Positions 1-64,000 of a DNA stretch of 64,000 bases are shown here, one piece after another (position 1 is the stretch's first letter; each line of letters starts with the position of its first letter). Both the position numbers and the translations under genes were made by a program. This DNA comes from Planctomycetota bacterium (lineage in GTDB: Bacteria; Planctomycetota; UBA1135; UBA2386). The DNA lies in contig JAEUHT010000300.1 in NCBI GenBank assembly GCA_016793265.1, positions 1-64,000 on the forward strand. Reading direction: 5' to 3'. The notes beneath the pieces were generated by a model. The model had not been told where the DNA came from, made no database searches, and was given only the letters and a program-made list of their open reading frames with translations.

Positions 1-9
1 AGCAGGAAG

Positions 10-87
10 CCCTGCCGACGATCCTCTTGCTCGCGAAACGATCCCATGGCCTCCCTACGATAGAGGCCAGTGCGGCAGGGTTTTGTT
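10..87 (+). terminator. possible terminator of a gene left of the window
   Basis: CCCTGCCG at 10-17 pairs perfectly with CGGCAGGG at 73-80. Inside that loop GGCCTC (48-53) pairs with GAGGCC (63-68). The outer right arm is followed by TTTTGTT (81-87), a short T tract on the + strand. This could end a + strand gene upstream of the window; the 55-nt gap between the outer arms makes it weak. I see no coding sequence in 1-134. Confidence 0.25.
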
Positions 88-134
88 CGCCCCTCAATCT
101 TCAGCCGCGGGCTCTCGTCCCGTGGCGCAGACTC

Positions 135-602
135 CTAGTAGAACGGGACCTCGACGAAGACGTCGGGATCGCTCCAGCTGAGCGGCACGTCGACGTAGAC
201 GCTCGCGAAGCCCGCGGCAGAGACTTCGAGCGTCACGACGGCTTCGTCCTGGTACCGATCCGCCACCAGCTGGGCGCGACCGTTGGCGTCCTCGACGAAC
301 CCGACCTCGACGTAGGTGAGCTCGTACTCGTCGAGGAGAACGCGGCCGTCGGCGTTGGTCAGGTAGATGTCGGCGTAGGGGCTCGGGAAGGTCACCGCTG
401 CCCATTCCTGATAGGACTCGACCACACGCACCGACACGTTCTCCCAGACGAAGTTGGTCACCGGGTCGTAGACCTCGACCAGGATCGACACCGGGCGAGG
501 GTCCGGCACCCGGGTTGGCGTGTGATGACCACCGCCGCCACTGCCGCAGGCGGAGAACAGGACGCAGAGGCAAGACGAGGGGATCAGGTGGCGGTGGGTC
601 AT
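135..602 (-). CDS. small secreted lipoprotein of unknown function
   Basis: A 155-residue protein. The start at 602 gives a short signal peptide ending in a lipobox (LFSAC, Cys19), followed by a GSGGGG linker, so it should be exported and lipid-anchored. The rest (about 35-155) is rich in beta-strand-forming residues and resembles a single carboxypeptidase-regulatory or Ig-like sandwich (segments such as VSILVEVYDPV and AAGFASVYVDVPL); this is fold-level inference. The frame stays open for 101 codons upstream of 602, but that stretch is arginine-rich and carries no signal peptide. I do not recognise a specific family. It is transcribed in the same direction as the hydrolase at 902-1858 but is separated from it by about 300 bp. 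Confidence 0.72.
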   Translation of the reverse strand: MTHRHLIPSSCLCVLFSACGSGGGGHHTPTRVPDPRPVSILVEVYDPVTNFVWENVSVRVVESYQEWAAVTFPSPYADIYLTNADGRVLLDEYELTYVEVGFVEDANGRAQLVADRYQDEAVVTLEVSAAGFASVYVDVPLSWSDPDVFVEVPFY

Positions 603-901
603 CGGCGTTCGGGGTTGCGCCCGTTGGCAAGCCATGTGCCAGGGGAACGGGGCATTGGCACGGAGGCGGGCAACTCCTCCGACAGCGGCGGAAACGCCGC
701 CGCGTCCCGAGGACTGATCCCTTGATTGTGGTCGCCGCCGCCGGGGCCCGCCTTGCGGCGGACCTGCTGCGAACTCCTGGCCGACCACAATCGAGGGATC
801 CGTTCCGTCTTGCGCCGGCGACGTACGCAGGGCGGGCTGTGTCGCCAGCAGAACACCGAGCAGTTCCCGAGCCAGGGCGGCCGCGCCGCCCTCTCGCCCG
901 T
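603..901. other. non-coding gap with an inverted repeat
   Basis: About 300 bp between two minus-strand genes, with no convincing gene. Its one clear structure is a 19-bp inverted repeat: GATCCCTTGATTGTGGTCG at 716-734 against the complement of 782-800, with a single mismatch and a 47-bp spacer. The spacer has its own short GC complementarity. It could fold into a long hairpin in RNA or be a palindromic repetitive element. No transposase lies nearby. Confidence 0.55.
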
Positions 902-1858
902 TCACTTCGCCGGCTGCTGCGGCGCCGGCGCCGCCTTCGCCGCCGGTTCGCCGAACAGCGCACGTTCACACTCCGGGCGATCGAACATCACCGTGTGGTC
1001 GTGTTCGACCCCGACCGCCTCGACGAGCCGCCAGCCGAACGGCCAGCCGCGCTGCGCGGCGAGCAGCTTGCCCGACCACCACAAGGCGAGCCCGCGCTGG
1101 TGACGGCCCGCGCCCTGTTGCATCGCCTCCTTGCTGTCGTCGAAGTACTCGTCGGCGTGGTCGTCGCCGGTGCCGAGGTAGATCGTCAGCGGCGCCGCCA
1201 GGTAACCCCGCAGCCGGTCGTCGTCGGCGAGCGCTGCCGGCAGCCCGCCGAAGCCGTAGCCGAACGGCATCGCCCGCGTCGGCAGCAGCACGCTGCCGGG
1301 ATTGGCGGCGACGATGCGTTCGGCGCCGAGGTCGTCGAACGCAGCACAGCGCACCAGGAACTGGCCGCCGGCGCTGTGGCCGATCACGTAGAGCTTCGCC
1401 GCCGGTTTGCCGGTCGCGAGCCGCACCGCCGCCGTCACCTCCCGCAGCCGCGTGTAGGTCCATTCCGCCGCGGGGGCGGCGTCGCCGTCCTCACGCTGCA
1501 CGCCGCCACGTTGGTAGGCGCGGCTCGGGAACCGTTCGCGATCGAAGCGCGGGGCGATCACCAGGGCGTCGAAGCGCTTGCCCATGTTGATGGCGTCGTC
1601 GCGGTACTCGTCGGCGTTGCGCAGCGTGCCGTGCATGACGATCAGCAGCCGTTCGCCGGACCAGGCCTCGGGGCGGAAGGTGTAGACCGTCAGCAGCACC
1701 GGCCCGGCCTGCACCACGCGTTCGCCCTTGCCGGCGGGCACATCGGCGGTGGGGTTGGTGGCGGCGGTCGGCAGCGGCGGAGCCGCGGGCGCGGCGTCTT
1801 GGGCCCGGGCGGGCAGCAGCAGGAGCGGCGACAACAGGAACGGCAGTCGTGGGTGCAT
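902..1858 (-). CDS. secreted alpha/beta-hydrolase (PHB-depolymerase/esterase-like)
   Basis: A 318-residue protein with a signal peptide at residues 1-20 and an Ala/Pro-rich linker. The mature part is an alpha/beta-hydrolase: LLIVMHGT (about 71-78) is the oxyanion-hole strand, GHSAGG at 160-165 is the nucleophile elbow (Ser162), an Asp in GTGDDHAD is the likely acid, and the His in VEHDHTVMF is the likely base. The layout recalls secreted polyhydroxybutyrate depolymerase or feruloyl-esterase-like enzymes, but the substrate cannot be read from sequence. A -10-like GGTAAT (1867-1872, minus strand) lies 8 nt before the ATG, suggesting a near-leaderless transcript. Confidence 0.82.
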   Translation of the reverse strand: MHPRLPFLLSPLLLLPARAQDAAPAAPPLPTAATNPTADVPAGKGERVVQAGPVLLTVYTFRPEAWSGERLLIVMHGTLRNADEYRDDAINMGKRFDALVIAPRFDRERFPSRAYQRGGVQREDGDAAPAAEWTYTRLREVTAAVRLATGKPAAKLYVIGHSAGGQFLVRCAAFDDLGAERIVAANPGSVLLPTRAMPFGYGFGGLPAALADDDRLRGYLAAPLTIYLGTGDDHADEYFDDSKEAMQQGAGRHQRGLALWWSGKLLAAQRGWPFGWRLVEAVGVEHDHTVMFDRPECERALFGEPAAKAAPAPQQPAK

Positions 1859-2185
1859 GAGGGTGGATTACCAGCCGGAGCGGGTGGGTGGCAGGGGCGG
1901 TCGGCGGCGCCGCATCGGGGAAACCACCGCGGACACGAGGCAGGGGCGGCGAGCACGGCCTGTCGCCAGCGGTTGCCTCGAAGTCCGCGCGACCGTGCTC
2001 CTTCCGGCGGCCCCTCGAGACATGCCGCTGTTGGTTCCACTGGCCCAGAGTTGGACCGGCTGCGGAGCCGGCTCGCCCGCATTGTCGACACCGAGGGCTG
2101 ACGGCCCGCCGCTCCGGCCCAGCGCGCCGACGCTGGCCTCCTTTGCCCCGGCCCGGCATAGTGCCGCGCCCGCTCTCGCTCCCGC
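1859..2185. other. divergent intergenic region
   Basis: A 327-bp gap between the divergent hydrolase and ATP-grasp genes, with no supported gene. It holds a -10-like GGTAAT on the minus strand at 1867-1872, a small perfect hairpin (CCGGCT, loop GCGG, AGCCGG) at 2056-2071, and the CATAGT element at 2157-2162 that probably serves the + strand gene. Confidence 0.5.
2133..2162 (+). promoter_or_regulatory. putative promoter of the ATP-grasp operon
   Basis: CTGGCC (2133-2138), an 18-bp spacer and CATAGT (2157-2162), 23 nt before the ATG at 2186. The -35 is poor; the call rests mainly on a -10 that resembles those of other first genes in the window. Confidence 0.35.
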
Positions 2186-3478
2186 ATGCCCCAGATCACC
2201 CGTCACATCGGACTCTCGCTCGGCGCCGACATCTGCTGGCCGCTGGCCTTCGAACAGATCCTCGCCGACAGCAAGCTCGACCTGAAGCTCGGCAAGGACT
2301 CGGTCCAGTTCGCCTGCGAACGCGTGACGCTCGAGCCGTTCCCGCTCGCCGCGGGCTGCAAGTACGACGTCGTCGTCGATCGGCTGACGCACTGGCTCGC
2401 GCTGCGCCGCGAGTGGATCAAGAAGTGCATCCTGATGGACGGCCTCTACGTCTACAACAACCCGTGGTCGGTGCAGAGCTACGAGAAGCACTCCAGCTAC
2501 TGCGCGATGCTGGCGCTCGGCATGCCGGTGCCGAAGACCATGATGGTGCCGCAGAAGAACTACGAGCCGAAGCCGGACCTCGACTTCACGCTGAAGACCT
2601 ACGCGCGCCTGTTCGACCTCGGCAAGATCGGCGAGCAGGTCGGCCTGCCTGCGTTCATGAAGCCGTACGACGGCGGCGGCTGGCAGGGTGTGACCAAGCT
2701 CGACACCGAGGCCGAGCTGCGCCAGGCCTACGAGAACAGCGAGAAGTGGCTGATGCACGTGCAGCAGGCGGTCGCCGGCTTCGACCTGTTCGTGCGGGCG
2801 GTCGGCATCGGCCCGCAGGTGCGGCTGATGAAGTACGACGCCAGCCAGCCGCTGCACGGCCGGTACACCACGGCGCGCGACTTCTGCAGCGCGGAGGAGG
2901 AGCAGGTGATGGCGGACACCTGCCTGACCATCAACGCCTTCTTCGGCTGGGACTTCAACAGCTGCGAGGCGCTGCGCAAGGACGGCGTCTTCCATCCGAT
3001 CGACTTCGCCAATCCGTGTCCGGACAACCAGGTCAACTCGATCCATCACCACTGGCCGTGGTACGTGATGAGCAACCTGAAGTGGGCGGTGTTCTGCGCC
3101 GCGACCAGGCGGCCGATGCGGAAGACGCTCGACTTCGAGCCGTTCTACGCGATCGCCAAGCAGGAGCTGCCGTACCGCGAGAAGCTGAAGGGCTACGCGC
3201 GCATCGCCCGGGAACGGCTGCAGGCCGACGCCTTCACGGAGTTCGCGGCGAAGCACCTGCGGCCGCTCGAAGAAGCGGCGACGAAGTGGTTCCAGAGCGA
3301 GCGCTGCATGGAGGCGATCACCAAGAAGGTGGCGCACATGTACCCCGCCCATGAGGTCAAGGACTTCTCGGCGCGGTTCTTCGAGCTGGTCAAGCAAGCG
3401 GTCGCCGACGGCGAACACCTGAAGGTCGCCGGCGCGGCGCCGAAGGCCGCGGTCGCCGGCAAGGAGGGCAAGAAGTGA
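2186..3478 (+). CDS. ATP-grasp family ligase, uncharacterised
   Basis: A 430-residue soluble protein. LPAFMKPYDGGGWQGV (about 154-169) is the ATP-grasp lysine and glycine-rich loop that contacts ATP, and FHPIDFANPCPDN (about 267-280) fits the Mg-binding acidic/Asn motif near the end of the fold. ATP-grasp ligases form amide or ester-like bonds through an acyl-phosphate; the substrates here are unknown. The N-terminal half looks like a pre-ATP-grasp domain and the C-terminal 130 residues are helical and charged. The next gene, an esterase, starts with GTG inside this gene's stop (GTGA, 3475-3478), so the two are probably translationally coupled and act together. Confidence 0.8.
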   Translation: MPQITRHIGLSLGADICWPLAFEQILADSKLDLKLGKDSVQFACERVTLEPFPLAAGCKYDVVVDRLTHWLALRREWIKKCILMDGLYVYNNPWSVQSYEKHSSYCAMLALGMPVPKTMMVPQKNYEPKPDLDFTLKTYARLFDLGKIGEQVGLPAFMKPYDGGGWQGVTKLDTEAELRQAYENSEKWLMHVQQAVAGFDLFVRAVGIGPQVRLMKYDASQPLHGRYTTARDFCSAEEEQVMADTCLTINAFFGWDFNSCEALRKDGVFHPIDFANPCPDNQVNSIHHHWPWYVMSNLKWAVFCAATRRPMRKTLDFEPFYAIAKQELPYREKLKGYARIARERLQADAFTEFAAKHLRPLEEAATKWFQSERCMEAITKKVAHMYPAHEVKDFSARFFELVKQAVADGEHLKVAGAAPKAAVAGKEGKK

Positions 3479-4215
3479 GCAAGCACAAGATCACCTGGCA
3501 GTCGCCGAGCCTCAACGGCCGCGAGATCACCTTCGTGCGGTATGGCGTCAGCGGCACGCCGCTGTTGCTGTTCCCGACCGCCGGCGGCGACGCCGAGGAG
3601 CCCGAGCGCTTCCATCTCATCAGCACGATCGGCGACTTCATCCGCGACCTGCGGCTGAAGGTCTACGTCGTCGACTCGATCGCCGGTCAGGCCTGGCTCA
3701 AGGAGTGCAAGACACTGGAGCAGGCAGCGAAGGTGCAGAACCAGTTCGACCAGTGCATCTACCGCGAGGTGGTGCCGGCGATCCATCGCGACTGCGACGG
3801 CAAGGCGCCCGCCATCTGGACCGCGGGAGCGTCGATCGGCGCCTTCAACGCGCTGGCCTGTCTGTGCCGGCATCCGGACGTGTTCGCGAAGGCGATCTGC
3901 CTCAGCGGCACCTACAACATGAACCGCTTCCTCGACGGTCGCATCAACCACGACTACTACGAGAGCTCGCCGCTCGACTTCGTGCCGAACCTCGACGGCA
4001 AGCACCTCGAACTGCTGCGGCAGCGCTTCGTGCTGCTCGCGCACGGCACCGGCGACTACGAGGACCCGGACCAGAGCTGGAAGGTCGAGCGGGTGCTGGG
4101 GCCGAAGGGCGTCCCGAACCGCGTCGACGCCTGGGGCAAGGAGTGGCGGCACGACTGGGTGACGTGGCGCAAGATGCTGCCGCAGTTCCTCGGCGAGCTG
4201 TTGCCGACCTCATAG
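3475..4215 (+). CDS. putative esterase (COG4947-like alpha/beta-hydrolase)
   Basis: A 246-residue protein with no signal peptide. TAGASIGAFNAL holds the nucleophile elbow (GASIGA at 118-123, Ser120), followed by LSGTYNMNRFLDG, which is characteristic of the esterase-D-like COG4947 group. HGTGDYEDP probably carries the acid residue and GKEWRHDWVTWRKML the catalytic His. The GTG start overlaps the stop of the ATP-grasp gene by 4 bp. The pairing suggests that one enzyme makes and the other hydrolyses or transfers an ester or amide, but that is inference; the product is unknown. Confidence 0.8.
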   Translation: MSKHKITWQSPSLNGREITFVRYGVSGTPLLLFPTAGGDAEEPERFHLISTIGDFIRDLRLKVYVVDSIAGQAWLKECKTLEQAAKVQNQFDQCIYREVVPAIHRDCDGKAPAIWTAGASIGAFNALACLCRHPDVFAKAICLSGTYNMNRFLDGRINHDYYESSPLDFVPNLDGKHLELLRQRFVLLAHGTGDYEDPDQSWKVERVLGPKGVPNRVDAWGKEWRHDWVTWRKMLPQFLGELLPTS

Positions 4216-4220
4216 GCCGG

Positions 4221-5426
4221 ATGGGCGCATCGCCGACCAAAGCGAGGCCGCGGCGCCGGCGTCACCCGGCGCTGCGGGTGACGCTGCTGTTGGCCAGTTG
4301 CGTCCTGGCGCTGCTGTTGGTCGAACTCGGCTTCCGCTGGTTCTGGCGCATGCCGCCGATCTTCGCCGAGTTCCAGCAGGCCGGCATGTACGTCGCGGGG
4401 CCGGCGGGCGAGCCGATGTTGGCTCCCGGCTACCGCGGCACCCTGCGCATCGGCGCCGAGGCGACCACGTTGGTCCACATCGACTCGCGCGGCCTGCGCG
4501 GCGAGGAGGTCGGGCCAAAGCGCGCCGGCGAGAAGCGCCTGCTCGTGGTCGGCGACTCGTTGGTGTTCGGCTATGGCGTCGAGGCGAACGAGGCGATGCC
4601 GGCGCGGCTGCAGGTGGCCCTGCGTGAGCTCGGCCTCGACGTCACCGTCGGCAACGGCGGCGTGCCCGGGTTCGGACCGAGCCACGCCGTGCAGCGCCTG
4701 CGGTTGCTCGATCCAGCCTTCGACGCCGACGCCTTCGTGGTCTGCGGCTTCCTCGGCAATGACGCCACCGACGAAGCGCTGCCGAAGCGCACCGTCTATG
4801 CAGGCCTGATGCTGCAGGGGGCGATGGCGGACCTCGTGCAGGTGTCGTGGCGCACACGGTTGGCGCTGCGGTCGCGCGCGGCCTTGTGGCTCGAGGCGAT
4901 GATCCTCAACGAACGGCCGGCCTGGTCACCGCTCGCCACCTGGTCGCCGTCCGCCGACGACCTCGCGCGCGTGGCCGGCCTGCCGCCCGAGCCGCAACGA
5001 CACGCCGGTCTGTTCCTCGATGCCGTCGACGAGCAGGTGTCGTGGCCGTCGGGTGGTCCGCCGGTGCTGCCGCGGCTGCACGGCTACCTGCAGGCGGCCC
5101 TGCAACAGGCGAAGCAGGCTGCCGACGGCCGGCCGTTGCTGTTCGTGGTGCTGCCGACCTCGTGGCAGTGTGATGAAGAGAAGCGTGTGGCGACGCTGGT
5201 GGGCATGGGCTTCGCGGCCAAGGACTTCCGCCGCGGGCTCGCGCAGCAGCGCTGGCTCGCGGTCGCCGCGGCCGCCGGCGTGCCGGCATTGGACGCGACG
5301 CCGATCGTGACCGCCGCCGGCGACAGCAAGGAGCTGTTCATCCAGGACGGCGGCCACCTCAGTGGGAAGGGCAACGACGTCGTCGCGCGCTGGCTGGCGG
5401 CGGAGCTGGCGCCGCGACTGCGCTGA
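4221..5426 (+). CDS. membrane-anchored SGNH/GDSL hydrolase
   Basis: A 401-residue protein. A basic N-terminus (RRRRH) leads into one membrane segment (about 18-36); the rest should lie outside the inner membrane. VVGDSLVFGYGVE carries the block I GDSL motif (111-114, Ser113), GNGGVPGFGPS the block II Gly region, GFLGNDATDE the block III Asn, and DGGHLSGKGND the block V Asp376-x-x-His379 dyad. This class deacylates or esterifies lipids and polysaccharides, as in O-acetyl transfer on exopolysaccharide. It starts 5 bp after the esterase stop and is probably the third gene of that operon. Confidence 0.85.
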   Translation: MGASPTKARPRRRRHPALRVTLLLASCVLALLLVELGFRWFWRMPPIFAEFQQAGMYVAGPAGEPMLAPGYRGTLRIGAEATTLVHIDSRGLRGEEVGPKRAGEKRLLVVGDSLVFGYGVEANEAMPARLQVALRELGLDVTVGNGGVPGFGPSHAVQRLRLLDPAFDADAFVVCGFLGNDATDEALPKRTVYAGLMLQGAMADLVQVSWRTRLALRSRAALWLEAMILNERPAWSPLATWSPSADDLARVAGLPPEPQRHAGLFLDAVDEQVSWPSGGPPVLPRLHGYLQAALQQAKQAADGRPLLFVVLPTSWQCDEEKRVATLVGMGFAAKDFRRGLAQQRWLAVAAAAGVPALDATPIVTAAGDSKELFIQDGGHLSGKGNDVVARWLAAELAPRLR

Positions 5427-5444
5427 CGGCCGGTTCCTCCGCGG

Positions 5445-6683
5445 TCACTTCCACTGGTACGCGTACGGCACCACCACGATGCCGCTCGACGACACCGTGA
5501 AGCGCTTGCGGTCGTGCTCGACGTCGTAGCCGATCACGGTGCCGTCGGGCACCTCGTTCCACTTGTCGATGATGACGCGCTTGAGCTTGCAGCCCTTGCC
5601 GACGCGCGCGCCGCGCAGCACGATGCACTCGTCGAGCTGGCTGTGTTCGTCGACGTAGACGCGGTTGCTCAGCAACGAGCGGCGCGCCTTGGCGCCGCTG
5701 ACGACGACGCCTGGGCTCAGCATGCAGTCCTGCACCTCGGCGCGGCGGCCGTCGCCGGGTTCGGAGAACACCGTCTTCGCCGGCGGGTCGTTGTGCCACA
5801 GCGTGTAGGTCGGCCAGTCCTGGCGATACAGGTTCAGGTTCGGCTTGACGCTGCACAGGTCCATGTTGGCGTCGAAGTAGGCCTCGATGGTGCCGACGTC
5901 GCGCCAATACGGCGGGTCGCCGGCGCCGAGGCCCTTGAAGGCGTGCGCAAAGACCGGCACCTGGTCGATCATGCGCGGGATCACGTGGTGCCCGAAATCG
6001 CCGCCTTGGCCCTCGGGCATGGCGTTGTCGGCGCGCAACCGCCGGATCAGCTCCTGCGTCTCGAACACGTAGATGCCCATCGAGGCGAGGCAGAAACCCG
6101 GTTCGCCGGGGATCTCGGGCGCGTTCTGCTTCGGCTTCTCGACGAAGCCGGTGACGCGACCGTCGGCGGCGACCTGCAGGATGCCGAAGCTCGGCGCCTC
6201 CGCCGCCGGCACCTTGACGGCGCCGATCGTCAGTTTCGCCTCGTGATCGACGTGCTCCCGCAGCATGTCGCGGTAGTCCATCTGGTAGACGTGGTCGCCG
6301 GACAACACGACGACGTTCGGCGGCTGCCAGTCGAGGATCGAGTCGAGGTTGTGGAAGATCGCGTCGGCGGTGCCGCGGTACCACTTGCCCACCGAGACGT
6401 GGTGCGGCGGCGAGCAGGTGATCCACTGCTCCAGGCGGCGCGGCAGGAAGTTCCAGCCGAAGCGGATGTGCTCCTCGAGCGACCGCGCCTGGTATTGCGT
6501 CAGCAGGTGGATGCGACGCAGGCCCGAGTGGATGCAGTTGCTGAGCGTGAAGTCGATGATGCGGTAGCTGCCGCCGAAAGGCACCGCGGGCTTGGCGCGG
6601 TTCGACGTCAGCGGCTTCAGCCGGCTGCCCTCGCCACCGGCGAGGATGAAGGTGAGGGTGTTCTTGAGATCGAGGTTGACCAT
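5445..6683 (-). CDS. glgC: glucose-1-phosphate adenylyltransferase
   Basis: 412 residues, a normal length for GlgC. It makes ADP-glucose from glucose-1-phosphate and ATP, the committed step of bacterial glycogen synthesis. The N-terminus TFILAGGEGSRLKPLT followed by NRAKPAVPFGG is the nucleotide-binding signature; VLSGDHVYQMDYR, FVEKPK and PYWRDVGTIEAYF are conserved sugar-nucleotide motifs, and the C-terminal third is the left-handed beta-helix (repeats such as SPGVVVSGAKARRSLL). The ATG at 6683 gives MVNLDLKNTLTFILAGG; an upstream in-frame ATG at 6740 would add 19 unconserved residues. It is divergent from the other three glycogen genes. FVEKPK contains the lysine that usually contacts the sugar phosphate. 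Confidence 0.96.
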   Translation of the reverse strand: MVNLDLKNTLTFILAGGEGSRLKPLTSNRAKPAVPFGGSYRIIDFTLSNCIHSGLRRIHLLTQYQARSLEEHIRFGWNFLPRRLEQWITCSPPHHVSVGKWYRGTADAIFHNLDSILDWQPPNVVVLSGDHVYQMDYRDMLREHVDHEAKLTIGAVKVPAAEAPSFGILQVAADGRVTGFVEKPKQNAPEIPGEPGFCLASMGIYVFETQELIRRLRADNAMPEGQGGDFGHHVIPRMIDQVPVFAHAFKGLGAGDPPYWRDVGTIEAYFDANMDLCSVKPNLNLYRQDWPTYTLWHNDPPAKTVFSEPGDGRRAEVQDCMLSPGVVVSGAKARRSLLSNRVYVDEHSQLDECIVLRGARVGKGCKLKRVIIDKWNEVPDGTVIGYDVEHDRKRFTVSSSGIVVVPYAYQWK

Positions 6684-6797
6684 GCGATCCACAGGCTCGG
6701 GTTCGGCACGCGTCGGAGTCGGGAAGGATGCAGGGACCACGGCGTCGACAGAAGGGCCAGCTGGCGAAACCGGGGCGAGCGCTGCGCCAAGGATTCG

Positions 6798-6825
6798 TTG
6801 ATACGGGTGCTTCGGCTCGTACTGT
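6798..6825 (+). promoter_or_regulatory. putative promoter of the debranching enzyme operon
   Basis: TTGATA (6798-6803), a 16-bp spacer and TACTGT (6820-6825), 27 nt before the GTG at 6853. The -35 matches the sigma-70 consensus at five of six positions. It lies in the glgC/debranching-enzyme divergent region. Confidence 0.5.
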
Positions 6826-6852
6826 GGTCCGGCCGCTGCCGCGCTGCACCCC

Positions 6853-8835
6853 GTGTCGAACCCCGCCGCCCGTCCCGAAGCTCTGCCGCTCGTCGCTGCT
6901 GCCGTGCCGCCGCCCGACGCCGAGTGGTTGCTCGTCGATGGCCAGGGTGGCTACGCCTGCGGCTCGGTCGACGACCTCGCGCGACGGCGTTACCACGGCT
7001 GGTGGAACGTGCGCCGGCCGGGCTCGGCGCGGCGCTGGTCGCTGCTCGCCGGCGCCGACGAGCGCATCGTCGAGCGCGGCCGCGAGCTGTCGCTGCAGCA
7101 CGCCCACTGGCACGGCCAGCCCGAGCCGTGGGCGCCGCTGGCGCAGCGCAGCTTCGAGCGCTGGCCTTTGCCGACCTGGACCTTCGTCGCCGACGGCGTG
7201 CGCCTCACCCGTTCGCTCGTGCTGCGGCAGGCCGCCGGGGAGGTGCCGCCGTGTCTGTGCGTACGCTGGCAGAACCTCGGCGAACGTGCGCTGCGGCTGC
7301 TGGTGCGGCCGCTGTTCGGCTGGTGCGACGTCGATCACCTGCCGCCGGCCGACACCACCTTCGACGGCACGCTGCACGCGCGCGGCGCCAGTTGGGGGGT
7401 GCGGCCGAATGCGTCGCTGCCGACCGCCTGGCTCAGCGTCGAAGGCGTCGCCGCCTGCCGCGCCGAGCCGGCGTGGTATCGCGGCTTCGAGCTGGCCACC
7501 GATGCGGCGCGCGGCTTCGACCACACCGCCGACCGCTGGAGCCCGCTGGTGCTCGAGCTCGATCTCGCGCCGGGCGCCGACGCTGTGCTGGCGGTGGCGC
7601 TCGACGAGCCGGTCGCGGCGCCGCACCTTGCCTTCGCCGCGGCGTTGGCCGCGGTGCCGCCGCTGCTGCCGGCCGCACCACCGCAGGCGCCCGAGTTCGC
7701 CGGCCTCTCGGCCCGGCTGACGCGCACCGCCGACGACTTCTTCTACCGCGCCGACGGTGGCCGCCTCGGCGTGCTGGCCGGCTTCCCGTGGTTCGGGGAA
7801 TGGGGGCGCGACGTGTTCCTGGCCCTGCCCGGGCTCACGCTGGCGCGCGGCCAGGCCGACCGTTGTCGCGAGGTGCTGCTCGGCGCCCTGCCGTTCCTGC
7901 GTCTAGGCCTGTTGCCGAACATCTACGGCGCCACGGCCGACGACAGCCACTACGGCAGCTGTGATGCGGCGCTGTGGTTCGCCCTCGCCGTGCAGCGCTT
8001 CGCCGATGCCGGTCACGACGCGGCGCTGGTGGACGAACGGCTGCTGCCGGCGCTCGGCAGCATCGTCGACGCCTACGTGCACGGCTCCGACCTCGGCCTC
8101 GCCGTCGACCGGGACGGCCTGCTGCGGGCCGGCCGCGACGACCTCAATGCGACCTGGATGGACGCCCGCACCGCGGCCGGGCCGGTGACGCCGCGCGCCG
8201 GCCTGCCGGTCGAGATCCAGGCGGCGTGGTACTCGCTGCTGGCCTTCCTCGTCGAGCGTGGCGAGACCCGCTGGAAGGCGCTGCGCGATCGCTGCGGCAA
8301 GGCCTTCGTGCGCGACTTCTGGCTCGCCGATGGCGACTACCTCGCCGACCGGGTGCAGCGCGGCGAACCGGACCGCTGCGTGCGGCCCAACATGCTGATT
8401 GCCGCCGCGCTGGCCCGGTCGCCGTTGACCACGAAGCAGCGCGCCGGCGTCGTCGCGCGCGCGACCGCCGAGCTGCTGACGCCGTGTGGCCTGCGCACGC
8501 TGTCGCCTCACGACCCCGCCTACCGCGGTCGATTCGAGGGTGGCCCCGAGGCGCGGGACCTCGCCTACCACCAGGGCACGGTGTGGCCGTGGCTCGCCGG
8601 CTGCTACGTCGAGGCGGCGCTGCGGGCGGTGCCCAAACGCGGCCTCGCCCGGGAACGGCAGCGGCTCGCCACCTGGCTCGCCGGCTTCGCCGCCGAGCTG
8701 GAGCGCGCCGGCCTCGACCACGTCAGCGAGGTGTTCGACGGCGACGCGCCGCAGCGCCCCGGCGGCAGCTTCGCGCAGGCCTGGAACAGCGGCGAGCTGC
8801 TGCGGGCCGCGAGGTTGTTGACGGAGGGGGCGTGA
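6853..8835 (+). CDS. glycogen debranching enzyme (amylo-alpha-1,6-glucosidase family)
   Basis: 660 residues, GTG start. The N-terminal 270 residues match the GDE_N sandwich domain (DGQGGYACGSVDDLARRRYH is its typical opening). From about 280 onward is an (alpha/alpha)6 barrel with the GDE_C hallmark GFPWFGEWGRDVFLALPG (310-327; Asp320 is the likely catalytic acid region), then GLLPNIYG, NATWMDART and YHQGTVWPWLAG. It hydrolyses alpha-1,6 branches left by phosphorylase. It overlaps the GH57 gene by GTGA (8832-8835), so the two are translationally coupled; phosphorylase is encoded just beyond, completing a degradation set. Confidence 0.92.
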   Translation: MSNPAARPEALPLVAAAVPPPDAEWLLVDGQGGYACGSVDDLARRRYHGWWNVRRPGSARRWSLLAGADERIVERGRELSLQHAHWHGQPEPWAPLAQRSFERWPLPTWTFVADGVRLTRSLVLRQAAGEVPPCLCVRWQNLGERALRLLVRPLFGWCDVDHLPPADTTFDGTLHARGASWGVRPNASLPTAWLSVEGVAACRAEPAWYRGFELATDAARGFDHTADRWSPLVLELDLAPGADAVLAVALDEPVAAPHLAFAAALAAVPPLLPAAPPQAPEFAGLSARLTRTADDFFYRADGGRLGVLAGFPWFGEWGRDVFLALPGLTLARGQADRCREVLLGALPFLRLGLLPNIYGATADDSHYGSCDAALWFALAVQRFADAGHDAALVDERLLPALGSIVDAYVHGSDLGLAVDRDGLLRAGRDDLNATWMDARTAAGPVTPRAGLPVEIQAAWYSLLAFLVERGETRWKALRDRCGKAFVRDFWLADGDYLADRVQRGEPDRCVRPNMLIAAALARSPLTTKQRAGVVARATAELLTPCGLRTLSPHDPAYRGRFEGGPEARDLAYHQGTVWPWLAGCYVEAALRAVPKRGLARERQRLATWLAGFAAELERAGLDHVSEVFDGDAPQRPGGSFAQAWNSGELLRAARLLTEGA

Positions 8836-10115
8836 TCGACGTCGTACTCTACTTCCAGGTGCACCAGCCGTATCGCCTGCGGCCGTGGTTGCCGAAGGAC
8901 CGCATCACGAGGACCGACTACTTCGACCACGGCCTCGACCGCCTCGTGCTCGACCGCGTCGTCGAACGCTGCTACTTGCCGATGAACCGCCTGCTGCTGG
9001 AGGCGATCGACCGCAGCGACGGCGAGTTCCGCTGCGCGTTCTCGCTGTCGGGCACCGTGCTGCAGCAGCTGCGCGACTGGGCGCCCCAGGCGCTCGACAG
9101 CTTCGTCGCGCTGGCCGACACCGGCAATGTCGAGTTCTTGTGCGAGACCAGCCACCACAGCCTCGCCGCTGTCGCAGATGCCGACGAGTTCGTGGCCCAG
9201 GTCGGGATCCAGCGCGACGTGGTCGAGGACCTGTTCGGCACGCCGACGACGTTCCGCAACACCGAGCTGATCCTCGACAACACGATCTGCGCCGCGGTCG
9301 AAGGGCTCGGCTTCGAGGCGATGCTCGGCGAAGGCGTCGATCGCCTGCTCGGCTGGCGCTCGCCGCAGGTGCCGTATCGCCCGAAGGGCTGCCGCCGGCT
9401 CAAGCTGCTGTTGCGCAGCTACTCGTTGTCCGACGACATCTCGTTCCGATTCTCGAATCGGCAGTGGCCCTCGTTCCCGCTGTTTGCCGATACGTACGCG
9501 GGCTGGCTCCACGCGGCGCCGCCCCCGGCCCAGTTCCTCGGGCTCTTCATGGACTACGAGACCTTCGGCGAACACCAGGCGGCGGCGACCGGCATCTTCG
9601 AGTTCATGCGCCACCTGCCCGAGCAGGTGCTGCAGGAGCCGGGGTTCCGCTTCCGCACGCCGGCGCAGGTCGCCGCCGAACGCGAAGCCGCGTTCGAGCT
9701 CGACGTGCCGACGCCGGTGTCGTGGGCCGACGCCGAACGCGACCTCGGCGCCTGGCTCGGCAACCCGATGCAGCAGGCGGCGCAGCAGGCGATCTACGCA
9801 CTGCGCGCCGACGTGCTGGCGACCGGTGACGCCGGGCTGATCGCGGCGTGGCGCAAGCTCACGACCTCGGACCACGTCTACTACGCCGGCACGCCGCGCC
9901 ACGGCGACGGCGAAGTGCACGCCTACTTCAGCCCGCACCGTTCGCCGCACGCGGCGTTCGTGGCGTTGATGACGGCGCTCGACGACCTGCGGCAGAAGGT
10001 CGAGCGGCGGCGGCGGGCCCGGCAGCAGGGGCAGCCGCAGCAGCAGCAGAAGCAGCAGCAGCCGACGCGGGGCGCCGCCCGTGCCGCGTCGAACCAGGAA
10101 ACCATCAGGCAGTGA
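8832..10115 (+). CDS. GH57 family alpha-glucan hydrolase/transferase
   Basis: 427 residues; the GTG start at 8832 overlaps the debranching-enzyme stop. VLYFQVHQPYRLRPW is the GH57 region 1 His motif; TTFRNTELILDNTI carries the nucleophile (Glu145) and LFMDYETFGEHQ the acid/base (Asp241), both intact. GH57 enzymes of this length act as alpha-amylases, 4-alpha-glucanotransferases or branching enzymes; YSLSDDISFRFSNRQWP fits the amylase-like subgroup. No separate GH13 glgB is seen here, so a branching role is possible but unproven. The C-terminal tail (from about 390) is Gln-rich low complexity, absent from most relatives. Confidence 0.9.
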   Translation: MIDVVLYFQVHQPYRLRPWLPKDRITRTDYFDHGLDRLVLDRVVERCYLPMNRLLLEAIDRSDGEFRCAFSLSGTVLQQLRDWAPQALDSFVALADTGNVEFLCETSHHSLAAVADADEFVAQVGIQRDVVEDLFGTPTTFRNTELILDNTICAAVEGLGFEAMLGEGVDRLLGWRSPQVPYRPKGCRRLKLLLRSYSLSDDISFRFSNRQWPSFPLFADTYAGWLHAAPPPAQFLGLFMDYETFGEHQAAATGIFEFMRHLPEQVLQEPGFRFRTPAQVAAEREAAFELDVPTPVSWADAERDLGAWLGNPMQQAAQQAIYALRADVLATGDAGLIAAWRKLTTSDHVYYAGTPRHGDGEVHAYFSPHRSPHAAFVALMTALDDLRQKVERRRRARQQGQPQQQQKQQQPTRGAARAASNQETIRQ

Positions 10116-10117
10116 CC

Positions 10118-13100
10118 ATGTCGGAGCGACCGTACCAACTGTTCGAGCTGAGCTGGGAAGTGTGCAACAAGGTCGGCGGCATCCATACGGTGCTGTCGAG
10201 CAAGGCGGTCACCGCCGTGGAGCGCTTCGGCGACGACTACATCACCGTCGGGCCGCAGCAGCTCGGCGGCACCGGCCACCAGGCGCCGTTCGACGAGGAG
10301 CCGGGCTTCGAGCACTTCATCCAGGCGTGCCGCCAGATCGGCGTGCCGGTGCGGGTCGGCCGCTGGCGCATTCCCGGCCGCCCACGCTGCATCCTGGTCG
10401 GCTTCTCCGGCCTCTACGAGCAGAAGGACGGCATCCTGGCCGGGCTCTGGGAGCGGCACAAGGTCGACTCCATCGCCGGCGACTGGGACTACACCGAGCC
10501 GGTCTTGTTCTCGATCGCGGCGGCGATGGTGATCGAGCGCTGGTGGGACGAGTTCCTGGCTCCGTTCCACCGCCGCGCCGTGGTGCAGGCGCACGAGTGG
10601 ATGACCGGCGCCTCGCTGCTGTGGCTGCAGGAGCGCATCCCGAGCCTCGGCACCGTGTTCACCACGCACGCGACGATGCTCGGCCGCGCCCTGGCCTCGC
10701 TCGGCATCACCGCCGATCCGACCGCCGCCGACAACGGCCTCGGCGGCAAGAGCGCCGACGAACTGGCGCGCGCCCACGGCGTGCAGGCCAAACACTCGCT
10801 CGAAGGCGTTTGTGCGCGCAAGGCCGACGTGTTCACCACCGTCAGCGCCATCACCGCCGCCGAGGCCGAGCTGCTGCACAACTGCAAGGTGCACCAGCTG
10901 CTGCCGAACGGCATCGACCTCGACGTCGTCGACCACCTCGCCGCCGGCGATCGCAAGGCGACCCGCAAAGAGCTGGCGCGGGTGGCCGCGGCGGTGCTCG
11001 GCGAGGACGTCGCCGACGCCGCCTTCGTGGCCCTGGCCGGCCGCTATGAGTTCCACAACAAGGGCATCGAGCTGCTGCTCGACGCGCTGGCGAAGCTGAA
11101 GGACCAGCCGGGCCGCCGCATCGTCGCCTTCATCCTGGTGCCGGCCGGCAACTCCGGGGTGCGCGGCGAGGTGATGGAGCGGCTGGCCGGCGGCGCCGCC
11201 CACAGCGCGGCCAGCGGTCCGCTCGGCTACTGCACGCACAACCTGTTCGACGAAGAGAAGGACCCGGTGCACGCGCACTGCCGGCGCCTCGGCCTCGACA
11301 ACAAGGCCGGCTCGCGGGTCAAGGTGGTGCAGATCCCGATCTACCTGCGCCCGGACGACGGCCTGCTCAACCGCGAGTACGAGGCGGTGCTGGCGGCGAT
11401 GGACCTCGGCGCCTACCCGTCCTTCTACGAACCGTGGGGCTACACGCCGCAGGAGGCGCTCGCCGTCGGCATCCCGACCTTGACCACCGACCTCGCCGGC
11501 TTCGGCCGCTGGGCCAACAGCGCCGGGCTCGGGCCGCAGGACGGCATCACCGTGCTGAAGCGCGACCGGGTGCCGTACCCGGACGTGATCGCCGCCACCG
11601 CCGCGGCGCTCGACGGCCTCGTCGCCGCCGCCAACGGCGAGCCGCGGCAGCGCGACCGCTGCCGCGCCGCCGCCGGCCGCACGGCGTGGAAGGACCTGTT
11701 CGCCAACTACGTCGCCGCCTACGACAAGGCCAACGCCGCCGTCGAGGGGCGCAGCGTCTCGGGAGTGGTGCAGTTCCGGTTGCCAAAGCGCGCCCTGCCG
11801 TCGCTCGGCTCCGGCACGACGCCGCGGCTGTCGGCGTTCGAGGCGTCGGCGACGCTGCCGGCACCGTTGCGCGGCCTCGAACGGCTGGCGCGCAACTTCT
11901 GGTGGGTGTGGAACGAGGGCGTGCGCGGCCTGTTCGAGGACCTGGCGCCGGGCTTCGAGAAGAGCCACGAGTGTCCGATCGCGTTCCTGCAGGGCGTCAG
12001 CCTCGACGCCCTGGAGCACAAGGCGAAGGACCGCGACTACCTGCGCCGCCTGCAGGAGGTGCTGGCGCGCTTCGACGCCTACATGGCGGCGAAGCCGCGC
12101 TTGTGCGCGGTCGACGCCGGCGGCGCCGGGCCGCAGCTCTCCGCCGGCAATCCGATCGCCTACTTCTCGGCCGAGTTCGGCCTGCACCATTCGCTGCCGA
12201 TCTACAGCGGCGGCCTCGGCATCCTCGCCGGCGACCACCTGAAGTCGGCCAGTGATCTCGGCATCCCGCTGATCGCCGTCGGCCTGTTCTACCGCTTCGG
12301 CTACATGAGCCAGCAGCTGTCGAGCGACGGCCAGCAGGTCGCCGTCGACAAGGAGAACCGGCCGCAGAAGCTCGCGCTCGAGATCGTGCGCGCCGCCGAC
12401 GGTCGCCAGCTCGAGGTGTCGATCCCGCTGCCGGGCCGCGAGCTGTTCCTGCGCGCCTTCCGGGTCATGGTCGGCCGGGTGCCGCTGATCCTGCTCGACT
12501 CCAACCTGCCGCAGAACCGCCCCGAGGACCGCGACATCACGCGCAACCTCTACGGCGGCGACGTCGAGACGCGCATCCAGCAGGAGATCGTGCTCGGCCG
12601 CGGCGGCGTGCGCATGCTGCGGGCGCTGGAGGTGCGGCCGGCGGTCTACCACATGAACGAGGGCCACGCCGCGTTCCTGACCCTCGAGCGCACCAGCCGA
12701 TTGGTGCGCGGCGAGGGCCTGCCGTTCGAGGCGGCGCGTGAGTACGTGGCGCAGACGACGCTGTTCACGACCCACACGCCGGTGCCCGCCGGTCACGACC
12801 GCTTCGCCGAGGACCTGCTGCGCCGCTACTTCGGCGACGCCCAGGAATGGGTGGGCCTGCCGTGGGACCGGTTCTTCGGGCTCGGCCAGGCCGGCGGCGG
12901 CGGCAGCAGCGAGTTCAACATGACCTACCTGGCGATGAACTTCGCCGGCTTCGTCAACGGCGTCAGCAAGCTGCACGGCCTCGCCTCGCAGAAGCTGCTG
13001 CATGCGTTCTGGCCCGGCCTGCTCGAAGGTGAGGTGCCGGTGGCCTCGGTGACCAACGGCGTGCACCTGGCGACCTGGACCCAGCCCGGCATCGCCCGCC

Positions 13101-14365
13101 TGCTGCGCGAACGTGGCGAGGACGCGCTGCGGCCGGCCGACTTCGCGCGCGCCGAGGCGATCGACGACAAGGCGCTGTGGCGGCTGCGGCAGGTCAGCAA
13201 GGCGGTGATGCTGGAGCGTGTGCGTGGCCAGCTGACGCGCTCGTTCCACAACCGCGGCGACAGCCCGGTGGTGCTCAGCGCCATGCTCGCCGGCCTCGAC
13301 GAGAAGGCGCTCTACCTCGGCTTCGCGCGCCGCTTCGCGCCGTACAAGCGCGCCCACCTGCTGTTCTCCGATCCGGCGCGGTTGCAGAAGATCCTGACGC
13401 ACAAGGACCATCCGGTGCGCATCCTGGTCTCCGGCAAGGCGCACCCGCGCGACAAACTCGGCCAGGACATCCTGAAGTCGATCGTGCAGATCTCCCGCAG
13501 CCCGGACTTCATCGGCCGCGTGGTGTTCGTCGAGGACTACGACATGTCGGTGTCGCGCGCGCTGGTGCAGGGCGTCGCCGTCTGGGTCAACACGCCGCCG
13601 CGCAGGGAGGAGGCCAGCGGCACCTCGGGCATGAAGGCCGCAGCCAACGGTGTGCTGAACCTGTCGATCGCCGACGGCTGGTGGCCGGAGGCCGCCGACG
13701 GCGGCAACGGCTGGACGATCGGCGGTTCGCAGGTCTACGGCAACCACACCCTGCAGAACGAGGCCGACGCCACCGCCATCTACCGGTTGCTCGAAGAGGA
13801 GGTGGTGCCCGCCTACTTCTCACGCGACGGCCGCGACGTGCCGAGCGTGTGGGTCGAGATGATGAAGCACTGCCTCGCCTCGGTGCCGACCGTGTTCAAC
13901 ACCGACCGTATGGTCGGCGAGTACTTCACCGCGGCCTACCAGCCGCTGGCGCGCAACTACTTCGTGCAGCAGGCGGAGAAGAAGCAGCCGGCGCGCGCCG
14001 CGGCGAAGGAGTTCCTGCGCGTCAAGGCGGGCTTCGAGAAGCTGAAGATCGTCGCCGCCTCGACGGTGGAGATGCAGGACTTCAAGGTCGGCCAGCACCT
14101 CGACGTGCACATGGACCTCGACCTCGGCGCCCTGCTGCCGAACGACGTCATCGTCGAACTGGTCGTCTGCCGCGGCGAGGGCCCGGCCACCGAGACCACG
14201 GTGGTGCCGCTGCAGCACCGCGGGCCGAAGAGCGGCACCGTGCACGGCTGGGACGGCGGCTACCGCGTCGAACTGGCCGGGTACTACCAGCACGGCCTGC
14301 GCGTGCGCGTGCCCGGTAACGGCCGCCACGACGCCAAGGTGCGCGGGCTCGTGCTCTGGGCGTGA
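10118..14365 (+). CDS. fused GT3-type glycogen synthase and GT35 alpha-glucan phosphorylase
   Basis: 1415 residues with two complete enzymes in one chain. Residues about 5-555 are a GT3 (eukaryote/Bacteroidetes-type) glycogen synthase: SWEVCNKVGGIHTVLSSK near the start, FTTHATMLGR, LLPNGIDLD and YEPWGYTPQEALAVGIP (437-453; Glu438 is in the usual catalytic loop). From about 580 is an alpha-glucan phosphorylase with an N-terminal DUF3417-like region (LERLARNFWWVWNEGVRGLF), then AYFSAEFGLHHSLPIYSGG, FARRFAPYKRAHLLF and the pyridoxal-phosphate site EASGTSGMKAAANG (Lys1173). Synthesis and breakdown of glycogen would share one polypeptide. The frame is open throughout with no sign of a frameshift. 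It starts 2 bp after the GH57 stop; the start is set by MSERPYQLFELSWEV. Confidence 0.93.
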   Translation: MSERPYQLFELSWEVCNKVGGIHTVLSSKAVTAVERFGDDYITVGPQQLGGTGHQAPFDEEPGFEHFIQACRQIGVPVRVGRWRIPGRPRCILVGFSGLYEQKDGILAGLWERHKVDSIAGDWDYTEPVLFSIAAAMVIERWWDEFLAPFHRRAVVQAHEWMTGASLLWLQERIPSLGTVFTTHATMLGRALASLGITADPTAADNGLGGKSADELARAHGVQAKHSLEGVCARKADVFTTVSAITAAEAELLHNCKVHQLLPNGIDLDVVDHLAAGDRKATRKELARVAAAVLGEDVADAAFVALAGRYEFHNKGIELLLDALAKLKDQPGRRIVAFILVPAGNSGVRGEVMERLAGGAAHSAASGPLGYCTHNLFDEEKDPVHAHCRRLGLDNKAGSRVKVVQIPIYLRPDDGLLNREYEAVLAAMDLGAYPSFYEPWGYTPQEALAVGIPTLTTDLAGFGRWANSAGLGPQDGITVLKRDRVPYPDVIAATAAALDGLVAAANGEPRQRDRCRAAAGRTAWKDLFANYVAAYDKANAAVEGRSVSGVVQFRLPKRALPSLGSGTTPRLSAFEASATLPAPLRGLERLARNFWWVWNEGVRGLFEDLAPGFEKSHECPIAFLQGVSLDALEHKAKDRDYLRRLQEVLARFDAYMAAKPRLCAVDAGGAGPQLSAGNPIAYFSAEFGLHHSLPIYSGGLGILAGDHLKSASDLGIPLIAVGLFYRFGYMSQQLSSDGQQVAVDKENRPQKLALEIVRAADGRQLEVSIPLPGRELFLRAFRVMVGRVPLILLDSNLPQNRPEDRDITRNLYGGDVETRIQQEIVLGRGGVRMLRALEVRPAVYHMNEGHAAFLTLERTSRLVRGEGLPFEAAREYVAQTTLFTTHTPVPAGHDRFAEDLLRRYFGDAQEWVGLPWDRFFGLGQAGGGGSSEFNMTYLAMNFAGFVNGVSKLHGLASQKLLHAFWPGLLEGEVPVASVTNGVHLATWTQPGIARLLRERGEDALRPADFARAEAIDDKALWRLRQVSKAVMLERVRGQLTRSFHNRGDSPVVLSAMLAGLDEKALYLGFARRFAPYKRAHLLFSDPARLQKILTHKDHPVRILVSGKAHPRDKLGQDILKSIVQISRSPDFIGRVVFVEDYDMSVSRALVQGVAVWVNTPPRREEASGTSGMKAAANGVLNLSIADGWWPEAADGGNGWTIGGSQVYGNHTLQNEADATAIYRLLEEEVVPAYFSRDGRDVPSVWVEMMKHCLASVPTVFNTDRMVGEYFTAAYQPLARNYFVQQAEKKQPARAAAKEFLRVKAGFEKLKIVAASTVEMQDFKVGQHLDVHMDLDLGALLPNDVIVELVVCRGEGPATETTVVPLQHRGPKSGTVHGWDGGYRVELAGYYQHGLRVRVPGNGRHDAKVRGLVLWA

Positions 14366-14388
14366 TGGCGGCGTTAGGCCCAGAGACT

Positions 14389-14430
14389 CATGAGCCTCGC
14401 GAGGAGCGGTAGTCCCGCGAGGCGCTCATG
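14389..14430 (+). terminator. hairpin after the synthase-phosphorylase gene
   Basis: CATGAGCCTCGCG (14389-14401) pairs with CGCGAGGCGCTCATG (14416-14430), leaving a 2-nt bulge and a 14-nt loop. It sits 23 bp after the stop and just before the next promoter. No T tract follows, so it may slow or insulate transcription rather than be a classical terminator. Confidence 0.4.
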
Positions 14431-14433
14431 GGC

Positions 14434-14461
14434 TTGACTGGAGCAAGGGACTCGCTATGCT
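14434..14461 (+). promoter_or_regulatory. strong sigma-70-like promoter
   Basis: TTGACT (14434-14439), a 16-bp spacer and TATGCT (14456-14461). One of the two closest matches to consensus in the window. Predicted transcription start is near 14468, giving a leader of about 94 nt before the ATG at 14562 that contains the 15-bp repeats. Confidence 0.6.
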
Positions 14462-14489
14462 CTCAAGCAATGGGCGTTCCACTTCGGTC

Positions 14490-14539
14490 GCCCAGTTCGG
14501 GTCAGCCCAGTTCGGGTCGGCCCAGTTCGGGTCGGCCCA
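14490..14539 (+). repeat. 15-bp tandem repeat in a leader
   Basis: Three copies of GCCCAGTTCGGGTCG (14490-14504 with a final A, 14505-14519, 14520-14534) followed by GCCCA (14535-14539). It lies between the promoter and the Shine-Dalgarno site of the small secreted protein, so it is probably transcribed. Confidence 0.9.
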
Positions 14540-14547
14540 ATGGAAGT

Positions 14548-14553
14548 AGGAGG
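14548..14553 (+). promoter_or_regulatory. consensus Shine-Dalgarno site
   Basis: AGGAGG, 8 nt before the ATG at 14562. It fixes this start. Such a full match is unusual in this window, where many first genes lack a Shine-Dalgarno site. Confidence 0.75.
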
Positions 14554-14561
14554 CCTGACCC

Positions 14562-14915
14562 ATGAGCAATTTGCTCAAGAATGTTCTGACGCCCGCCTTG
14601 CTGGCTGGCAGCGTCGTGGCGCAGTTCTCGTGCCCAGACGACGGCTATCTTGCTGGTATCGCCAGCAATGTGTCGGGAACGACCGACAAGGTACTGACTC
14701 TGAACATCACGGGAGCTGACAAGGTGTTCACCCTCAACGTGCAGAGGAGGGTCGTCGATGGGGATGGAACGGTGTGGTGGGAGACCATCGAGTCCATTGC
14801 GTTCACCGCCAGCAACTGCCCGCCGGTGACGCTTCCTCCGGGGTGCCGCGCATCCATCGGGGATGAGCCTGACAGCAACTCCGACAGCGTTGATGGCACC
14901 GCAACCCTCAAGTAG
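14562..14915 (+). CDS. small secreted protein of unknown function
   Basis: 117 residues. A hydrophobic signal peptide (KNVLTPALLAGSVVAQ, cleavage probably after VVA or VAQ) is followed by a mature part of about 96 residues with three cysteines (24, 86, 95) and an internal near-repeat (KVLTLNIT at 43-50, KVFTLNVQ at 54-61). The C-terminal tail is acidic and Ser/Asp-rich. I do not recognise a family. Codon third positions are much less GC-biased than in the glycogen genes next door. A consensus promoter, tandem-repeat leader and perfect Shine-Dalgarno site precede it, which suggests high or specially controlled expression. Its 3' end overlaps the next gene by 53 bp. Confidence 0.72.
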   Translation: MSNLLKNVLTPALLAGSVVAQFSCPDDGYLAGIASNVSGTTDKVLTLNITGADKVFTLNVQRRVVDGDGTVWWETIESIAFTASNCPPVTLPPGCRASIGDEPDSNSDSVDGTATLK

Positions 14916-16953
14916 GCGGAGGCTGCGTCAGCTCTCTTGGCTGATACTCACCGCGGCAATCGTCGCGGTGACTGCTCGTCTCGTCGTCGACCCCGAGAGA
15001 GGCGCGCCAAGTGAAGCAGGGCCCCGGCATTCTAGCGGCAAGGAAGATCGGCGCCCCGATGCAGCGCCGAGCACCGAGGCGGTTGGCTCCTCGGCAGTGC
15101 GGACGGCCTTGGCGAGCGGTGAAGCCGCACCTTCGGCCAGCCTGTACTTCCTTGATCTCGGCACGGCTGCAGCGGTGCGTGAGCTTCCGGTCCGCCTGGC
15201 AGGGAGCGACGGGGTGTCGTTCGCCGGCGACACGGACCAATCCGGCGGCCTTGAGGTGCCCCCGGGGCACTGGACGATCCTCGGAGTGGGGGAGCACTAC
15301 GAACTGGCCTCTGCCGAGACGGATGCTGCGGAGGTCGATGCGGTGGGCGATCAGCAGCGGGTGGTTTGGGTCACGGAGGTTCTCGACTGTCGCATTCACG
15401 TGGTCACGTTGGGTGGCCAGCCGATTGCGGATGCCTGCGTGGCCTACCTGGCAGAAGGGCAGATGCGACCGCAGCGCGCGAGGACGGACATAGCCGGATG
15501 GGCAACTCTCGCGGCGGTGTCCCTATCCGGTTCTGGCATGGTGACTGTCTGGAGGCACGGTTTCGACGCAGTTAGCGTCTCGACCCACGCAATCGATCCG
15601 GCGACTCATGAAATGACGGTCACCATGTCGCAGGAACCTGCGGGTCGAGACCTCACGCTCGAGTGTGTGGATGACCGCGGGTTGCCGGCGACCGATGTGG
15701 ACGTGCACTGGAGAAGTGATGGACCCGGCAGGTCCTTCCTGTGGCTTGGATCGACGGACGATGCCGGACGCCTGTTTGTTGGCCCAATTGCTGGGCGATT
15801 ACCTGGGGAGCTGTGGTTTCGTGGCCCTGTCTCTCAGGCTCGCCTTCGCTTCGAGGACTGGCAGTCGTCGGAGCCGTTGCGGGTGCGCCTGTCGCGACCC
15901 GTGCGCGGCGCTCTGGTCCTGGACACGCGAGGCGTTCGGATCGACAGCGTGCAGGTGTTGGTCACCGACGCAAGTGCGGAAGGGGCAGCATCGGGGAAGG
16001 TGCGCATCGACGCCTGCAGTGGTCGGAGCACGGTTGTCGATGGGTGTGTTCCCCTCGATCTGCCCCGGGATCGGGAGGTCGAGATCCGTTGCAGCGCCAA
16101 CGACGGAAGGAGTGTCTATCGTCGATTCAAGGCGCTCGACCGGGACTGGCGTCTGCCATTGGCATTCGAGGCTGCCAGCGCTGGGTGCGCGGTCACGTTG
16201 ATTGCGCACAATGGCGCCATCGGGAAGGTGTTCAGTCGTGGGTGTGTAGTGCCGGCCGAGGTCGTCGGTGGAGCGGTGAAGGTTCACATTGGGCCGGGGC
16301 CCGTGAACTTCGAGGTGCAAGGCGCTGGTGATGCTGTCGCCAACCTCGCCTTCGATGGGCGGATCGACGCCGACTGCGTGATCGACGTGCGGTTCCCGTT
16401 GGAACAGTGGGTCGAGCTCGTGGTACGGGACACGAATGGGCGACCGATGCCCGACGTGAGGCTGAAGCTGGCGCGAACCACGAACCTGGATCGCACTGTC
16501 GTGCCTGGCACGTCGCTGCGGCAGTTTCTCGGCAGGAACAACATCGAGTGTTCCCCAGGGGCTGATGGTCGCGCCCGAGTCCGACTCGTGCAGGGAGAGT
16601 ACGGAGTCGCACTCAGCAACCTCACGGTGCGCGATCGTGTGCTGGATTGGACACCGACCTCGGGTGCCGCGTTCGTGGTACCCGGGCCCGCTCAGATCAT
16701 GGTGGTTGGCGCCCGTGCGCGGCGAGTGCTGCTGACATTGGACGCCGATGTCCGCCTGCCGGATCCGTGGTTCCTCTACGCCGAAGACGGCAACTTCCTG
16801 GGGGCGTACCATGGCCGCGTGAATGCCATGTGGTGCCCCGACGAAATGCAGGCCCGCGAGATCCGGGCGCCAAGTGGCCCGCCGCTGGTCCGGTTCGAGG
16901 TGCCGCCTGGCGTGCGCGAGTTGCTGGTTGCGGTGCGCGGCCTGCACCGCTGA
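14863..16953 (+). CDS. membrane-anchored protein with repeated beta-sandwich regions
   Basis: 696 residues. A basic N-terminus (SSRRRLRQ) and one membrane helix (about 25-42) suggest an N-in, C-out anchor with a large extracytoplasmic part. That part has several stretches such as PIADACVAYLAEGQ followed by DIAGWATLA, and MPDVRLKLARTT, which look like carboxypeptidase-regulatory or SpaA-like modules; the count is uncertain. No catalytic motif is visible. The start is uncertain: ATG 14863 overlaps the preceding gene by 53 bp, and the in-frame ATG at 14893 is also possible. Codon use resembles the small secreted gene and differs from the flanks, so the two may have arrived together. Confidence 0.65.
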   Translation: MSLTATPTALMAPQPSSRRRLRQLSWLILTAAIVAVTARLVVDPERGAPSEAGPRHSSGKEDRRPDAAPSTEAVGSSAVRTALASGEAAPSASLYFLDLGTAAAVRELPVRLAGSDGVSFAGDTDQSGGLEVPPGHWTILGVGEHYELASAETDAAEVDAVGDQQRVVWVTEVLDCRIHVVTLGGQPIADACVAYLAEGQMRPQRARTDIAGWATLAAVSLSGSGMVTVWRHGFDAVSVSTHAIDPATHEMTVTMSQEPAGRDLTLECVDDRGLPATDVDVHWRSDGPGRSFLWLGSTDDAGRLFVGPIAGRLPGELWFRGPVSQARLRFEDWQSSEPLRVRLSRPVRGALVLDTRGVRIDSVQVLVTDASAEGAASGKVRIDACSGRSTVVDGCVPLDLPRDREVEIRCSANDGRSVYRRFKALDRDWRLPLAFEAASAGCAVTLIAHNGAIGKVFSRGCVVPAEVVGGAVKVHIGPGPVNFEVQGAGDAVANLAFDGRIDADCVIDVRFPLEQWVELVVRDTNGRPMPDVRLKLARTTNLDRTVVPGTSLRQFLGRNNIECSPGADGRARVRLVQGEYGVALSNLTVRDRVLDWTPTSGAAFVVPGPAQIMVVGARARRVLLTLDADVRLPDPWFLYAEDGNFLGAYHGRVNAMWCPDEMQAREIRAPSGPPLVRFEVPPGVRELLVAVRGLHR

Positions 16954-16971
16954 CCGCAAGCGGCCGCAGTA

Positions 16972-17018
16972 CCTCGTGGCATCGACGGGCTCGCTGCGCT
17001 TCGATCGACACCACGAGG
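16972..17018. repeat. inverted repeat between genes
   Basis: CCTCGTGG (16972-16979) and CCACGAGG (17011-17018) are perfect inverted arms, with partly complementary inner sequence (ATCGA and TCGAT). It fills most of the 69-bp gap and ends 4 bp before the next ATG. It could be a bidirectional terminator or block ribosome access to the next start. Confidence 0.5.
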
Positions 17019-17022
17019 CCCC

Positions 17023-19494
17023 ATGACGCTGCTCACCTTCGTGCTTGCCACGCTCCTGCCGCAAGCACCGCCCCAGGTGCTCGACCTGCGCGCGCCGTCG
17101 GTGCCGCTGGTCGTGCACGACCCCTACTTCTCGATCTGGTCGCCGCACGACCGGCCGACCGACGGTTGGCCTGTGCACTGGACCGGCCGGCAGTGGCCGT
17201 TGTCGTGCGTCGTCACGATCGACGGCGAGGCCCGGCGCCTGCTCGGCCCCGAGCCCGCCGCGGTGCCGCCGCTGCCGTGGCAGCGCACCGAGATCACGGC
17301 CACGACGACTACGTTCCACTTCGCCGATGCGCGCGTCGGGCTGCAGTTCCAGTTCGTGACCCCGGCCTTGCCCGAGGACCTCGACGTGCTGTCGCGGCCG
17401 CTGACCTACCTGCGCTGGACGGCGGCGAGCGCCGACGGGGCGTCGCATCGGCTGGAGATCACCTTCGACGTGCCGGCCGTGATCACCGTCGATCGCGCCG
17501 AGCAGCCGACGCAGCCCGTGGTGCTCGTGGTCGATGGCCTCGACGTCGCCGGCGTCGGCAGCCGGGAGCAGCCCGTGCTGCAGAAGGCCGGCGACGACCT
17601 GCGCATCGACTGGGGCCATGCCTACCTCGCGCAGGCGCGCGGGGCGGGCAGCGTCGGCAATGCCGCCGATGGTTCGCTGCAACTGCGCAGCACGCTGACG
17701 GTGACGAATGGCCGCGCGACCTGGCACGACGCGATGCTGGCCTACGACGACCTCTTCGCCGTGCGCTACTTCGATCGCGACCTGCGCGCCTTTTGGCGGC
17801 ACCAGCTCGGCCGCGACGCGGGGTGGTTGTTGCGCACGGCGTGGCAGGAGCGCGATGGCCTGCTCGGCTTGTGCCGGCGCTTCGACCAGGACCTCACCAG
17901 CACCGCCACGGTGCTCGGCGGCGAACGGTATGCCCAGCTGTGTGCGCTGGCCTATCGCCAGTGCCTCGGCGCCAACAAGCTGTGCGCCGACCAGCAGGGC
18001 CGGCCACTGCTGTTCCCGAAGGAGAACTTCAGCAACGGCTGCGTCAACACCGTCGACGTCATCTACCCGATGGCGCCGCTGTTCCTGCTGCTCGGCGCCG
18101 ACCTCGCCAAGGCGATGCTGGTGCCCGTGCTCGATTACGCGGCGTCACCACGCTGGCGCTTCCCGTTCGCGCCGCACGACCTCGGCACCTATCCGCACGC
18201 GACCGGCCAGGTCTACGGCGGCGGCGAACGGGACGAGACGAACCAGATGCCGGTCGAGGAGTCGGCCAACCTGCTGCTGCTGTGTGCGGCGGTGGCGCGG
18301 CGCGAGGGCAACGCCACGTTCGCGCAGCGTTACTGGCCGCAGCTGACGGCGTGGGCGCACTACCTGGAGGCGAAGGGCTTCGACCCCGAACGCCAGCTCT
18401 GCACCGACGACTTCACCGGCCACCTCGCGCACAACGTCAACCTCGCCGCCAAGGCGATCCTGGCGCTCGGCGCCTACGCCCAGCTCTGCGGGCTCGCCGG
18501 CGACGCCGACGGGGCCAGCCGCTGGCGCGGCACCGCCGAGGCGTTCGCGGCGAAGTGGATCGCCGCCGCTGGCGATGGCGGGCTGACGCGCCTCGCCTTC
18601 GACAAGCCCGGCAGCTGGAGCCAGAAGTACAACCTGGTCTGGGACTCGGTGCTCGACCTGCGGCTGTTCCCGGCGGCGACGATGACGGCCGAGCTCGCCG
18701 GCTACCGCGCGCGCCTGAACCGCTACGGCCTGCCGCTCGACTCGCGGGCGACGTTCACCAAGATCGACTGGACGTTGTGGTCGGCGTGCCTGACCGGCCG
18801 CCGCGACGACTTCGACGCGCTGGTCGAACCGGTGTGGCGCTGGGTGCACGAGACCCCGGACCGCGTGCCGATCTGCGACTGGTACGAGACCGTCAGCGCG
18901 CGCAAGGTGAACATGATCGCGCGGCCGGTGGTGGGCGGCTTCTTCGTGCGCTTCCTGCAGGACGAGGCGGTGTGGAAGCGCTGGTTCCGGCGCGGGCCGC
19001 GCGGCGCCGAGGACTGGGCAAAGCTGCCGCTGGCGACGGTGACGACGCTGGTGCCGACGGCCGGGGAGGCTGCGGTCGCCTGGCGCTTCACCACCACGGC
19101 GCCTGCCGACGGCTGGCAGCAGCCGGGGTTCGACGACGGCGCCTGGCGCACCGGCGAAGCGGGCTTCGGCACCGCTGGTACGCCGGGAGCGATCGTGCGC
19201 ACGGCGTGGGACGGCGAGCGCATCTGGCTGCGGCGCACGTTCGACCTGGCGGCGATGCCGGGCCCCGAGACGCAGCTGCTGTTGCACCACGACGAGGACG
19301 CCGAGGTGTGGATCAACGGCGTGCTGGCGGTGCGGCTGACCGGCTACACGCGCGCCTACCAGCGGGTGCCGCTGCCGCCGGCGGCGCGGAAGGCGCTGCA
19401 GAAGGGCACCAACACCTTCGCCGTGAGCTGTCGGCAGACCGGTGGCGGCCAGTACATCGACGTCGGCCTCGTCGCGGCAAAGCTGCCCGAGTGA
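17023..19494 (+). CDS. glutaminase-like DUF4965/DUF1793 family protein
   Basis: 823 residues. After a short hydrophobic start (possible signal peptide, 1-15), PLVVHDPYFSIWSPHDRPTD opens the DUF4964/DUF5127 region typical of the fungal GtaA glutaminase family. KENFSNGCVNTVDVIYP, DLGTYPHATGQVYGGG, QMPVEESANLLLL and DDFTGHLAHNVNLAAKAI are the family's conserved helical-barrel motifs; SWSQKYNLVWDSVLDLRLFP matches the DUF1793 region. Residues about 690-823 form an extra galactose-binding-like module (GFDDGAWRTGEAGFG, DDEDAEVWINGVL). Only fungal members have assayed glutaminase activity; here the fold also fits a glycoside hydrolase. It probably acts outside the cytoplasm. Confidence 0.8.
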   Translation: MTLLTFVLATLLPQAPPQVLDLRAPSVPLVVHDPYFSIWSPHDRPTDGWPVHWTGRQWPLSCVVTIDGEARRLLGPEPAAVPPLPWQRTEITATTTTFHFADARVGLQFQFVTPALPEDLDVLSRPLTYLRWTAASADGASHRLEITFDVPAVITVDRAEQPTQPVVLVVDGLDVAGVGSREQPVLQKAGDDLRIDWGHAYLAQARGAGSVGNAADGSLQLRSTLTVTNGRATWHDAMLAYDDLFAVRYFDRDLRAFWRHQLGRDAGWLLRTAWQERDGLLGLCRRFDQDLTSTATVLGGERYAQLCALAYRQCLGANKLCADQQGRPLLFPKENFSNGCVNTVDVIYPMAPLFLLLGADLAKAMLVPVLDYAASPRWRFPFAPHDLGTYPHATGQVYGGGERDETNQMPVEESANLLLLCAAVARREGNATFAQRYWPQLTAWAHYLEAKGFDPERQLCTDDFTGHLAHNVNLAAKAILALGAYAQLCGLAGDADGASRWRGTAEAFAAKWIAAAGDGGLTRLAFDKPGSWSQKYNLVWDSVLDLRLFPAATMTAELAGYRARLNRYGLPLDSRATFTKIDWTLWSACLTGRRDDFDALVEPVWRWVHETPDRVPICDWYETVSARKVNMIARPVVGGFFVRFLQDEAVWKRWFRRGPRGAEDWAKLPLATVTTLVPTAGEAAVAWRFTTTAPADGWQQPGFDDGAWRTGEAGFGTAGTPGAIVRTAWDGERIWLRRTFDLAAMPGPETQLLLHHDEDAEVWINGVLAVRLTGYTRAYQRVPLPPAARKALQKGTNTFAVSCRQTGGGQYIDVGLVAAKLPE

Positions 19495-19518
19495 CGGTGC
19501 CGGCGACCGCGGTATGGT
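19491..19518 (+). promoter_or_regulatory. putative promoter of the DUF72 gene
   Basis: GTGACG (19491-19496), a 16-bp spacer and TATGGT (19513-19518). The -10 ends 7 nt before the GTG at 19526, which implies a leaderless transcript if that start is right. It overlaps the end of the preceding gene. Confidence 0.45.
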
Positions 19519-19525
19519 GCGCGCC

Positions 19526-20242
19526 GTGAGCTCCGATCCCGTCGTCACGACCCTGCACGTCGGCACCAGCGGCTTCAGCTACGACGAGTGGCGGCCGGCG
19601 TTCTACCCTGACGACCTCAAGAAGGACGCGATGTTGTCGTTCTACGCGGCGCGGCTGGCCGCGGTGGAGCTCAACAACACCTTCTATCGCATGCCGAATA
19701 CGAAGCTGGTGGCGAAGTGGGCCGAGCAGGTGCCGGCGTCGTTCCGCTTCGCCGTCAAGGCGACGCAGCGGCTGACCTGGACGCAGAAGCTCGTCGACTG
19801 CGGCGAACTGCTGGCGCACCTGTTCCGCGTGCTGGAGCCGCTCGGCGACCGGCTCGGCTGCGTCTTCTACCAGGTGCCGAAGTGGGTGCGGCAGGACCTC
19901 GGTGTGCTGCGCGAGTTCCTGCGCCAGCAGCCGGCCGGCGTGAAGGTCGCGTTCGAGTTCGCGCACGCGAGCTGGCACGAGGCCGCCGCGCTCGACCTGC
20001 TGCGCGAGCACGGCGCCGCGCTGGTCGTCAGCGACCGCGACGACGGTCCGGTGCCGGAGCTGCCCGACACCGCGCCGTGGTGTTACCTGCGCCTGCGCCG
20101 CGCCGCCTACGGCGACGACGACCTGCGCGGCTGGCGGCAGCGCCTGCAGGCGAACGGCGCGCGCGAGGCGTTCGTGTTCTTCAAGCACGAGGACTCGTGC
20201 GCCGGTCCGGCGCTGGCGGCGCGCTTCCTGGCGCAGGGTTGA
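19526..20242 (+). CDS. DUF72 (YecE-like) family protein
   Basis: About 238 residues, cytoplasmic. HVGTSGFSYDEWRPAFYP is the conserved opening of DUF72, a TIM-barrel family; AVELNNTFYRMPN, FRFAVKATQRLTW, LGCVFYQVPKW and YLRLRRAAYGDDDLRGW are the other family blocks. Its biochemical role is not established. The GTG at 19526 is preferred because a TATGGT -10 ends 7 nt before it; an ATG at 19514 would lie inside that -10. It converges on the histidine kinase operon, with a 13-bp gap. Confidence 0.88.
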   Translation: MSSDPVVTTLHVGTSGFSYDEWRPAFYPDDLKKDAMLSFYAARLAAVELNNTFYRMPNTKLVAKWAEQVPASFRFAVKATQRLTWTQKLVDCGELLAHLFRVLEPLGDRLGCVFYQVPKWVRQDLGVLREFLRQQPAGVKVAFEFAHASWHEAAALDLLREHGAALVVSDRDDGPVPELPDTAPWCYLRLRRAAYGDDDLRGWRQRLQANGAREAFVFFKHEDSCAGPALAARFLAQG

Positions 20243-20255
20243 CCGCAGATCGGCG

Positions 20256-22021
<1,766 letters not shown>

Positions 22022-22025
<4 letters not shown>

Positions 22026-23611
22026 GAGGCCGCCTCGCAGGCGACGGGCGCCGGCAGCTCGAGCACGAAGGTGGCGCCGCGGCCGAGCCCGTCGCTCGTC
22101 GCCGACAGCCTGCCGCCCATCTCGGTGGCGGCGTTGGCGCTGTGATGCAGGCCGAAGCCGTGGCCTTCGCGCCGCGTCGTGTAACCGTGGGCGAAGATGC
22201 GCTCGAGCTTCGGCGCCGCGATGCCGACGCCGTTGTCCTGCACGCGGAAGGTCACGCGGTCGTGCTCGCGCGCCACCTGCACGCGCACGCGGCCGTCGGC
22301 CACCGCGGCGTCGCGCACGGCGTGGGCGGCGTTGCGCACCAGGTTCATCAGGATCTGCACCACGCGCGAACGATCGAGCGGGCAGTCGTCGTCGCCGATC
22401 ACCTCCAGCTCCGCGGTGACACCGTGCTGCTGCAGCGAGGCGCGCAGCATGGTGAAGACCTCTTCGACCAGGGCCCCGGCGTGCACGCTCGCGGTGACAC
22501 CGGCGCAGCGCGCGTAGCTCTGCTGCCGGTCGACGATCTCCTTCATGTGCTCGAGCCGCGCCCACAGGTTGGCGACCTCGTCGCCGAGCTGGCGACGTTC
22601 GCGCTGCAGGTGCTGGGCGAGCTGCTCCAGGTAGCCAGGCAGCGCTCGGCCCTGCGTCGTGGCCAGGAAGTCGCCGAGGTCGGCGGCATGCTGCCGCAGC
22701 AGGTCGGCGACCCGCGCGACGCCCTCGGTGCGTGAGCTGGCCAGCTGCTGGCGCAGCAGGTCCGCCGAGACGTTGACGCTGTTGAGCACGTTGCCGACGT
22801 TGTGCAGCACACCGTTGGCGAGCTCGGCCATGCCGGCGCGCCGCGACGCCTCCAGCAGCTTCTGGTCGAGCTCCTCCTTGAGCGCCTGTACCCGCTGGCG
22901 CTCGTGCATCTCCTGTTCGAGCTCCTGCACGGTGGTGGCGAGCGCGTGCGTGCGCTCGGCGACCCGTTGTTCGAGCTCGGCGCGGGCGCGTTCGACCGGC
23001 TTCACCAGTTGTGGCGAGAACCAGGCCACGAACGCGGCCATCACCAGGGCGCCGATGATGGTGATCACCAGGCTGGCTTGAACGGGCAGGTCGCGCACCA
23101 CCCGCTCGCTCTCGATGCCGGCCTCGGCGAGGCTGCGCATGCCGACCTGGGCCCGGCGCAGCGCCTGCTCGAGCTCGTGGGCGCTGTCGTCGAGGAAGGC
23201 GAGTTCGTCGGCGATCGCCTGGGCATCGGCCCTCGCCACCGCTTCGGCGACGAGCTGCAGCTGGGTGAGCAGGGCGGAGAGCCCCTGGTCGATGCCGTGC
23301 GTGGCCGTGGTGGCCGACCCGGGCGAGACCTCGCGCAACGCCGCGGCGCAGCGTGCCAGTTCGTCGGCGTAGACGCGCAGCACGACGGCATCGCAGGTGG
23401 CGGGGTCGCGACTGTCGCGGGCGAGCCGCGCGCGCAGCTGGTCGATCGCCTCCAGGCCGTTCTGCACGCTGAAGTTGGCGGTCAGCGCGCCGGCGACCTG
23501 TTCCGAAGCCGCCTGCAGACGGGCGGTGAAGACGTTGCTGCCGATGATCTGGGTGACCTGGAGCAACAGGGCGAACAGGAACCCGAGGATCAGCTTCCCG
23601 GTCAACGACAC
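22022..23611 (-). CDS. membrane sensor histidine kinase
   Basis: 529 residues. Two membrane helices (about 5-27 and 179-198) bracket a 150-residue periplasmic, mostly helical sensor. A coiled coil (about 205-260) leads to the H box NGVLHNVGNVLNSVNV, where His270 sits in an LHNVGN context instead of the usual SHELRTPL; this variant is known in some kinase subfamilies. ATPase boxes follow: NLVRNAAHAV (Asn427), DNGVGI, HGYTTRREGHGFGLHH. The GTG at 23611 is fixed by AGGGAG 6 nt upstream; earlier in-frame codons lack hydrophobic sequence. It is first in an operon with the hybrid kinase and divergent from a porin gene. Confidence 0.92.
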
Positions 23612-23617
23612 GGGCCT

Positions 23618-23623
23618 CTCCCT
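23618..23623 (-). promoter_or_regulatory. Shine-Dalgarno site for the sensor kinase
   Basis: AGGGAG on the minus strand, 6 nt before the GTG at 23611. It decides the start in favour of a protein beginning with SLTGKLILG. Confidence 0.6.
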
Positions 23624-23769
23624 GGGTGGCTGGTCATGGCCACGGCATCGAGCCGGCAGCTGGGCTTGCTTGAGCGGTGGTGGATCCCGGGCGGGTTCCC
23701 GCGGTCGCAGCTCCAGCCGCGAGCGCCTTCCTGCCGATGCCATCGGCGCGAGAGGCGCGAGCAACGACC

Positions 23770-25032
23770 ATGACCGCACACCGGATGACGCCGCTTTCCA
23801 CCTGCGCTGCCGCTGCATTCGCGTGCGTCCAGGCTGTGCTGGCCCAGGATCCGGGCGCGCAGCCGACCTTGGCCGAACTGCGGCAACGCATCGACGACCT
23901 CGAGGAGCAGCAGGCCCGCCTGCTGGAGACGGTCGGCGGCCGCGCCGTGCTGCAGGCCTACACGGCGCGCAGCTTCGACTTCGGCGGCGAGGTCTCGTCG
24001 TTGTTCACGCACATGCGCGGCGAACACGACGATCGCAGCGGGCACGTGGTGTCGCTGCTCGAGCTCTACCTGAAGGCCCAACTCGACGATCACTTCTCGG
24101 TGTTCGCCACACCCGGTTACTACCTGTTCCACGGCGCCTTGCCGGATGATCCGACCACGGCGACGAGCGGCGATCCGGCCTTCACCAGCGCCGACGCCTC
24201 GGAAGCCAGGACCTTCCTGTCGCGGCTCGAAGCGCAGTGGCGCCACGGCGACGCGCTGCAGCTGCACGGCGGCGTCGTCGGCTCGCCGCACGGCACCACC
24301 AACCGGGAGTACTTCATCCCGGCGCGCACCATCGGGCAGGCCAGCCTGCACACCCGCGTGTTCCTGGCCAACGAGCTGTATCCGCAGCACCTGCACGGGC
24401 TGCGCGGCGAAGGCAAGCTGCCGCTCGGCTCGGGCGGTCGCCTGGAATACGACGTCTACGGCGGCGTGCAGGACGACGCGCCGGACCTGCCGGTGGGGGG
24501 CGCGCGCCTCGCCTACGTGTTCCCCGAGCTGGGGCTCGGCATGGCGGCCAACTACGGCGCCGGTCGCCGGCCCGGGCGGGCGGGGGAGCAGCTCGTCGCG
24601 AACGTGCCGCTGCTGCAGTCGCCGTTCGCGGCCGAGTTCAACGGCGAACGGCGCTACGACTTCGCCGGCGTCGACCTCGACTGGCGGCAAGGCGACTTCA
24701 TCTGCAAGACCGAGCTCTACTACAGCCGCGAGGTCGGCTACCGGGACCAGCGGGCGGTGTCGTCGGAGTGGACCTGGTTCGTACGGCCGACGCTCGGCCT
24801 GAGCTACCGCTTCGACTTCTACGACCGCGGCAGTGACCAGGTGCTGGTGGCGCTGACACCGACGCCGGCGACGTTGCCGCTCGACCTCGGCTTCGCCACC
24901 GAGCACGTGCTCGGTGTGTGTTTCGACCCCAACCCGTCCGTGCGGCTGCGGCTCGACTTCCATCACCTGCTGCTGCCGAACCGCAGCGACGAGGTCGATT
25001 TCGTCAACCTGAGCTGGTCGGTGAGCTTCTGA
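23770..25032 (+). CDS. outer-membrane porin-like beta-barrel protein
   Basis: 420 residues with a signal peptide (about 1-25, ending VLAQD), a short periplasmic coiled coil (LAELRQRIDDLEEQQARLLE) as in OprO/P-like and planctomycete porins, then alternating-hydrophobicity strands to a C-terminal aromatic residue (LSWSVSF), the usual beta-barrel sorting signal. Segments such as FSVFATPGYYLFHGAL and RLEYDVYGGVQDDAPD look like transmembrane strands. The gene lies 11 bp upstream of a phosphate-binding-like protein and divergent from two kinases, so the four may sense or import an anion such as phosphate (inference). ATG 23770 is used; ATG 23785 is equally possible. Confidence 0.75.
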   Translation: MTAHRMTPLSTCAAAAFACVQAVLAQDPGAQPTLAELRQRIDDLEEQQARLLETVGGRAVLQAYTARSFDFGGEVSSLFTHMRGEHDDRSGHVVSLLELYLKAQLDDHFSVFATPGYYLFHGALPDDPTTATSGDPAFTSADASEARTFLSRLEAQWRHGDALQLHGGVVGSPHGTTNREYFIPARTIGQASLHTRVFLANELYPQHLHGLRGEGKLPLGSGGRLEYDVYGGVQDDAPDLPVGGARLAYVFPELGLGMAANYGAGRRPGRAGEQLVANVPLLQSPFAAEFNGERRYDFAGVDLDWRQGDFICKTELYYSREVGYRDQRAVSSEWTWFVRPTLGLSYRFDFYDRGSDQVLVALTPTPATLPLDLGFATEHVLGVCFDPNPSVRLRLDFHHLLLPNRSDEVDFVNLSWSVSF

Positions 25033-25042
25033 CCGAGGGACC

Positions 25043-25546
25043 ATGCCGCACCCACTCGCCTGGATGCTCGTGCCGTTCGCGGTGTGGCTCGCGCCGCAGG
25101 ACCCGCCGTCACCACCGCTGCCGGCACCCGCACCCGCGCCGGCCCCGCTGCCGACGCCGGCGGCGAAGCCGGTCGTCTATGTGCTCGTCGTGAACGCCGG
25201 CAACAAGGTCGACCTCGACGAGGCGGCGGCGCGCCAGCTCGTGCGCAAGCTGTTCCTCAAGGACTTGACGCAGTGGCCCGACGGCAGCGAAGCGCGGCCG
25301 TACCAGCGCGAAGGCAGCTCGGCGCCGCAGGAGGCGTTCGTGAAGCGCGTGCTCGACATGAGCGCGGCCGAGCTGGCGCGACACTGGATGCGGTTGAAGA
25401 ACGGCAACGGCACGACGCCGCCGAAGGAGGTCGACACCGACCGCATGGTGTTGAAGTACGTCGCCCGCCACCTGGGGGCGTTCGGCGTGGTGCCGCTCGA
25501 CGCGGTCAAGGACGTCGCCGGCGTGCGGGTGTTGTTCCGCTTCTGA
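25043..25546 (+). CDS. small phosphate-binding-like (PBP/PstS-type) secreted protein
   Basis: 167 residues: a signal peptide (about 1-18), a Pro/Ala linker (about 20-42) and a single PBP-like domain. VLVVNAGNKVDLDEAAARQL, RKLFLKDLTQWPDGS, FVKRVLDMSAAELARHWMRL and YVARHLGAFGVVPLDAV match the short PstS-like proteins that occur beside porins and sensor kinases in many Gram-negatives. They are half the size of a transport PstS and have no ABC permease next to them, so a sensing or accessory role is likely. Ligand identity is not shown by the sequence. Confidence 0.78.
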   Translation: MPHPLAWMLVPFAVWLAPQDPPSPPLPAPAPAPAPLPTPAAKPVVYVLVVNAGNKVDLDEAAARQLVRKLFLKDLTQWPDGSEARPYQREGSSAPQEAFVKRVLDMSAAELARHWMRLKNGNGTTPPKEVDTDRMVLKYVARHLGAFGVVPLDAVKDVAGVRVLFRF

Positions 25547-25561
25547 CCGACGAGCGGCGCC

Positions 25562-25590
25562 GTGTCGTGGCGCCGCCCGGATGGTATGGT
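25562..25590 (+). promoter_or_regulatory. putative promoter of the Ku operon
   Basis: GTGTCG (25562-25567), a 17-bp spacer and TATGGT (25585-25590), 28 nt before the ATG at 25619. The -35 is weak; the -10 is the same hexamer as at 19513. Confidence 0.35.
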
Positions 25591-25618
25591 GCCGCGCTCC
25601 CCCGTCCCGAGGTCCTGC

Positions 25619-26527
25619 ATGGCGGTCCCGTCACGAACGTCCTGGAAAGGGCATCTCAAGCTGAGCCTGGTGTCCGTGCCGGTGAAGGCGTTCACCGCCA
25701 ATGACACCGCCGGCGAGGTGCACCTCAACCAGCTGCACAAGGACTGCAACAGCCGGGTGCGCTATCAGAAGGTCTGCCCCGAGCACGGCGAACTGAAGAG
25801 CGAGGCGATCGTCAGCGGCTTCGAGCACCAGAAGGACAGCTACGTCGTCGTCGACCCCGCCGAGCTCGACAAGCTGCGCACCAAGGCCGACCGTTCGGTC
25901 AGCATCGACGGCTTCATCCCGAAGCACGCCGTCGACAGCCGCTACTTCGCCGGCAAGGCGCACTACCTGTTGCCCGACGGCCCGGCCGGCGCGCGGCCGT
26001 ACGCGCTGTTGCGGGAGGGCATGCAGCGCGGCGACGTCGTCGCGATCGCGCAGGTGGTGATGGCGGGCCGCGAGCAGCTCGTGCTGCTGCGCCCGCTCGG
26101 CCGCCTGCTGGTGATGACGGGCCTGCACTATCCGCAGCGCGTGCGCGCCGTCGATGAGTTCGAGGCCGAGGTCGAGGAGCTCGCCTTCAAGCCGGAGGAG
26201 GTGGCGCTGACCGACACCCTGATCGGCGCCAGCAAGCTCGCCAGCTTCGACCTCGGCAGCTACTCCGACACCTACGTGACGAAGTTGAAGCGCCTGATCG
26301 AGATCAAGGTCGCCGGTCAGGAGGTCGTGCAGGCGCCGGACCTCGAAGAGCCGAAGATCCTCAACCTCATGGACGCGCTGAAGAAGAGCGTGGCCGAGGC
26401 GCAGGCGCGGCTCGCCGGCGGTGGGGCGGAGCCGGCCGCGCCGGTGGCGCCGCCGGTCGCCGACAAGAAGCTGGCGCCGAGCAGCGGCGGCCGGCGCAAG
26501 GGGCCGCGCAAGGTCGAGGGCGAGTGA
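25619..26527 (+). CDS. ku: Ku protein (non-homologous end joining)
   Basis: 302 residues, a normal bacterial Ku. SWKGHLKLSLVSVPVKAFTA is the family N-terminus; RYQKVCPEHGEL, VVVDPAELDKLR, DSRYFAGKAHYLLPDG and YPQRVRAVDEFEAEVEELA follow in order, ending in a basic Lys/Arg-rich tail (GGRRKGPRKVEGE) of the kind that modulates DNA and ligase binding. It should form a ring-shaped homodimer on double-strand ends and recruit the ligase. ATG 25619 is chosen as the family start. It is followed with a GTGA overlap (26524-26527) by a ligase gene. Confidence 0.96.
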   Translation: MAVPSRTSWKGHLKLSLVSVPVKAFTANDTAGEVHLNQLHKDCNSRVRYQKVCPEHGELKSEAIVSGFEHQKDSYVVVDPAELDKLRTKADRSVSIDGFIPKHAVDSRYFAGKAHYLLPDGPAGARPYALLREGMQRGDVVAIAQVVMAGREQLVLLRPLGRLLVMTGLHYPQRVRAVDEFEAEVEELAFKPEEVALTDTLIGASKLASFDLGSYSDTYVTKLKRLIEIKVAGQEVVQAPDLEEPKILNLMDALKKSVAEAQARLAGGGAEPAAPVAPPVADKKLAPSSGGRRKGPRKVEGE

Positions 26528-27456
26528 TCGCCGTGGGGCAGCGCCGATCGTTGCCGTCGCACGTACCGCCGATGCTGGCGCAGAGCGGGCGGCCGTTCGA
26601 TTCGCCGCAGCACCTGTTCGAGGTCAAGTGGGACGGGGTGCGCGCGGTGAGCTACATCGAAGGCGGCAGGCTGCGAATGCACGGGCGCCGCCGCCGCGAC
26701 CTCGCCACCCGCTATCCGGAGCTCGACTTCCTCGCCGGCCTGCCGAGCGGGCTCGTGCTCGACGGCGAACTGGTCGTGCTGCAACCCGATGGCAGCGCCG
26801 ACTTCCGCGCCGTGCTGGCGCGCGAGAACGCGGGCGCGGCCGGGGTCGCCGCCGCGGCGAGGCGCCACCCGGTCGTCTACATCGTCTTCGACCTGCTCTA
26901 CGAGCACGGCGAGCCGCTGCTGGAGCTGCCGCTGCGCGAGCGGCGCGCCCGCCTCACGCAGGTGGTGGCGTCGTCGCCGTCGCCGCGGCTGTCGTTGTCG
27001 GAGGGCGTCGAAGGCCACGGCCTGTCGCTGTTCGCGGCGGTGCGCGAGCGGGGCATCGAGGGCATCGTCGGCAAACGACTCGATTCCCCGTACCGCCCCG
27101 GCGAGCGTGGCGACGCCTGGCTCAAGATCAAGCCGGTGCACAGCGTGCACTGTCTGATCCTCGGCTACGAGCCCGACGCCGCCCGCGGCTTCAAGTCGTT
27201 GATCATCGCCAGCGACCTCGACGGGGCGCTGCGCTGCGTCGGCAAGGTCGGTTCGGGCATCGGCGAGGTCGAACGTAATGAGCTGCGGCGGCTGCTGGCG
27301 GCGCGGCGTTGCGAGCGGCCGCTGCTCGACACCGGCGTCAACGGCGTCTGGGTGACGCCGGGGCTCTACTGCACCGTCAACTACCTCGAACGCACGCCGA
27401 GCGGTGCCCTGCGGGCGCCGGTGTTCGTGGCGCTGTTGCCAGAGGTTCTCGCATGA
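26524..27456 (+). CDS. stand-alone ATP-dependent DNA ligase (LigC/LigD ligase-domain type)
   Basis: 310 residues: a nucleotidyltransferase domain (about 15-200) plus an OB fold (about 205-310), with no extra polymerase or nuclease domain. Motif I is FEVKWDGVR (Lys35, AMP acceptor); LDGELVV, VYIVFDLLYEHGE, GIEGIVGKRLDSPY and WLKIKPV are motifs III, IIIa, IV and V, all intact. It seals nicks and end-joining breaks. The GTG start overlaps the ku stop, and its own stop overlaps the next ATG (27453-27456). It probably supplies the sealing step that the nearby LigD has lost. Confidence 0.94.
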   Translation: MIAVGQRRSLPSHVPPMLAQSGRPFDSPQHLFEVKWDGVRAVSYIEGGRLRMHGRRRRDLATRYPELDFLAGLPSGLVLDGELVVLQPDGSADFRAVLARENAGAAGVAAAARRHPVVYIVFDLLYEHGEPLLELPLRERRARLTQVVASSPSPRLSLSEGVEGHGLSLFAAVRERGIEGIVGKRLDSPYRPGERGDAWLKIKPVHSVHCLILGYEPDAARGFKSLIIASDLDGALRCVGKVGSGIGEVERNELRRLLAARRCERPLLDTGVNGVWVTPGLYCTVNYLERTPSGALRAPVFVALLPEVLA

Positions 27457-28307
27457 AGGGCGAAGCCGGCGGCGAGCGCACCTTCACGGCCGCGGAGCTC
27501 GCCGAGCTGTGCGGCTTGCCCGACAACGTCGTACAGCGCTGGATCGACCGCGAGCTCTTGTTGCCGCAGCGCGGCACGGTGCGGCAGTTCGCGTTCAAGG
27601 AGGTCGGCACCGTGCGCACGCTGGCGCAGCTGTGGCGCGCCGGCTGGACGGCGCCGCGCATCGCCCGCGCCTTCGCCCTGGCCTGCACCGTGGTCGGCGA
27701 TCGGGAGCAGGCGCTCGCCGGCCTGTTGGCCAGCATCGGCCAGCGCCGCATCACCGTGCGTACGCCGGATGGGCGCCTGGTCGAGCCGGGCGGCCAGCTG
27801 CTGTTCGACTTCCAGGCCGCCGCCGCCGCCACCGAGTTGCCGCGGCTGCGTTCGCCGCAGGACTGGTTCGCGATCGGCGTCGACGCCGAGGCGGCGGGCC
27901 GGCTCGAGGACGCGGTGCGCGCCTACGAGCACGCGCTGTCGGGGCAGAGCGCCGAGACCCACTTCAACCTCGGCAACTGCTACTACGCGCTGCGTCGGCG
28001 CGGCGACGCGGCGACGCAGTTCGCGGCGGCGATCGCGCGCGCGCCCGAGTACGCCGAAGCCTGGAACAACCTCGGCATCGTGCGCGGCGAACTCGGCGAT
28101 CGTGATGGTGCGGTGGCGGCGCTGCGCGAGGCGCTGCTGATCGTGCCGCACTACGCCGACGCGCACTACAACCTCGCCGAGGCGCTGGCCGTGCTCGGCT
28201 GCCTGCAGGAAGCCCGGCAGCACTGGCGCGCCTACCTGACGTTCGACCCCAACAGCCGCTGGGCCGATCAGGTGCGGCGCCGGTTGCAGGCGAACGGCGG
28301 CTCGTAG
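27453..28307 (+). CDS. MerR-like HTH protein with TPR repeats
   Basis: 284 residues. Residues about 10-80 form a MerR-type winged helix (FTAAELAELCGLPDNVVQRW, then GTVRQFAFKEVGTVRTLAQL). From about 135 there are three to four TPR units (WFAIGVDAEAAGRLEDAVRA, THFNLGNCYYALRRRGDAAT, AWNNLGIVRGELGDRDGAVA, AHYNLAEALAVLGCLQEARQ). Such MerR-TPR proteins are common in planctomycetes and acidobacteria without an assigned role. It is the last gene of the Ku operon (ATGA overlap with the ligase), so it may regulate or scaffold end joining, which is inference from context. Confidence 0.85.
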   Translation: MKGEAGGERTFTAAELAELCGLPDNVVQRWIDRELLLPQRGTVRQFAFKEVGTVRTLAQLWRAGWTAPRIARAFALACTVVGDREQALAGLLASIGQRRITVRTPDGRLVEPGGQLLFDFQAAAAATELPRLRSPQDWFAIGVDAEAAGRLEDAVRAYEHALSGQSAETHFNLGNCYYALRRRGDAATQFAAAIARAPEYAEAWNNLGIVRGELGDRDGAVAALREALLIVPHYADAHYNLAEALAVLGCLQEARQHWRAYLTFDPNSRWADQVRRRLQANGGS

Positions 28308-28327
28308 CCGGCAGGCCGACCGGCGGC

Positions 28328-30358
28328 TCAGCCCGAACGCAGCACGGCCTCGAGCGCCGCGATCGCCGGCAGCAGGTCCTGGCGGTCGTCGAGCGCCTTG
28401 CGGAACAGGTCGCCGTGCGCCGCGAGCCGCGCCGGCATCGTCTGCATGGTGAAGCGGCGCGGCGACAGGTCCGCCGCTTCGAGCTCATCCCAGGCCAGCG
28501 GCGCCGACACCGAGGCGCCGCGCACCGGCCGCACCGCGTACGGCGGCACGATCGTCTGGCTGCGGCGGTTCTGCAGGAAGTCCAGGTAGACCTTGCCGTC
28601 GCGTTGGTCCGGCAGCCGTTCGACGGTGGCGATGTCGGGCAGCTCGCGCACCAGCACGCGCGCGACGGCCTCGGTGAACAGGCGGCTGTGCTCGTAGCTG
28701 TAGCCGGGCGCGAGCGGCACGAAGATGTGCATGCCGTTCTTGCCGGAGGTCTTCAGCAGCGGGCGCAGGCCGATGCCGCGCAGCAGGCGGCCGGCGGCGC
28801 GCGCGATGCGCACCACGTGCGCGAACGGCGCCGCCTTCGGGTCGAGGTCGAGCACGGCCCAGTCGGGGCAGTCGAGCGACGCCGTGCGGGACAGCCATGG
28901 ATGCAGGTCGATGCTGCCGAGGTTGGCGACGTACAGCAGCGTCTCGAGGTCGTCGATGACGTGGTGTGCGACGAGCTGGCCATCGTGCGGGATCGGCACC
29001 GTGCGCAACCAGGCCGGCGTGCCGTCCTTGGCCTCGCGCTGGTAGAACGACTTGCCGTCGATGCCGTCGGGGAAGCGGTTGAGGTGCACGGGCCGGTCGC
29101 GCAGGTGCGGCAGCAGCGCGTCGGCGACGGCCTGGTAGTAGCCGATCAGGTCGCCCTTGGTGAAGCCCTCGGCCGGCCAGTAGACCTTGCCGAGGTTGCT
29201 GGGCCGGAAGCGGGCGGGGGGGGCGGCCCGGCCGGCGGCGGTGCCGGTGGCTGGTGTCGTCGGCGTCGTCGGCGCCGCCCGCGTGACCACACGGTGCCAC
29301 GCCAACTGCGGGCCCGGGGCGTAGCCGCTGTCGGCGCGCTTGCCGATCGCCGCGGCGAAGCCGGCGTCGTGCATCGCCCGCAGCAGGGCTTCGCCGTCGC
29401 CGGTGACGTGGTCGACGAACAGCACGCGGCCCGGTGTGGTCACCAGCGTGCGCAGCGCCGCCTTGCGATCGAGCAGCGGCAGCGCCCGCAGGTCGTACTC
29501 TTCCCACTGCAGCAGATCGAAGGTGTAGAAGGCAGTCGTGGCGTCGCCGTGCTGCAGCGCGCGGGCGGTCGCCGCGGCATCGGGTCGGCCATCGGCGCCG
29601 AGCGCGACCAGCACGCCGTCGACGACAGCGCGTTCGCAGGCGAGGCCGCGCACGTCGGCGGCGATCGCCGCCGGCAGCGGCAGCGTGGCGAGCACCTGCT
29701 CGCCGTGCTTGACGATGCGGCAGCGCAACCCGGGGAGCTCCAACTCGAACAGCCAGTCCGGGTCGCGGAACGGGCCACGTTCGTGCCCCCAGCGCATCGG
29801 CGGCGCGTCGAGCGGCACGTCGGCGATCGGGGCGCCGTCGAGGTCGATGCCGAGCGCGCTGTCGCGGCCGTGGCCGGCGTAGCGGTCCTTGGACTTGAAC
29901 AACAGCCAGCTGTTCTTCGCCTGCTGCGTGCGCACGAGGTGCCACTCGCCCCGCAGCCGCCGCCCGCGCAGCACGACCTTGAGCTCGCCCTTCTGCATGG
30001 CCTCTTCCCAGTCGGGGATCTTGACCAGCGAGTAGGTGCCGCGGTCCCAGATCGTCATCGTGCCGGCGCCATACTGGCCTTTGGGGATGCGGCCGTGGAA
30101 GTGTTCGTATTCGAGCGGGTGGTCCTCGGTGCGCACGGCCAGGCGCTTGTCGGCCGGGTCGAACGAGAAGCCGCGCGGCACGGCCCAGGACTTCAACACG
30201 CCGTCGCGCTCCAGGCGCAGGTCGTAGTGCAGTTGGCGGGCCTCGTGGCGGTGCACGACAAAGACGTCGTCGCGGCGCGGCGCCGGCGGCGCCGGAGCTG
30301 GCTCCGGCGTCGCCGCGAAGTCGCGCTTCTGCCGGTACTCGTGCAGCGGGTCGGCCAT
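28328..30358 (-). CDS. ligD: LigD with phosphoesterase and polymerase domains and an inactivated ligase domain
   Basis: 676 residues in the order phosphoesterase, ligase-like, primase/polymerase. Phosphoesterase (about 30-160): VHRHEARQLHYDLRLE and EDHPLEYEHFHG hold its metal-binding His residues. Ligase-like (about 195-360): motif I KWDG reads ELPG (Lys replaced by Glu207), motif IV EGIVGK reads AAAIGK and motif V LKIK reads HRVV, so it should not adenylate. Polymerase (about 385-670): VLDLDPKAAPF (Asp504, Asp506), KTSGKNGMHIFVPL and VYLDFLQNRRSQTIVPPY are intact. It would trim and fill ends while the ligase in the convergent Ku operon seals them. ATG 30358 is preceded by TACCAT 8 nt upstream. 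Confidence 0.92.
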   Translation of the reverse strand: MADPLHEYRQKRDFAATPEPAPAPPAPRRDDVFVVHRHEARQLHYDLRLERDGVLKSWAVPRGFSFDPADKRLAVRTEDHPLEYEHFHGRIPKGQYGAGTMTIWDRGTYSLVKIPDWEEAMQKGELKVVLRGRRLRGEWHLVRTQQAKNSWLLFKSKDRYAGHGRDSALGIDLDGAPIADVPLDAPPMRWGHERGPFRDPDWLFELELPGLRCRIVKHGEQVLATLPLPAAIAADVRGLACERAVVDGVLVALGADGRPDAAATARALQHGDATTAFYTFDLLQWEEYDLRALPLLDRKAALRTLVTTPGRVLFVDHVTGDGEALLRAMHDAGFAAAIGKRADSGYAPGPQLAWHRVVTRAAPTTPTTPATGTAAGRAAPPARFRPSNLGKVYWPAEGFTKGDLIGYYQAVADALLPHLRDRPVHLNRFPDGIDGKSFYQREAKDGTPAWLRTVPIPHDGQLVAHHVIDDLETLLYVANLGSIDLHPWLSRTASLDCPDWAVLDLDPKAAPFAHVVRIARAAGRLLRGIGLRPLLKTSGKNGMHIFVPLAPGYSYEHSRLFTEAVARVLVRELPDIATVERLPDQRDGKVYLDFLQNRRSQTIVPPYAVRPVRGASVSAPLAWDELEAADLSPRRFTMQTMPARLAAHGDLFRKALDDRQDLLPAIAALEAVLRSG

Positions 30359-30732
30359 CGCGCCGCATGGTAGATCGCCGCCGGTCGTTTGCGACGAGCC
30401 GTTCGTTGTGCGGTCGCGCACGGTGTGCGGAACTGCACTGGCGTTCAGGCCCGGTCGCATGGCCGGCTCAAGCCGTGGAATGTGAAGTGGTTGTGGCGGT
30501 CGCCCTGGGGCCGGGGCTGCGGGCTCGGGCGCTTCTGGGCGGCGTCGGGGCCGGCTTCTGCGCGGGCACCGCCTTTGCTCAAGACGAAGCCATCGAGCGG
30601 CGCGTGCAGCGCCGTGGCAACCGAACTTCGCCTTGCTTGGAACCCCGGGCGAAGTAACGTGCTACGGCTCGACTTGGCTCCGCTCGTCCCTGGAGTAGAC
30701 CCTGCCGCCGTCCCTGGCGGATCCGCATCCCA
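30359..30732. other. divergent intergenic region
   Basis: 374 bp between ligD and the propeller lipoprotein, with no supported gene. It holds a TACCAT -10-like element for ligD (30367-30372, minus), an inverted repeat ACTTCGCC/GGCGAAGT (30625-30632 and 30648-30655) and a weak + strand promoter at 30674-30701. Confidence 0.5.
30674..30701 (+). promoter_or_regulatory. putative promoter of the propeller lipoprotein
   Basis: TTGGCT (30674-30679), a 16-bp spacer and TAGACC (30696-30701), 31 nt before the ATG at 30733. The -10 is a poor match. Confidence 0.3.
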
Positions 30733-33700
30733 ATGAAAGCCAATCCAACCCATCGGCCCGGCGCGTCCCCTCTCGCGGGTCGCCGCTTCTCCCAGGCCCT
30801 CGTGCTCGCCAGCGGGCTCGCGCTCGTCGGTTGCACGGGCGGTAGCAAGGGCGATCCCGACAACCGCGGCGACTTCAAGGTCGCCAGCATCAGCACCGGT
30901 TCGGGCAACGTCTATCCGTACCGCATCCGCACGACGGACTCGTTCGGCAACCCGACCTCGACGGTCGTGAACATCGAGAGCCAGGCGACGCTGCAGCAGT
31001 ACGTGAACGGCAACAACGGCGTATTGCCGGTGGCGACCCTGCCGACGACGGCGGTGCTGCCGGACGGCAACCCGGGCAACCACTTCCTGCACTTCGCCTT
31101 CACGCACAAGCTCAAGGTCGAGTCGATCCTGAGCAATCTGCTCGCCGACCAGAGCAACTCGGGCCTGACGGGATCGCTGACCGTGCTCGCCTACGACCCG
31201 AGCACGGAGACGTCGGTGGCGGTGACGGGGCGCGGCTTCGTCAACGGCTACACCTACTACAACGAAGGCGGCGTGCTGCGGCTGGTGCAGGCGGTCGAAG
31301 CCGATGGCAACGACGTGCACGTGCTCGACTCGCGCGCCAACGGCTTCCCGAGTTTTGCCGGCGCCGCAGACCTGGTCTCGAAGAAGGCGTTCGTCTTCAT
31401 CGCCGACACCGACAACGATCTGACCACGCTCGAGACGTTCCCGGCCAACCGGCTGATCCGGCTCGTCGTCACCAACGCCGTGCGCGACAGCGAGAACGAC
31501 ATCCTGCAGCAGGAAGTCGGCGTCGCCACCACGGTCGGTGCGGACAGCAACCCGCCGCAGGTGCTCGGTTACACCACGCTGGCGCCGCAGATCTCGCCGG
31601 GCAATGGTGATACCGGCGTCGATCCGACGGGTTCGATCCTGGTGCGCTTCAACAAGCCGGTGCAGCCGGGCCTGGTCGGCAGCTTCTTCGATCCGACCCT
31701 GTTCACGCCGCCGACCGGTGGTGTGTCGCTGCAGGTGACGGTCGCGGCGCAGACCTTCCCGGTGCTCTACTACGCGGACCCGGTCAGCTACGGCGATCTG
31801 ATGAACTACCTCATCAAGCCCGCCTACAACCTGCCCGGCCAGTCGGTCGTCGCCTTCTCGGTGCAGACGACCACGATCCGCAGCCTGACCGGCTCGCTGA
31901 TCGGGCAACAGGTCGATACGACGTTCACGACCTCGGCCGGCCCCGGCATCGTCAACGCGCCGGTCGCCCCCGAAGCGATCTACGTCGGCATCGCCGGTGC
32001 GGAGCCGGGTGTGTCGGTCATCGACCTCAACGGCTTCGGCCAGGGCACCGGCGACATCAACGTCACGCGGTGGCCGCTCAACCCGAACATCGGCGTCGCC
32101 GGTGTCGTGCCGACGATGTCGCCGGGCACCAGCAACCTCGACGCCGGTGGCGCGGGGGTGCTGTCGCTGACCCAGGATACGAACGGCAGCACCCGCCTCT
32201 TGCGCGACCCGATCGTCGGCGACGTCACCGACATCCACCTCGGCGCACCGCTCGACCTGATCTACAACAACGAGAACATCAACGTCAACGCCAGCCGCGC
32301 CAACCAGATCAACCAGCTGCTGGGGCAGGCGATGGGCGGCAATACGATCACGCAGCCGCCGGTGCCGAATCCGCCGCGCTTCGTGTTCCCGCCGCCGAAC
32401 CCCAACCGCGCGATCTTCTGCGAAGAGCCGGCGGTGAAGTCGTCGCTCGGCCCGCCCAACGCGCTCGTCACCGGCGGTCCGCCGGCCGGCTGTCTCGCGG
32501 TCGGTCTCAACCTGCTGGTCGCGGGCAACCCGTTCTCCTCGGTGCAGAACGAACTCGGCCTCTACGGCACGACCTTCATGGGTGTGTTCGTCGGTCCGCA
32601 GCCGGCGCCCGGTTCGCCGCCGCCGCCGCCGCCGTTCTGCCCGTTCACGTCGCGCCAGCAGGTCGGCCACTTCCTCTACGTGCTCGATCGTGACAACCGC
32701 CAGGTCGTCGTCGTCAACAGCAACCGCTTCACGGTGCTCGACACGATCCAGCTGTCGGACCCGGTCAGCATGGCGATGTCGCCGAACATGACGCGCCTGG
32801 CGGTCACCAACTTCGCCAGCTCGTCGGTGAGCTTCATCGACATCGACCCGACCAGCTCGACCTTCCATCAGGTGGTCACCGAGACGCGTGTCGAGGCCGG
32901 TCCGACCGGTGTCGCCTGGCAGCCGGACGGTGAGGACGTGCTGGTGGTGTCGACCGACGCCAACCTGCTGTCGATCATCAGCGCGCTCGACTTCACGGTG
33001 CGGCGCACGGTCGGCGGCTTCCTCAATGCCCCGATCGATATCGTCGCGACCGAGCGCTACAACGGCAACGGCAATACGTCGGGCCTCTACTACGCCTACA
33101 TCCTCAACTCGAACGGCACCATCGCCATCTACGAGTCGGGTCCGGACGGCGTCAACGGCATCGGCTTCAACGACATCATCGGTTCGGTCACGAACGTGTC
33201 GTTCCCGCGCGCTCGCGGCATGATCTACGACATGACCGCCGGGCTCGGCGGCATCTACATCGGGCACACCGATGATGGTGGCCTCGGCCAGGTGTCGCGC
33301 CTGACCCTGACCTCGACGCCGTTCGGCGCCCAGCAGCTGAACCCCTCGTCGGGCGGCTTCATCCTGCCGCCGACCTATCGCCAGAAGGAATGGACGGTGA
33401 CGCAGCGCTTCGGCGGCGCGCAGCCGACCACGCCGGTGCACGACACCATGTCCGGCAACTCGATCGTCGACCTGTGCTTCGACGACATGCTCAACATCGG
33501 CGCCGTCACCGGCCAGGCGACGCTGTTCGCGCCGACCTACACGACGACGCCCTACATCCACTCGGGCAAGCACGTGCTGAAGAACAACGGTGGCGCCCTG
33601 ACGCGCGCCGTGCAGCCGCGCCTGCTGTTCGTGGCGCTGTCGGACGTCGGCAACGTCGACGTGTTCGAACTGCAGACCGGCACGCGGGTGGCCAGCATCT

Positions 33701-33744
33701 CGGTGCCCGGCGTGCGTGTGGTCGCCAACTACTGGCGGCAGTGA
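30733..33744 (+). CDS. large lipoprotein with Ig-like domain and beta-propeller
   Basis: 1003 residues. A signal peptide ends in a lipobox (ALVGC, Cys34), so it should be a surface or periplasmic lipoprotein. The N-terminal third is a planctomycete-type extracellular region; residues about 275-400 contain a Big_5-like Ig module (ISPGNGDTGVDPTGSILVRF). From about 640 a YVTN-like propeller appears: GHFLYVLDRDNRQVVVVNSN, PVSMAMSPNMTRLAVTN, PTGVAWQPDGEDVLVVST, ending FVALSDVGNVDVFEL. A proline run separates the parts. No catalytic residues are visible; binding or structural roles are plausible. It shares the lipobox-plus-Ig architecture with the gene at 54595-58065. Confidence 0.85.
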   Translation: MKANPTHRPGASPLAGRRFSQALVLASGLALVGCTGGSKGDPDNRGDFKVASISTGSGNVYPYRIRTTDSFGNPTSTVVNIESQATLQQYVNGNNGVLPVATLPTTAVLPDGNPGNHFLHFAFTHKLKVESILSNLLADQSNSGLTGSLTVLAYDPSTETSVAVTGRGFVNGYTYYNEGGVLRLVQAVEADGNDVHVLDSRANGFPSFAGAADLVSKKAFVFIADTDNDLTTLETFPANRLIRLVVTNAVRDSENDILQQEVGVATTVGADSNPPQVLGYTTLAPQISPGNGDTGVDPTGSILVRFNKPVQPGLVGSFFDPTLFTPPTGGVSLQVTVAAQTFPVLYYADPVSYGDLMNYLIKPAYNLPGQSVVAFSVQTTTIRSLTGSLIGQQVDTTFTTSAGPGIVNAPVAPEAIYVGIAGAEPGVSVIDLNGFGQGTGDINVTRWPLNPNIGVAGVVPTMSPGTSNLDAGGAGVLSLTQDTNGSTRLLRDPIVGDVTDIHLGAPLDLIYNNENINVNASRANQINQLLGQAMGGNTITQPPVPNPPRFVFPPPNPNRAIFCEEPAVKSSLGPPNALVTGGPPAGCLAVGLNLLVAGNPFSSVQNELGLYGTTFMGVFVGPQPAPGSPPPPPPFCPFTSRQQVGHFLYVLDRDNRQVVVVNSNRFTVLDTIQLSDPVSMAMSPNMTRLAVTNFASSSVSFIDIDPTSSTFHQVVTETRVEAGPTGVAWQPDGEDVLVVSTDANLLSIISALDFTVRRTVGGFLNAPIDIVATERYNGNGNTSGLYYAYILNSNGTIAIYESGPDGVNGIGFNDIIGSVTNVSFPRARGMIYDMTAGLGGIYIGHTDDGGLGQVSRLTLTSTPFGAQQLNPSSGGFILPPTYRQKEWTVTQRFGGAQPTTPVHDTMSGNSIVDLCFDDMLNIGAVTGQATLFAPTYTTTPYIHSGKHVLKNNGGALTRAVQPRLLFVALSDVGNVDVFELQTGTRVASISVPGVRVVANYWRQ

Positions 33745-33759
33745 GCTCTGCTGGGTGAG

Positions 33760-33782
33760 CCCAGCCGAGTGAATCGGCTGGG
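33760..33782 (+). terminator. hairpin after the propeller lipoprotein
   Basis: CCCAGCCGA (33760-33768), loop GTGAA, TCGGCTGGG (33774-33782): a perfect 9-bp stem 16 bp after the stop. There is no T tract. The stem word TCGGCTGGG also occurs in the 16-bp repeats after der. Confidence 0.5.
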
Positions 33783-33880
33783 TTCCGGCGCCGATCGGCG
33801 GCGCCGTTGCCGACGGCGCCCCGCGGGTGAGCATCCGCGGGGCGCCGTCTCGCGTACTGCACCCGCTTCCGCCTCTCGGC

Positions 33881-33909
33881 TTGAGGTTGGTCGCGCGCCG
33901 CCGCAGAAT
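33881..33909 (+). promoter_or_regulatory. promoter of the ubiE operon
   Basis: TTGAGG (33881-33886), a 17-bp spacer and CAGAAT (33904-33909). The -10 ends 10 nt before the ATG at 33920, so the 5' leader would be only a few nucleotides. Confidence 0.55.
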
Positions 33910-33919
33910 CCTCCCCGCG

Positions 33920-34609
33920 ATGCCCGACGCTACGACGATCCAGCGCATGTTCGCGGAGGTGGCCCCCGGCTACGACCGCGCCAATCGCGCCCTGTCGCTC
34001 GGCATCGACCTCTGGTGGCGCCGGCAGACGGTGCGCACGGTGCGGCTGCAGCCCGGCGAACGTGGCCTCGACGTCTGCGCCGGCACCGGGGACCTCGCCT
34101 TCGCCCTGGCGCGGGCTGGCGCCCGCATGGTGGCCACCGACTTCTGCGCGCCGATGCTCGTGCGCACCGCCCACAAGGGACCCGCGGCGTCGCGGCCGGC
34201 GTTCCTCGCTGCCGACACCCTCGCGCTGCCGTTCCCCGACCGCAGCTTCGACTTCGCCACCGTTGCCTTCGGCATCCGCAACGTCAGCGACCCGGTCGCC
34301 GGCTTGCGCGAGATGGCGCGCGTGGTGCGTCCCGGCGGCCGCATCGTCGTGCTCGAGTTCAGCCGCACGCGCGTGCCTCTGCTCGGTCGCGCCTACAACT
34401 TCTACTTCCGCCACGTGCTGCCGCGCCTCGGCCAGTGGATCTCGGGCAGCCGCAACGACGCCTACCGCTACCTGCACGATTCGGTGATGGCCTTCCCCGA
34501 ACGCCAGCAGTTCCTCGACCTGATGACGCAGGCCGGGCTCGGCGAGCCGCGTCTGCGTCTGCTCACCGGCGGTGTGGCAGCGATCTACCGTGGCGAAGTC
34601 CGGGGCTGA
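33920..34609 (+). CDS. ubiE: demethylmenaquinone/ubiquinone C-methyltransferase
   Basis: 229 residues. UbiE/MenG methylates the quinone ring with S-adenosylmethionine as the last step of menaquinone synthesis. AEVAPGYDRANRALSLGIDL is the family N-terminal signature, GLDVCAGTGDLAFALA the SAM-binding motif I, LPFPDRSFDFATVAFGIRNV motif II with its diagnostic FGIRN, and SRNDAYRYLHDSVMAFPER the C-terminal signature. ATG 33920 is supported by the promoter just upstream; an open frame from 33827 adds unconserved residues. First of six overlapping genes; it overlaps the next gene by 20 bp. With a UbiA-like and a UbiX-like gene beside it, menaquinone is more likely than ubiquinone. Confidence 0.94.
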   Translation: MPDATTIQRMFAEVAPGYDRANRALSLGIDLWWRRQTVRTVRLQPGERGLDVCAGTGDLAFALARAGARMVATDFCAPMLVRTAHKGPAASRPAFLAADTLALPFPDRSFDFATVAFGIRNVSDPVAGLREMARVVRPGGRIVVLEFSRTRVPLLGRAYNFYFRHVLPRLGQWISGSRNDAYRYLHDSVMAFPERQQFLDLMTQAGLGEPRLRLLTGGVAAIYRGEVRG

Positions 34610-35366
34610 CAAGCGTGCGACCGCGGCTGCCCCGGCCGGCCCGCAGGCGCCGGCCGAGGTGGCATGGAGCTACTTCCGCTGGTCGCGCGAGCCCGCGGTC
34701 GGGCTCTTCTCGGTGATCCCGCTGTGGCTGCTCTACGAGGGCTGCCGCCTGCTGCTGACACCGTCGGAGCGCAACGGCGCCGAGATCCTGCTGCTGCAGC
34801 AGCTCGATCGCATCGGCGCGCGCGCCCACCTGGTGTTTCGCGTCGCCTTCCTCTGCCTCTGTGTCGCCGCCGCGATCAGCCTCGTGCGGCGGCAGGTGCC
34901 GTGGCTGCGCGTCGCCATGGTCATCACGCTCGAAGGCACCATCTACGGCCTGCTGCTCGGCCCGATGGCAGCCTACCTGACCACCTCGGCGGCGCACTTC
35001 CTGGCGACGCCGTGGGGTTCGCCGCTGGCGCAGAACCTCGTCGGCTCGATCGGCGCCGGCATCTTCGAAGAGCTGGTATTCCGGCTCGGCCTGATGTCGG
35101 CGCTGGTGTGGCTGGCGTTGCGCGCGATCCGCGCCTGGGCGCTGCCGGTCTGGCTCGCCGGGGTGTTCGCCGTCGTCGTCAGTGCGCTGGTCTTCTCGTG
35201 GTTCCACCACTTCTGCGGGGAACCATGGCACGCCGGCCGCTTCCTGTTCCGCACCATGGCCGGGCTGTTGCTCGGTGTGCTGATGTGGGCGCGCGGCTAC
35301 GGTGTCTGCGTCTACACGCATTCCCTCTACAACGTCTACTTCTACCTCAACGGCGATGGCAGCTGA
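34590..35366 (+). CDS. CPBP family intramembrane metalloprotease
   Basis: About 258 residues with five or six membrane helices. The three CPBP (Rce1/Abi) motifs are present in order: EELVFRLG (EExxxR), FSWFHH (FxxxH) and THSLYNVYFY (HxxxN). Homologues cleave membrane proteins or process peptides; the substrate here is unknown. The GTG at 34590 lies inside ubiE, giving a 20-bp overlap; another GTG at 34572 would add six residues. Its position inside a quinone and DNA-repair operon is unexplained. Confidence 0.87.
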   Translation: MAKSGADKRATAAAPAGPQAPAEVAWSYFRWSREPAVGLFSVIPLWLLYEGCRLLLTPSERNGAEILLLQQLDRIGARAHLVFRVAFLCLCVAAAISLVRRQVPWLRVAMVITLEGTIYGLLLGPMAAYLTTSAAHFLATPWGSPLAQNLVGSIGAGIFEELVFRLGLMSALVWLALRAIRAWALPVWLAGVFAVVVSALVFSWFHHFCGEPWHAGRFLFRTMAGLLLGVLMWARGYGVCVYTHSLYNVYFYLNGDGS

Positions 35367-36021
35367 GCGAACCAGCGCGCAATGCTTCGCCGTCGGCTTC
35401 TCTGGCGGCAGTGGCATCAGCTACGGCCTGCGCCTCGTCGAGGTGCTGTTGGCGGCTGGCCACGAGGTGCACCTGACCGCGACCACGGCCGCGCGGCGGG
35501 TGATCGTGCACGAGGCCGGCCTCGCCGCCAGCGTCGAGCAGGTCGACCTCGTCAGCCTGTTCCCGGCGCCGCTGCGACAGCATCTCCGCGTGCATGCGCT
35601 CGACGAGGTCGCCGCCGCGCCGGCGTCCGGCAGCGCGCGCTTCGCGGCCACGATCGTGGTGCCATGCAGCATGGGCACGCTGGCGCGCATCGCCCACGGC
35701 TTCTCGAGCAACCTCGTCGAACGTGCGGCCGACGTCGCCATCAAGGAAGGCCGACCGCTCGTGGTGGTGCCGCGCGAGACGCCGCTCTCGGTCGTGCACC
35801 TCGAGAACATGCTGCGGTTGGCGAAGCTCGGCGTCATCGTGCTGCCGGCGATGCCGGGCTTCTATCACCGGCCGTTGGCGGTCGCCGACCTCGTCGACTT
35901 CGTCGTCGGCAAGGTGCTCGACCGCATCGGCGTCGATCACGACCTCGTGCGCCGGTGGCAGACGCCGCCGTCGCCGCCAGCGCCACCAACCTCGCCGTGG
36001 GACGAGGGAGAGGGAGCATGA
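35356..36021 (+). CDS. ubiX: UbiX-like flavin prenyltransferase
   Basis: 221 residues. UbiX prenylates FMN to make the cofactor of UbiD-type decarboxylases. AVGFSGGSGISYGLRLVEVL is the FMN-binding N-terminus, IVVPCSMGTLARIAHGFSSN the central signature, and RPLVVVPRETPLSVVHLENM followed by VLPAMPGFYHRP the conserved C-terminal blocks. No ubiD is in the window. Beside a UbiA-like gene it may serve the futalosine menaquinone route, where UbiX/UbiD paralogues act (inference from pathway knowledge). It starts inside the protease gene with an 11-bp overlap and ends with an ATGA overlap with ubiA. Confidence 0.94.
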   Translation: MAAERTSAQCFAVGFSGGSGISYGLRLVEVLLAAGHEVHLTATTAARRVIVHEAGLAASVEQVDLVSLFPAPLRQHLRVHALDEVAAAPASGSARFAATIVVPCSMGTLARIAHGFSSNLVERAADVAIKEGRPLVVVPRETPLSVVHLENMLRLAKLGVIVLPAMPGFYHRPLAVADLVDFVVGKVLDRIGVDHDLVRRWQTPPSPPAPPTSPWDEGEGA

Positions 36022-36902
36022 GCCCGGTCGCCGCGCGCGTGCGCACCTTCGCCGGGCTGGTCAAGCTGTCGCACTCGGTGTTCGCGTTGCCGTTCGCGCT
36101 GTTGTCGCTGCTGAGCGCGACCGCAGGCGCGCCTCCGGTTCGGCTGCTGGTGCTGGTCGTGCTCGCCGTGGTCGCCGCACGCACCGCGGCGATGGCCTAC
36201 AACCGGCTCGCCGACCGCCACCTCGACGCGCGGAACCCGCGCACCGCGGGCCGCGAGATCCCGAGCGGCCGGGTGTCGCCGGCGGCAGCGGCGGCGCTGA
36301 CGGCGGGCGCCGGTGGGGTGTTCCTGTGGGCCTGCTGGCTGTTGTCGCCGCTCTGCTTCTGGCTCGGCCTGCCGACGCTCGCCTGGCTGCTCGGCTACAG
36401 CCACGCCAAGCGCTTCTCGTCGTGGTGCCACCTGTGGCTCGGCGTCGCCCTCGGCATTTCGCCGCTGGCGGCCTGGCTCGCGGCCGACGGCGAGTTCGGC
36501 CCGCGGCTGTGGGCGCCGTTCGGGCTCGGCCTCGCCGTGGCGGCCTGGGTCGGCGGCTTCGACGTTCTCTACGCCTGCCAGGACATCGGCTTCGACCGCC
36601 AGCAAGGTCTGCACTCGATCCCGGCGCGCTTCGGCCCGCGGCGCGCGATGGAGATCAGCCGTCTGTTGCACTCGTTCGCGGCGGTGGGGTTCGCGGGCTT
36701 CGGCTGGCTGGTGCCGCTCGGTCCGGCTTATGCCGCGGGCCTCGGCCTCGCGGTCGTGCTGCTGGTGTGGCAACATCGCCTGCTGCGGCCCGACGATCTG
36801 TCGCGCATCCAGATGGCGTTCTTCACCGCCAACGGCTTGCTCGCCATGCTGCTGTTCGTGGCCGGCTGCCTCGATCTCTATTGGCTGGCACCGTTGCGCT
36901 GA
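36018..36902 (+). CDS. UbiA-type polyprenyltransferase (menaquinone, MqnP-like)
   Basis: 294 residues, seven to nine membrane helices. The first Asp-rich motif is YNRLADRHLDARNPRT followed by GREIPSG; the second is YACQDIGFDRQQGLHSIPAR. Both are the Mg-diphosphate sites of UbiA enzymes, and the sequence is of the UbiA/MqnP type that attaches an isoprenoid tail to an aromatic acid. A GAGGGAGAGGGAG purine tract upstream serves as ribosome binding site. Its ATG overlaps ubiX (ATGA, 36018-36021) and its stop shares one base with the holA start (TGATG). Which quinone precursor it uses is inferred from context only. Confidence 0.9.
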   Translation: MSPVAARVRTFAGLVKLSHSVFALPFALLSLLSATAGAPPVRLLVLVVLAVVAARTAAMAYNRLADRHLDARNPRTAGREIPSGRVSPAAAAALTAGAGGVFLWACWLLSPLCFWLGLPTLAWLLGYSHAKRFSSWCHLWLGVALGISPLAAWLAADGEFGPRLWAPFGLGLAVAAWVGGFDVLYACQDIGFDRQQGLHSIPARFGPRRAMEISRLLHSFAAVGFAGFGWLVPLGPAYAAGLGLAVVLLVWQHRLLRPDDLSRIQMAFFTANGLLAMLLFVAGCLDLYWLAPLR

Positions 36903-38116
36903 TGGCCGTTCCCAACCCGCAAGACGAACTGACCCGGCTCGAACGGCTGCTGGCCAAGGGCCTGCCGCCGGTGGTGCTGGTCACCGGGCCGAGCGACTTC
37001 TTCCGCGCCGCGGCGGTCGACCGGCTGCTGACAGCGGTGCCGCCCGACGCCGAGCTGCGCACCGTCGATGCAGTCGAAGAACGCGCCGGCGGCGGTGGCG
37101 GCGGTGGCGGCGAGGACGACGATGCCGATGACGACGGCGACGAGGCGGTGGCCGAGGACGGCGGTGCGGCGGCCCTCGCGGCCTGCCCCGAGCTGCAGGA
37201 CCTGCGCGGCGGCGGCCTGTTCGCGCGGCGCGCCTTCGTCGTCGTGCGGCGCGGCACCAACTGGTGGAAGAAGCACGCGGTGACGCTCGCCGGCCAGGTC
37301 GCCCGCATCGCCAGCGGCTGCGGCTTCGTGCTCGAGGCGGCGAAGCTCGACAAGCGCAAGAAGCTCGCCGCCGGGCTGGTCAAGTCGCTCGGCGAGAGCG
37401 GCAACGTGTTCGACTTCCGCGACCTCTACGACCTGCCCTACGACCGCACGCGCAGCCCGGTGGAAGGGGAGCTGTGCAAGTGGGTCGTGGCGCGTTCGAC
37501 GCAGCTCGGGGTCGCGCTGCGGCCCGACGCCGCCTGGCTCCTGATCGCACAGGTCGGCAAGGGGCCGGCCGAGCTGGTCGCCGAACTCGAACGGCTGGTG
37601 GACCAGTTCGGTGCCGACAAGAAGCGGCCGCCGCTGTTGCCGGCGGCGCTGCGCGGCAAGGTGACCTGCAGCTTCGAATCGACGCCGTTCGAGCTCGCCG
37701 ACGCCGTGCTCGGCGACGACCGCCGCGCGGCGTTCCGTTCGGTGCGCGCCATGTTCGATCGCGGTGTGCGCGGCAAGGACGGCAAGGCGATGGACCCGGG
37801 TGGGCTGTTGCCGTTCGCGACGAGCTGGCTGTTCCAGCAGCTCGCCAACACCTACGAGGGCCGGGTGTTGCTCGACGACGGCGTCGCGGCGCGCGACCTC
37901 GCCGCCCGGCTCGGCGTGCGCCAGTTCCAGGACCGGTTCGTCGCCAGCGTGCAGCGCCACGCGCTGCCGAAGCTGCGCCGAGGCATCATGGCCCTGCATG
38001 CCTGCCAGCGCGCGAGCCGCCTGACCGCGGAGTCGCCCGACGTGCTGCTCGACCGCTTCCTCATGCAGTGGTTCGACGGCACGCCGATCCCGACCGCGGA
38101 GGAGTTCGACCTGTGA
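36902..38116 (+). CDS. holA: DNA polymerase III subunit delta
   Basis: 404 residues, longer than the usual 330-350. HolA opens the sliding clamp within the clamp loader. PPVVLVTGPSDFFRAAAVDR is the N-terminal AAA-like segment; LRPDAAWLLIAQVGKGPAEL, FADSTPFELADAVLGDD-like sequence (FESTPFELADAVLGDD) and ARRLG-like DLAARLGVRQFQDRFV fit the middle and C-terminal collar domains. The extra length is partly an insertion at about residues 63-90: eight glycines then a run of Asp/Glu (EDDDADDDGDE), low complexity not seen in typical HolA. It shares one base with the ubiA stop and overlaps mutL by GTGA. Confidence 0.85.
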   Translation: MAVPNPQDELTRLERLLAKGLPPVVLVTGPSDFFRAAAVDRLLTAVPPDAELRTVDAVEERAGGGGGGGGEDDDADDDGDEAVAEDGGAAALAACPELQDLRGGGLFARRAFVVVRRGTNWWKKHAVTLAGQVARIASGCGFVLEAAKLDKRKKLAAGLVKSLGESGNVFDFRDLYDLPYDRTRSPVEGELCKWVVARSTQLGVALRPDAAWLLIAQVGKGPAELVAELERLVDQFGADKKRPPLLPAALRGKVTCSFESTPFELADAVLGDDRRAAFRSVRAMFDRGVRGKDGKAMDPGGLLPFATSWLFQQLANTYEGRVLLDDGVAARDLAARLGVRQFQDRFVASVQRHALPKLRRGIMALHACQRASRLTAESPDVLLDRFLMQWFDGTPIPTAEEFDL

Positions 38117-39927
38117 TCAAGAAGCTGCCGCCCGAGGTCGTCAACCAGATCGCCGCCGGCGAGGTGGTGGAGCGGCCCGCGTCGGTCGGGAAGGAGCTGC
38201 TCGAGAACTCGCTCGACGCCGGCGCCACGCGCATCCGCGTCGAGCTGCGCGCCGGCGGCGCCGAGCTGCTGACGGTCGTCGACGACGGCGACGGCTTCTT
38301 GCCCGAGGACCTGCCGCTGGCGTTCGCCAGCCACGCCACCAGCAAGCTGCAGCAGGTCGCCGACCTCGACCACATCGGCAGCCTCGGCTTCCGCGGCGAA
38401 GCGCTGGCCTCGATCGGCGCCGTCGCGCGTGCGCGCATCCAGAGCCGGCGGCACGGCGCGCGCGAGGGTTGGGAGGTGCGTTGTGACGGCGGCGTCGAGT
38501 CGGCGCCGTCCCCGTGTGGTTGTCCCGAGGGCACGCGCATCGAGGTGCGCGACCTGTTCTTCAACGTGCCGGCCCGGCGGCGCTTCCTGAAGGCGGCCCA
38601 CGCCGAACGCGCGCGCATCCAGGAGCTGGTGGCGCAGTTGGCGCTGGCGCGCCTCGATGTCGACTTCACGCTGGTCGCGGACGACAAGGAGCTGCTGCGG
38701 CTGCCGACCGGCGAATCGCTGCCGCAGCGCTTCCGCCGCGCGTTCGGCGCCGAACTCGGCGACGACGTGCTGCCGGTGTCGCGCAGCTTCCAGGGGCTCG
38801 CCGTCGAGGGTTTCGTCGCCGGCCCCGACCGCGCCCGCCGCGACGGCAAGCTCGAGTTGACCTACGTCAACGGCCGCCTGGCGCGGGAGTCGAGCGCGCT
38901 GCATGCCGTGCGCCAGGCCTTCCGCGAGTACTTGATGGGGGGGCGCTTCCCGGTCTACGTGCTGCAGATCGTCGTGCCTGCGGACCAGGTCGACGTCAAC
39001 GTGCACCCGCGCAAAGCCGAGGTGCGGTTCGTCGATTCGCGCAAGGTCGCCGGCTGCCTGCACGAGGCCGTGCGCGCGGCGCTGCAGGCGCGGCACGGCA
39101 TCGGCGCCGCGCCGCATGGTGGCGGCATCACCGTGGCGCCGGACCTGCCGCGCGCGCGGTCGGGCTTCCCCGCCCTGCCGGGAGGCTTGTTCGGGGAACG
39201 GGCGCCGGCGTCGTTCGCGCGCGAGCAGGCGATGTCGCCAGCGCCGACCCTCGTGCGCGAGCCAGCGTCGCCGACAGGGTTGCCGGCGCCGACGGCGGCG
39301 TCGACGCCGGCCGCGACCCCACCGTCGCCGAGGCGCGACAACCCGTTCCAGCGCGTCTCCGGGCGCTACCTGCAGGTGCTCGACCTCTACCTGCTGCTCG
39401 AAGGGCCCGATGGCCTGCTGGTCGTCGATCAGCACGCGCTGCACGAACGCGTCGTCTACGAACGGCTGCAGCGGCAGCACCATGCGCGCACCGTGCAGGT
39501 GCAGCGCCTCTTGGTGCCGGCGGTGGTCGAGGTGACGCCGAGCGAGCTCGCCTGGGTGGCGTCGGTGCAGGAGCAGTTGGAGATCGAAGGGCTCCTGCTG
39601 GCGCCGTTCGGCCCGACCGCGGTCGCCGTGCACGGCGTACCGACCGTGCTCGACAAGGTCGACCCGGTGCGGCTCGTGAAGTCGCTGCTGAGCGCCGAGG
39701 CCGAGCAGTCCGCGGCGCCGCTGCGCGAGCAGATCGCCGAGCGCTTCCATTCGATGGCGTGCCGGTCGGCGGTGATGAGCGGCGATCGGCTCAGCGACGT
39801 CGAGATCCAGGCCCTGCTCGCCGAAGCCGCCACGCTCGAGCACCCGCACAACTGCCCGCACGGCCGGCCGACGGTGTTGACCTTCGGCAGCTTCGAGCTC
39901 GAGCGCTACTTCCGCCGCCGCTGCTGA
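38113..39927 (+). CDS. mutL: DNA mismatch repair protein MutL with endonuclease motif
   Basis: 604 residues. N-terminal GHKL ATPase: PEVVNQIAAGEVVERPASV, NSLDAGATRI, DDGDGF, SHATSKL and GFRGEALASIGAV. After a Pro/Ala/Ser-rich linker (about 340-410) the dimerisation domain carries DQHALHERVVYE (439-450), an exact match to DQHA(X)2E(X)4E, plus ACRSAVMSGD and CPHGRP. It should therefore nick DNA itself, as in bacteria that lack MutH. The GTG start overlaps the holA stop (38113-38116), the last link of the six-gene operon. No mutS is in the window. Confidence 0.96.
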   Translation: MIKKLPPEVVNQIAAGEVVERPASVGKELLENSLDAGATRIRVELRAGGAELLTVVDDGDGFLPEDLPLAFASHATSKLQQVADLDHIGSLGFRGEALASIGAVARARIQSRRHGAREGWEVRCDGGVESAPSPCGCPEGTRIEVRDLFFNVPARRRFLKAAHAERARIQELVAQLALARLDVDFTLVADDKELLRLPTGESLPQRFRRAFGAELGDDVLPVSRSFQGLAVEGFVAGPDRARRDGKLELTYVNGRLARESSALHAVRQAFREYLMGGRFPVYVLQIVVPADQVDVNVHPRKAEVRFVDSRKVAGCLHEAVRAALQARHGIGAAPHGGGITVAPDLPRARSGFPALPGGLFGERAPASFAREQAMSPAPTLVREPASPTGLPAPTAASTPAATPPSPRRDNPFQRVSGRYLQVLDLYLLLEGPDGLLVVDQHALHERVVYERLQRQHHARTVQVQRLLVPAVVEVTPSELAWVASVQEQLEIEGLLLAPFGPTAVAVHGVPTVLDKVDPVRLVKSLLSAEAEQSAAPLREQIAERFHSMACRSAVMSGDRLSDVEIQALLAEAATLEHPHNCPHGRPTVLTFGSFELERYFRRRC

Positions 39928-39936
39928 GGGGCAGGG

Positions 39937-40794
39937 TCAGCGCTTGCGGTCGAAGTCCTCGACCCGCAGCTCGGGCCGCAGGGACGGGTCGATCAGGTCC
40001 GTGCGCGTGGCCAGGCGCAGTTTGCCGGTCTCGTCGCGGAACAGGTGCAGCAGCCGGTGCGGCACCAGCATGTCGTCGCGCTCACGTTGGTCTTCGAGCA
40101 GCACCCGCTCACCAGCCGTCAGGTCCATCTTGCCGTCGACGAGCGGCGTGGCCTCGATCGCGAGCAGCCGTCCACTGGCTTGTTCGACGTAGATCTCGAC
40201 GTGCACCGCGGAGTCCTCACCGCCGCGCCGCAGCAGCGGGAACGCGGCGAGGTCGCCGGCGACGACGTCGCAGGGGATCGACTTGCCGCGCGCGACCACG
40301 AGCTCCTTGGTGGTCACCGGGCCCGGGTGCTGCAGCGCGCGCAGCTCACGCGCCGGCGACAGGAACCGCAGCAGCTGCTGGGCGAGCTTCAGGTGTTGCT
40401 CGAAGGTGTCGAGGTCGGCCTTGTCGAGGCCGCTGAGGTCGCGCGGCTCGCCGCGCACGAGCTGCCAGGGACCATGACTGTCCTGGCCGCGCACCACGGG
40501 CGTGCTGGTCTCGTTCAACTCGTAGCGCATCAGCGGCAGTGGCCGGGTGCGGCCCGGCCCAAGCCAACGCAGGAACTGCACCCGCAGGCTCACGGTGGCC
40601 TTGTCCGGCGCCTTGGCATCGAGCAGGTGCACCTCGAGGCAGGTGCGGAAGGCGGTCACCTCCGGCACCGGGCCGCGCGGCAGGTGCGCCTGCTCGACGC
40701 GCCGGGCCAGGGCTTCGAGGTCGGCAGGCACCGCAGGAGTTGGTTCCTGGGCGGCCAGCACGGAGAGCAGGAACGGCAGGAGGATGGTGCGCAT
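39937..40794 (-). CDS. secreted protein of unknown function
   Basis: 285 residues. A signal peptide (about 1-15, LLSVLAAQE) precedes a soluble mature protein with no cysteine pairs or obvious catalytic motif. Segments such as VSLRVQFLRWLGPGRTRPLP, QHPGPVTTKELVVARGKSIP and HVEIYVEQASGRLLAIEATP suggest a lipoprotein-localisation or outer-membrane-carrier-like beta sheet, but this is weak. It is convergent with mutL (9-bp gap) and divergent from the membrane protein at 40961. The promoter at 40833-40861 should give a leader of about 30 nt. Confidence 0.7.
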   Translation of the reverse strand: MRTILLPFLLSVLAAQEPTPAVPADLEALARRVEQAHLPRGPVPEVTAFRTCLEVHLLDAKAPDKATVSLRVQFLRWLGPGRTRPLPLMRYELNETSTPVVRGQDSHGPWQLVRGEPRDLSGLDKADLDTFEQHLKLAQQLLRFLSPARELRALQHPGPVTTKELVVARGKSIPCDVVAGDLAAFPLLRRGGEDSAVHVEIYVEQASGRLLAIEATPLVDGKMDLTAGERVLLEDQRERDDMLVPHRLLHLFRDETGKLRLATRTDLIDPSLRPELRVEDFDRKR

Positions 40795-40832
40795 GGGCCT
40801 TCAGCGGGCGAGGCGCTCGCCGCGTGCGGGCG

Positions 40833-40861
40833 ACCATAGTCGCTGGGCGACGGCGCGCCAA
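40833..40861 (-). promoter_or_regulatory. putative promoter of the secreted protein gene
   Basis: On the minus strand TTGGCG (40861-40856), a 17-bp spacer and TATGGT (40838-40833). It lies 38 bp before the ATG at 40794. Confidence 0.5.
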
Positions 40862-40960
40862 CGCCGGCGCGCGTTCGGCGAGACCGCGGTGCCATGGCCC
40901 CTGGCGCACCGGCGGCGGCGCACCTCAAGCGCGGCGGCGCCGCGTGTCGATCCACGGCTG

Positions 40961-41758
40961 ATGCTGCGCCACCTCCTGCTGTCCGCGTTGCTGCTCGTGG
41001 GCGCCGCCGGTGCCCAGGAGCGCATCGCCCACATTCGCCTCGACGACGGTCGCGAACTCGAGGGCCGGGTCGTCGAGATGGACCTCGGCAAGCTGCGGCT
41101 GCAGGTGGGTGACGAGATCATCGAGGTGCGCGCCGACCGCTTCCGCAGCTGTCGCATCGAGAGCTGCGATCCTGAGCAGCCGGACGCCGTGGCGCCATTG
41201 CCGGAGCCGCCGGTGGCGAACGAAGCCGACAAGGCCGAGGCCGCCAAGGTCGGCAAGCCGACCTGGACCGCGCCGCTGCGGGATCCTGAGGATCCCGAAG
41301 CCAGCCGGCAGTTGCCGTTCGACCAGCGCATCACCCCACGGTGGCGGCAGCGCCTGCAACTGCTCGACGAGGCCTACCCGTGGCTGGTGCCGGCGGCGCC
41401 GCTGCAGTGGGTCAGCATCGGGCTCTTGTTGGCGGTCGGCCTGAGCCTGATCGTGCAGCTCTCGGCGACCGTCGCCGGCGGCGAGGGCGTGCGGCTCTCG
41501 CGCAGCACGGGCGTCGGGCTCTGGTATCTGGTCAGCGGCGTGGCGCAGTTCGCCTTGGCGCCGGTGAACCACCTGTCCAGCGTGCTGATGCTGCTCGGCA
41601 ACACGAGCCTGGCGCTGTTCTGCCTCTGTTCGCTGTTCGGGCTGACCCGGGCGGCGGCGCTGGTTGCGCTCAGCGTGCAGATCGGCTGCGTCATGATCGC
41701 CTACGGCGCGCTCGAGCTGATCACCTCGCTGCTGGCTTCGACCGGCGCGATCATGTAG
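40961..41758 (+). CDS. membrane protein of unknown function
   Basis: 265 residues. The N-terminus has a signal peptide (LLLSALLLVGAAGAQ) and a short beta-rich segment (IRLDDGRELEGRVVEMDLGK), reminiscent of an Sm-like or LSm-type small barrel. The second half holds four hydrophobic helices (about 145-265; WVSIGLLLAVGLSLIVQL, LMLLGNTSLALFCLCSLFGL). I do not recognise the family. ATG 40961 is chosen because it opens the signal peptide. Nothing in the sequence suggests a partner. Confidence 0.72.
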   Translation: MLRHLLLSALLLVGAAGAQERIAHIRLDDGRELEGRVVEMDLGKLRLQVGDEIIEVRADRFRSCRIESCDPEQPDAVAPLPEPPVANEADKAEAAKVGKPTWTAPLRDPEDPEASRQLPFDQRITPRWRQRLQLLDEAYPWLVPAAPLQWVSIGLLLAVGLSLIVQLSATVAGGEGVRLSRSTGVGLWYLVSGVAQFALAPVNHLSSVLMLLGNTSLALFCLCSLFGLTRAAALVALSVQIGCVMIAYGALELITSLLASTGAIM

Positions 41759-41956
41759 CCGGCGAGGGAAACCCCGACCCGAGGCAACGGTCGCCTCTGT
41801 CTCACGCACTCCATCCCAGGAATGCGCGGCCTCGGGTCGGTGGCGCCCGGCTTGACAACTCGCGTGCCAGGAACGGGCGGCCTGGGGCGAGCCCGGACCC
41901 ACGGCCTGGCGGCGGGCATCGTTGCGGCGGCGAAACAACAAGCCGACGCCGCAGCA

Positions 41957-41985
41957 TTGACGGGCCAGGGAATGGCTCCTAATTA
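41957..41985 (+). promoter_or_regulatory. consensus promoter of the thioredoxin-like gene
   Basis: TTGACG (41957-41962), a 17-bp spacer and TAATTA (41980-41985). With the usual 6-8 nt from -10 to start, transcription would begin at or next to the A of the ATG at 41993. The best example of a leaderless arrangement here. Confidence 0.68.
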
Positions 41986-41992
41986 CCGGCCC

Positions 41993-42763
41993 ATGCAGAC
42001 GACTGTGCGCGAGATCACCGCGGCGGGCTTCCAACAAGATGTCGTCGAGCAGTCGATGACCACACCGGTCCTGCTCGACTTCTGGGCAGCCTGGTGCGGG
42101 CCGTGCCGCACGCTCGGGCCGGTGCTGGAGCGACTCGTCGAGGCCTACGGCGGCGCCTTCGTGCTCGGCAAGGTCGACACCGAACGGGAACCGGACCTGT
42201 CGTATGCGTTCGGCGTGCAAGGCATCCCGTTCTGCGTGCTGGTCGACAAGGGCCGCCCGGTCGATGCATTCACCGGCGCCTTGCCCGAGGCCGAAGTACG
42301 CCGCTTCCTGAGCCGGCACGGCATCGAGCCGGCCCAGGCCGAAGCCGAGCCGGAGGCGCCAGTCGCCGCCCCGGACCCCAACAGCCCCGCGGCCAGGCTG
42401 CAGCGCGCGCGCGTGGCGGCAGTGCAGGGGGACGTGGCCGGCGTGAATGCCGCGCTGGCCGGGTTCCCCGAGGAGGACGCGCTGTTCGACAGCGCGCAGC
42501 GCATCGCAGCGGGCGCCGACTGGCTGCAGGGCAACTACCCGGGCGCTGGTGAGGCGGCGGCGAAGTTGCGGCAAGCGCGCGAGCTGCTGCCGACCGCCGG
42601 GCTCGAAGCGGCAATGGACCTGATCCTCGAGTCCGTGGCGCTCGATCGTGGGTTCGCGGGTGGACTGGCGCGGCGGGCGATGTTGTGCTGCTTCGCCGTG
42701 TTCGGTGAGGACCGCGAGGAGCTCGACGCCTACCGGCGACGCCTGGCGACGCTTCTTTACTGA
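41993..42763 (+). CDS. cnoX: thioredoxin-like co-chaperone (CnoX/YbbN type)
   Basis: 256 residues. An N-terminal thioredoxin fold (about 1-110) with VLLDFWAAWCGPCRTLGP (active site WCGPC, 34-38) is followed by an acidic/Pro linker and a helical TPR-like domain (about 135-256; SPAARLQRARVAAVQGDVAG, AAAKLRQARELLPTAGLEAA). This two-domain layout is that of CnoX/YbbN, which protects proteins from oxidation and passes them to GroEL or DnaK. Unlike E. coli CnoX the CxxC is complete, so it may be a redox-active thioredoxin. The ATG at 41993 follows directly on the promoter; frames further upstream are unconserved. Confidence 0.86.
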   Translation: MQTTVREITAAGFQQDVVEQSMTTPVLLDFWAAWCGPCRTLGPVLERLVEAYGGAFVLGKVDTEREPDLSYAFGVQGIPFCVLVDKGRPVDAFTGALPEAEVRRFLSRHGIEPAQAEAEPEAPVAAPDPNSPAARLQRARVAAVQGDVAGVNAALAGFPEEDALFDSAQRIAAGADWLQGNYPGAGEAAAKLRQARELLPTAGLEAAMDLILESVALDRGFAGGLARRAMLCCFAVFGEDREELDAYRRRLATLLY

Positions 42764-42917
42764 TCGTGTGAGCTCGGATGTCTGCGCCGACGCCCAGGTT
42801 GCCAGCGGCGTAGGCCAGCCAACGAGGATCCTTGTGGGCGGGTGACGTCTGGCCAGGGGCCGGCGACAGGTGGTCCGGTGCGTCCGGGCGGGCTCGGCGA
42901 CTCGCCCGCGATAGCGA

Positions 42918-43610
42918 TCAGGTCGAGGCGCCGGTCGGCGTTTGCTGCTCGTTGGCAGCCACGTGCATGCGCACGAGCTCGGCCAGCGAACCGGCGCGGG
43001 TCTTGCGCATGATGTTGGCGCGGTGCACCTCGACGGTCTTCGGGCTGAGGCCGAGTTCGGCCGCTACTTCCTTGTTGGCGGCGCCGCGCACGATCCGCTC
43101 CATGACCTCGTTCTCACGCGGCGTCAGGTGGCGGAAACGACCACGCAGCTGCGCCTCGTCGTCGGCGGAACGCCGGCGGTCGAGGTCGATGCCGATGGCG
43201 CGGTGGATCGCCGCCGTCATCTGTTCGAGCGTGAACGGCTTCTCGATGAAGTCGATGCTGCCGAGCTTCAGGGCGGCGACGGCCTCGGATACGCGCGCCA
43301 TGCCGCTCATGAACACCACTGGCAGCTGGCAGCCGCGTTGGGCCAGCTCGGTCAGTACCTCGATGCCGGTCAGGTCCGGCAGCACGAGGTCGAGCACGAT
43401 GCAGCCGGCCTGGCCGTCGTCGAGGCTGTCGAGCAGCTCCTTCGCGGTCGCGTAGGCCACCACTTCGGCGCTGAGCACGTCGCGCATGCGCCCGAACAAG
43501 GTGCGGATCGAGGCCTCGTCGTCGACGACGCGCACGAGTGGGACGCCATACTCAGGCTGCTGGTGGCCTGGCGAGAGGATGCCGTTCGCCGGCGGTCGTG
43601 GTACCAACAT
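42918..43610 (-). CDS. FixJ/NarL-type response regulator
   Basis: 230 residues. REC domain (about 24-140): RVVDDEASI, phospho-acceptor Asp74 in IVLDLVLPDLTGIEVL, MSGMARVSEAVAALKLGSID and Lys124 in EKPF. LuxR-type helix-turn-helix (about 158-220): FRHLTPRENEVMERIVRGAA then NKEVAAELGLSPKTVEVHRA. The FixJ-like SGMARVSEAV block suggests regulation of a small regulon through an unlinked kinase. ATG 43610 is fixed by AGGAGA 6 nt upstream; a longer frame exists but lacks conserved sequence. No kinase gene is adjacent; the two kinases at 20256-23611 are unlinked but lack a DNA-binding partner. Confidence 0.93.
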   Translation of the reverse strand: MLVPRPPANGILSPGHQQPEYGVPLVRVVDDEASIRTLFGRMRDVLSAEVVAYATAKELLDSLDDGQAGCIVLDLVLPDLTGIEVLTELAQRGCQLPVVFMSGMARVSEAVAALKLGSIDFIEKPFTLEQMTAAIHRAIGIDLDRRRSADDEAQLRGRFRHLTPRENEVMERIVRGAANKEVAAELGLSPKTVEVHRANIMRKTRAGSLAELVRMHVAANEQQTPTGAST

Positions 43611-43616
43611 CTCGAT

Positions 43617-43622
43617 TCTCCT
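43617..43622 (-). promoter_or_regulatory. Shine-Dalgarno site of the response regulator
   Basis: AGGAGA on the minus strand, 6 nt before the ATG at 43610. It excludes the longer in-frame start candidates. Confidence 0.65.
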
Positions 43623-43720
43623 GTCGGGTTCCTGGGCCCGAACGTCCATGGCATCGGCCCTGGCGTCGCCTCGACTTGAGGCATGACGGGGTTTTCCCGC
43701 GGCCTTGCCGCCCGGGCCGC

Positions 43721-43750
43721 TTGCTCGGGGCTGGTTGCCGACGGTAGGAA
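43721..43750 (+). promoter_or_regulatory. putative promoter of the serine protease gene
   Basis: TTGCTC (43721-43726), an 18-bp spacer and TAGGAA (43745-43750), ending 6 nt before the ATG at 43757. Weak match but the same near-leaderless layout. Confidence 0.35.
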
Positions 43751-43756
43751 ACGGCC

Positions 43757-44728
43757 ATGGCCACCGTTCGCCCGCGCCCACACGACCTCGTAGTCGGCTT
43801 CTTGTTGACGTGGGCGCTGACCGCCCAGGACCCGGCGGTGGTGGTGCCACGCGACGACGCGCGGCTCGAACAGATCATCGTCGAGCGTTGTGCTGCGGCG
43901 CTCGCGAAGGGGGAGCTGGTGCGTGCCGAGCGGCTCGCCGGGCAGCTCGGTGGCGCCGGCAAGCTGGCAGCGGCGTCGACGCCGCTGCGGCAGCAGCGCC
44001 TCGACGGGCCGGAGCTGCACGACCTCGTCGCCGCGAGCGTGCGCATCGTCGGCCACTACTACCGCTGCAAGGAATGCGAACACTGGCACTTCTCGGGCGC
44101 CTCGGGCTTCTGTGTCGACGCCGACGGCCACGTCGCCAGTTGTGCCCACGTCGTGGCTCCCGATGCGACGATGGCCGAGGCCTATCTCGTGGTGGCGGAT
44201 CTGGCCGGCAACGTCTGGCCGGCGCGGGCAGTGGTGGCCAGCGATGTCGCCGCCGACGTCTGCGTGCTGGCGACCGGCGCCAAGGGCACCGTGCCGCTGC
44301 CGCTGCGCGACCTTGTTCGCGTTGGGGAACGCTGTTGGTGCTTGTCGAACCCCGACCACCAGTTCGGCTTCTTCAGCGAAGGCGTGGTGGCGCGCTGCTA
44401 CCTGGCGCCGCCGGAGCCTGCGATCCCCGCGCCGCCGGCGACGGGCGCGGCCGCCGGCACCGCCGGGGTCGGGCCCGCCGCGCAATCGACCCTGGCGCCG
44501 CTGCCGTGGCTGCACGTGACCTGCGACTTCGCCAAGGGCAGCAGCGGCGGTCCGATCGTCGATGCCATGGGCAACCTGATCGGCGTCGCGCAGTCGACGA
44601 CGACGGTCGTCTACGACGAGGCGGCCGAACTGGTCGACACCCAGATGGTGTTCAAGACCGCGAGCCCGGCAAAGGCGCTGCAGGCCCTGCTGCCGCCCGC
44701 CGCCGCCGCCGCACCGGCGCAGCGCTGA
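43757..44728 (+). CDS. trypsin-like serine protease, probably exported
   Basis: 323 residues. A hydrophobic segment (about 10-23, ending ALTAQD) looks like a signal peptide. After a helical spacer, the chymotrypsin-fold triad is His131 in GHVASCAHVV, Asp167 in DVAADVCVLA and Ser263 in KGSSGGPIVDAMGNLIG. There is no PDZ domain, unlike DegP. A CKEC motif (104-107) with GFC and SC nearby may bind metal or form disulphides. An Ala/Pro-rich loop (about 218-247) is an insertion between two barrel strands. It sits divergent from the response regulator and may be its target (inference). Confidence 0.83.
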   Translation: MATVRPRPHDLVVGFLLTWALTAQDPAVVVPRDDARLEQIIVERCAAALAKGELVRAERLAGQLGGAGKLAAASTPLRQQRLDGPELHDLVAASVRIVGHYYRCKECEHWHFSGASGFCVDADGHVASCAHVVAPDATMAEAYLVVADLAGNVWPARAVVASDVAADVCVLATGAKGTVPLPLRDLVRVGERCWCLSNPDHQFGFFSEGVVARCYLAPPEPAIPAPPATGAAAGTAGVGPAAQSTLAPLPWLHVTCDFAKGSSGGPIVDAMGNLIGVAQSTTTVVYDEAAELVDTQMVFKTASPAKALQALLPPAAAAAPAQR

Positions 44729-44770
44729 CGCCGCGGGCGCGCACAAAGCTGCGACGGAAGGCACGGCCGG

Positions 44771-44800
44771 CTGGCCTTGGCTGACCCGCCGCCGTATCGT
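44771..44800 (+). promoter_or_regulatory. putative promoter of der
   Basis: CTGGCC (44771-44776), an 18-bp spacer and TATCGT (44795-44800), ending 13 nt before the GTG at 44814. Confidence 0.35.
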
Positions 44801-44813
44801 GCTCCGCCCTTTC

Positions 44814-46145
44814 GTGGCAATTCCTCGCGTCACCATCATCGGCCGCCCGAACGTCGGCAAGTCGAGCCTCTTCAACCGGCTCGTCGGTCGACGCGTGTCG
44901 ATCGTCGAACCCACCGCCGGCGTCACCCGCGACCGCGTCAGCGTGGCGGTGCGCTACGCCGAGCGGCAGTTCGAGGTGGTCGATACCGGCGGCCTCGGCC
45001 TCGTCGACGAGGCGCTGCTGAAGGACCACGTCGAGGCGCAGATCCAGTACGCGCTGGAACTCGCCGACGTGATCATCTTCGTCGTCGACGGCAAGGATGG
45101 TCGCGTGCCGGGCGACGACCTCGTGGCGCAGCGCCTGCGTACGCTCGGCAAGCCGATGCTGCTCGTCGCCAACAAGGTCGAGTCGTTCCTCGACGAGGTC
45201 GGCATCGCCGAGTGGATGCGCTTCGGCTTCGGCGAACCGCTGCCGGTCAGCGCCAAGGAGGGTTTTGGCATCTCGGTGCTGCTGGACCAGATCGTCGGCA
45301 TGCTGCCGCCCAAGACCGAGGCGGAGGACGCGACCGAAGGCGACGTGCTGCGGTTCGCCGTGGTCGGCAAGCGCAACTCCGGCAAGTCGACGATCATCAA
45401 CCGTTTCGCCGGCGAGGACCGCGTCATCGTCTCCGAGCTGCCGGGCACCACGCGCGACGCGGTCGACGTCGTCTTCGAGTTCGGCGGCAAGAAGCTGTTG
45501 GCGATCGACACCGCCGGCGTGCGCAAGAAGAAGAGCCTCGAACACGCCATCGAGCTGTTTGCCCACGCGCGCAGCAACGACAGCATCCGGCGCTCGAACG
45601 TCGTCGTGCACATGTTCGACGTGCGCGAGCCGATCAGCCAGGTCGACAAGAGCCTCGCCGCCTACAGCGTCGAGCAGCACAAGCCGGTCGTATTGGTCGG
45701 CAACAAGATCGACCTGGCGCCGGAGCTCGACCTCAAGAAGTGGGACGCCTACATCAAGCAGCAGCTACCGGGCCTCGACCACGCGCCGGTCGTGTTCTTG
45801 TCGGCGCAGGACGGCACCAACGTCGAAGGGCTGCTGGAGCTCTTGTTCGAGCTGCGGGAGCAGACGCGCATCCAGGTGCCGACCGCCAAGCTCAACGCCG
45901 TGCTGCAGGAGGCGCGCGACCGGCTGCTGCCGTCGTCGGGCGGGCACTTCCCGAAGCTGTTCTACGGCACCCAGATCGGCACCGAGCCGCTGGCGATGAT
46001 GGTGTTCGTCAACGAGCCGCGGTTGTTCCGGGGCCAATACGAGCGCTACCTCGCGCAGGTGCTGCGCAACGCCTTCGGATGCCCCGAAGTGCCGATCAAG
46101 TTCGTCTTCCGCCGCCGCGACAAGATCGTGCTCGACGATCGTTGA
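44814..46145 (+). CDS. der: ribosome-assembly GTPase Der (EngA)
   Basis: 443 residues, the normal length, with two GTPase domains and a C-terminal KH-like domain. Domain 1: GRPNVGKSSLF (10-20), TAGVTRD, DTGGLG, and NKVE where NKxD is usual. Domain 2: GKRNSGKSTII (variant of GRPNVGKST), ELPGTTRD, DTAGVRKK and GNKIDL. C-terminus: RGQYERYLAQVLRNAFGCP then IKFVFRRRDK. Der is needed for late 50S assembly. The GTG at 44814 gives the standard eight-residue lead-in; GTG at 44799 lies partly in the -10. Its final codons run into a 16-bp tandem repeat. Confidence 0.94.
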   Translation: MAIPRVTIIGRPNVGKSSLFNRLVGRRVSIVEPTAGVTRDRVSVAVRYAERQFEVVDTGGLGLVDEALLKDHVEAQIQYALELADVIIFVVDGKDGRVPGDDLVAQRLRTLGKPMLLVANKVESFLDEVGIAEWMRFGFGEPLPVSAKEGFGISVLLDQIVGMLPPKTEAEDATEGDVLRFAVVGKRNSGKSTIINRFAGEDRVIVSELPGTTRDAVDVVFEFGGKKLLAIDTAGVRKKKSLEHAIELFAHARSNDSIRRSNVVVHMFDVREPISQVDKSLAAYSVEQHKPVVLVGNKIDLAPELDLKKWDAYIKQQLPGLDHAPVVFLSAQDGTNVEGLLELLFELREQTRIQVPTAKLNAVLQEARDRLLPSSGGHFPKLFYGTQIGTEPLAMMVFVNEPRLFRGQYERYLAQVLRNAFGCPEVPIKFVFRRRDKIVLDDR

Positions 46146-46204
46146 GTCGGCTGGGCGTTGAGTCGGCTGGGCGTTGAGTCGGCTGGGCGCTGAGTCGGTG
46201 GGGC
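46141..46204 (+). repeat. 16-bp tandem repeat at the der stop codon
   Basis: Three exact units GTTGAGTCGGCTGGGC at 46141-46156, 46157-46172 and 46173-46188, and a fourth diverged unit GCTGAGTCGGTGGGGC (46189-46204). The first unit contains the last base pair positions of the final codon and the TGA of der. Confidence 0.92.
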
Positions 46205-46342
46205 GGGGCCAGGGGTCGCCCGGGCAGTCGCCCGCTGCCTTCCATCGGCGCACCGAATCGAGACTGAGCGGCCGGCGCCATCGCACCGGCCGCACGCGCG
46301 CAGCCACGTGAATCCTTGTCGCGTCGGTGGAATCGGCCCCAG

Positions 46343-46369
46343 TTCAGGGCTACATAGCGGTGTTATAGT
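46343..46369 (+). promoter_or_regulatory. putative promoter of the radical SAM gene
   Basis: TTCAGG (46343-46348), a 15-bp spacer and TATAGT (46364-46369), 36 nt before the ATG at 46406. The -10 is good; the spacer is short. Confidence 0.42.
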
Positions 46370-46405
46370 CCTTCGCCTCCAGCTCGCCTCGCACCGCTCG
46401 TCCGC

Positions 46406-47974
46406 ATGAAGGTCACGCTCATCCATCCGCCGGTCTACATCAACAAGAACGGCCTGACCGCCTTGCGGCCGAGTCTGCCGCTCGGGCTCGCCTACATCGC
46501 GGCGGTGTTGCGCGACGACAAGCACGAGCTGCACGTCATCGACGCGCTCGGGGCGGCACCCGAGCAGATGCAGCCGGATGGCGACATCTGGCGCCTCGGC
46601 CTCACGCCGGAGCAGATCGTCGCGGCGATTCCGTCGGGCACCCAGGCCATCGGCATCACTTCGATGTGGAGCTACAGCTGGCCGATCGTGCGCGAGCTGA
46701 TCCAGAAGGTGAAGGCCGCGTTCCCGAAGGTGCCGATCGTGTGCGGCGGCGAGCACTTCACGGCCGTGCCCGACCTGTCGATGGAGCAGGCGCCGATCGA
46801 CTTCCTGGTGCTCGGCGAAGGTGAAGAGACCGCGGTGGCGCTGTTCCGCGCGCTCGAACTCGGCCTCGACCACACCGTGATCCCGGGCATCGTGTTCCGC
46901 ACCGCCGACGGCAAATGGCAGACGAACCCGCGCCGCGATCGCATCAAGAACGTCGACGAGCTGCCGTGGCCGGCCTGGGAGTACTTCGACGTCGAGGCCT
47001 ACTCGAGCAATCGCCTCGTCAGCGGCATCTACTACGGCAAGACGGTGCCGATCCTGGCGACGCGGGGCTGTCCGTACCAGTGCACCTACTGCAGCTCGCC
47101 CAACATGTGGACGACGCGCTGGTACGCGCGCACGCCGAAGGACGTGCTCGACGAGATCGAGAGCTACGTCAAGCGCTATGGCGCCTCGAACTTCCCCTTC
47201 CAAGACCTCACCGCCATCCTCAAGCGCGAGTGGGTGGTCGAGTTCTGCCAGGAGGTCGAGCAGCGCGGCCTGAAGATCACCTGGCAGCTGCCGGCCGGCA
47301 CGCGCAGCGAGATCATCGACGAAGAGGTCGCCGGCCTGCTCGTGCGCAGCGGCTGCCGTTCGCTGAACTTCGCGCCCGAATCGGGCAGCGAACGTACGCG
47401 CAAGCACATGAAGAAGATGCTGACCGACGAGAAGCTGTTCCGCGCGGTGCGGGCGTCGGTCAAGGCGGGCCTCAACGTCGGCGCCTTCTTCGTGCTGGCC
47501 TATCCAACCGATGAGAAGGAGGACCTCGAGGCGTCGGTGCGGCTCGCCGCCAAGCTCGGCAAGGCCGGCGTCGACGACGTCTCGGCCGGCTTCTTCTTCC
47601 CGCTGCCGAACACCGAGATCACGCGCCAGCTCGAGAAGGAGGGCAAGATCAAGTACGACGACGCGTTCCTGAAGCTGCCGATCTACGTGCACAACACGTA
47701 CCTCAGCGAGGATCGCAAGTTCAACGAGCACTTCACGGCCAAGGAGCTCACGAAGTGGAAGTACCGCGTCGTGCGCGCCTTCTACACGCGCAGCCTGTTG
47801 CTGCGGCCGTGGCGCGGCCTGCGCATCCTGTGGAACACGCTGCGCGGCAAGGAGACCTCGAAGATGGAGTCGTTCGTGCAGGAGACGCTGCGCAAGCTGC
47901 GGCTGCGCAAGCGGGCGCCGGCGGCGCCGGTGCGGCCGGCGGCGAACGACGGACGGGTCCCCGCGAAGGGCTGA
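46406..47974 (+). CDS. B12-binding radical SAM enzyme
   Basis: 522 residues. N-terminal cobalamin-binding fold (about 1-155; MKVTLIHPPVY, SLPLGLAYIAAVLRD, GTQAIGITSMW, IVCGGEHFTAVP). Radical SAM domain (about 210-430) with GCPYQCTYCSSPNMW (Cys222, Cys226, Cys229 for the 4Fe-4S cluster), NFPFQDLTAILKREW and GSERTRKHMKKM. The C-terminal 100 residues are basic with a hydrophobic patch. This family includes enzymes that modify lipids, cofactors and peptides; the substrate is not evident. Convergent with a glycosyltransferase (3-bp gap), which hints at an envelope role without proving it. Confidence 0.92.
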   Translation: MKVTLIHPPVYINKNGLTALRPSLPLGLAYIAAVLRDDKHELHVIDALGAAPEQMQPDGDIWRLGLTPEQIVAAIPSGTQAIGITSMWSYSWPIVRELIQKVKAAFPKVPIVCGGEHFTAVPDLSMEQAPIDFLVLGEGEETAVALFRALELGLDHTVIPGIVFRTADGKWQTNPRRDRIKNVDELPWPAWEYFDVEAYSSNRLVSGIYYGKTVPILATRGCPYQCTYCSSPNMWTTRWYARTPKDVLDEIESYVKRYGASNFPFQDLTAILKREWVVEFCQEVEQRGLKITWQLPAGTRSEIIDEEVAGLLVRSGCRSLNFAPESGSERTRKHMKKMLTDEKLFRAVRASVKAGLNVGAFFVLAYPTDEKEDLEASVRLAAKLGKAGVDDVSAGFFFPLPNTEITRQLEKEGKIKYDDAFLKLPIYVHNTYLSEDRKFNEHFTAKELTKWKYRVVRAFYTRSLLLRPWRGLRILWNTLRGKETSKMESFVQETLRKLRLRKRAPAAPVRPAANDGRVPAKG

Positions 47975-47977
47975 GCC

Positions 47978-49156
47978 TCAGCCGCGCCTCTGCGCGAGCA
48001 GCTCGGTGATGCGTTCGAGCTGATGCGCCGCGACGGCGTCGGCGTCGAGGTGTTGCCTGGCCCAGGCGTGGGCGCTGCGACCGGCGGTGCCGGCGGTCGC
48101 AGGGTCGCAGAGCAGCCGCAGGCATTGCTGCGCCAGCTCCGGAGCCGTCTCGGCGAGGCGGCAGGCGAGCGGCGGGGCCTCGTTGCCGCGGGCCCCCAGG
48201 CGGTTGGTCACGACCGGCACACCGTGCGCCAAGGCGACGAGGTTCTTCATGCGCACGCCGTCGCCGGAGTAGACCGGCGACAGTACGAAACGAACGCTCG
48301 CCAGCAGGGCGTGCAGATCGGGCACGAAGCCGACCACCTCGACACCCGGCAGTTCGCCGAGCGCGCGCACACGTTCGCTGTGGGCGCCGGCCAATCGCAG
48401 CACGAAGTCCGGCTGCTGCCGACGCACCAGCGGCACCACTTCGTGCGCGAGCCGGGCCGCTGCTTCGGGATTTGGCGCGTGCTGGTAATCGCCGAGGAAC
48501 AGGGCGCGCCCCGGCGCCAGCTCCGGGTGCACGGGTTCGGCGGGCACGACGACGGTCGGCGGTCGCACCAGCACCGGGCGCGCGAGCTGGCTCGACAGGC
48601 TGGAGGCATCTTCCGCGGTCAACGCCTGCAGCACGTCGGCCTGGCTGTAGAAGCGTTGCACGTAGCGGCGCCACAACCGGCGGTCGCGCGCGTCCCCGAG
48701 GCGGCCGAGCCCGGTATGAGTGTTCGCTGGGCAGCCCGCTTCGTGGTCCGTGAACACCGTCGGCACACCGCGCAGGGCCGGCAGGTACTGCGCCATCTGC
48801 GCCATCTCGACCAGGGCAGCGTCGGGGCGCCATTCGGTGACGGCCTGACGGACGAGCACCTCGAGGCGGCGGCTCGCGTGTTTGGCGGCGACCAGCGGGG
48901 AGCGACGCCAGCGCCAGAGCATGCGCACGCGGTCGCTCGGCCGCGCGACCCCATCTGGGCGATCCTCCCGCGCGGCGAGTCCGAGCCAAGCCCAGGGCAC
49001 GGCGGGGGCGGCGGGCTGTCCCGCGTGCAGGGTCAGGCTGACGAGGCCCAGTTCCGCGCGGCGCGCCAGGCCGTCGACCAGGCTCGCCAAGTACGCCCCG
49101 CCGCCATGAGCCGCGGAGCGGCACGGCGGGAACGGCGTCACGAGCAACAGGCGCAT
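47978..49156 (-). CDS. GT4-like glycosyltransferase
   Basis: 392 residues, GT-B fold. LLLVTPFPPCRSAAHGGGAY is the N-terminal glycine loop; ALFLGDYQHAPNPEAAARLA, VEVVGFVPDLHALLASVRFV, LSPVYSGDGVRMKNLVALAH and GVPVVTNRLGARG are the GT4 C-terminal signature blocks of PEP-CTERM/exopolysaccharide-type sugar transferases. It should add a sugar to a lipid- or polysaccharide-linked acceptor at the inner membrane. A start at 49156 opens directly with the conserved strand. The 220-bp divergent region to the next gene contains a TTGACA at 49173-49178 on the opposite strand. Confidence 0.86.
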   Translation of the reverse strand: MRLLLVTPFPPCRSAAHGGGAYLASLVDGLARRAELGLVSLTLHAGQPAAPAVPWAWLGLAAREDRPDGVARPSDRVRMLWRWRRSPLVAAKHASRRLEVLVRQAVTEWRPDAALVEMAQMAQYLPALRGVPTVFTDHEAGCPANTHTGLGRLGDARDRRLWRRYVQRFYSQADVLQALTAEDASSLSSQLARPVLVRPPTVVVPAEPVHPELAPGRALFLGDYQHAPNPEAAARLAHEVVPLVRRQQPDFVLRLAGAHSERVRALGELPGVEVVGFVPDLHALLASVRFVLSPVYSGDGVRMKNLVALAHGVPVVTNRLGARGNEAPPLACRLAETAPELAQQCLRLLCDPATAGTAGRSAHAWARQHLDADAVAAHQLERITELLAQRRG

Positions 49157-49308
49157 GGGCCTAGTAGATTACTTGACAAAGGGTTGTGGGGTCCACGGGA
49201 TGCGGGTCGAGGGCCAAGGAAGTGGCAGAGAACGGCTGCCAGCCAGGGCGGGGGCGTGCGGTGGCTATCAGGGGGCGGCCAACGACGCGTGAGGAGGCGC
49301 ACAGGCAG

Positions 49309-49337
49309 TGGCAGTGCCCTCCGTCTTTTGACATAAT
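49309..49337 (+). promoter_or_regulatory. putative promoter of the HEAT-repeat gene
   Basis: TGGCAG (49309-49314), a 17-bp spacer and CATAAT (49332-49337), 41 nt before the ATG at 49379. Confidence 0.45.
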
Positions 49338-49378
49338 CCGCGCCACCTACTGAGGGCCTGTCGGGCTGCCTTGCAAGG

Positions 49379-51007
49379 ATGGCGGTTCGACGTAACCGAG
49401 CCGATCGTATGAACGACACCGTCAAGACCATCGTAGGCTTGCTGGAGACTGGCAAGCCCGAGCTGCAAGTTGCGGCTGCGCAGATCCTTGGCGAGTTGCG
49501 CGCGAAGGAGCCCGCGGTCGCCAGGTGCCTTGGTGCCGGTTTGCGCCGGTCCAATGTGCTCGGGCGCTTCTGTCTGGAGGCATTGGCCAAGATCGCCACG
49601 CCGGACGCTTTGCAGATCATTGCCCAGGCGACCGTCGAGAACGAATCGCTCGCCGACCACGCCGCACACCTGCTCACGGAGGTTGGAGCATCAGCCCATG
49701 GGGTGCTCGCAGCGATCTACCCCCAAGCGATTGGTGACCAGCGCCAACGCATTCTCGGCATCCTCGCCCGCAGCATCAGCAAGGACTCGGTATCCGTACT
49801 CCAGCACGCGCTGTTGGCGCCGGAGACTGCCGAGTTGGCGGCGCGCCTGCTGGGGGATGCTGCCGGGCGGTTCCCGCCAGCGTTGCAGAAGCCCTTTCGC
49901 GAAGGCCTGACCAAGCACCTGGAGTCGCCGCTGCCGGAGCTGACCGTGGTCAAGATCCTCGAGACGCTCGCCCGCGTCGATGCCGAGGGCAGCCGCAGCA
50001 CCTTGCTCGCGTTCACCGACGCCCAGAAGGCGCCAGCGGTGCGTTCGGCTGCGTTCCGCGGGCTGCGGCGCAGCAAGCTGACGGCGGCGCAGGTGCGTGC
50101 GTGCCTCGAAGTGCTCGAAGACCAGAAGCAGAAGGACGTGCAGGACGCCGTTCGCGACCTGCTGGTCGAGCTCCCGGAGCTGCCGGAGGGCCTGCTGCCG
50201 GTGCTCAAGCGCTTGCTCGTGGCGCGCGCAGCCGAGCAGAGGCTGTTCGCCCTGCGCATGCTGCGGACGGCCGGTGGCGCCGAGATGGCCAAGGTGGCGG
50301 TGAAGCTGCTCGATCACGATGACGATCGCTTCCGCGCCGCCGCTGCCGAAGCCCTGGCCAACAACAAGCAGGCTGCCGAGCCGCTGCTCAAGGTGTTGCT
50401 GACCAGCAAGAACCTGCAGCTCGTCGACATGGCTGGCAGCATCCTGCTGCGGCTGGCGCCAGCGCTGCCGCCGAAGTTCGCACGTGCTGCGGCGGAGAAG
50501 GCCGTCAAGCTGGTTGGTGGCAACACCAAAGTCGCCGACCTGCTGATCGAGATCGCGCTCGCTGCCGTTGGTGCCAAACTCGTCGGCTTCTTCGTCGAAC
50601 GCGCCGTGCGTTTGCGCCGCGCGCATCAGGAAGCGCAGGCGCTGCACCTGCTGGCGCGTCTGGCCGCGTCGCCGCACGGCGACCACGAAGTGCACTACCA
50701 GATCGCGCTGACCAAGCTGCTGCTCGACATGGCGCGACCCGAGGGCGAGGCAGGTGCCGAGGCGCCGGGCAACTCGACCATGGGCTTCTTCGCCGTGCTG
50801 GCGCGCAACGGCTTCCCGCTGTTCGATCGCCTGCGCAAGGAGAACGCGGTCACGCCGGAGGCCATGCTGCGCATCGCCACCCACTTCACCGCTGCCGTCG
50901 GGCCCGAACGGCGCCTCGGCACCGACCTGCTGCAGCACTTGGCGATGCGTACCAAGGGGCGCGCCGGCGATGAGGCCCGCGTCGTGCTGCGCGCCGTCGG
51001 GGGCTGA
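49379..51007 (+). CDS. HEAT-repeat protein of unknown function
   Basis: 542 residues, cytoplasmic, almost all alpha-helical. Repeated helical pairs such as IVGLLETGKPELQVAAAQIL, GAEMAKVAVKLLDHDDDRFR and AAEALANNKQAAEPLLKVLL identify at least eight to ten HEAT/armadillo-like units, a scaffold for protein binding. No enzyme domain is seen. ATG 49379 is used; ATG 49409 (MNDTVKTIVGLLE) gives a start closer to the first repeat and may be the true one. It converges on psd, with a hairpin (51106-51121) in the 128-bp gap. Confidence 0.8.
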   Translation: MAVRRNRADRMNDTVKTIVGLLETGKPELQVAAAQILGELRAKEPAVARCLGAGLRRSNVLGRFCLEALAKIATPDALQIIAQATVENESLADHAAHLLTEVGASAHGVLAAIYPQAIGDQRQRILGILARSISKDSVSVLQHALLAPETAELAARLLGDAAGRFPPALQKPFREGLTKHLESPLPELTVVKILETLARVDAEGSRSTLLAFTDAQKAPAVRSAAFRGLRRSKLTAAQVRACLEVLEDQKQKDVQDAVRDLLVELPELPEGLLPVLKRLLVARAAEQRLFALRMLRTAGGAEMAKVAVKLLDHDDDRFRAAAAEALANNKQAAEPLLKVLLTSKNLQLVDMAGSILLRLAPALPPKFARAAAEKAVKLVGGNTKVADLLIEIALAAVGAKLVGFFVERAVRLRRAHQEAQALHLLARLAASPHGDHEVHYQIALTKLLLDMARPEGEAGAEAPGNSTMGFFAVLARNGFPLFDRLRKENAVTPEAMLRIATHFTAAVGPERRLGTDLLQHLAMRTKGRAGDEARVVLRAVGG

Positions 51008-51105
51008 AACGGGACTGATGGCTTGCGTGGTGCAATGGAGCCGGCCACCTGGGGTGGCGGCCCGCCGCTGCGTTTCGTCGCGTCTCTTGGCGGCTACCTA
51101 GCTCC

Positions 51106-51121
51106 CCGCAACCACTTGCGG
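51106..51121. terminator. hairpin between convergent genes
   Basis: CCGCAA, loop CCAC, TTGCGG: a perfect 6-bp stem midway between the HEAT-repeat gene and psd. No T tract on either side, so only a weak candidate for a bidirectional terminator. Confidence 0.35.
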
Positions 51122-51135
51122 AAGGGCGGTGCCAA

Positions 51136-51921
51136 TCAGGCCATCACTCCTGAGGCCGCCTGGCCCATACGCACCCGCTGTCCCGGGGGCAGGTCGAGAA
51201 ACGTCGCCGCGCCTGGGCCGACGATGGCCACGACCGTCGAGCCGAAGCCGAACTGGCCGAGCTCCTCACCTGGCGACACCGGGCCGCCGGGTTTCGTGAC
51301 GAGGGTGCCGCCGACGTTGTAGGCGCCGACCATCACCAGGGCCGCGGGCTGGCCGGTCCGCAAGCGGCAGTGGAACACGTGGCGGCTGTTGCGTGCGAAC
51401 AGGCGGTCGATGCAGCGCACGGCCGGTGGGTTGACCGGGAACAGGGTGCCCGGCAGCGGCACGACGGCCTCGACCTGCCCGGCGAACGCGCTGTGCACCC
51501 GGTGGTAGTCGCCTGGCGCCAGGTAGATCGTGGCCTGGCTGCCGCCTTCGAGGGCCGCGGCGAGGGCGCGGTCGCCGAGCAGGTCGGCGAGCTCGTAGTC
51601 GTTGCCCTTGATCTGGCTGATGCGGCCACCGCGCACGGGCCCCGTGGTGACGATGCGGCCATCACACGGCCAGACCAGTGCCGTCGAGGCGATCGGTCGG
51701 GCTCCGGGCCGCAAGGCACGGCGGAAGAACGCCTGCAGCGAACGGAACTCGCTTGGTGGTGCCGCGGCTTCCTCGAGCGTGGCGCCGTAGCGGCGGGCAA
51801 ACCAGCCGAACAAGCGCGGGCGCAGTCGTTCGGGCAGCGGCAGGCTGCACATGAAGCCGGTCAGGCGCGACAGCAGCACCTTCGGCAGGGCGGTCAGGAG
51901 CAGGCGTCGTACAGCGCTCAT
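51136..51921 (-). CDS. psd: phosphatidylserine decarboxylase proenzyme
   Basis: 261 residues. PSD makes phosphatidylethanolamine and self-cleaves to create a pyruvoyl cofactor. WPCDGRI (Asp87), YLAPGDYHRVHS (His140/His143) and GQFGFGSTVV (cleavage at Gly227-Ser228) are the catalytic and processing motifs; the GST form replaces the LGST of E. coli. SRLTGFMCSLPLPERLRP is the membrane-associated start. ATG 51921 is used; the longer frame is unconserved. It diverges from a LysM lipoprotein by 127 bp. Confidence 0.93.
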   Translation of the reverse strand: MSAVRRLLLTALPKVLLSRLTGFMCSLPLPERLRPRLFGWFARRYGATLEEAAAPPSEFRSLQAFFRRALRPGARPIASTALVWPCDGRIVTTGPVRGGRISQIKGNDYELADLLGDRALAAALEGGSQATIYLAPGDYHRVHSAFAGQVEAVVPLPGTLFPVNPPAVRCIDRLFARNSRHVFHCRLRTGQPAALVMVGAYNVGGTLVTKPGGPVSPGEELGQFGFGSTVVAIVGPGAATFLDLPPGQRVRMGQAASGVMA

Positions 51922-52048
51922 CGGTCCGCGCCAACAGTCCGCGGCAGGGGCGCTGCACGCAAGCGCCTTCGCGACTCGTGGCGCCGCGCCTACGTTGCCA
52001 TCGACGATCGTGTCGCCGCCGCCACCCTGACGTGGCAAGATGGTGCCC

Positions 52049-52558
52049 ATGCTCCTGCGCCTCTCCGTGTTGCTGTCCGGTGTGCTGGTCGCCTGCGGCC
52101 AGCCGGCGCCCTCGCGTCCCGGAGCGAACACGCTCGTGCTCGAAGTCGGCGGCGACCATGGGTCGTTGCGGCGGTCGTTGGTCGCGGCCGGAGTCGCGGT
52201 CGAGGCCTCGCACCGGCTGCGGCCCGATCCGGCGGCCGCGGCAGCTGACCCCGCCACCGGTGTTGCGGTTGGTCCGTCGGCTGCCCCGCAGGAACCGCCG
52301 CCGCGTCAGGAAGGCCCGCCCGCGCCACCGCCGACGCCAGCTCCCGAGCCGGTGGCCCCAGTGCCGCAGCCTGAGCCGGATCACTTTGTGGTCCTCCTGC
52401 AGCGCGGGCAGACGCTGATCCACCTGGCCAAGAAGCACCTCGGCAACGGCAATCGCTACCGGGAGATCATGGCCTGCAACGGCTGGAACGAGGCCGACAC
52501 GAGGCGCCTGAAGGAAGGGCAGGAAGTGAAGATCCCGCGCGCGCCGGCGGCGCGCTGA
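52049..52558 (+). CDS. LysM-domain lipoprotein
   Basis: 169 residues. Signal peptide with lipobox LVAC (Cys16), a disordered Pro/Ala/Glu-rich linker (about 60-110; QEPPPRQEGPPAPPPTPAPE) and a C-terminal LysM domain (about 115-165; VLLQRGQTLIHLAKKHLGNG, then YREIMACNGWNE, DTRRLKEGQEVKIP) that binds peptidoglycan. It should be an envelope lipoprotein reaching to the cell wall. ATG 52049 is preferred since GATGGT (52039-52044) resembles the -10 of other near-leaderless genes; ATG 52040 would lie inside it. It ends 24 bp before trmO. Confidence 0.83.
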   Translation: MLLRLSVLLSGVLVACGQPAPSRPGANTLVLEVGGDHGSLRRSLVAAGVAVEASHRLRPDPAAAAADPATGVAVGPSAAPQEPPPRQEGPPAPPPTPAPEPVAPVPQPEPDHFVVLLQRGQTLIHLAKKHLGNGNRYREIMACNGWNEADTRRLKEGQEVKIPRAPAAR

Positions 52559-52582
52559 GCGCAGCTGGAGGCCGAGTCGACC

Positions 52583-53122
52583 ATGGAAGAGGTTCTCCCG
52601 CCGCTGCGGCCGATCGGCTTCGTGCGTTGTGAACAGCGGCTGCACCACGAGGCGCCGCGGCAGAGCGGGCTCGGTCGCGGCGCCACCGGGGAGATCCTCG
52701 TTCGTCAGGGGCTGCAGAACTGCCTCGCCGACCTGGCGGGCTTCTCGCACCTCTGGGTGTTGTCGTGGTTCCACCTCGCCCGCGGTTTCCGTTCGCAGGT
52801 CGTGCCGCCGCGAGACCAGCGAAAGCGCGGCCTGTTCGCGACGCGCGCGCCGCAGCGTCCCAACCCGATCGGAATGTCGTGTGTGCAACTGCTCCGCATC
52901 GAGAAGCGGGTGCTGCACATCGCCGATCACGACCTGCTCGATGGCACGCCCGTGCTCGACCTGAAGCCGTACCTGCCGTACTGCGACAGCGTGCCCACCG
53001 CCAGCATCGGCTATGTCGCCGGGCTGCCGCCGGCAGCGCACGACCACCGGCAGTGGTGGAGCACGAAGGGGTTGCCGCCGCCGCGGGTCTATCAGGATCG
53101 CGGCGACGATCAGCTGCGGTAG
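52583..53122 (+). CDS. trmO: tRNA (adenine37-N6)-methyltransferase TrmO (TsaA-like)
   Basis: 179 residues, the usual single-domain TsaA-like barrel. LRPIGFVRCEQRLHHEAPRQ, EILVRQGLQNCLADLAGFSH, LWVLSWFHLARG, RGLFATRAPQRPNPIGMSCV and HDLLDGTPVLDLKPYLPYCD are the family blocks. It methylates N6 of t6A at position 37 of threonyl tRNAs using S-adenosylmethionine. The C-terminal extension found in some homologues is short here. Its last 13 bp overlap the 3' end of argJ on the other strand. Confidence 0.9.
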   Translation: MEEVLPPLRPIGFVRCEQRLHHEAPRQSGLGRGATGEILVRQGLQNCLADLAGFSHLWVLSWFHLARGFRSQVVPPRDQRKRGLFATRAPQRPNPIGMSCVQLLRIEKRVLHIADHDLLDGTPVLDLKPYLPYCDSVPTASIGYVAGLPPAAHDHRQWWSTKGLPPPRVYQDRGDDQLR

Positions 53123-54294
53123 TCGGCGTTGATCTGCACGTAGTCCTTGGTCAGGTCGCAGGTCCAGACGTCGGCCGCTGCCTTGCCCACGGCGAGGTCG
53201 ATGCCGAGCACGATGCAGGTGTCGTTGGCGAGGTGCTGGTGGGCCGCGGGCTCGTTCTCGGGATGCGGCAGCCCGCCGCTGTAGACGTCCGCTGCGCCGA
53301 CCCAGACGCGCGCCAGTTCGGCAGGGAAGGTCACGCCGGCGCGACCGGCCGCAGACAGGATGCGACCCCAGTTGGGATCGCGCCCCGCAACTGCGGTCTT
53401 GACCAGTGGACTCGTCGCGATGATGCGGCCGACGTGGGTCGCCTCGGCTTCGTCGCGGGCCCCGCGCACCTGCACGGTGACGAGCCGAGTCGCGCCTTCT
53501 CCGTCCGCCGCGATCGTCCGCGCCAGCTGCTGGCCGGTCTCGAGCAGGCCCTGTTCGACCTTGCCCAGGCCGATGGTGTGGCTGCCGCTCGCCAGCAGGA
53601 ACAGCGAGTCGTTGGGCGAGGTGTCGCCGTCGACCGTGACGCGGTGGAACGACGCATCGGCGACTCGCTGCAGCAGCGCCGAATCTGCGGGCGTGAGGCT
53701 GCCGTCGGTGAGCAGGAAGCCGAGCATCGTCGCCATGTTCGGGTGGATCATGCCCGAGCCCTTGGCGAAGCCGGTGACGCCGCCGGCGCCGACCGTGGTG
53801 TGCACGGCCTTGGCGTAGGTGTCCGTCGTCATGATCGCCCGGGCGAAGTCCATGCCACCATCGCGGCTGGCGCGCGCCAGCAGGGCGTCGAGGTGGTCGA
53901 CGATGCGTTGCCGAGGCAGCGGTGCTCCGATCGGGCCGGTGCTCGCCATCAGCACCTGTTCGATCGGGCAGCGCAGACGGGTCGCCAGCTCGGCGCAGCA
54001 GAGGCGCGCATCCTCGATGCCGCGCTGGCCGGTCGCGCAGTTGGCGTTGCGGGCGTTGACGAGCACCGCTCGCACGCGCCCGCCGCTCTTCTCCAGGTGA
54101 TCGCGGCACACCGGGATGTGGGCGCCGAGCAGTTCGTTGCGCGTGAAGATCGCGCTCGCTGCCACCGCTTGCTCCGCCAGCAAGAGCCCGAGGTCGAACT
54201 GCTGGTTCTTCTTGAGGCCGCAGTGCAGTCCCGCGGCACGAAAGCCCGCCGGCAGGGGGATGTGATCGGGAACGGGCGTGAGCTGGACCGTCAT
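53110..54294 (-). CDS. argJ: bifunctional glutamate N-acetyltransferase/ornithine acetyltransferase
   Basis: 394 residues. ArgJ recycles acetyl groups between acetylornithine and glutamate. GFRAAGLHCGLKKN, NARNANCATGQRG and VLMASTGPIGAPLP lead to the autoproteolysis site KGSGMIHPNMATMLGF (cleavage before Thr189), then DGDTSPNDSLFLLASG, GRDPNWGRILSAAGRAGV and KDYVQINADYRS. TATCGT (54303-54308, minus) is 8 nt before the ATG. It lies on the same strand as argGHA but is separated from them by a 3.5-kb lipoprotein gene and a tandem repeat. Its 3' end overlaps trmO by 13 bp. Confidence 0.95.
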   Translation of the reverse strand: MTVQLTPVPDHIPLPAGFRAAGLHCGLKKNQQFDLGLLLAEQAVAASAIFTRNELLGAHIPVCRDHLEKSGGRVRAVLVNARNANCATGQRGIEDARLCCAELATRLRCPIEQVLMASTGPIGAPLPRQRIVDHLDALLARASRDGGMDFARAIMTTDTYAKAVHTTVGAGGVTGFAKGSGMIHPNMATMLGFLLTDGSLTPADSALLQRVADASFHRVTVDGDTSPNDSLFLLASGSHTIGLGKVEQGLLETGQQLARTIAADGEGATRLVTVQVRGARDEAEATHVGRIIATSPLVKTAVAGRDPNWGRILSAAGRAGVTFPAELARVWVGAADVYSGGLPHPENEPAAHQHLANDTCIVLGIDLAVGKAAADVWTCDLTKDYVQINADYRS

Positions 54295-54343
54295 GCGCGC
54301 GAACGATAGCCAGCGCTCGTACGCAATCGAGGGCTGTGGCCAA

Positions 54344-54593
54344 GCGCGCGGTCGAGCGCGCGAGTCGCCGGAATGGACGCCGCAGCGGGGCCGGTGTTCA
54401 GGCTTCGCGGGTTGGTGAACGACGCGAAGCGGCGTCGTAGGAGCCGTGATCGAGTCGCGCGCGGTCGAGCGCGCGAGTCGCCGGAATGGACGCCGCAGCG
54501 GAGCCGGTGTTCAGGCTTCGCGGGTTGGTGAACGACGCGAAGGGGCGTCGTAGGAGCCGTGATCGAGTCGCGCGCGGTCGAGCGCGCGAGTCG
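54344..54593. repeat. 113-bp tandem repeat
   Basis: Two full units, 54344-54456 and 54457-54569, differ at only two positions seen (G/A near 54389/54502 and C/G near 54430/54543), and a third partial unit of 24 bp runs to 54593. Each has the palindrome GCGCGC...GCGCGC and an inverted pair GCTTCGCG/CGCGAAGC. It fills most of the gap between argJ and the stop of the large lipoprotein. 113 is not a multiple of three, so it is unlikely to be coding. Confidence 0.95.
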
Positions 54594-54594
54594 A

Positions 54595-57500
54595 TCAGAA
54601 CCGGAACGGCAGCCGCAGGAAGTGGATCTCGGGCCGCGGCGACGACGGCGACACACTCTGCGCCGGCGCGTAGGTCATGTTGAACGTGATGTCCCACTGC
54701 ACGTAGCGCGGGTGGTTGGCGGCGATCCAGTTCTGCACGACCGGGTCGCTTAGGTCGCGCACGAAGTCCTGGGCGACGGACGGATACCGCTCGCCCGAGG
54801 CGCTGCCCGGGTCGGTGTGGAAGGCGAACCCGAAGCGCACGTTCGCGATCGGCACGGCCGGCGTCGAGGTGTCCGGCGCGTAGGTGCCGCCGAGGCCGTC
54901 CGAGCCGCCGGTCACGACCCTGAAGAACTTCGCCCGCACGCGCAGCTTTACGGCGCCGTCCGGCAGCACGGTGGTCTCCGGGTCGACCAGCAGCTCCTGT
55001 GCGGTGTGTGAGACGATGCGGTAGCCGGCGAGCAGCGAGTCCGCGCTGTTGAGCAGTTCGGCTTCGTACTGCACGTAACGATCGGCGTCGCCGAGCACTG
55101 CGGACTGCAGCACGATCTTGTAGGCGGCCTTGCCGAGGTGGCTGGCGTTGGCGTCGATGCTCGCGATCGGCGTCGCCGAGACCGGCGTCAGGTAGTTGAT
55201 CAGGATGCCGGTGGAACCGAGCGACTGGAAGTCGATGTAGCCGTTCGGCTGCGTGCCGCTGAACTCGAACTTCGGACCGACCACGGCGCCAGCCGAGGTG
55301 TCGATGCCGCGCGGCAGACCGTCGCCGCCCGCGCCCACCGAGCGCCGTTCGGCAGCGCCGAGGTCGAGCCACTTCGAACGTACGCGCGAGGTCGGCTGGA
55401 AGGGCACCGGCAGCAGCAGCGGGGCCGGCCGGATGTCGCCTTCGTTGTCGCCGAGGTTGAGCGGCGCGTTGGCGTCGTTGACGTAGGTGCCGGTGCCGGT
55501 CGGGAAGCCGCGCCAGCCGAGCAGTTGGCGCTTGGCTTCGCCACTGATGAGGGTGCCGGTGCCAGGCGTGGCGCCCGGCTGGCGGAACTCGATGTTGTCG
55601 TCGAGGCGCGTGTTGGTGCCGTCGGACAGGTTCTCGCCCGGGGGCACCATCAACTGCACGATGCCCATGCCGCCGAGCGCGCCCAGCGGTTCGCCATCGT
55701 AGGTCGTGCCGCCCATCATCGCCTGCCCGGTGGCGGGGTACTTGTTCTGGATCTGGATCGAGCCGAAGGCGCCCGTCGTGCAAACGCCGCCGTCCGCCGA
55801 GATCGCGAAGTCGTAGTCGTCGCGCAGGTAGGGGTGGGTCGCGGTCGCCACGGCCGAGGGCGCGCCGTAGACGAAGCGGTTGGTGGCCGAGTTGCCGTGC
55901 GGCTCGATGATGATGCGCTTGGCGGACATCAGCACGACCATGCCACCGGCACCAGCACCGCCGCCGCCAGCTTCACCGCACGAGCCGGCCTGCTCGCCGC
56001 CGCCGCCGTGGCCGCCGTCGGCGATGATGTGGCCGGTGCTGCTGATGATGATCTCACCGAGCGCCTTGACGATCAGCGCGCCGCCGCCGCCGCCACCGCC
56101 ACCGCCGCTGTAGTCGTTGGTGGGGTTGTTGCCGGTCAACGTGCAGTTGAAGGTCGGCGAGGTGTCGCCGCCGCCGCCGCCGCCGCCGCCGCCCATCGGC
56201 ACGGTCAGTTCGCCGGTGATGCGCAGGTTGCGGGCGACGTCGATCGCGCTGCCCCAGTAGTTGTTGTCGGAGCGCGTGTCGGCGAAGGCCAGGTCGCCAG
56301 GCTCGCCGCCGAGCAGGAAGCCGCTGCGGCTGCCGCTGCCGCCGCTGCAGCCGGCGCCGCCGTAGCCGAAGCGCTGCTGGAAGGCCGTGTTCGTGGATGG
56401 CGCCACGTTGGGGTTGTTGCCGACGCCGGTCAGCGAGCCGCGCCAGTAGGGGTCGCCCCGCGTCGCCATGGCGCCGCCGCCGCCGCCCGAGCCACCGCCG
56501 CTGCCGTTGTAGCCGGAGCCGGTGTAGCAGCCGCTGACACAGGCGACGTAGCCGCCGCGGCCGCCCTTGGCCGCCGCTTGCAGCGGGCCGCGACCCTGGC
56601 CACCACGCATGTCGCGTTGCGTCGCCGAAGGCGTGCCATCACCACCGTTGCCGCCGCCGCAGACGCCGGGGCCGCCGGCCTTGGCGTAGCCGGCGCTGTT
56701 CAGCGTGTTGACCGCGGCGCCATTGCCGCCGCGCACGGTCAGCGTGCCGGAGACGATGAAGTCGCCCGTGCACAGCCAGACCATCGGGTTCGGGCCGGTG
56801 CCCTTGACCGTCACGCCCTGAGGGATGGTGACGTTCTTGAAGTTGAAGACGCCGCCGCTGACCGTGAAGGGCAGGCCCTGCTTCGGCACGATCTGGGTGA
56901 ACGCGGTGTTGAGCAGCACCTCGGCCGCGGTCGGCTCATACTCGAGCGTGGTCTGCTTGCCTTCGAAGCCGAAACCGGCCTTGACGAAGCCGGGGCCGAC
57001 TTCGGCCTGGCTCTCGGGGAACGAGGCGCCGAGGTCGATGTTCGTGGTCGAGGTGAAGTTCTCGACGATGCCGTTCCACTGCTGGCCGTAGGCCGGCTCG
57101 GTGGTGAAGGTGGCGAAGATGCGGTCGTACGACAGGTTGCCCTGGTTCGACTCGCCGGAGATGTCCTCGAGCGTCGGCTCGACGATGACGCGGATGGTGG
57201 CGTTGTTGGGCAGCACGCCGACCGGGCGCAGCACCAGGGTGGCGCCGGTCAGGTCGTTGCGCTCGAGCTCGGCGTCGGTCGGGATCCAGGTGTTGGTGCC
57301 GTACTCGGGATCGTCGTACTCCAGGAAGACACGGCCGCGGTCGCTGATGTCGCGCACCAACGGGTTGGTGTCGAAGTTGACCGGCACGTTGAAGTCGTTC
57401 GGATTCAACGCCTGGTCGAACAGCAGTCGCACCTCGATCGGCGGGGCGCCGAACAGGCCGAGCGGCACGTTGTTCAGGCTGCTCGCGGTCGACACCTCGA

Positions 57501-58065
57501 GGCCCTGCTTGACCGGGCCGCCCGTCTTCGGGTTGCGGAACAACTGCGCTGGTGTGGTGCCTTCGCGCGTGCTGAACGTGAACGTGATCGGTTGCGCCAG
57601 CGCCTTGCCCTTGGTGTCGCGCAACACGGTGCCGTTGGCGCTGCTGCCGCCGATCATCTGCACCAGGTAGGTGCGGCCCGACTTGAAGCCGCCGTCGTCG
57701 TAGGTGTTGTTGGTGGCGAAGCGCGGCACGAACTGCAGGCGGCGGCCAGGGGTGGTGTCCCCGGTCGCGGTGCCGATGAAGAAGCTGCCGGTCACCAGTT
57801 CCTGCGTCGGATCCCCGAGCTGGTCGAGCGCCTGGAACGACATCGTCGTCAAGCTCGCCGAGTCGATGTCGACGGCGTTGCTGAAGTCGAGGCTGATCGG
57901 GTCGTTCAGGTAGATCGTCGCGCCGGTGGTCGGGTCCGTCTTGAGGACGACGAAGTCACCGCCTGTCTTGGTCTCGCCGACCGCGGAATTGCCGCCGCTG
58001 GAGCATGCGCCCAGCGCCGAGAGGATTGCGAGGGTCAACAGGGTGGCGGAGTCGAATCGCTTCAT
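54595..58065 (-). CDS. large glycine-rich lipoprotein with Ig-like domains
   Basis: 1156 residues. Signal peptide with lipobox ALGAC (Cys21) then SSGGNS. Two or three Big_5-like modules (about 40-330; TDPTTGATIYLNDPISLDFS, FTFSTREGTTPAQLFRNPKT, LVLRPVGVLPNNATIRVIVE) precede a glycine-rich stretch (about 445-730) with runs of up to eight or nine Gly and few charged residues, alternating with short beta-like segments (GTLTVRGGNGAAV, GELTVPMGGGGGGGG, GHIIADGGHGGGG), a pattern of right-handed repeat or cell-surface fibres. The C-terminal third is again beta-rich and ends LPFRF. Function unknown. It interrupts argGHA and argJ on the same strand. A long antisense frame over it is a product of the GC-rich repeats. 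Confidence 0.86.
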   Translation of the reverse strand: MKRFDSATLLTLAILSALGACSSGGNSAVGETKTGGDFVVLKTDPTTGATIYLNDPISLDFSNAVDIDSASLTTMSFQALDQLGDPTQELVTGSFFIGTATGDTTPGRRLQFVPRFATNNTYDDGGFKSGRTYLVQMIGGSSANGTVLRDTKGKALAQPITFTFSTREGTTPAQLFRNPKTGGPVKQGLEVSTASSLNNVPLGLFGAPPIEVRLLFDQALNPNDFNVPVNFDTNPLVRDISDRGRVFLEYDDPEYGTNTWIPTDAELERNDLTGATLVLRPVGVLPNNATIRVIVEPTLEDISGESNQGNLSYDRIFATFTTEPAYGQQWNGIVENFTSTTNIDLGASFPESQAEVGPGFVKAGFGFEGKQTTLEYEPTAAEVLLNTAFTQIVPKQGLPFTVSGGVFNFKNVTIPQGVTVKGTGPNPMVWLCTGDFIVSGTLTVRGGNGAAVNTLNSAGYAKAGGPGVCGGGNGGDGTPSATQRDMRGGQGRGPLQAAAKGGRGGYVACVSGCYTGSGYNGSGGGSGGGGGAMATRGDPYWRGSLTGVGNNPNVAPSTNTAFQQRFGYGGAGCSGGSGSRSGFLLGGEPGDLAFADTRSDNNYWGSAIDVARNLRITGELTVPMGGGGGGGGGDTSPTFNCTLTGNNPTNDYSGGGGGGGGGALIVKALGEIIISSTGHIIADGGHGGGGEQAGSCGEAGGGGAGAGGMVVLMSAKRIIIEPHGNSATNRFVYGAPSAVATATHPYLRDDYDFAISADGGVCTTGAFGSIQIQNKYPATGQAMMGGTTYDGEPLGALGGMGIVQLMVPPGENLSDGTNTRLDDNIEFRQPGATPGTGTLISGEAKRQLLGWRGFPTGTGTYVNDANAPLNLGDNEGDIRPAPLLLPVPFQPTSRVRSKWLDLGAAERRSVGAGGDGLPRGIDTSAGAVVGPKFEFSGTQPNGYIDFQSLGSTGILINYLTPVSATPIASIDANASHLGKAAYKIVLQSAVLGDADRYVQYEAELLNSADSLLAGYRIVSHTAQELLVDPETTVLPDGAVKLRVRAKFFRVVTGGSDGLGGTYAPDTSTPAVPIANVRFGFAFHTDPGSASGERYPSVAQDFVRDLSDPVVQNWIAANHPRYVQWDITFNMTYAPAQSVSPSSPRPEIHFLRLPFRF

Positions 58066-58511
58066 GGCCTTGCTCTAAGTGAACCTCATCCGGTGACGGA
58101 AGGCGGGCACCTTCTGGCACGAGGGACCGGGCGCGTTGCCAAGCGAATCGCGGGCCACGCTCCGGGTCGGGAGATGGGGCAGGGTCTGGGGATGGGAGAT
58201 TGTGGCGGTCGGCCCCGCCTGGTCAAGGTCGGCCCGGATCCCCATGCGGCCGGTCCCGGATTGGGAACGTCGCTGCCGACGGGGGGTTGGGGCGACGCAT
58301 GCGCCGGAACGCAGGCGCCGGGGCAGGGCCGCGAGGCCGCTCGAGGGCGGCCGGCGGCGGGGGCGTAGCGGCGGCGCAGGCTCATGGTGGGGCAGCGGGC
58401 CCATGCCGGGCGCGCCGCGTCGACTAGCCAGGCCGACGCCGGACCGCAACTTCCTGCGCGGTAATGCACGTCCGCCGTGCGGCAACGATCGGCGGCAGCG
58501 GCCCTGGGCCA
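58066..58511. other. long intergenic region upstream of the glycine-rich lipoprotein
   Basis: 446 bp with no convincing gene; short open frames on both strands have no homology I can see. The only clear signal is the promoter at 58199-58226 on the minus strand. The rest is GC-rich with no obvious repeat. It separates the argGHA operon from the lipoprotein gene. Confidence 0.5.
58199..58226 (-). promoter_or_regulatory. putative promoter of the glycine-rich lipoprotein
   Basis: Minus strand TTGACC (58226-58221), a 16-bp spacer and CACAAT (58204-58199). It would leave a leader of about 125 nt before the ATG at 58065, longer than elsewhere in the window. Confidence 0.45.
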
Positions 58512-59087
58512 CTACTTGTGGTCGGGGGCGACGAAGCCCGGGGTGCGCTGTGGCAGCGGGATGGCGCGCTGGGGCTTGCCGAACAACTTTGCCGGCGACG
58601 CCTTCGGATCGAGCACGCGCGTCATCGCGATCTCGTCGCAGGCGAGGAACTTGGGGCAGTGCATGCAGTCGTTGAAGACCTTGTGCGGCAGGTCTTCGTG
58701 CTGGCAGATCTTGAAGCCGACCTTGCCGAAGAAGCCCGGCACGTAGGTGAAGGCGAACAGCCGCGGCAGGCCGAGCCGGCGCGCGTCCTGCACGATCGCC
58801 TCGACCAGCGTGCGGCCGACGCCGTGGCGCTGCATGGCCGGCGCGACCGCCAAGGAGCGCACTTCCGCGAGGTCGGTCCAGGTGATCGCCAGGGCGCCGC
58901 AGCCGGCGAATTGGCCGGCGACCTCGGCGATGAAGAAGTCGCGGATGTTCTCGATCACCGAAGCCGGCGAGCGCGGCAGCATCACCTGCTGCACTGCCAG
59001 TTCGTTGACGAGGGTCATGATCGGCCGGGCGTCGGCGACGACGGCCGGGCGCACGGTGACCTGCAGGGGGGTGGTGGCGTCAGTCAT
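58512..59087 (-). CDS. argA: GNAT-type N-acetylglutamate synthase-like acetyltransferase
   Basis: 191 residues with a single GNAT domain. VRPAVVADARPIMTLVNELA, VRSLAVAPAMQRHGVGRTLV (acetyl-CoA loop RHGVGR) and LFAFTYVPGFFGKVGFKIC then KVFNDCMHCPKFLACDE are hallmarks of the short ArgA class (no amino-acid-kinase domain) seen in Mycobacterium and other phyla. It would acetylate glutamate. Because ArgJ is also present, it would serve to start the acetyl cycle. It overlaps argH by 8 bp. The last 35 residues (QRAIPLPQRTPGFVAPDHK) are outside the core fold. Confidence 0.85.
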   Translation of the reverse strand: MTDATTPLQVTVRPAVVADARPIMTLVNELAVQQVMLPRSPASVIENIRDFFIAEVAGQFAGCGALAITWTDLAEVRSLAVAPAMQRHGVGRTLVEAIVQDARRLGLPRLFAFTYVPGFFGKVGFKICQHEDLPHKVFNDCMHCPKFLACDEIAMTRVLDPKASPAKLFGKPQRAIPLPQRTPGFVAPDHK

Positions 59088-60555
59088 GGTCGTGGCCGTC
59101 GTCGTCCCCGGCGGCGTGGTCTTCGTCGGCATCGTGGTCTTCGAGGCCGTCGGCCTCGTGGCTGCTCCATTCGCCCATCAGGATCTGCCAGCGTTCGACT
59201 TCGTCGCGCACGCGGTCCGGCGCGGTGCCGCCGATCACGTCGCGGCGCCGCAGGATGGCGCCGGCGGCGAGCGCCGTCTTGAGATCGACGTCGAGCTGGG
59301 GCAGCAGGCGCTTCGCCTCGCCGGCGGGCAGGTCCTGCAATTCGACGCCGAGCTCGACGGCGCGATTGACGGCGGCGCCGACGATGCCGTGCGCATCGCG
59401 GAACGGCACGCCGTGTTGCACCAGCAAGTCGGCGAGGTCGGTGGCGTTGAGGTAGCCGCGTTCGGCCTGCTCGGCGCAGCGTTCGACGTCGAAGTCGGCG
59501 TTGCGCACCGCCATCGCCGCCACCATCAGGCAGGCTTCGGTCTCCAGCAGCGCCGGCAACAGCGTCTCCTTGTCGCTCTGCAGGTCGCGGTTGTAGGCCA
59601 TCGGCAGGCCCTTCACGGTCGCCAACAGCGCCATCAACGCGCCCAGCACGCGGCCGGCCTTGCCGCGCACGAGCTCCATGGCGTCGGGGTTGCGCTTCTG
59701 CGGCATCAGGCTGGACCCGGTCGACACCGCGTCACCGAAGGCCAGGAAGCGCGCCTCCTGCGAGGCGAAGAAGATGTAGTCCTCGGCCAACCGTGACAGG
59801 TGCGTCATCACCATCGCCGAGGCGAAGGCGAGCTCGCACAGATGGTCGCGGGCGGCGGTGGCGTCGAGGCTGTTGCGGGTGGGGCCGCCGGTGAAGCCGA
59901 GCGCCTGCGCCAGCGCGTCGCGGTCGATCGCCAGCGTGGTGCCGGCGAGCGCGCCGCTGCCGAGCGGGCAGCGGTCCATGCGGTGGAAGGCGTCGACCAG
60001 GCGTTCGCGGTCGCGCGCCAGCGCCTCGACGTGGGCGAGGGCGTGGTGGCCGATCGTGATCGGCTGGGCGCGCTGCAGGTGGGTGTAGCCCGGCATCGGC
60101 GCGTCGGCGTGGGCTTCGGCCTTCTGCACCAACGACGCGCACAGGTCGGTGATGCCGTCGAGCAGGCCGTGGATGCGTTCGCGCAGGTAGAGCCGCAGAT
60201 CGGTGGCGACCTGGTCGTTGCGCGAACGGCCGGTGTGCATGCGCTTGCCGAGGTCGCCGATGCGGTCGGTGAGCTCGCGTTCGACGAGGCTGTGCACGTC
60301 CTCGGCCGGATCCTCGACCGGCACGCCGTGCTCGGCCCAGTGTTCGGCCAGCGCGTCGATCGCCGTGCGCACACGGTCGAGCTCCGCGTCGGTGAAGACG
60401 CCGGCCGCGGCCAGCGCTTCGCTCCAGGCCAGGTTGGTCTCCAGGTCGGCGAACGCGAGCACGTGGTCGCTCGGCAGGCTCTTCTGGAACTCGGCGAACA
60501 TCGGATCGAGCGTGCCGCGGAAACGGCCGCCCCACATCTGGCCGGGGTGGCTCAC
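59080..60555 (-). CDS. argH: argininosuccinate lyase
   Basis: 491 residues. ArgH splits argininosuccinate to arginine and fumarate. MWGGRFRGTLDPMFAEFQKS, HTGRSRNDQVATDLRLYLRE, GYTHLQRAQPITIGHHALAH and the fumarase/lyase signature GSSLMPQKRNPDAMELVRGK are intact. The GTG at 60555 overlaps the argG stop (GTGA); an ATG at 60537 six codons later is an alternative. The last 30 residues (WSSHEADGLEDHDADEDHAA then GDDDGHDHD) are His/Asp-rich and not part of the usual fold; they may bind metal. Confidence 0.95.
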   Translation of the reverse strand: MSHPGQMWGGRFRGTLDPMFAEFQKSLPSDHVLAFADLETNLAWSEALAAAGVFTDAELDRVRTAIDALAEHWAEHGVPVEDPAEDVHSLVERELTDRIGDLGKRMHTGRSRNDQVATDLRLYLRERIHGLLDGITDLCASLVQKAEAHADAPMPGYTHLQRAQPITIGHHALAHVEALARDRERLVDAFHRMDRCPLGSGALAGTTLAIDRDALAQALGFTGGPTRNSLDATAARDHLCELAFASAMVMTHLSRLAEDYIFFASQEARFLAFGDAVSTGSSLMPQKRNPDAMELVRGKAGRVLGALMALLATVKGLPMAYNRDLQSDKETLLPALLETEACLMVAAMAVRNADFDVERCAEQAERGYLNATDLADLLVQHGVPFRDAHGIVGAAVNRAVELGVELQDLPAGEAKRLLPQLDVDLKTALAAGAILRRRDVIGGTAPDRVRDEVERWQILMGEWSSHEADGLEDHDADEDHAAGDDDGHDHD

Positions 60556-61766
60556 GCGTCGGCTCCCTGCACCTTGGCGGCGACGGCGCCGGGCAGGCCG
60601 TAGAGCTTGACGAAGCCGTAGCTGTCGGCGTGATCGAAGGTGGCGCTGTGGCCGAACGTCGCCAGGTCCTCGCTGAACAGGCTGTTCGGCGAGGTCGCCG
60701 ACAACGCCGTGGCGGTGCCCTTGTAGAGCCGTACGCGCACGGTGCCGGTCACCGGCCGGCTGGCGGCGGCGAACAACGCGTCGAGCGAACGCCGCGCCGG
60801 GTGGAACCAGCGGCCGGTGTAGACGAGGTCGGCGTAGTCCGGCATCAGCTTCTCGCACAGCCGCAGGGTGTCGCGTTCCATCGTCAGGGCGCGCAGCGTG
60901 CGGGCCGCTTCGAGCACGATGGTGCCGCCGGGCGTCTCGTAGACGCCGCGCGACTTCATGCCGACGAGGCGGTTCTCGCAGATGTCGACGCGGCCGACGC
61001 CGTGCTTGCCGCCGAGCTCGTTGAGCTTCGTCAGCAGCACCTCCGCCGGCAGCTCCTCGCCGTTGACGGCGATCGGCACCCCGTGGGCGAAGCCGAGCGT
61101 CAGCTCGAGTGGCTGGTCCGGGGCCTGCCGCGGGTCGACGGTCAGGGTCCAGACGTCGTCCGGCGGCGCGTTGCCGGGCGATTCGAGCGCGCCGCCCTCG
61201 TGGCTGATGTGCCAGAGGTTGCGGTCGCGGGAGTAGATCTTGGTGCGCGAGGCGGTGACCTGGATGCCGCGTCGGTCGGCGTAGTCGAGCGCGTCCTCGC
61301 GGCTGCGGATGTCCCAGTGCCGCCACGGCGCGATCACCTCGAGCTCGGGCGCCAGTGCCTGGTAGGCGAGCTCGAAGCGAACCTGGTCGTTGCCCTTGCC
61401 GGTGCAGCCGTGGGCGACCGCGTCGGCGCCGATGGCCTTGGCGTAGTCGACCTGGCCCTTGGCCAGCATCGGCCGCGCCATGCTGGTGCCGAGCAGGTAG
61501 CGGCCCTCGTAGACCGTCATCGCCCGCACACACGGCCAGACGTAGTCTTCGAGCCAGGACCTTCGCAGGTCGTCGACGCGGCAGGACACCGCGCCGCTGC
61601 GGCGCGCCTTCTCCTCGAGCCCGCGCAGCTCGTCGTCGCCCTGACCGATGTCGCCGCAGTAGGCGTGCACCTCGCAGTCGTAGTGCTCCTTGAGCCAGGG
61701 CACGATGATGGAGGTGTCGAGGCCGCCGGAGTAGGCGAGCACGATCTTCTTCTTGGACTTCTTCAT
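60552..61766 (-). CDS. argG: argininosuccinate synthase
   Basis: 404 residues, normal length. ArgG joins citrulline and aspartate using ATP. KKIVLAYSGGLDTSIIVPWL is the PP-loop (SGGLDTS 13-19), then GDIGQGDDELRGLEEKA, GTSMARPMLAKGQVDYAKAI, HGCTGKGNDQVRFEL and RTKIYSRDRNLWHISHEGG. The ATG at 61766 begins with KKSKKKI and is 14 nt from the first ARG box. It is the first gene of argG-argH-argA. Confidence 0.97.
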   Translation of the reverse strand: MKKSKKKIVLAYSGGLDTSIIVPWLKEHYDCEVHAYCGDIGQGDDELRGLEEKARRSGAVSCRVDDLRRSWLEDYVWPCVRAMTVYEGRYLLGTSMARPMLAKGQVDYAKAIGADAVAHGCTGKGNDQVRFELAYQALAPELEVIAPWRHWDIRSREDALDYADRRGIQVTASRTKIYSRDRNLWHISHEGGALESPGNAPPDDVWTLTVDPRQAPDQPLELTLGFAHGVPIAVNGEELPAEVLLTKLNELGGKHGVGRVDICENRLVGMKSRGVYETPGGTIVLEAARTLRALTMERDTLRLCEKLMPDYADLVYTGRWFHPARRSLDALFAAASRPVTGTVRVRLYKGTATALSATSPNSLFSEDLATFGHSATFDHADSYGFVKLYGLPGAVAAKVQGADA

Positions 61767-61779
61767 GGCTTCGGGCGGC

Positions 61780-61818
61780 GATGCATGATTATGCATCGAG
61801 CGTGCATTCTTATGCATC
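61780..61818 (-). promoter_or_regulatory. tandem ARG-box operator
   Basis: Two 18-bp near-palindromes, 61780-61797 (core ATGCATGATTATGCAT) and 61801-61818 (core GTGCATTCTTATGCAT), separated by 3 bp, with centres 21 bp apart. That size and spacing are the classical layout of ArgR hexamer sites (two ARG boxes 3 bp apart). It lies 14-52 bp upstream of the argG start and contains CATAAT on the minus strand, so ArgR would overlap the promoter. Confidence 0.72.
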
Positions 61819-61955
61819 GTGCACGGGCGCGTCAAGCCTGCGGCGCACAGTTCGTGGGCCGGGTGCCGTCGCGGCTGACGAGCGCCGTTCGTCGGCCGCT
61901 CGGGAGCGGGTGGTTCGTTTGCGGTGCGGGGCGGTGGACTACGCCCTGCGGACCG

Positions 61956-61984
61956 TTGTGGCCCGGCGGAGGTTGCCGCATCGT
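61956..61984 (+). promoter_or_regulatory. putative promoter of the acyl carrier protein gene
   Basis: TTGTGG (61956-61961), a 17-bp spacer and CATCGT (61979-61984), ending 6 nt before the ATG at 61991. Confidence 0.4.
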
Positions 61985-61990
61985 CATGGC

Positions 61991-62296
61991 ATGTCCGCCG
62001 CTCCGACCGACGATCGCACGCCGCCGGCCGGCACGACCCGGGCGTCGTGCCGAGAGGCCGTGCGCGCCTTCCTGGCGCGCACGTTCCTGCTGTCGGATGC
62101 CGAGTTCCCGCACGACGACGACACCTCCTTGATGGCCGCCAACGTGATCGACTCGACCGGCGTGCTCGAGTTGATCCTGTTCCTCGAGCAGGCCTTCGGG
62201 GTGACCGTGACCGACGCCGAGGCGACGCCGAAGAACCTCGACAGCGTGCGGCGCATCGTCGACTTCGTGCTGCGCCGGTGCGGCGCCGGCGGCTGA
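61991..62296 (+). CDS. acyl carrier protein
   Basis: 101 residues. A helical ACP domain with ANVIDSTGVLELILFLEQAF, where Ser55 in DST is the phosphopantetheine site (usually DSL). The N-terminus (MSAAPTDDRTPPAGTTR) is a short disordered extension. It precedes an AMP-forming ligase by 2 bp, so the ligase probably charges it. The pair resembles the ACP and acyl-CoA ligase associated with exopolysaccharide/exosortase clusters (established families; match here is inference). Confidence 0.85.
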   Translation: MSAAPTDDRTPPAGTTRASCREAVRAFLARTFLLSDAEFPHDDDTSLMAANVIDSTGVLELILFLEQAFGVTVTDAEATPKNLDSVRRIVDFVLRRCGAGG

Positions 62297-62298
62297 GC

Positions 62299-63810
62299 AT
62301 GCAGCGTGTCGACGACCTGCTGTGGGCGACGGCAGGGCGCTCGCCGCAGCGCACCGCGCTGGTCTGCGGCGACGAACGGCTCGTCTACGGCGAGTTCGCG
62401 GCGCGCGTCGCACGGTTGGCGGCGGCCCTGCGCGCCCGCGGCGTGCGGCGCGGCGACCGGGTGTTGACCTGGTTGCCCAACTCGGTGCCGCTCGCCGTGG
62501 TGCTGTTCGCGGCGCTCGCCGCCGGCGCCGCCTTCGTCGTCGTCGATCCGAGCAGCAAGCCCGACCGCCTCGCCGCGTTGTGTGCCGATGCGACCCCGCG
62601 GGCCGTGTTCGTGCCGGCGGCCCGCGCGGCGGCGTGCCGGGCCGCGGTCGGCCCGGCGCTGTTGCTGACCGTCGGCGGCGACGGTGGCGACGCCAGCTAC
62701 GACGAACTGCTCGCCGTGGCCGCGGCTCCGCCCCGGCGCGACCACATCGACCGCGACCTCGCCTGCCTCGTCTACACCTCCGGCAGCACCGGCGGCCAGA
62801 AGGGCGTGATGTCGGCGCACCACAACGTCGTCTTCGCCGCGCGCTCGATCCTGAGCTACCTCGGCACCGCTGCCGACGACGTGGTGATCACGGCGCTGCC
62901 GTGGGCCTTCGACTACGGCCTCTACCAGCTGCTGATGGCGGTCGCCTGCGGCGCCACGCTGGTGTACGAGCCGTTCACCTTCCCGGCGGCGTTCCTCGAG
63001 CGGCTCGCTGCCGAACGCGCGACCGTGCTGCCTGGTGTGCCGACGCTGTGGGCGATGCTGCTCGGCATGGACCTCGCCGCCTTCGACCTGTCGTCGCTGC
63101 GCTGCCTGACCAACACCGGCGCCGCGTTGTCGCCGGCGCACCTGCAACGTCTGCGGCAGGCCCTGCCGCAGGCGCGGCTGTTCGCGATGTACGGGCTGAC
63201 CGAGACCAAGCGAACGCTCTACCTGCCGCCCGAGTGGCTCGATCAGAAGGCCGGCTCGGTGGGCATCGCCATCCCGGGCACCGAGGTCTGGATCGAAGAC
63301 GAACGGGGGCAGAGGCTCGGCGACGGTGCGGTCGGCGAGCTCGTCGTGCGCGGCGGCCATGTCATGCTCGGCTACTGGAACGCACCGGAGCTGTCGGCGC
63401 AGCGCTTCCCGCCGGGGCCGTTGCCTGGCGAACGGCTCTGCCGCACCGGCGACCTGTTCCGCCGCGATGCCGATGGTTGCCACTGGTTCGTCGGTCGTCG
63501 CGACGACCTGCTCAAGAGCCGCGGCCAGAAGGTGGCGCCGATCGAGATCGAGCACACGCTGCGCGAGCTGCCCGAGGTCGTCGATGCCGCCGTGATCGGC
63601 GTCGACGACGGCACGCTCGGCACCGCCATCGTCGCCCACGTGGTGCCGCGCGCGGCCACGCTCGACGCGCGCGCGGTGCTGCGCCACTGCAAGGCGCGGT
63701 TGGAGGACTTCAAGGTGCCCGACCGGGTCGTCTTCCACGCCGCGCTGCCGCGCACCCAGAACGGCAAGGTCGACCGCGCCGCGTTGGGGCGCGACTCAGG
63801 CCGGGGCTGA
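62299..63810 (+). CDS. AMP-forming acyl/amino-acid ligase
   Basis: 503 residues, ANL superfamily. [20 protein letters not shown] (158-177) is the ATP-binding A3 motif; [20 protein letters not shown] holds A5, [17 protein letters not shown]6, [21 protein letters not shown]7, [21 protein letters not shown]8 and [11 protein letters not shown] the C-terminal catalytic Lys. [20 protein letters not shown] resembles the exosortase-A-associated acyl ligase group. It would adenylate an acid and load it on the upstream ACP. It overlaps the next gene, on the other strand, by 15 bp. Confidence 0.9.
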
Positions 63811-64000
63811 AGGCGGCTCCAGCGGCACCGTGAAGCGCTGCGGCTCACGCAGCAGCTCGGCGAGCGGGCGATCCCACCAGCGTTCGGCGAGCAGCTGCTG
63901 GATGCGCGCTTCGTCGAAGCGGTAACCGACCACGCGCGCCGGGTTGCCGTGCACGATCGCGTACGGCGGCACGTCGCGGCCGACGACCGCGCCGGCGCCG
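63796..64000 (-). CDS. hexapeptide-repeat acyltransferase (CatB-like), C-terminal part only
   Basis: The window ends inside this gene. Translating the minus strand from 63999 gives 67 residues ending at a TGA (63798-63796): [20 protein letters not shown] then [20 protein letters not shown] and [41 protein letters not shown] is the last coil of a left-handed beta-helix, and [19 protein letters not shown] the C-terminal helices of the CatB/xenobiotic acetyltransferase family. It would O- or N-acetylate a sugar or small molecule, and may use the product of the ACP-ligase pair (inference). Convergent overlap of 15 bp with the ligase. Confidence 0.8.

Follow-up and report, generated by a model that had tools for sequence, protein, structure and literature searches.

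Gene organization at the locus

The window analysed is a 64,000-nucleotide stretch of a Planctomycetota bacterium contig (JAEUHT010000300.1, positions 1 to 64,000), in which four genes, among them those for non-homologous end joining (NHEJ), lie side by side. An operon on the forward strand has the order Ku-LIG-MerR/TPR: it encodes Ku (25619..26527, 302 aa), a stand-alone ATP-dependent DNA ligase with nucleotidyltransferase (NTase) and OB domains (26524..27456, 310 aa) and, as its third gene, a protein with a MerR-type HTH and TPRs (27453..28307, 284 aa; PF13411 above cut-off, plus TPR families). Convergent with this operon, ligD is encoded on the reverse strand (28328..30358, 676 aa) and has a phosphoesterase (PE)-pseudo-ligase-polymerase (POL) architecture. 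The GTG start of the ligase gene shares 4 nt with the ku stop (GTGA), and the start of the MerR/TPR gene overlaps the end of the ligase gene (ATGA). The Ku start at 25619 and the LigD 5' end at 30358 are as originally predicted, and the MxDPL start of the LigD N-terminus is conserved. The Ku protein is a bacterial Ku with a beta-barrel core and a C-terminal extension (TIGR02772, 242.3 bits, cut-off 150), and its basic C-terminal tail, KKLAPSSGGRRKGPRKVEGE, is conserved across the alignment.

LigD retains PE and POL active sites around a dead ligase domain

The PE domain (residues 5-165, 29864..30346, reverse strand) matches TIGR02777 with 205.4 bits (3.9e-61, cut-off 144) and, aligned with the Pseudomonas aeruginosa PE, retains catalytic H38, H44, D46, R48 and H80. 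The POL domain (residues 388-676, 28331..29197, reverse strand) is of the AEP type and scores far above cut-off with PF21686 (287.6 bits, 1.2e-85); its catalytic D504, D506, D593 and H544 are all retained, and are invariant in 42 LigDs. The original prediction that the phosphoesterase and polymerase motifs are kept is thus borne out.

The domain between them (residues 180-358, 29285..29821, reverse strand) is an NTase fold only. PF01068 scores 16.8 bits on LigD, below its 26.2 cut-off, and because TIGR02779 aligns at model positions 8-182 of 302 only, the OB half is missing. The three motif changes reported from the first inspection, KWDG to ELPG, EGIVGK to AAAIGK and LKIK to HRVV, are exactly as described, and the losses go further, to the motif III glutamate (LDGE to VDGV) and the entire OB domain. 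On the reverse strand, the adenylated lysine of motif I is Glu at residue 207 (codon 29738..29740; Lys in every intact LigD and in 0 of 31 dead-type proteins), Val replaces the motif III glutamate at residue 249 (29612..29614; V, I or A in 31 of 31 dead LigDs), and the motif alignment places the motif IV Glu-Gly to Ala-Ala change at residues 335-336 (29351..29356) and the motif V Lys-x-Lys to Arg-Val-Val change at residues 356-358 (29285..29293). A hypervariable, low-confidence linker (residues 359-387, 29198..29284, reverse strand) occupies the place of the OB domain.

All 31 readable dead-type LigDs, which span nine planctomycete family groups, lack the motif I lysine, the motif III glutamate, the motif V lysines and the OB domain, and all except that of genome G013 also lack the motif IV glutamate. 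Judged by its sequence, the protein is a LigD homologue and no DNA ligase, and the loss of essential residues together with the OB domain supports the conclusion that its ligase domain is catalytically dead.

The dead domain is maintained as a predicted fold

Structure prediction of the LigD middle domain had been proposed as a check, and AlphaFold2, given dead sequences only, confidently predicts that the ligase NTase fold is retained (mean pLDDT 93.1, pTM 0.87). In a Foldseek comparison, the predicted domain matches the LIG domain of Mycobacterium tuberculosis LigD (TMq 0.78, E 1.9e-12). The pLDDT falls below 50 at linker residues 362-378.

Values of dN/dS are mostly 0.3-0.6 for the dead domain, mostly 0.1-0.3 for PE and POL, and about 0.4-1.1 for the linker, where the substitution pattern is near-neutral. 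Mean amino acid identity is 0.57 in the dead domain, 0.77-0.80 in PE and POL, and 0.24 in the linker. The dead-domain dN/dS between the source sequence and its relative L032 reaches 0.96; as the domain also changes more rapidly than PE and POL, relaxed constraint is partly in play. Eleven positions of the dead domain are invariant across the 31 sequences (R212, R298 and K299 among them), K340 is kept in 30 of 31, and indels are almost absent between close pairs. Substitution patterns and fold prediction together support maintenance of the domain by purifying selection, and a predicted fold that is kept under selection after loss of its catalytic residues fits the definition of a pseudoenzyme.

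An intact ligase accompanies the dead-type LigD

The stand-alone ligase carries KWDG, LDGE, EGIVGK and WLKIK as well as the OB domain, and scores above cut-off with PF01068 (108.7 bits) and PF04679 (51.4 bits). Its TIGR02779 score (223.5 bits) falls slightly below the 227.75 equivalog cut-off. With an NTase domain bearing all motifs, an OB domain, and neither PE nor POL, it belongs with the LIG/LigC-like ligases. An intact ligase had been predicted in the convergent ku operon, and that is what is encoded there. It is the sole ATP-dependent ligase match in the source genome, which also has one NAD-dependent LigA.

Across 294 sampled genomes of the phylum, 11 have the partner ligase, and they are precisely the 11 with a dead-type LigD; in a 59-genome panel it occurs in 31 of 36 genomes with dead-type LigD and 0 of 15 with intact LigD. 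Phylogeny makes these counts non-independent, and the class-level census covered the same genomes as the order-level census. Most of the genomes come as fragmented assemblies, and those that carry a name are MAGs. Four of the five dead-LigD genomes without the partner ligase are incomplete assemblies; the fifth, G026, has a broken LigD together with ligase remnants. Where flanks are available, the ligase gene comes next after Ku, usually ahead of the MerR/TPR gene. G169 has Ku and MerR/TPR that are placed inside the dead-LigD lineage (support 100), together with an intact LigD and no ligase gene, a swap seen in a single genome, the one representative of its order. By partial distance correlation, r between the dead domain and MerR/TPR is 0.43, against 0.36 for PE and 0.26 for the ligase, with weaker values throughout in family group f1; this measure shows no rate co-variation specific to the dead domain and the ligase.

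Phylogeny of the ligase domains

The dead LIG domains form one clade (support 99), and in the POL tree dead-type LigDs group together as sister to the intact LigDs of f21 and f86 (support 97). A phylogeny of the ligase domains, suggested as a check in the original prediction, places the stand-alone ligases in their own clade and groups the dead domain with f21 at support 73. Constraints joining dead and stand-alone domains, or stand-alone and f21 domains, are both not rejected by AU tests, and the constrained searches beat the quick free tree. In the f6 members, degradation of the dead domain has gone much further (branch 1.43).

A viral or mobile origin was considered and rejected: among viral contigs, 36 sequences matched the pattern and 0 encode a relative. 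In the search for dead-type LigDs beyond Planctomycetota, the best plasmid relative is an intact LigD of Gemmatirosa kalamazoonensis (44%) with Ku adjoining; the genome-contig scan, with one query protein, reached close relatives only.

Probable division of end joining between two proteins

The LigD ligase domain is an NTase shell without the nucleophile, the motif III and IV glutamates, the motif V lysines and the OB domain, so LigD should be unable to ligate by the known mechanism, and Ku-dependent joining must therefore use another protein. Probably, processing and sealing reside on different polypeptides, with the ligase sealing in trans and the shell kept for docking or positioning LigD. 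LigD would then act as an end-processing enzyme, contributing 3'-phosphoesterase and polymerase activities without ligation, and the ligase whose gene overlaps ku would seal the nick. Sealing in trans by the separate ligase appears the best reading because the LigD domain is dead and nearly always shares its genome with the separate ligase, and the co-occurrence, together with an intact LigD and no ligase in G169, makes it well supported. From its operon with ku and this co-occurrence, we infer that the stand-alone ligase is the NHEJ sealer of Ku-bound breaks.

The M. tuberculosis Ku core contacts LIG and POL directly (PMC9638933). The shell may have been retained for docking LigD at the break or positioning it there, for which the simplest route would be the ancestral contact between Ku core and LIG, and it may also space PE and POL. 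Of the original proposal that the ligase moved out and a dead domain was kept as a scaffold with sealing in trans, domain death and trans sealing are supported, on motif and OB loss and on ligase co-occurrence; the scaffold role in docking or positioning is plausible, and the trees and constraint tests give no specific support to a move of the ligase out of LigD. More tentatively, the lineage-wide pseudo-ligase could possibly be an adaptor that binds Ku, the separate ligase or both, and passes the processed end on, a division of processing and sealing that would resemble the eukaryotic one among Ku, polymerase and ligase IV.

The dead domain could instead be a folded, slowly decaying spacer that joins PE to POL and has no partner, the stand-alone ligase still sealing. 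This would fit a rate about 2x that of PE and POL, the high source-L032 ratio, the degradation in f6, and the existence of other planctomycetes with a PE-POL fusion without LIG (G369) or with all three parts split. We find it rather unlikely, as the domain is present in all readable members under moderate constraint, with its invariant positions and hardly any indels in close pairs, whereas the neighbouring linker displays what free sequence looks like. Another reading is an activating partner that binds the stand-alone ligase and loads it on the processed nick, as a pseudoenzyme-enzyme pair. Activation of live enzymes by their dead paralogues is known (PMC5201418), the dead domain and the ligase belong to one ligase family, and both the tight co-occurrence and the joint breakage of LigD and ligase in G026 agree with such a pair; the lack of any pair-specific signal, with correlations higher for PE and MerR/TPR than for the ligase, makes it quite unlikely.

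It is very improbable that the stand-alone ligase serves another pathway while LigA seals the NHEJ nick: LigA is present in the source genome and mycobacterial LigC acts in base excision repair (PMC5663958), but the stand-alone ligase is encoded in overlap with ku and its presence follows the LigD state, with no copy in intact-LigD genomes or in G169. Errors of sequencing, binning or gene models, a reading that the many fragmented assemblies would favour, have next to no chance of explaining the losses, since the same kinds of substitution recur across separate assemblies, 31 genomes and nine family groups in open frames without stops; nor does chance account for such recurrence.

Comparison with known end-joining systems

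LigD normally trims broken DNA ends as well as sealing them. Because a dead LIG domain coexists with a ku-operon ligase, break repair appears split over two proteins in a large planctomycete group. We found no earlier report of a catalytically dead LIG in LigD in the open-access literature searched. In 2006, the question was raised whether the ligases, nucleases and polymerases of bacterial NHEJ work in trans when they stand alone, and it was then open (PMC1378119); this clade brings it into sharp focus. The clade offers matched pairs, with intact LigD lacking the extra ligase, dead LigD accompanied by it, and G169 with the state apparently reversed, and the retained dead domain separates catalysis from any non-catalytic LIG role, such as Ku docking. 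In surveys that count only PE, LIG and POL domains, such genomes would be misfiled as having a conventional, a LIG-less or a split system.

The planctomycete system resembles Pseudomonas-type LigD and Ku in its PE-LIG-POL order (PMC1378119), intact PE and POL active sites and nearby Ku, but its LIG is dead and without OB, and sealing is assigned to another gene. In the split NHEJ systems of archaea and Streptomyces, with stand-alone PE, POL and LIG, a ku-linked ligase (Archaeoglobus) would likewise act in trans (PMC1378119), whereas here PE and POL share one LigD that still bears a dead LIG, predicted to be folded. The mycobacterial LigC complex is alike in having a minimal ATP-dependent ligase outside LigD that is thought to partner a polymerase on another polypeptide; LigC, however, coexists with an active LigD and acts in base excision repair (PMC5663958), and no active LigD was found here. 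The intact planctomycete LigDs of family groups f21 and f86 form the sister POL clade, and f21 likewise has a MerR/TPR gene after Ku; unlike the dead type, these LigDs retain the ligase motifs and OB domain, and lack a partner ligase of the stand-alone clade.

Gene layout and catalytic state

The window, which its closest named relatives place in Planctomycetota, has an operon of ku (25619-26527, +), the gene of an ATP-dependent DNA ligase that stands alone (26524-27456, +) and a gene for a MerR-type HTH fused to TPRs (MerR/TPR; 27453-28307, +). The ligase gene shares GTGA with the end of ku and ATGA with the start of the MerR/TPR gene. Convergent with it, 20 nt beyond the MerR/TPR gene, lies ligD (28328-30358, -; 676 aa). 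By Pfam profile and motif check, the stand-alone ligase has all ligase motifs and domains.

By profile match and residue check, the phosphoesterase (PE) and polymerase (POL) domains of LigD are both intact. For the middle domain, PF01068 gives 16.8 bits, under the cut-off of 26.2, and TIGR02779 aligns at positions 8-182 of 302 only; an N-terminal nucleotidyltransferase (NTase) half is recognizable, with the OB domain absent. The three motif changes of the original prediction (KWDG to ELPG, EGIVGK to AAAIGK, LKIK to HRVV) are exact. It missed that motif III has lost its glutamate (LDGE to VDGV) and that the OB domain is lacking completely, two losses that strengthen the case for a dead ligase.

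Spread and conservation of the dead domain

Profile searches recovered window-type LigDs, some of them fragments at contig ends, from 36 genomes in family groups f1, f6, f8, f15, f23, f27, f33, f47, f63 and f71. The pseudo-ligase domain is readable and alignable in 31, from nine groups (f23 has one truncated member only); most of the sequences are from assemblies that are fragmented, and the named genomes are MAGs. All 31 lack the lysine nucleophile (mostly E or R instead), the motif III glutamate (V, I or A instead) and the motif V lysines. The motif IV glutamate persists in genome G013 alone, and no member read has an OB domain. Every domain retains E205, G210, R212, D247, D281, D289, R298, K299, L302 and W354, and 30 of 31 retain K340. 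The losses centre on chemistry, sparing the shell, R212 (motif I) and K340 (motif IV).

An open frame alone does not prove maintenance, because POL lies downstream. However, the substitution pattern indicates that the dead domain is maintained: in comparisons between close f1 relatives, PE and POL mostly have a dN/dS of 0.1-0.3 (up to 0.45), the dead domain mostly 0.3-0.6 (range 0.27-0.96) and the linker after it about 0.4-1.1. Mean amino-acid identities are 0.77 (PE), 0.80 (POL), 0.57 (dead domain) and 0.24 (linker). Structure prediction of the middle domain, proposed with the original prediction, bears out a retained ligase NTase fold. With dead sequences only, AlphaFold2 gives pLDDT 93.1 and pTM 0.87. 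Structural matches of this predicted fold include the ligase of M. tuberculosis LigD (6nhx), with a query-normalized TM-score of 0.78 and E 1.9e-12, and the NTase domains of ligases from archaea and humans. For whole LigD, mean pLDDT is 91.3; confidence is low in the linker at residues 362-378, and the placement of the domains is uncertain (pTM 0.54).

Co-occurrence with the partner ligase

Of 294 genomes sampled evenly across the phylum, exactly the 11 with window-type LigD (10 with a readable dead domain plus the truncated G400) carry the partner ligase (>330 bits), against 0 of 283 others. Across a 59-genome panel, 31 of 36 genomes with window-type LigD have it, versus none of the 15 whose LigD is intact. 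Shared phylogeny makes the counts non-independent. The exceptions among the 36 are G029, G033, G090 and G102 (assemblies 56-77% complete) and G026. In G026 (locus L049), LigD is a 161-aa PE remnant and the ligase a 139-aa ORF, both internal in an 88 kb contig, with MerR/TPR intact and no Ku in the flank examined; this is concerted decay of the end-joining system. Conversely, G011 and G023 have Ku-LIG-MerR/TPR and no window-type LigD, on short contigs of fragmented assemblies.

Where flanks are available, Ku is followed by the ligase and, in most loci, MerR/TPR. LigD is mostly convergent and adjoining, lies several to ~25 kb off in G017, G120, G345 and G108, and is on a different contig in some genomes. 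MerR/TPR also follows Ku in f21, whose LigD is intact, which suggests a gene linked to NHEJ generally in these planctomycetes.

Phylogeny and an apparent natural reversal

In the ligase-domain tree, all dead domains form one clade (support 99) and the partner ligases another (99). In the POL tree, LigDs with the dead domain group with two truncated members (87), sister to f21/f86 LigDs that retain LIG and OB (joint group 97). The simplest history is a single loss in an f21-kind LigD. The closest relative found beyond Planctomycetota (44%) is a PE-LIG-POL LigD that is intact and encoded divergently from Ku on plasmid 2 of Gemmatirosa kalamazoonensis (Gemmatimonadota; L096, 4881-7520, +).

One genome, G169 (f24; L088), is an apparent natural reversal. 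Trees place both its Ku and its MerR/TPR within the dead-LigD lineage (100 each), no ligase gene lies between them, and its LigD is intact and belongs to a different clade, the arrangement expected if LigD and partner ligase are functionally complementary. Ku tails of G169 and the dead-LigD lineage, the window included, have in common K-[LM]-A-[PA]-S ahead of a run of basic residues. This motif, a possible docking site, is not evident in the remaining aligned Ku proteins.

Proposed mechanism

Ligation by LigD requires the lysine adenylate and an OB domain, which positions DNA (PMC8656161). As lysine and OB are gone, window LigD should not ligate. Given this, and a genome (assembly 81% complete) with one ATP-dependent ligase match and one NAD-dependent LigA, the ku-coupled ligase is the natural candidate to seal the nick, which it would do in trans. 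The M. tuberculosis Ku core directly binds both LIG and POL (PMC9638933), from which we infer a concrete role for the dead NTase shell: it may be retained as a docking surface for Ku or DNA. Two rivals are live, that the domain is a bare spacer and that it activates the stand-alone ligase; distance correlations do not separate either from docking.

Comparison with known systems

Other planctomycete arrangements include a fusion in which a Lys/Ala/Pro-rich linker joins PE to POL and LIG is missing altogether (G369; L085, 5673-7322, +) and, in f17 and f30, overlapping or adjacent separate ORFs for PE, POL and LIG (L082-L084). POL homologues encoded alone (L047, L048 and L066, in G038, G058 and G145) branch together as a deep POL clade of their own (99); the flanks examined show no PE, LIG or Ku.

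NHEJ surveys sort genomes by presence of domains (PMC7719229), and our literature search found no LigD lineage in which a pseudo-ligase is conserved alongside a near-constant trans ligase. Modular and split NHEJ systems were described by 2006, including an Archaeoglobus Ku linked to a stand-alone ligase (PMC1378119), as ku is in the window; relative to the literature searched, what is new is the pseudo-ligase LigD lineage with its near-constant partner.
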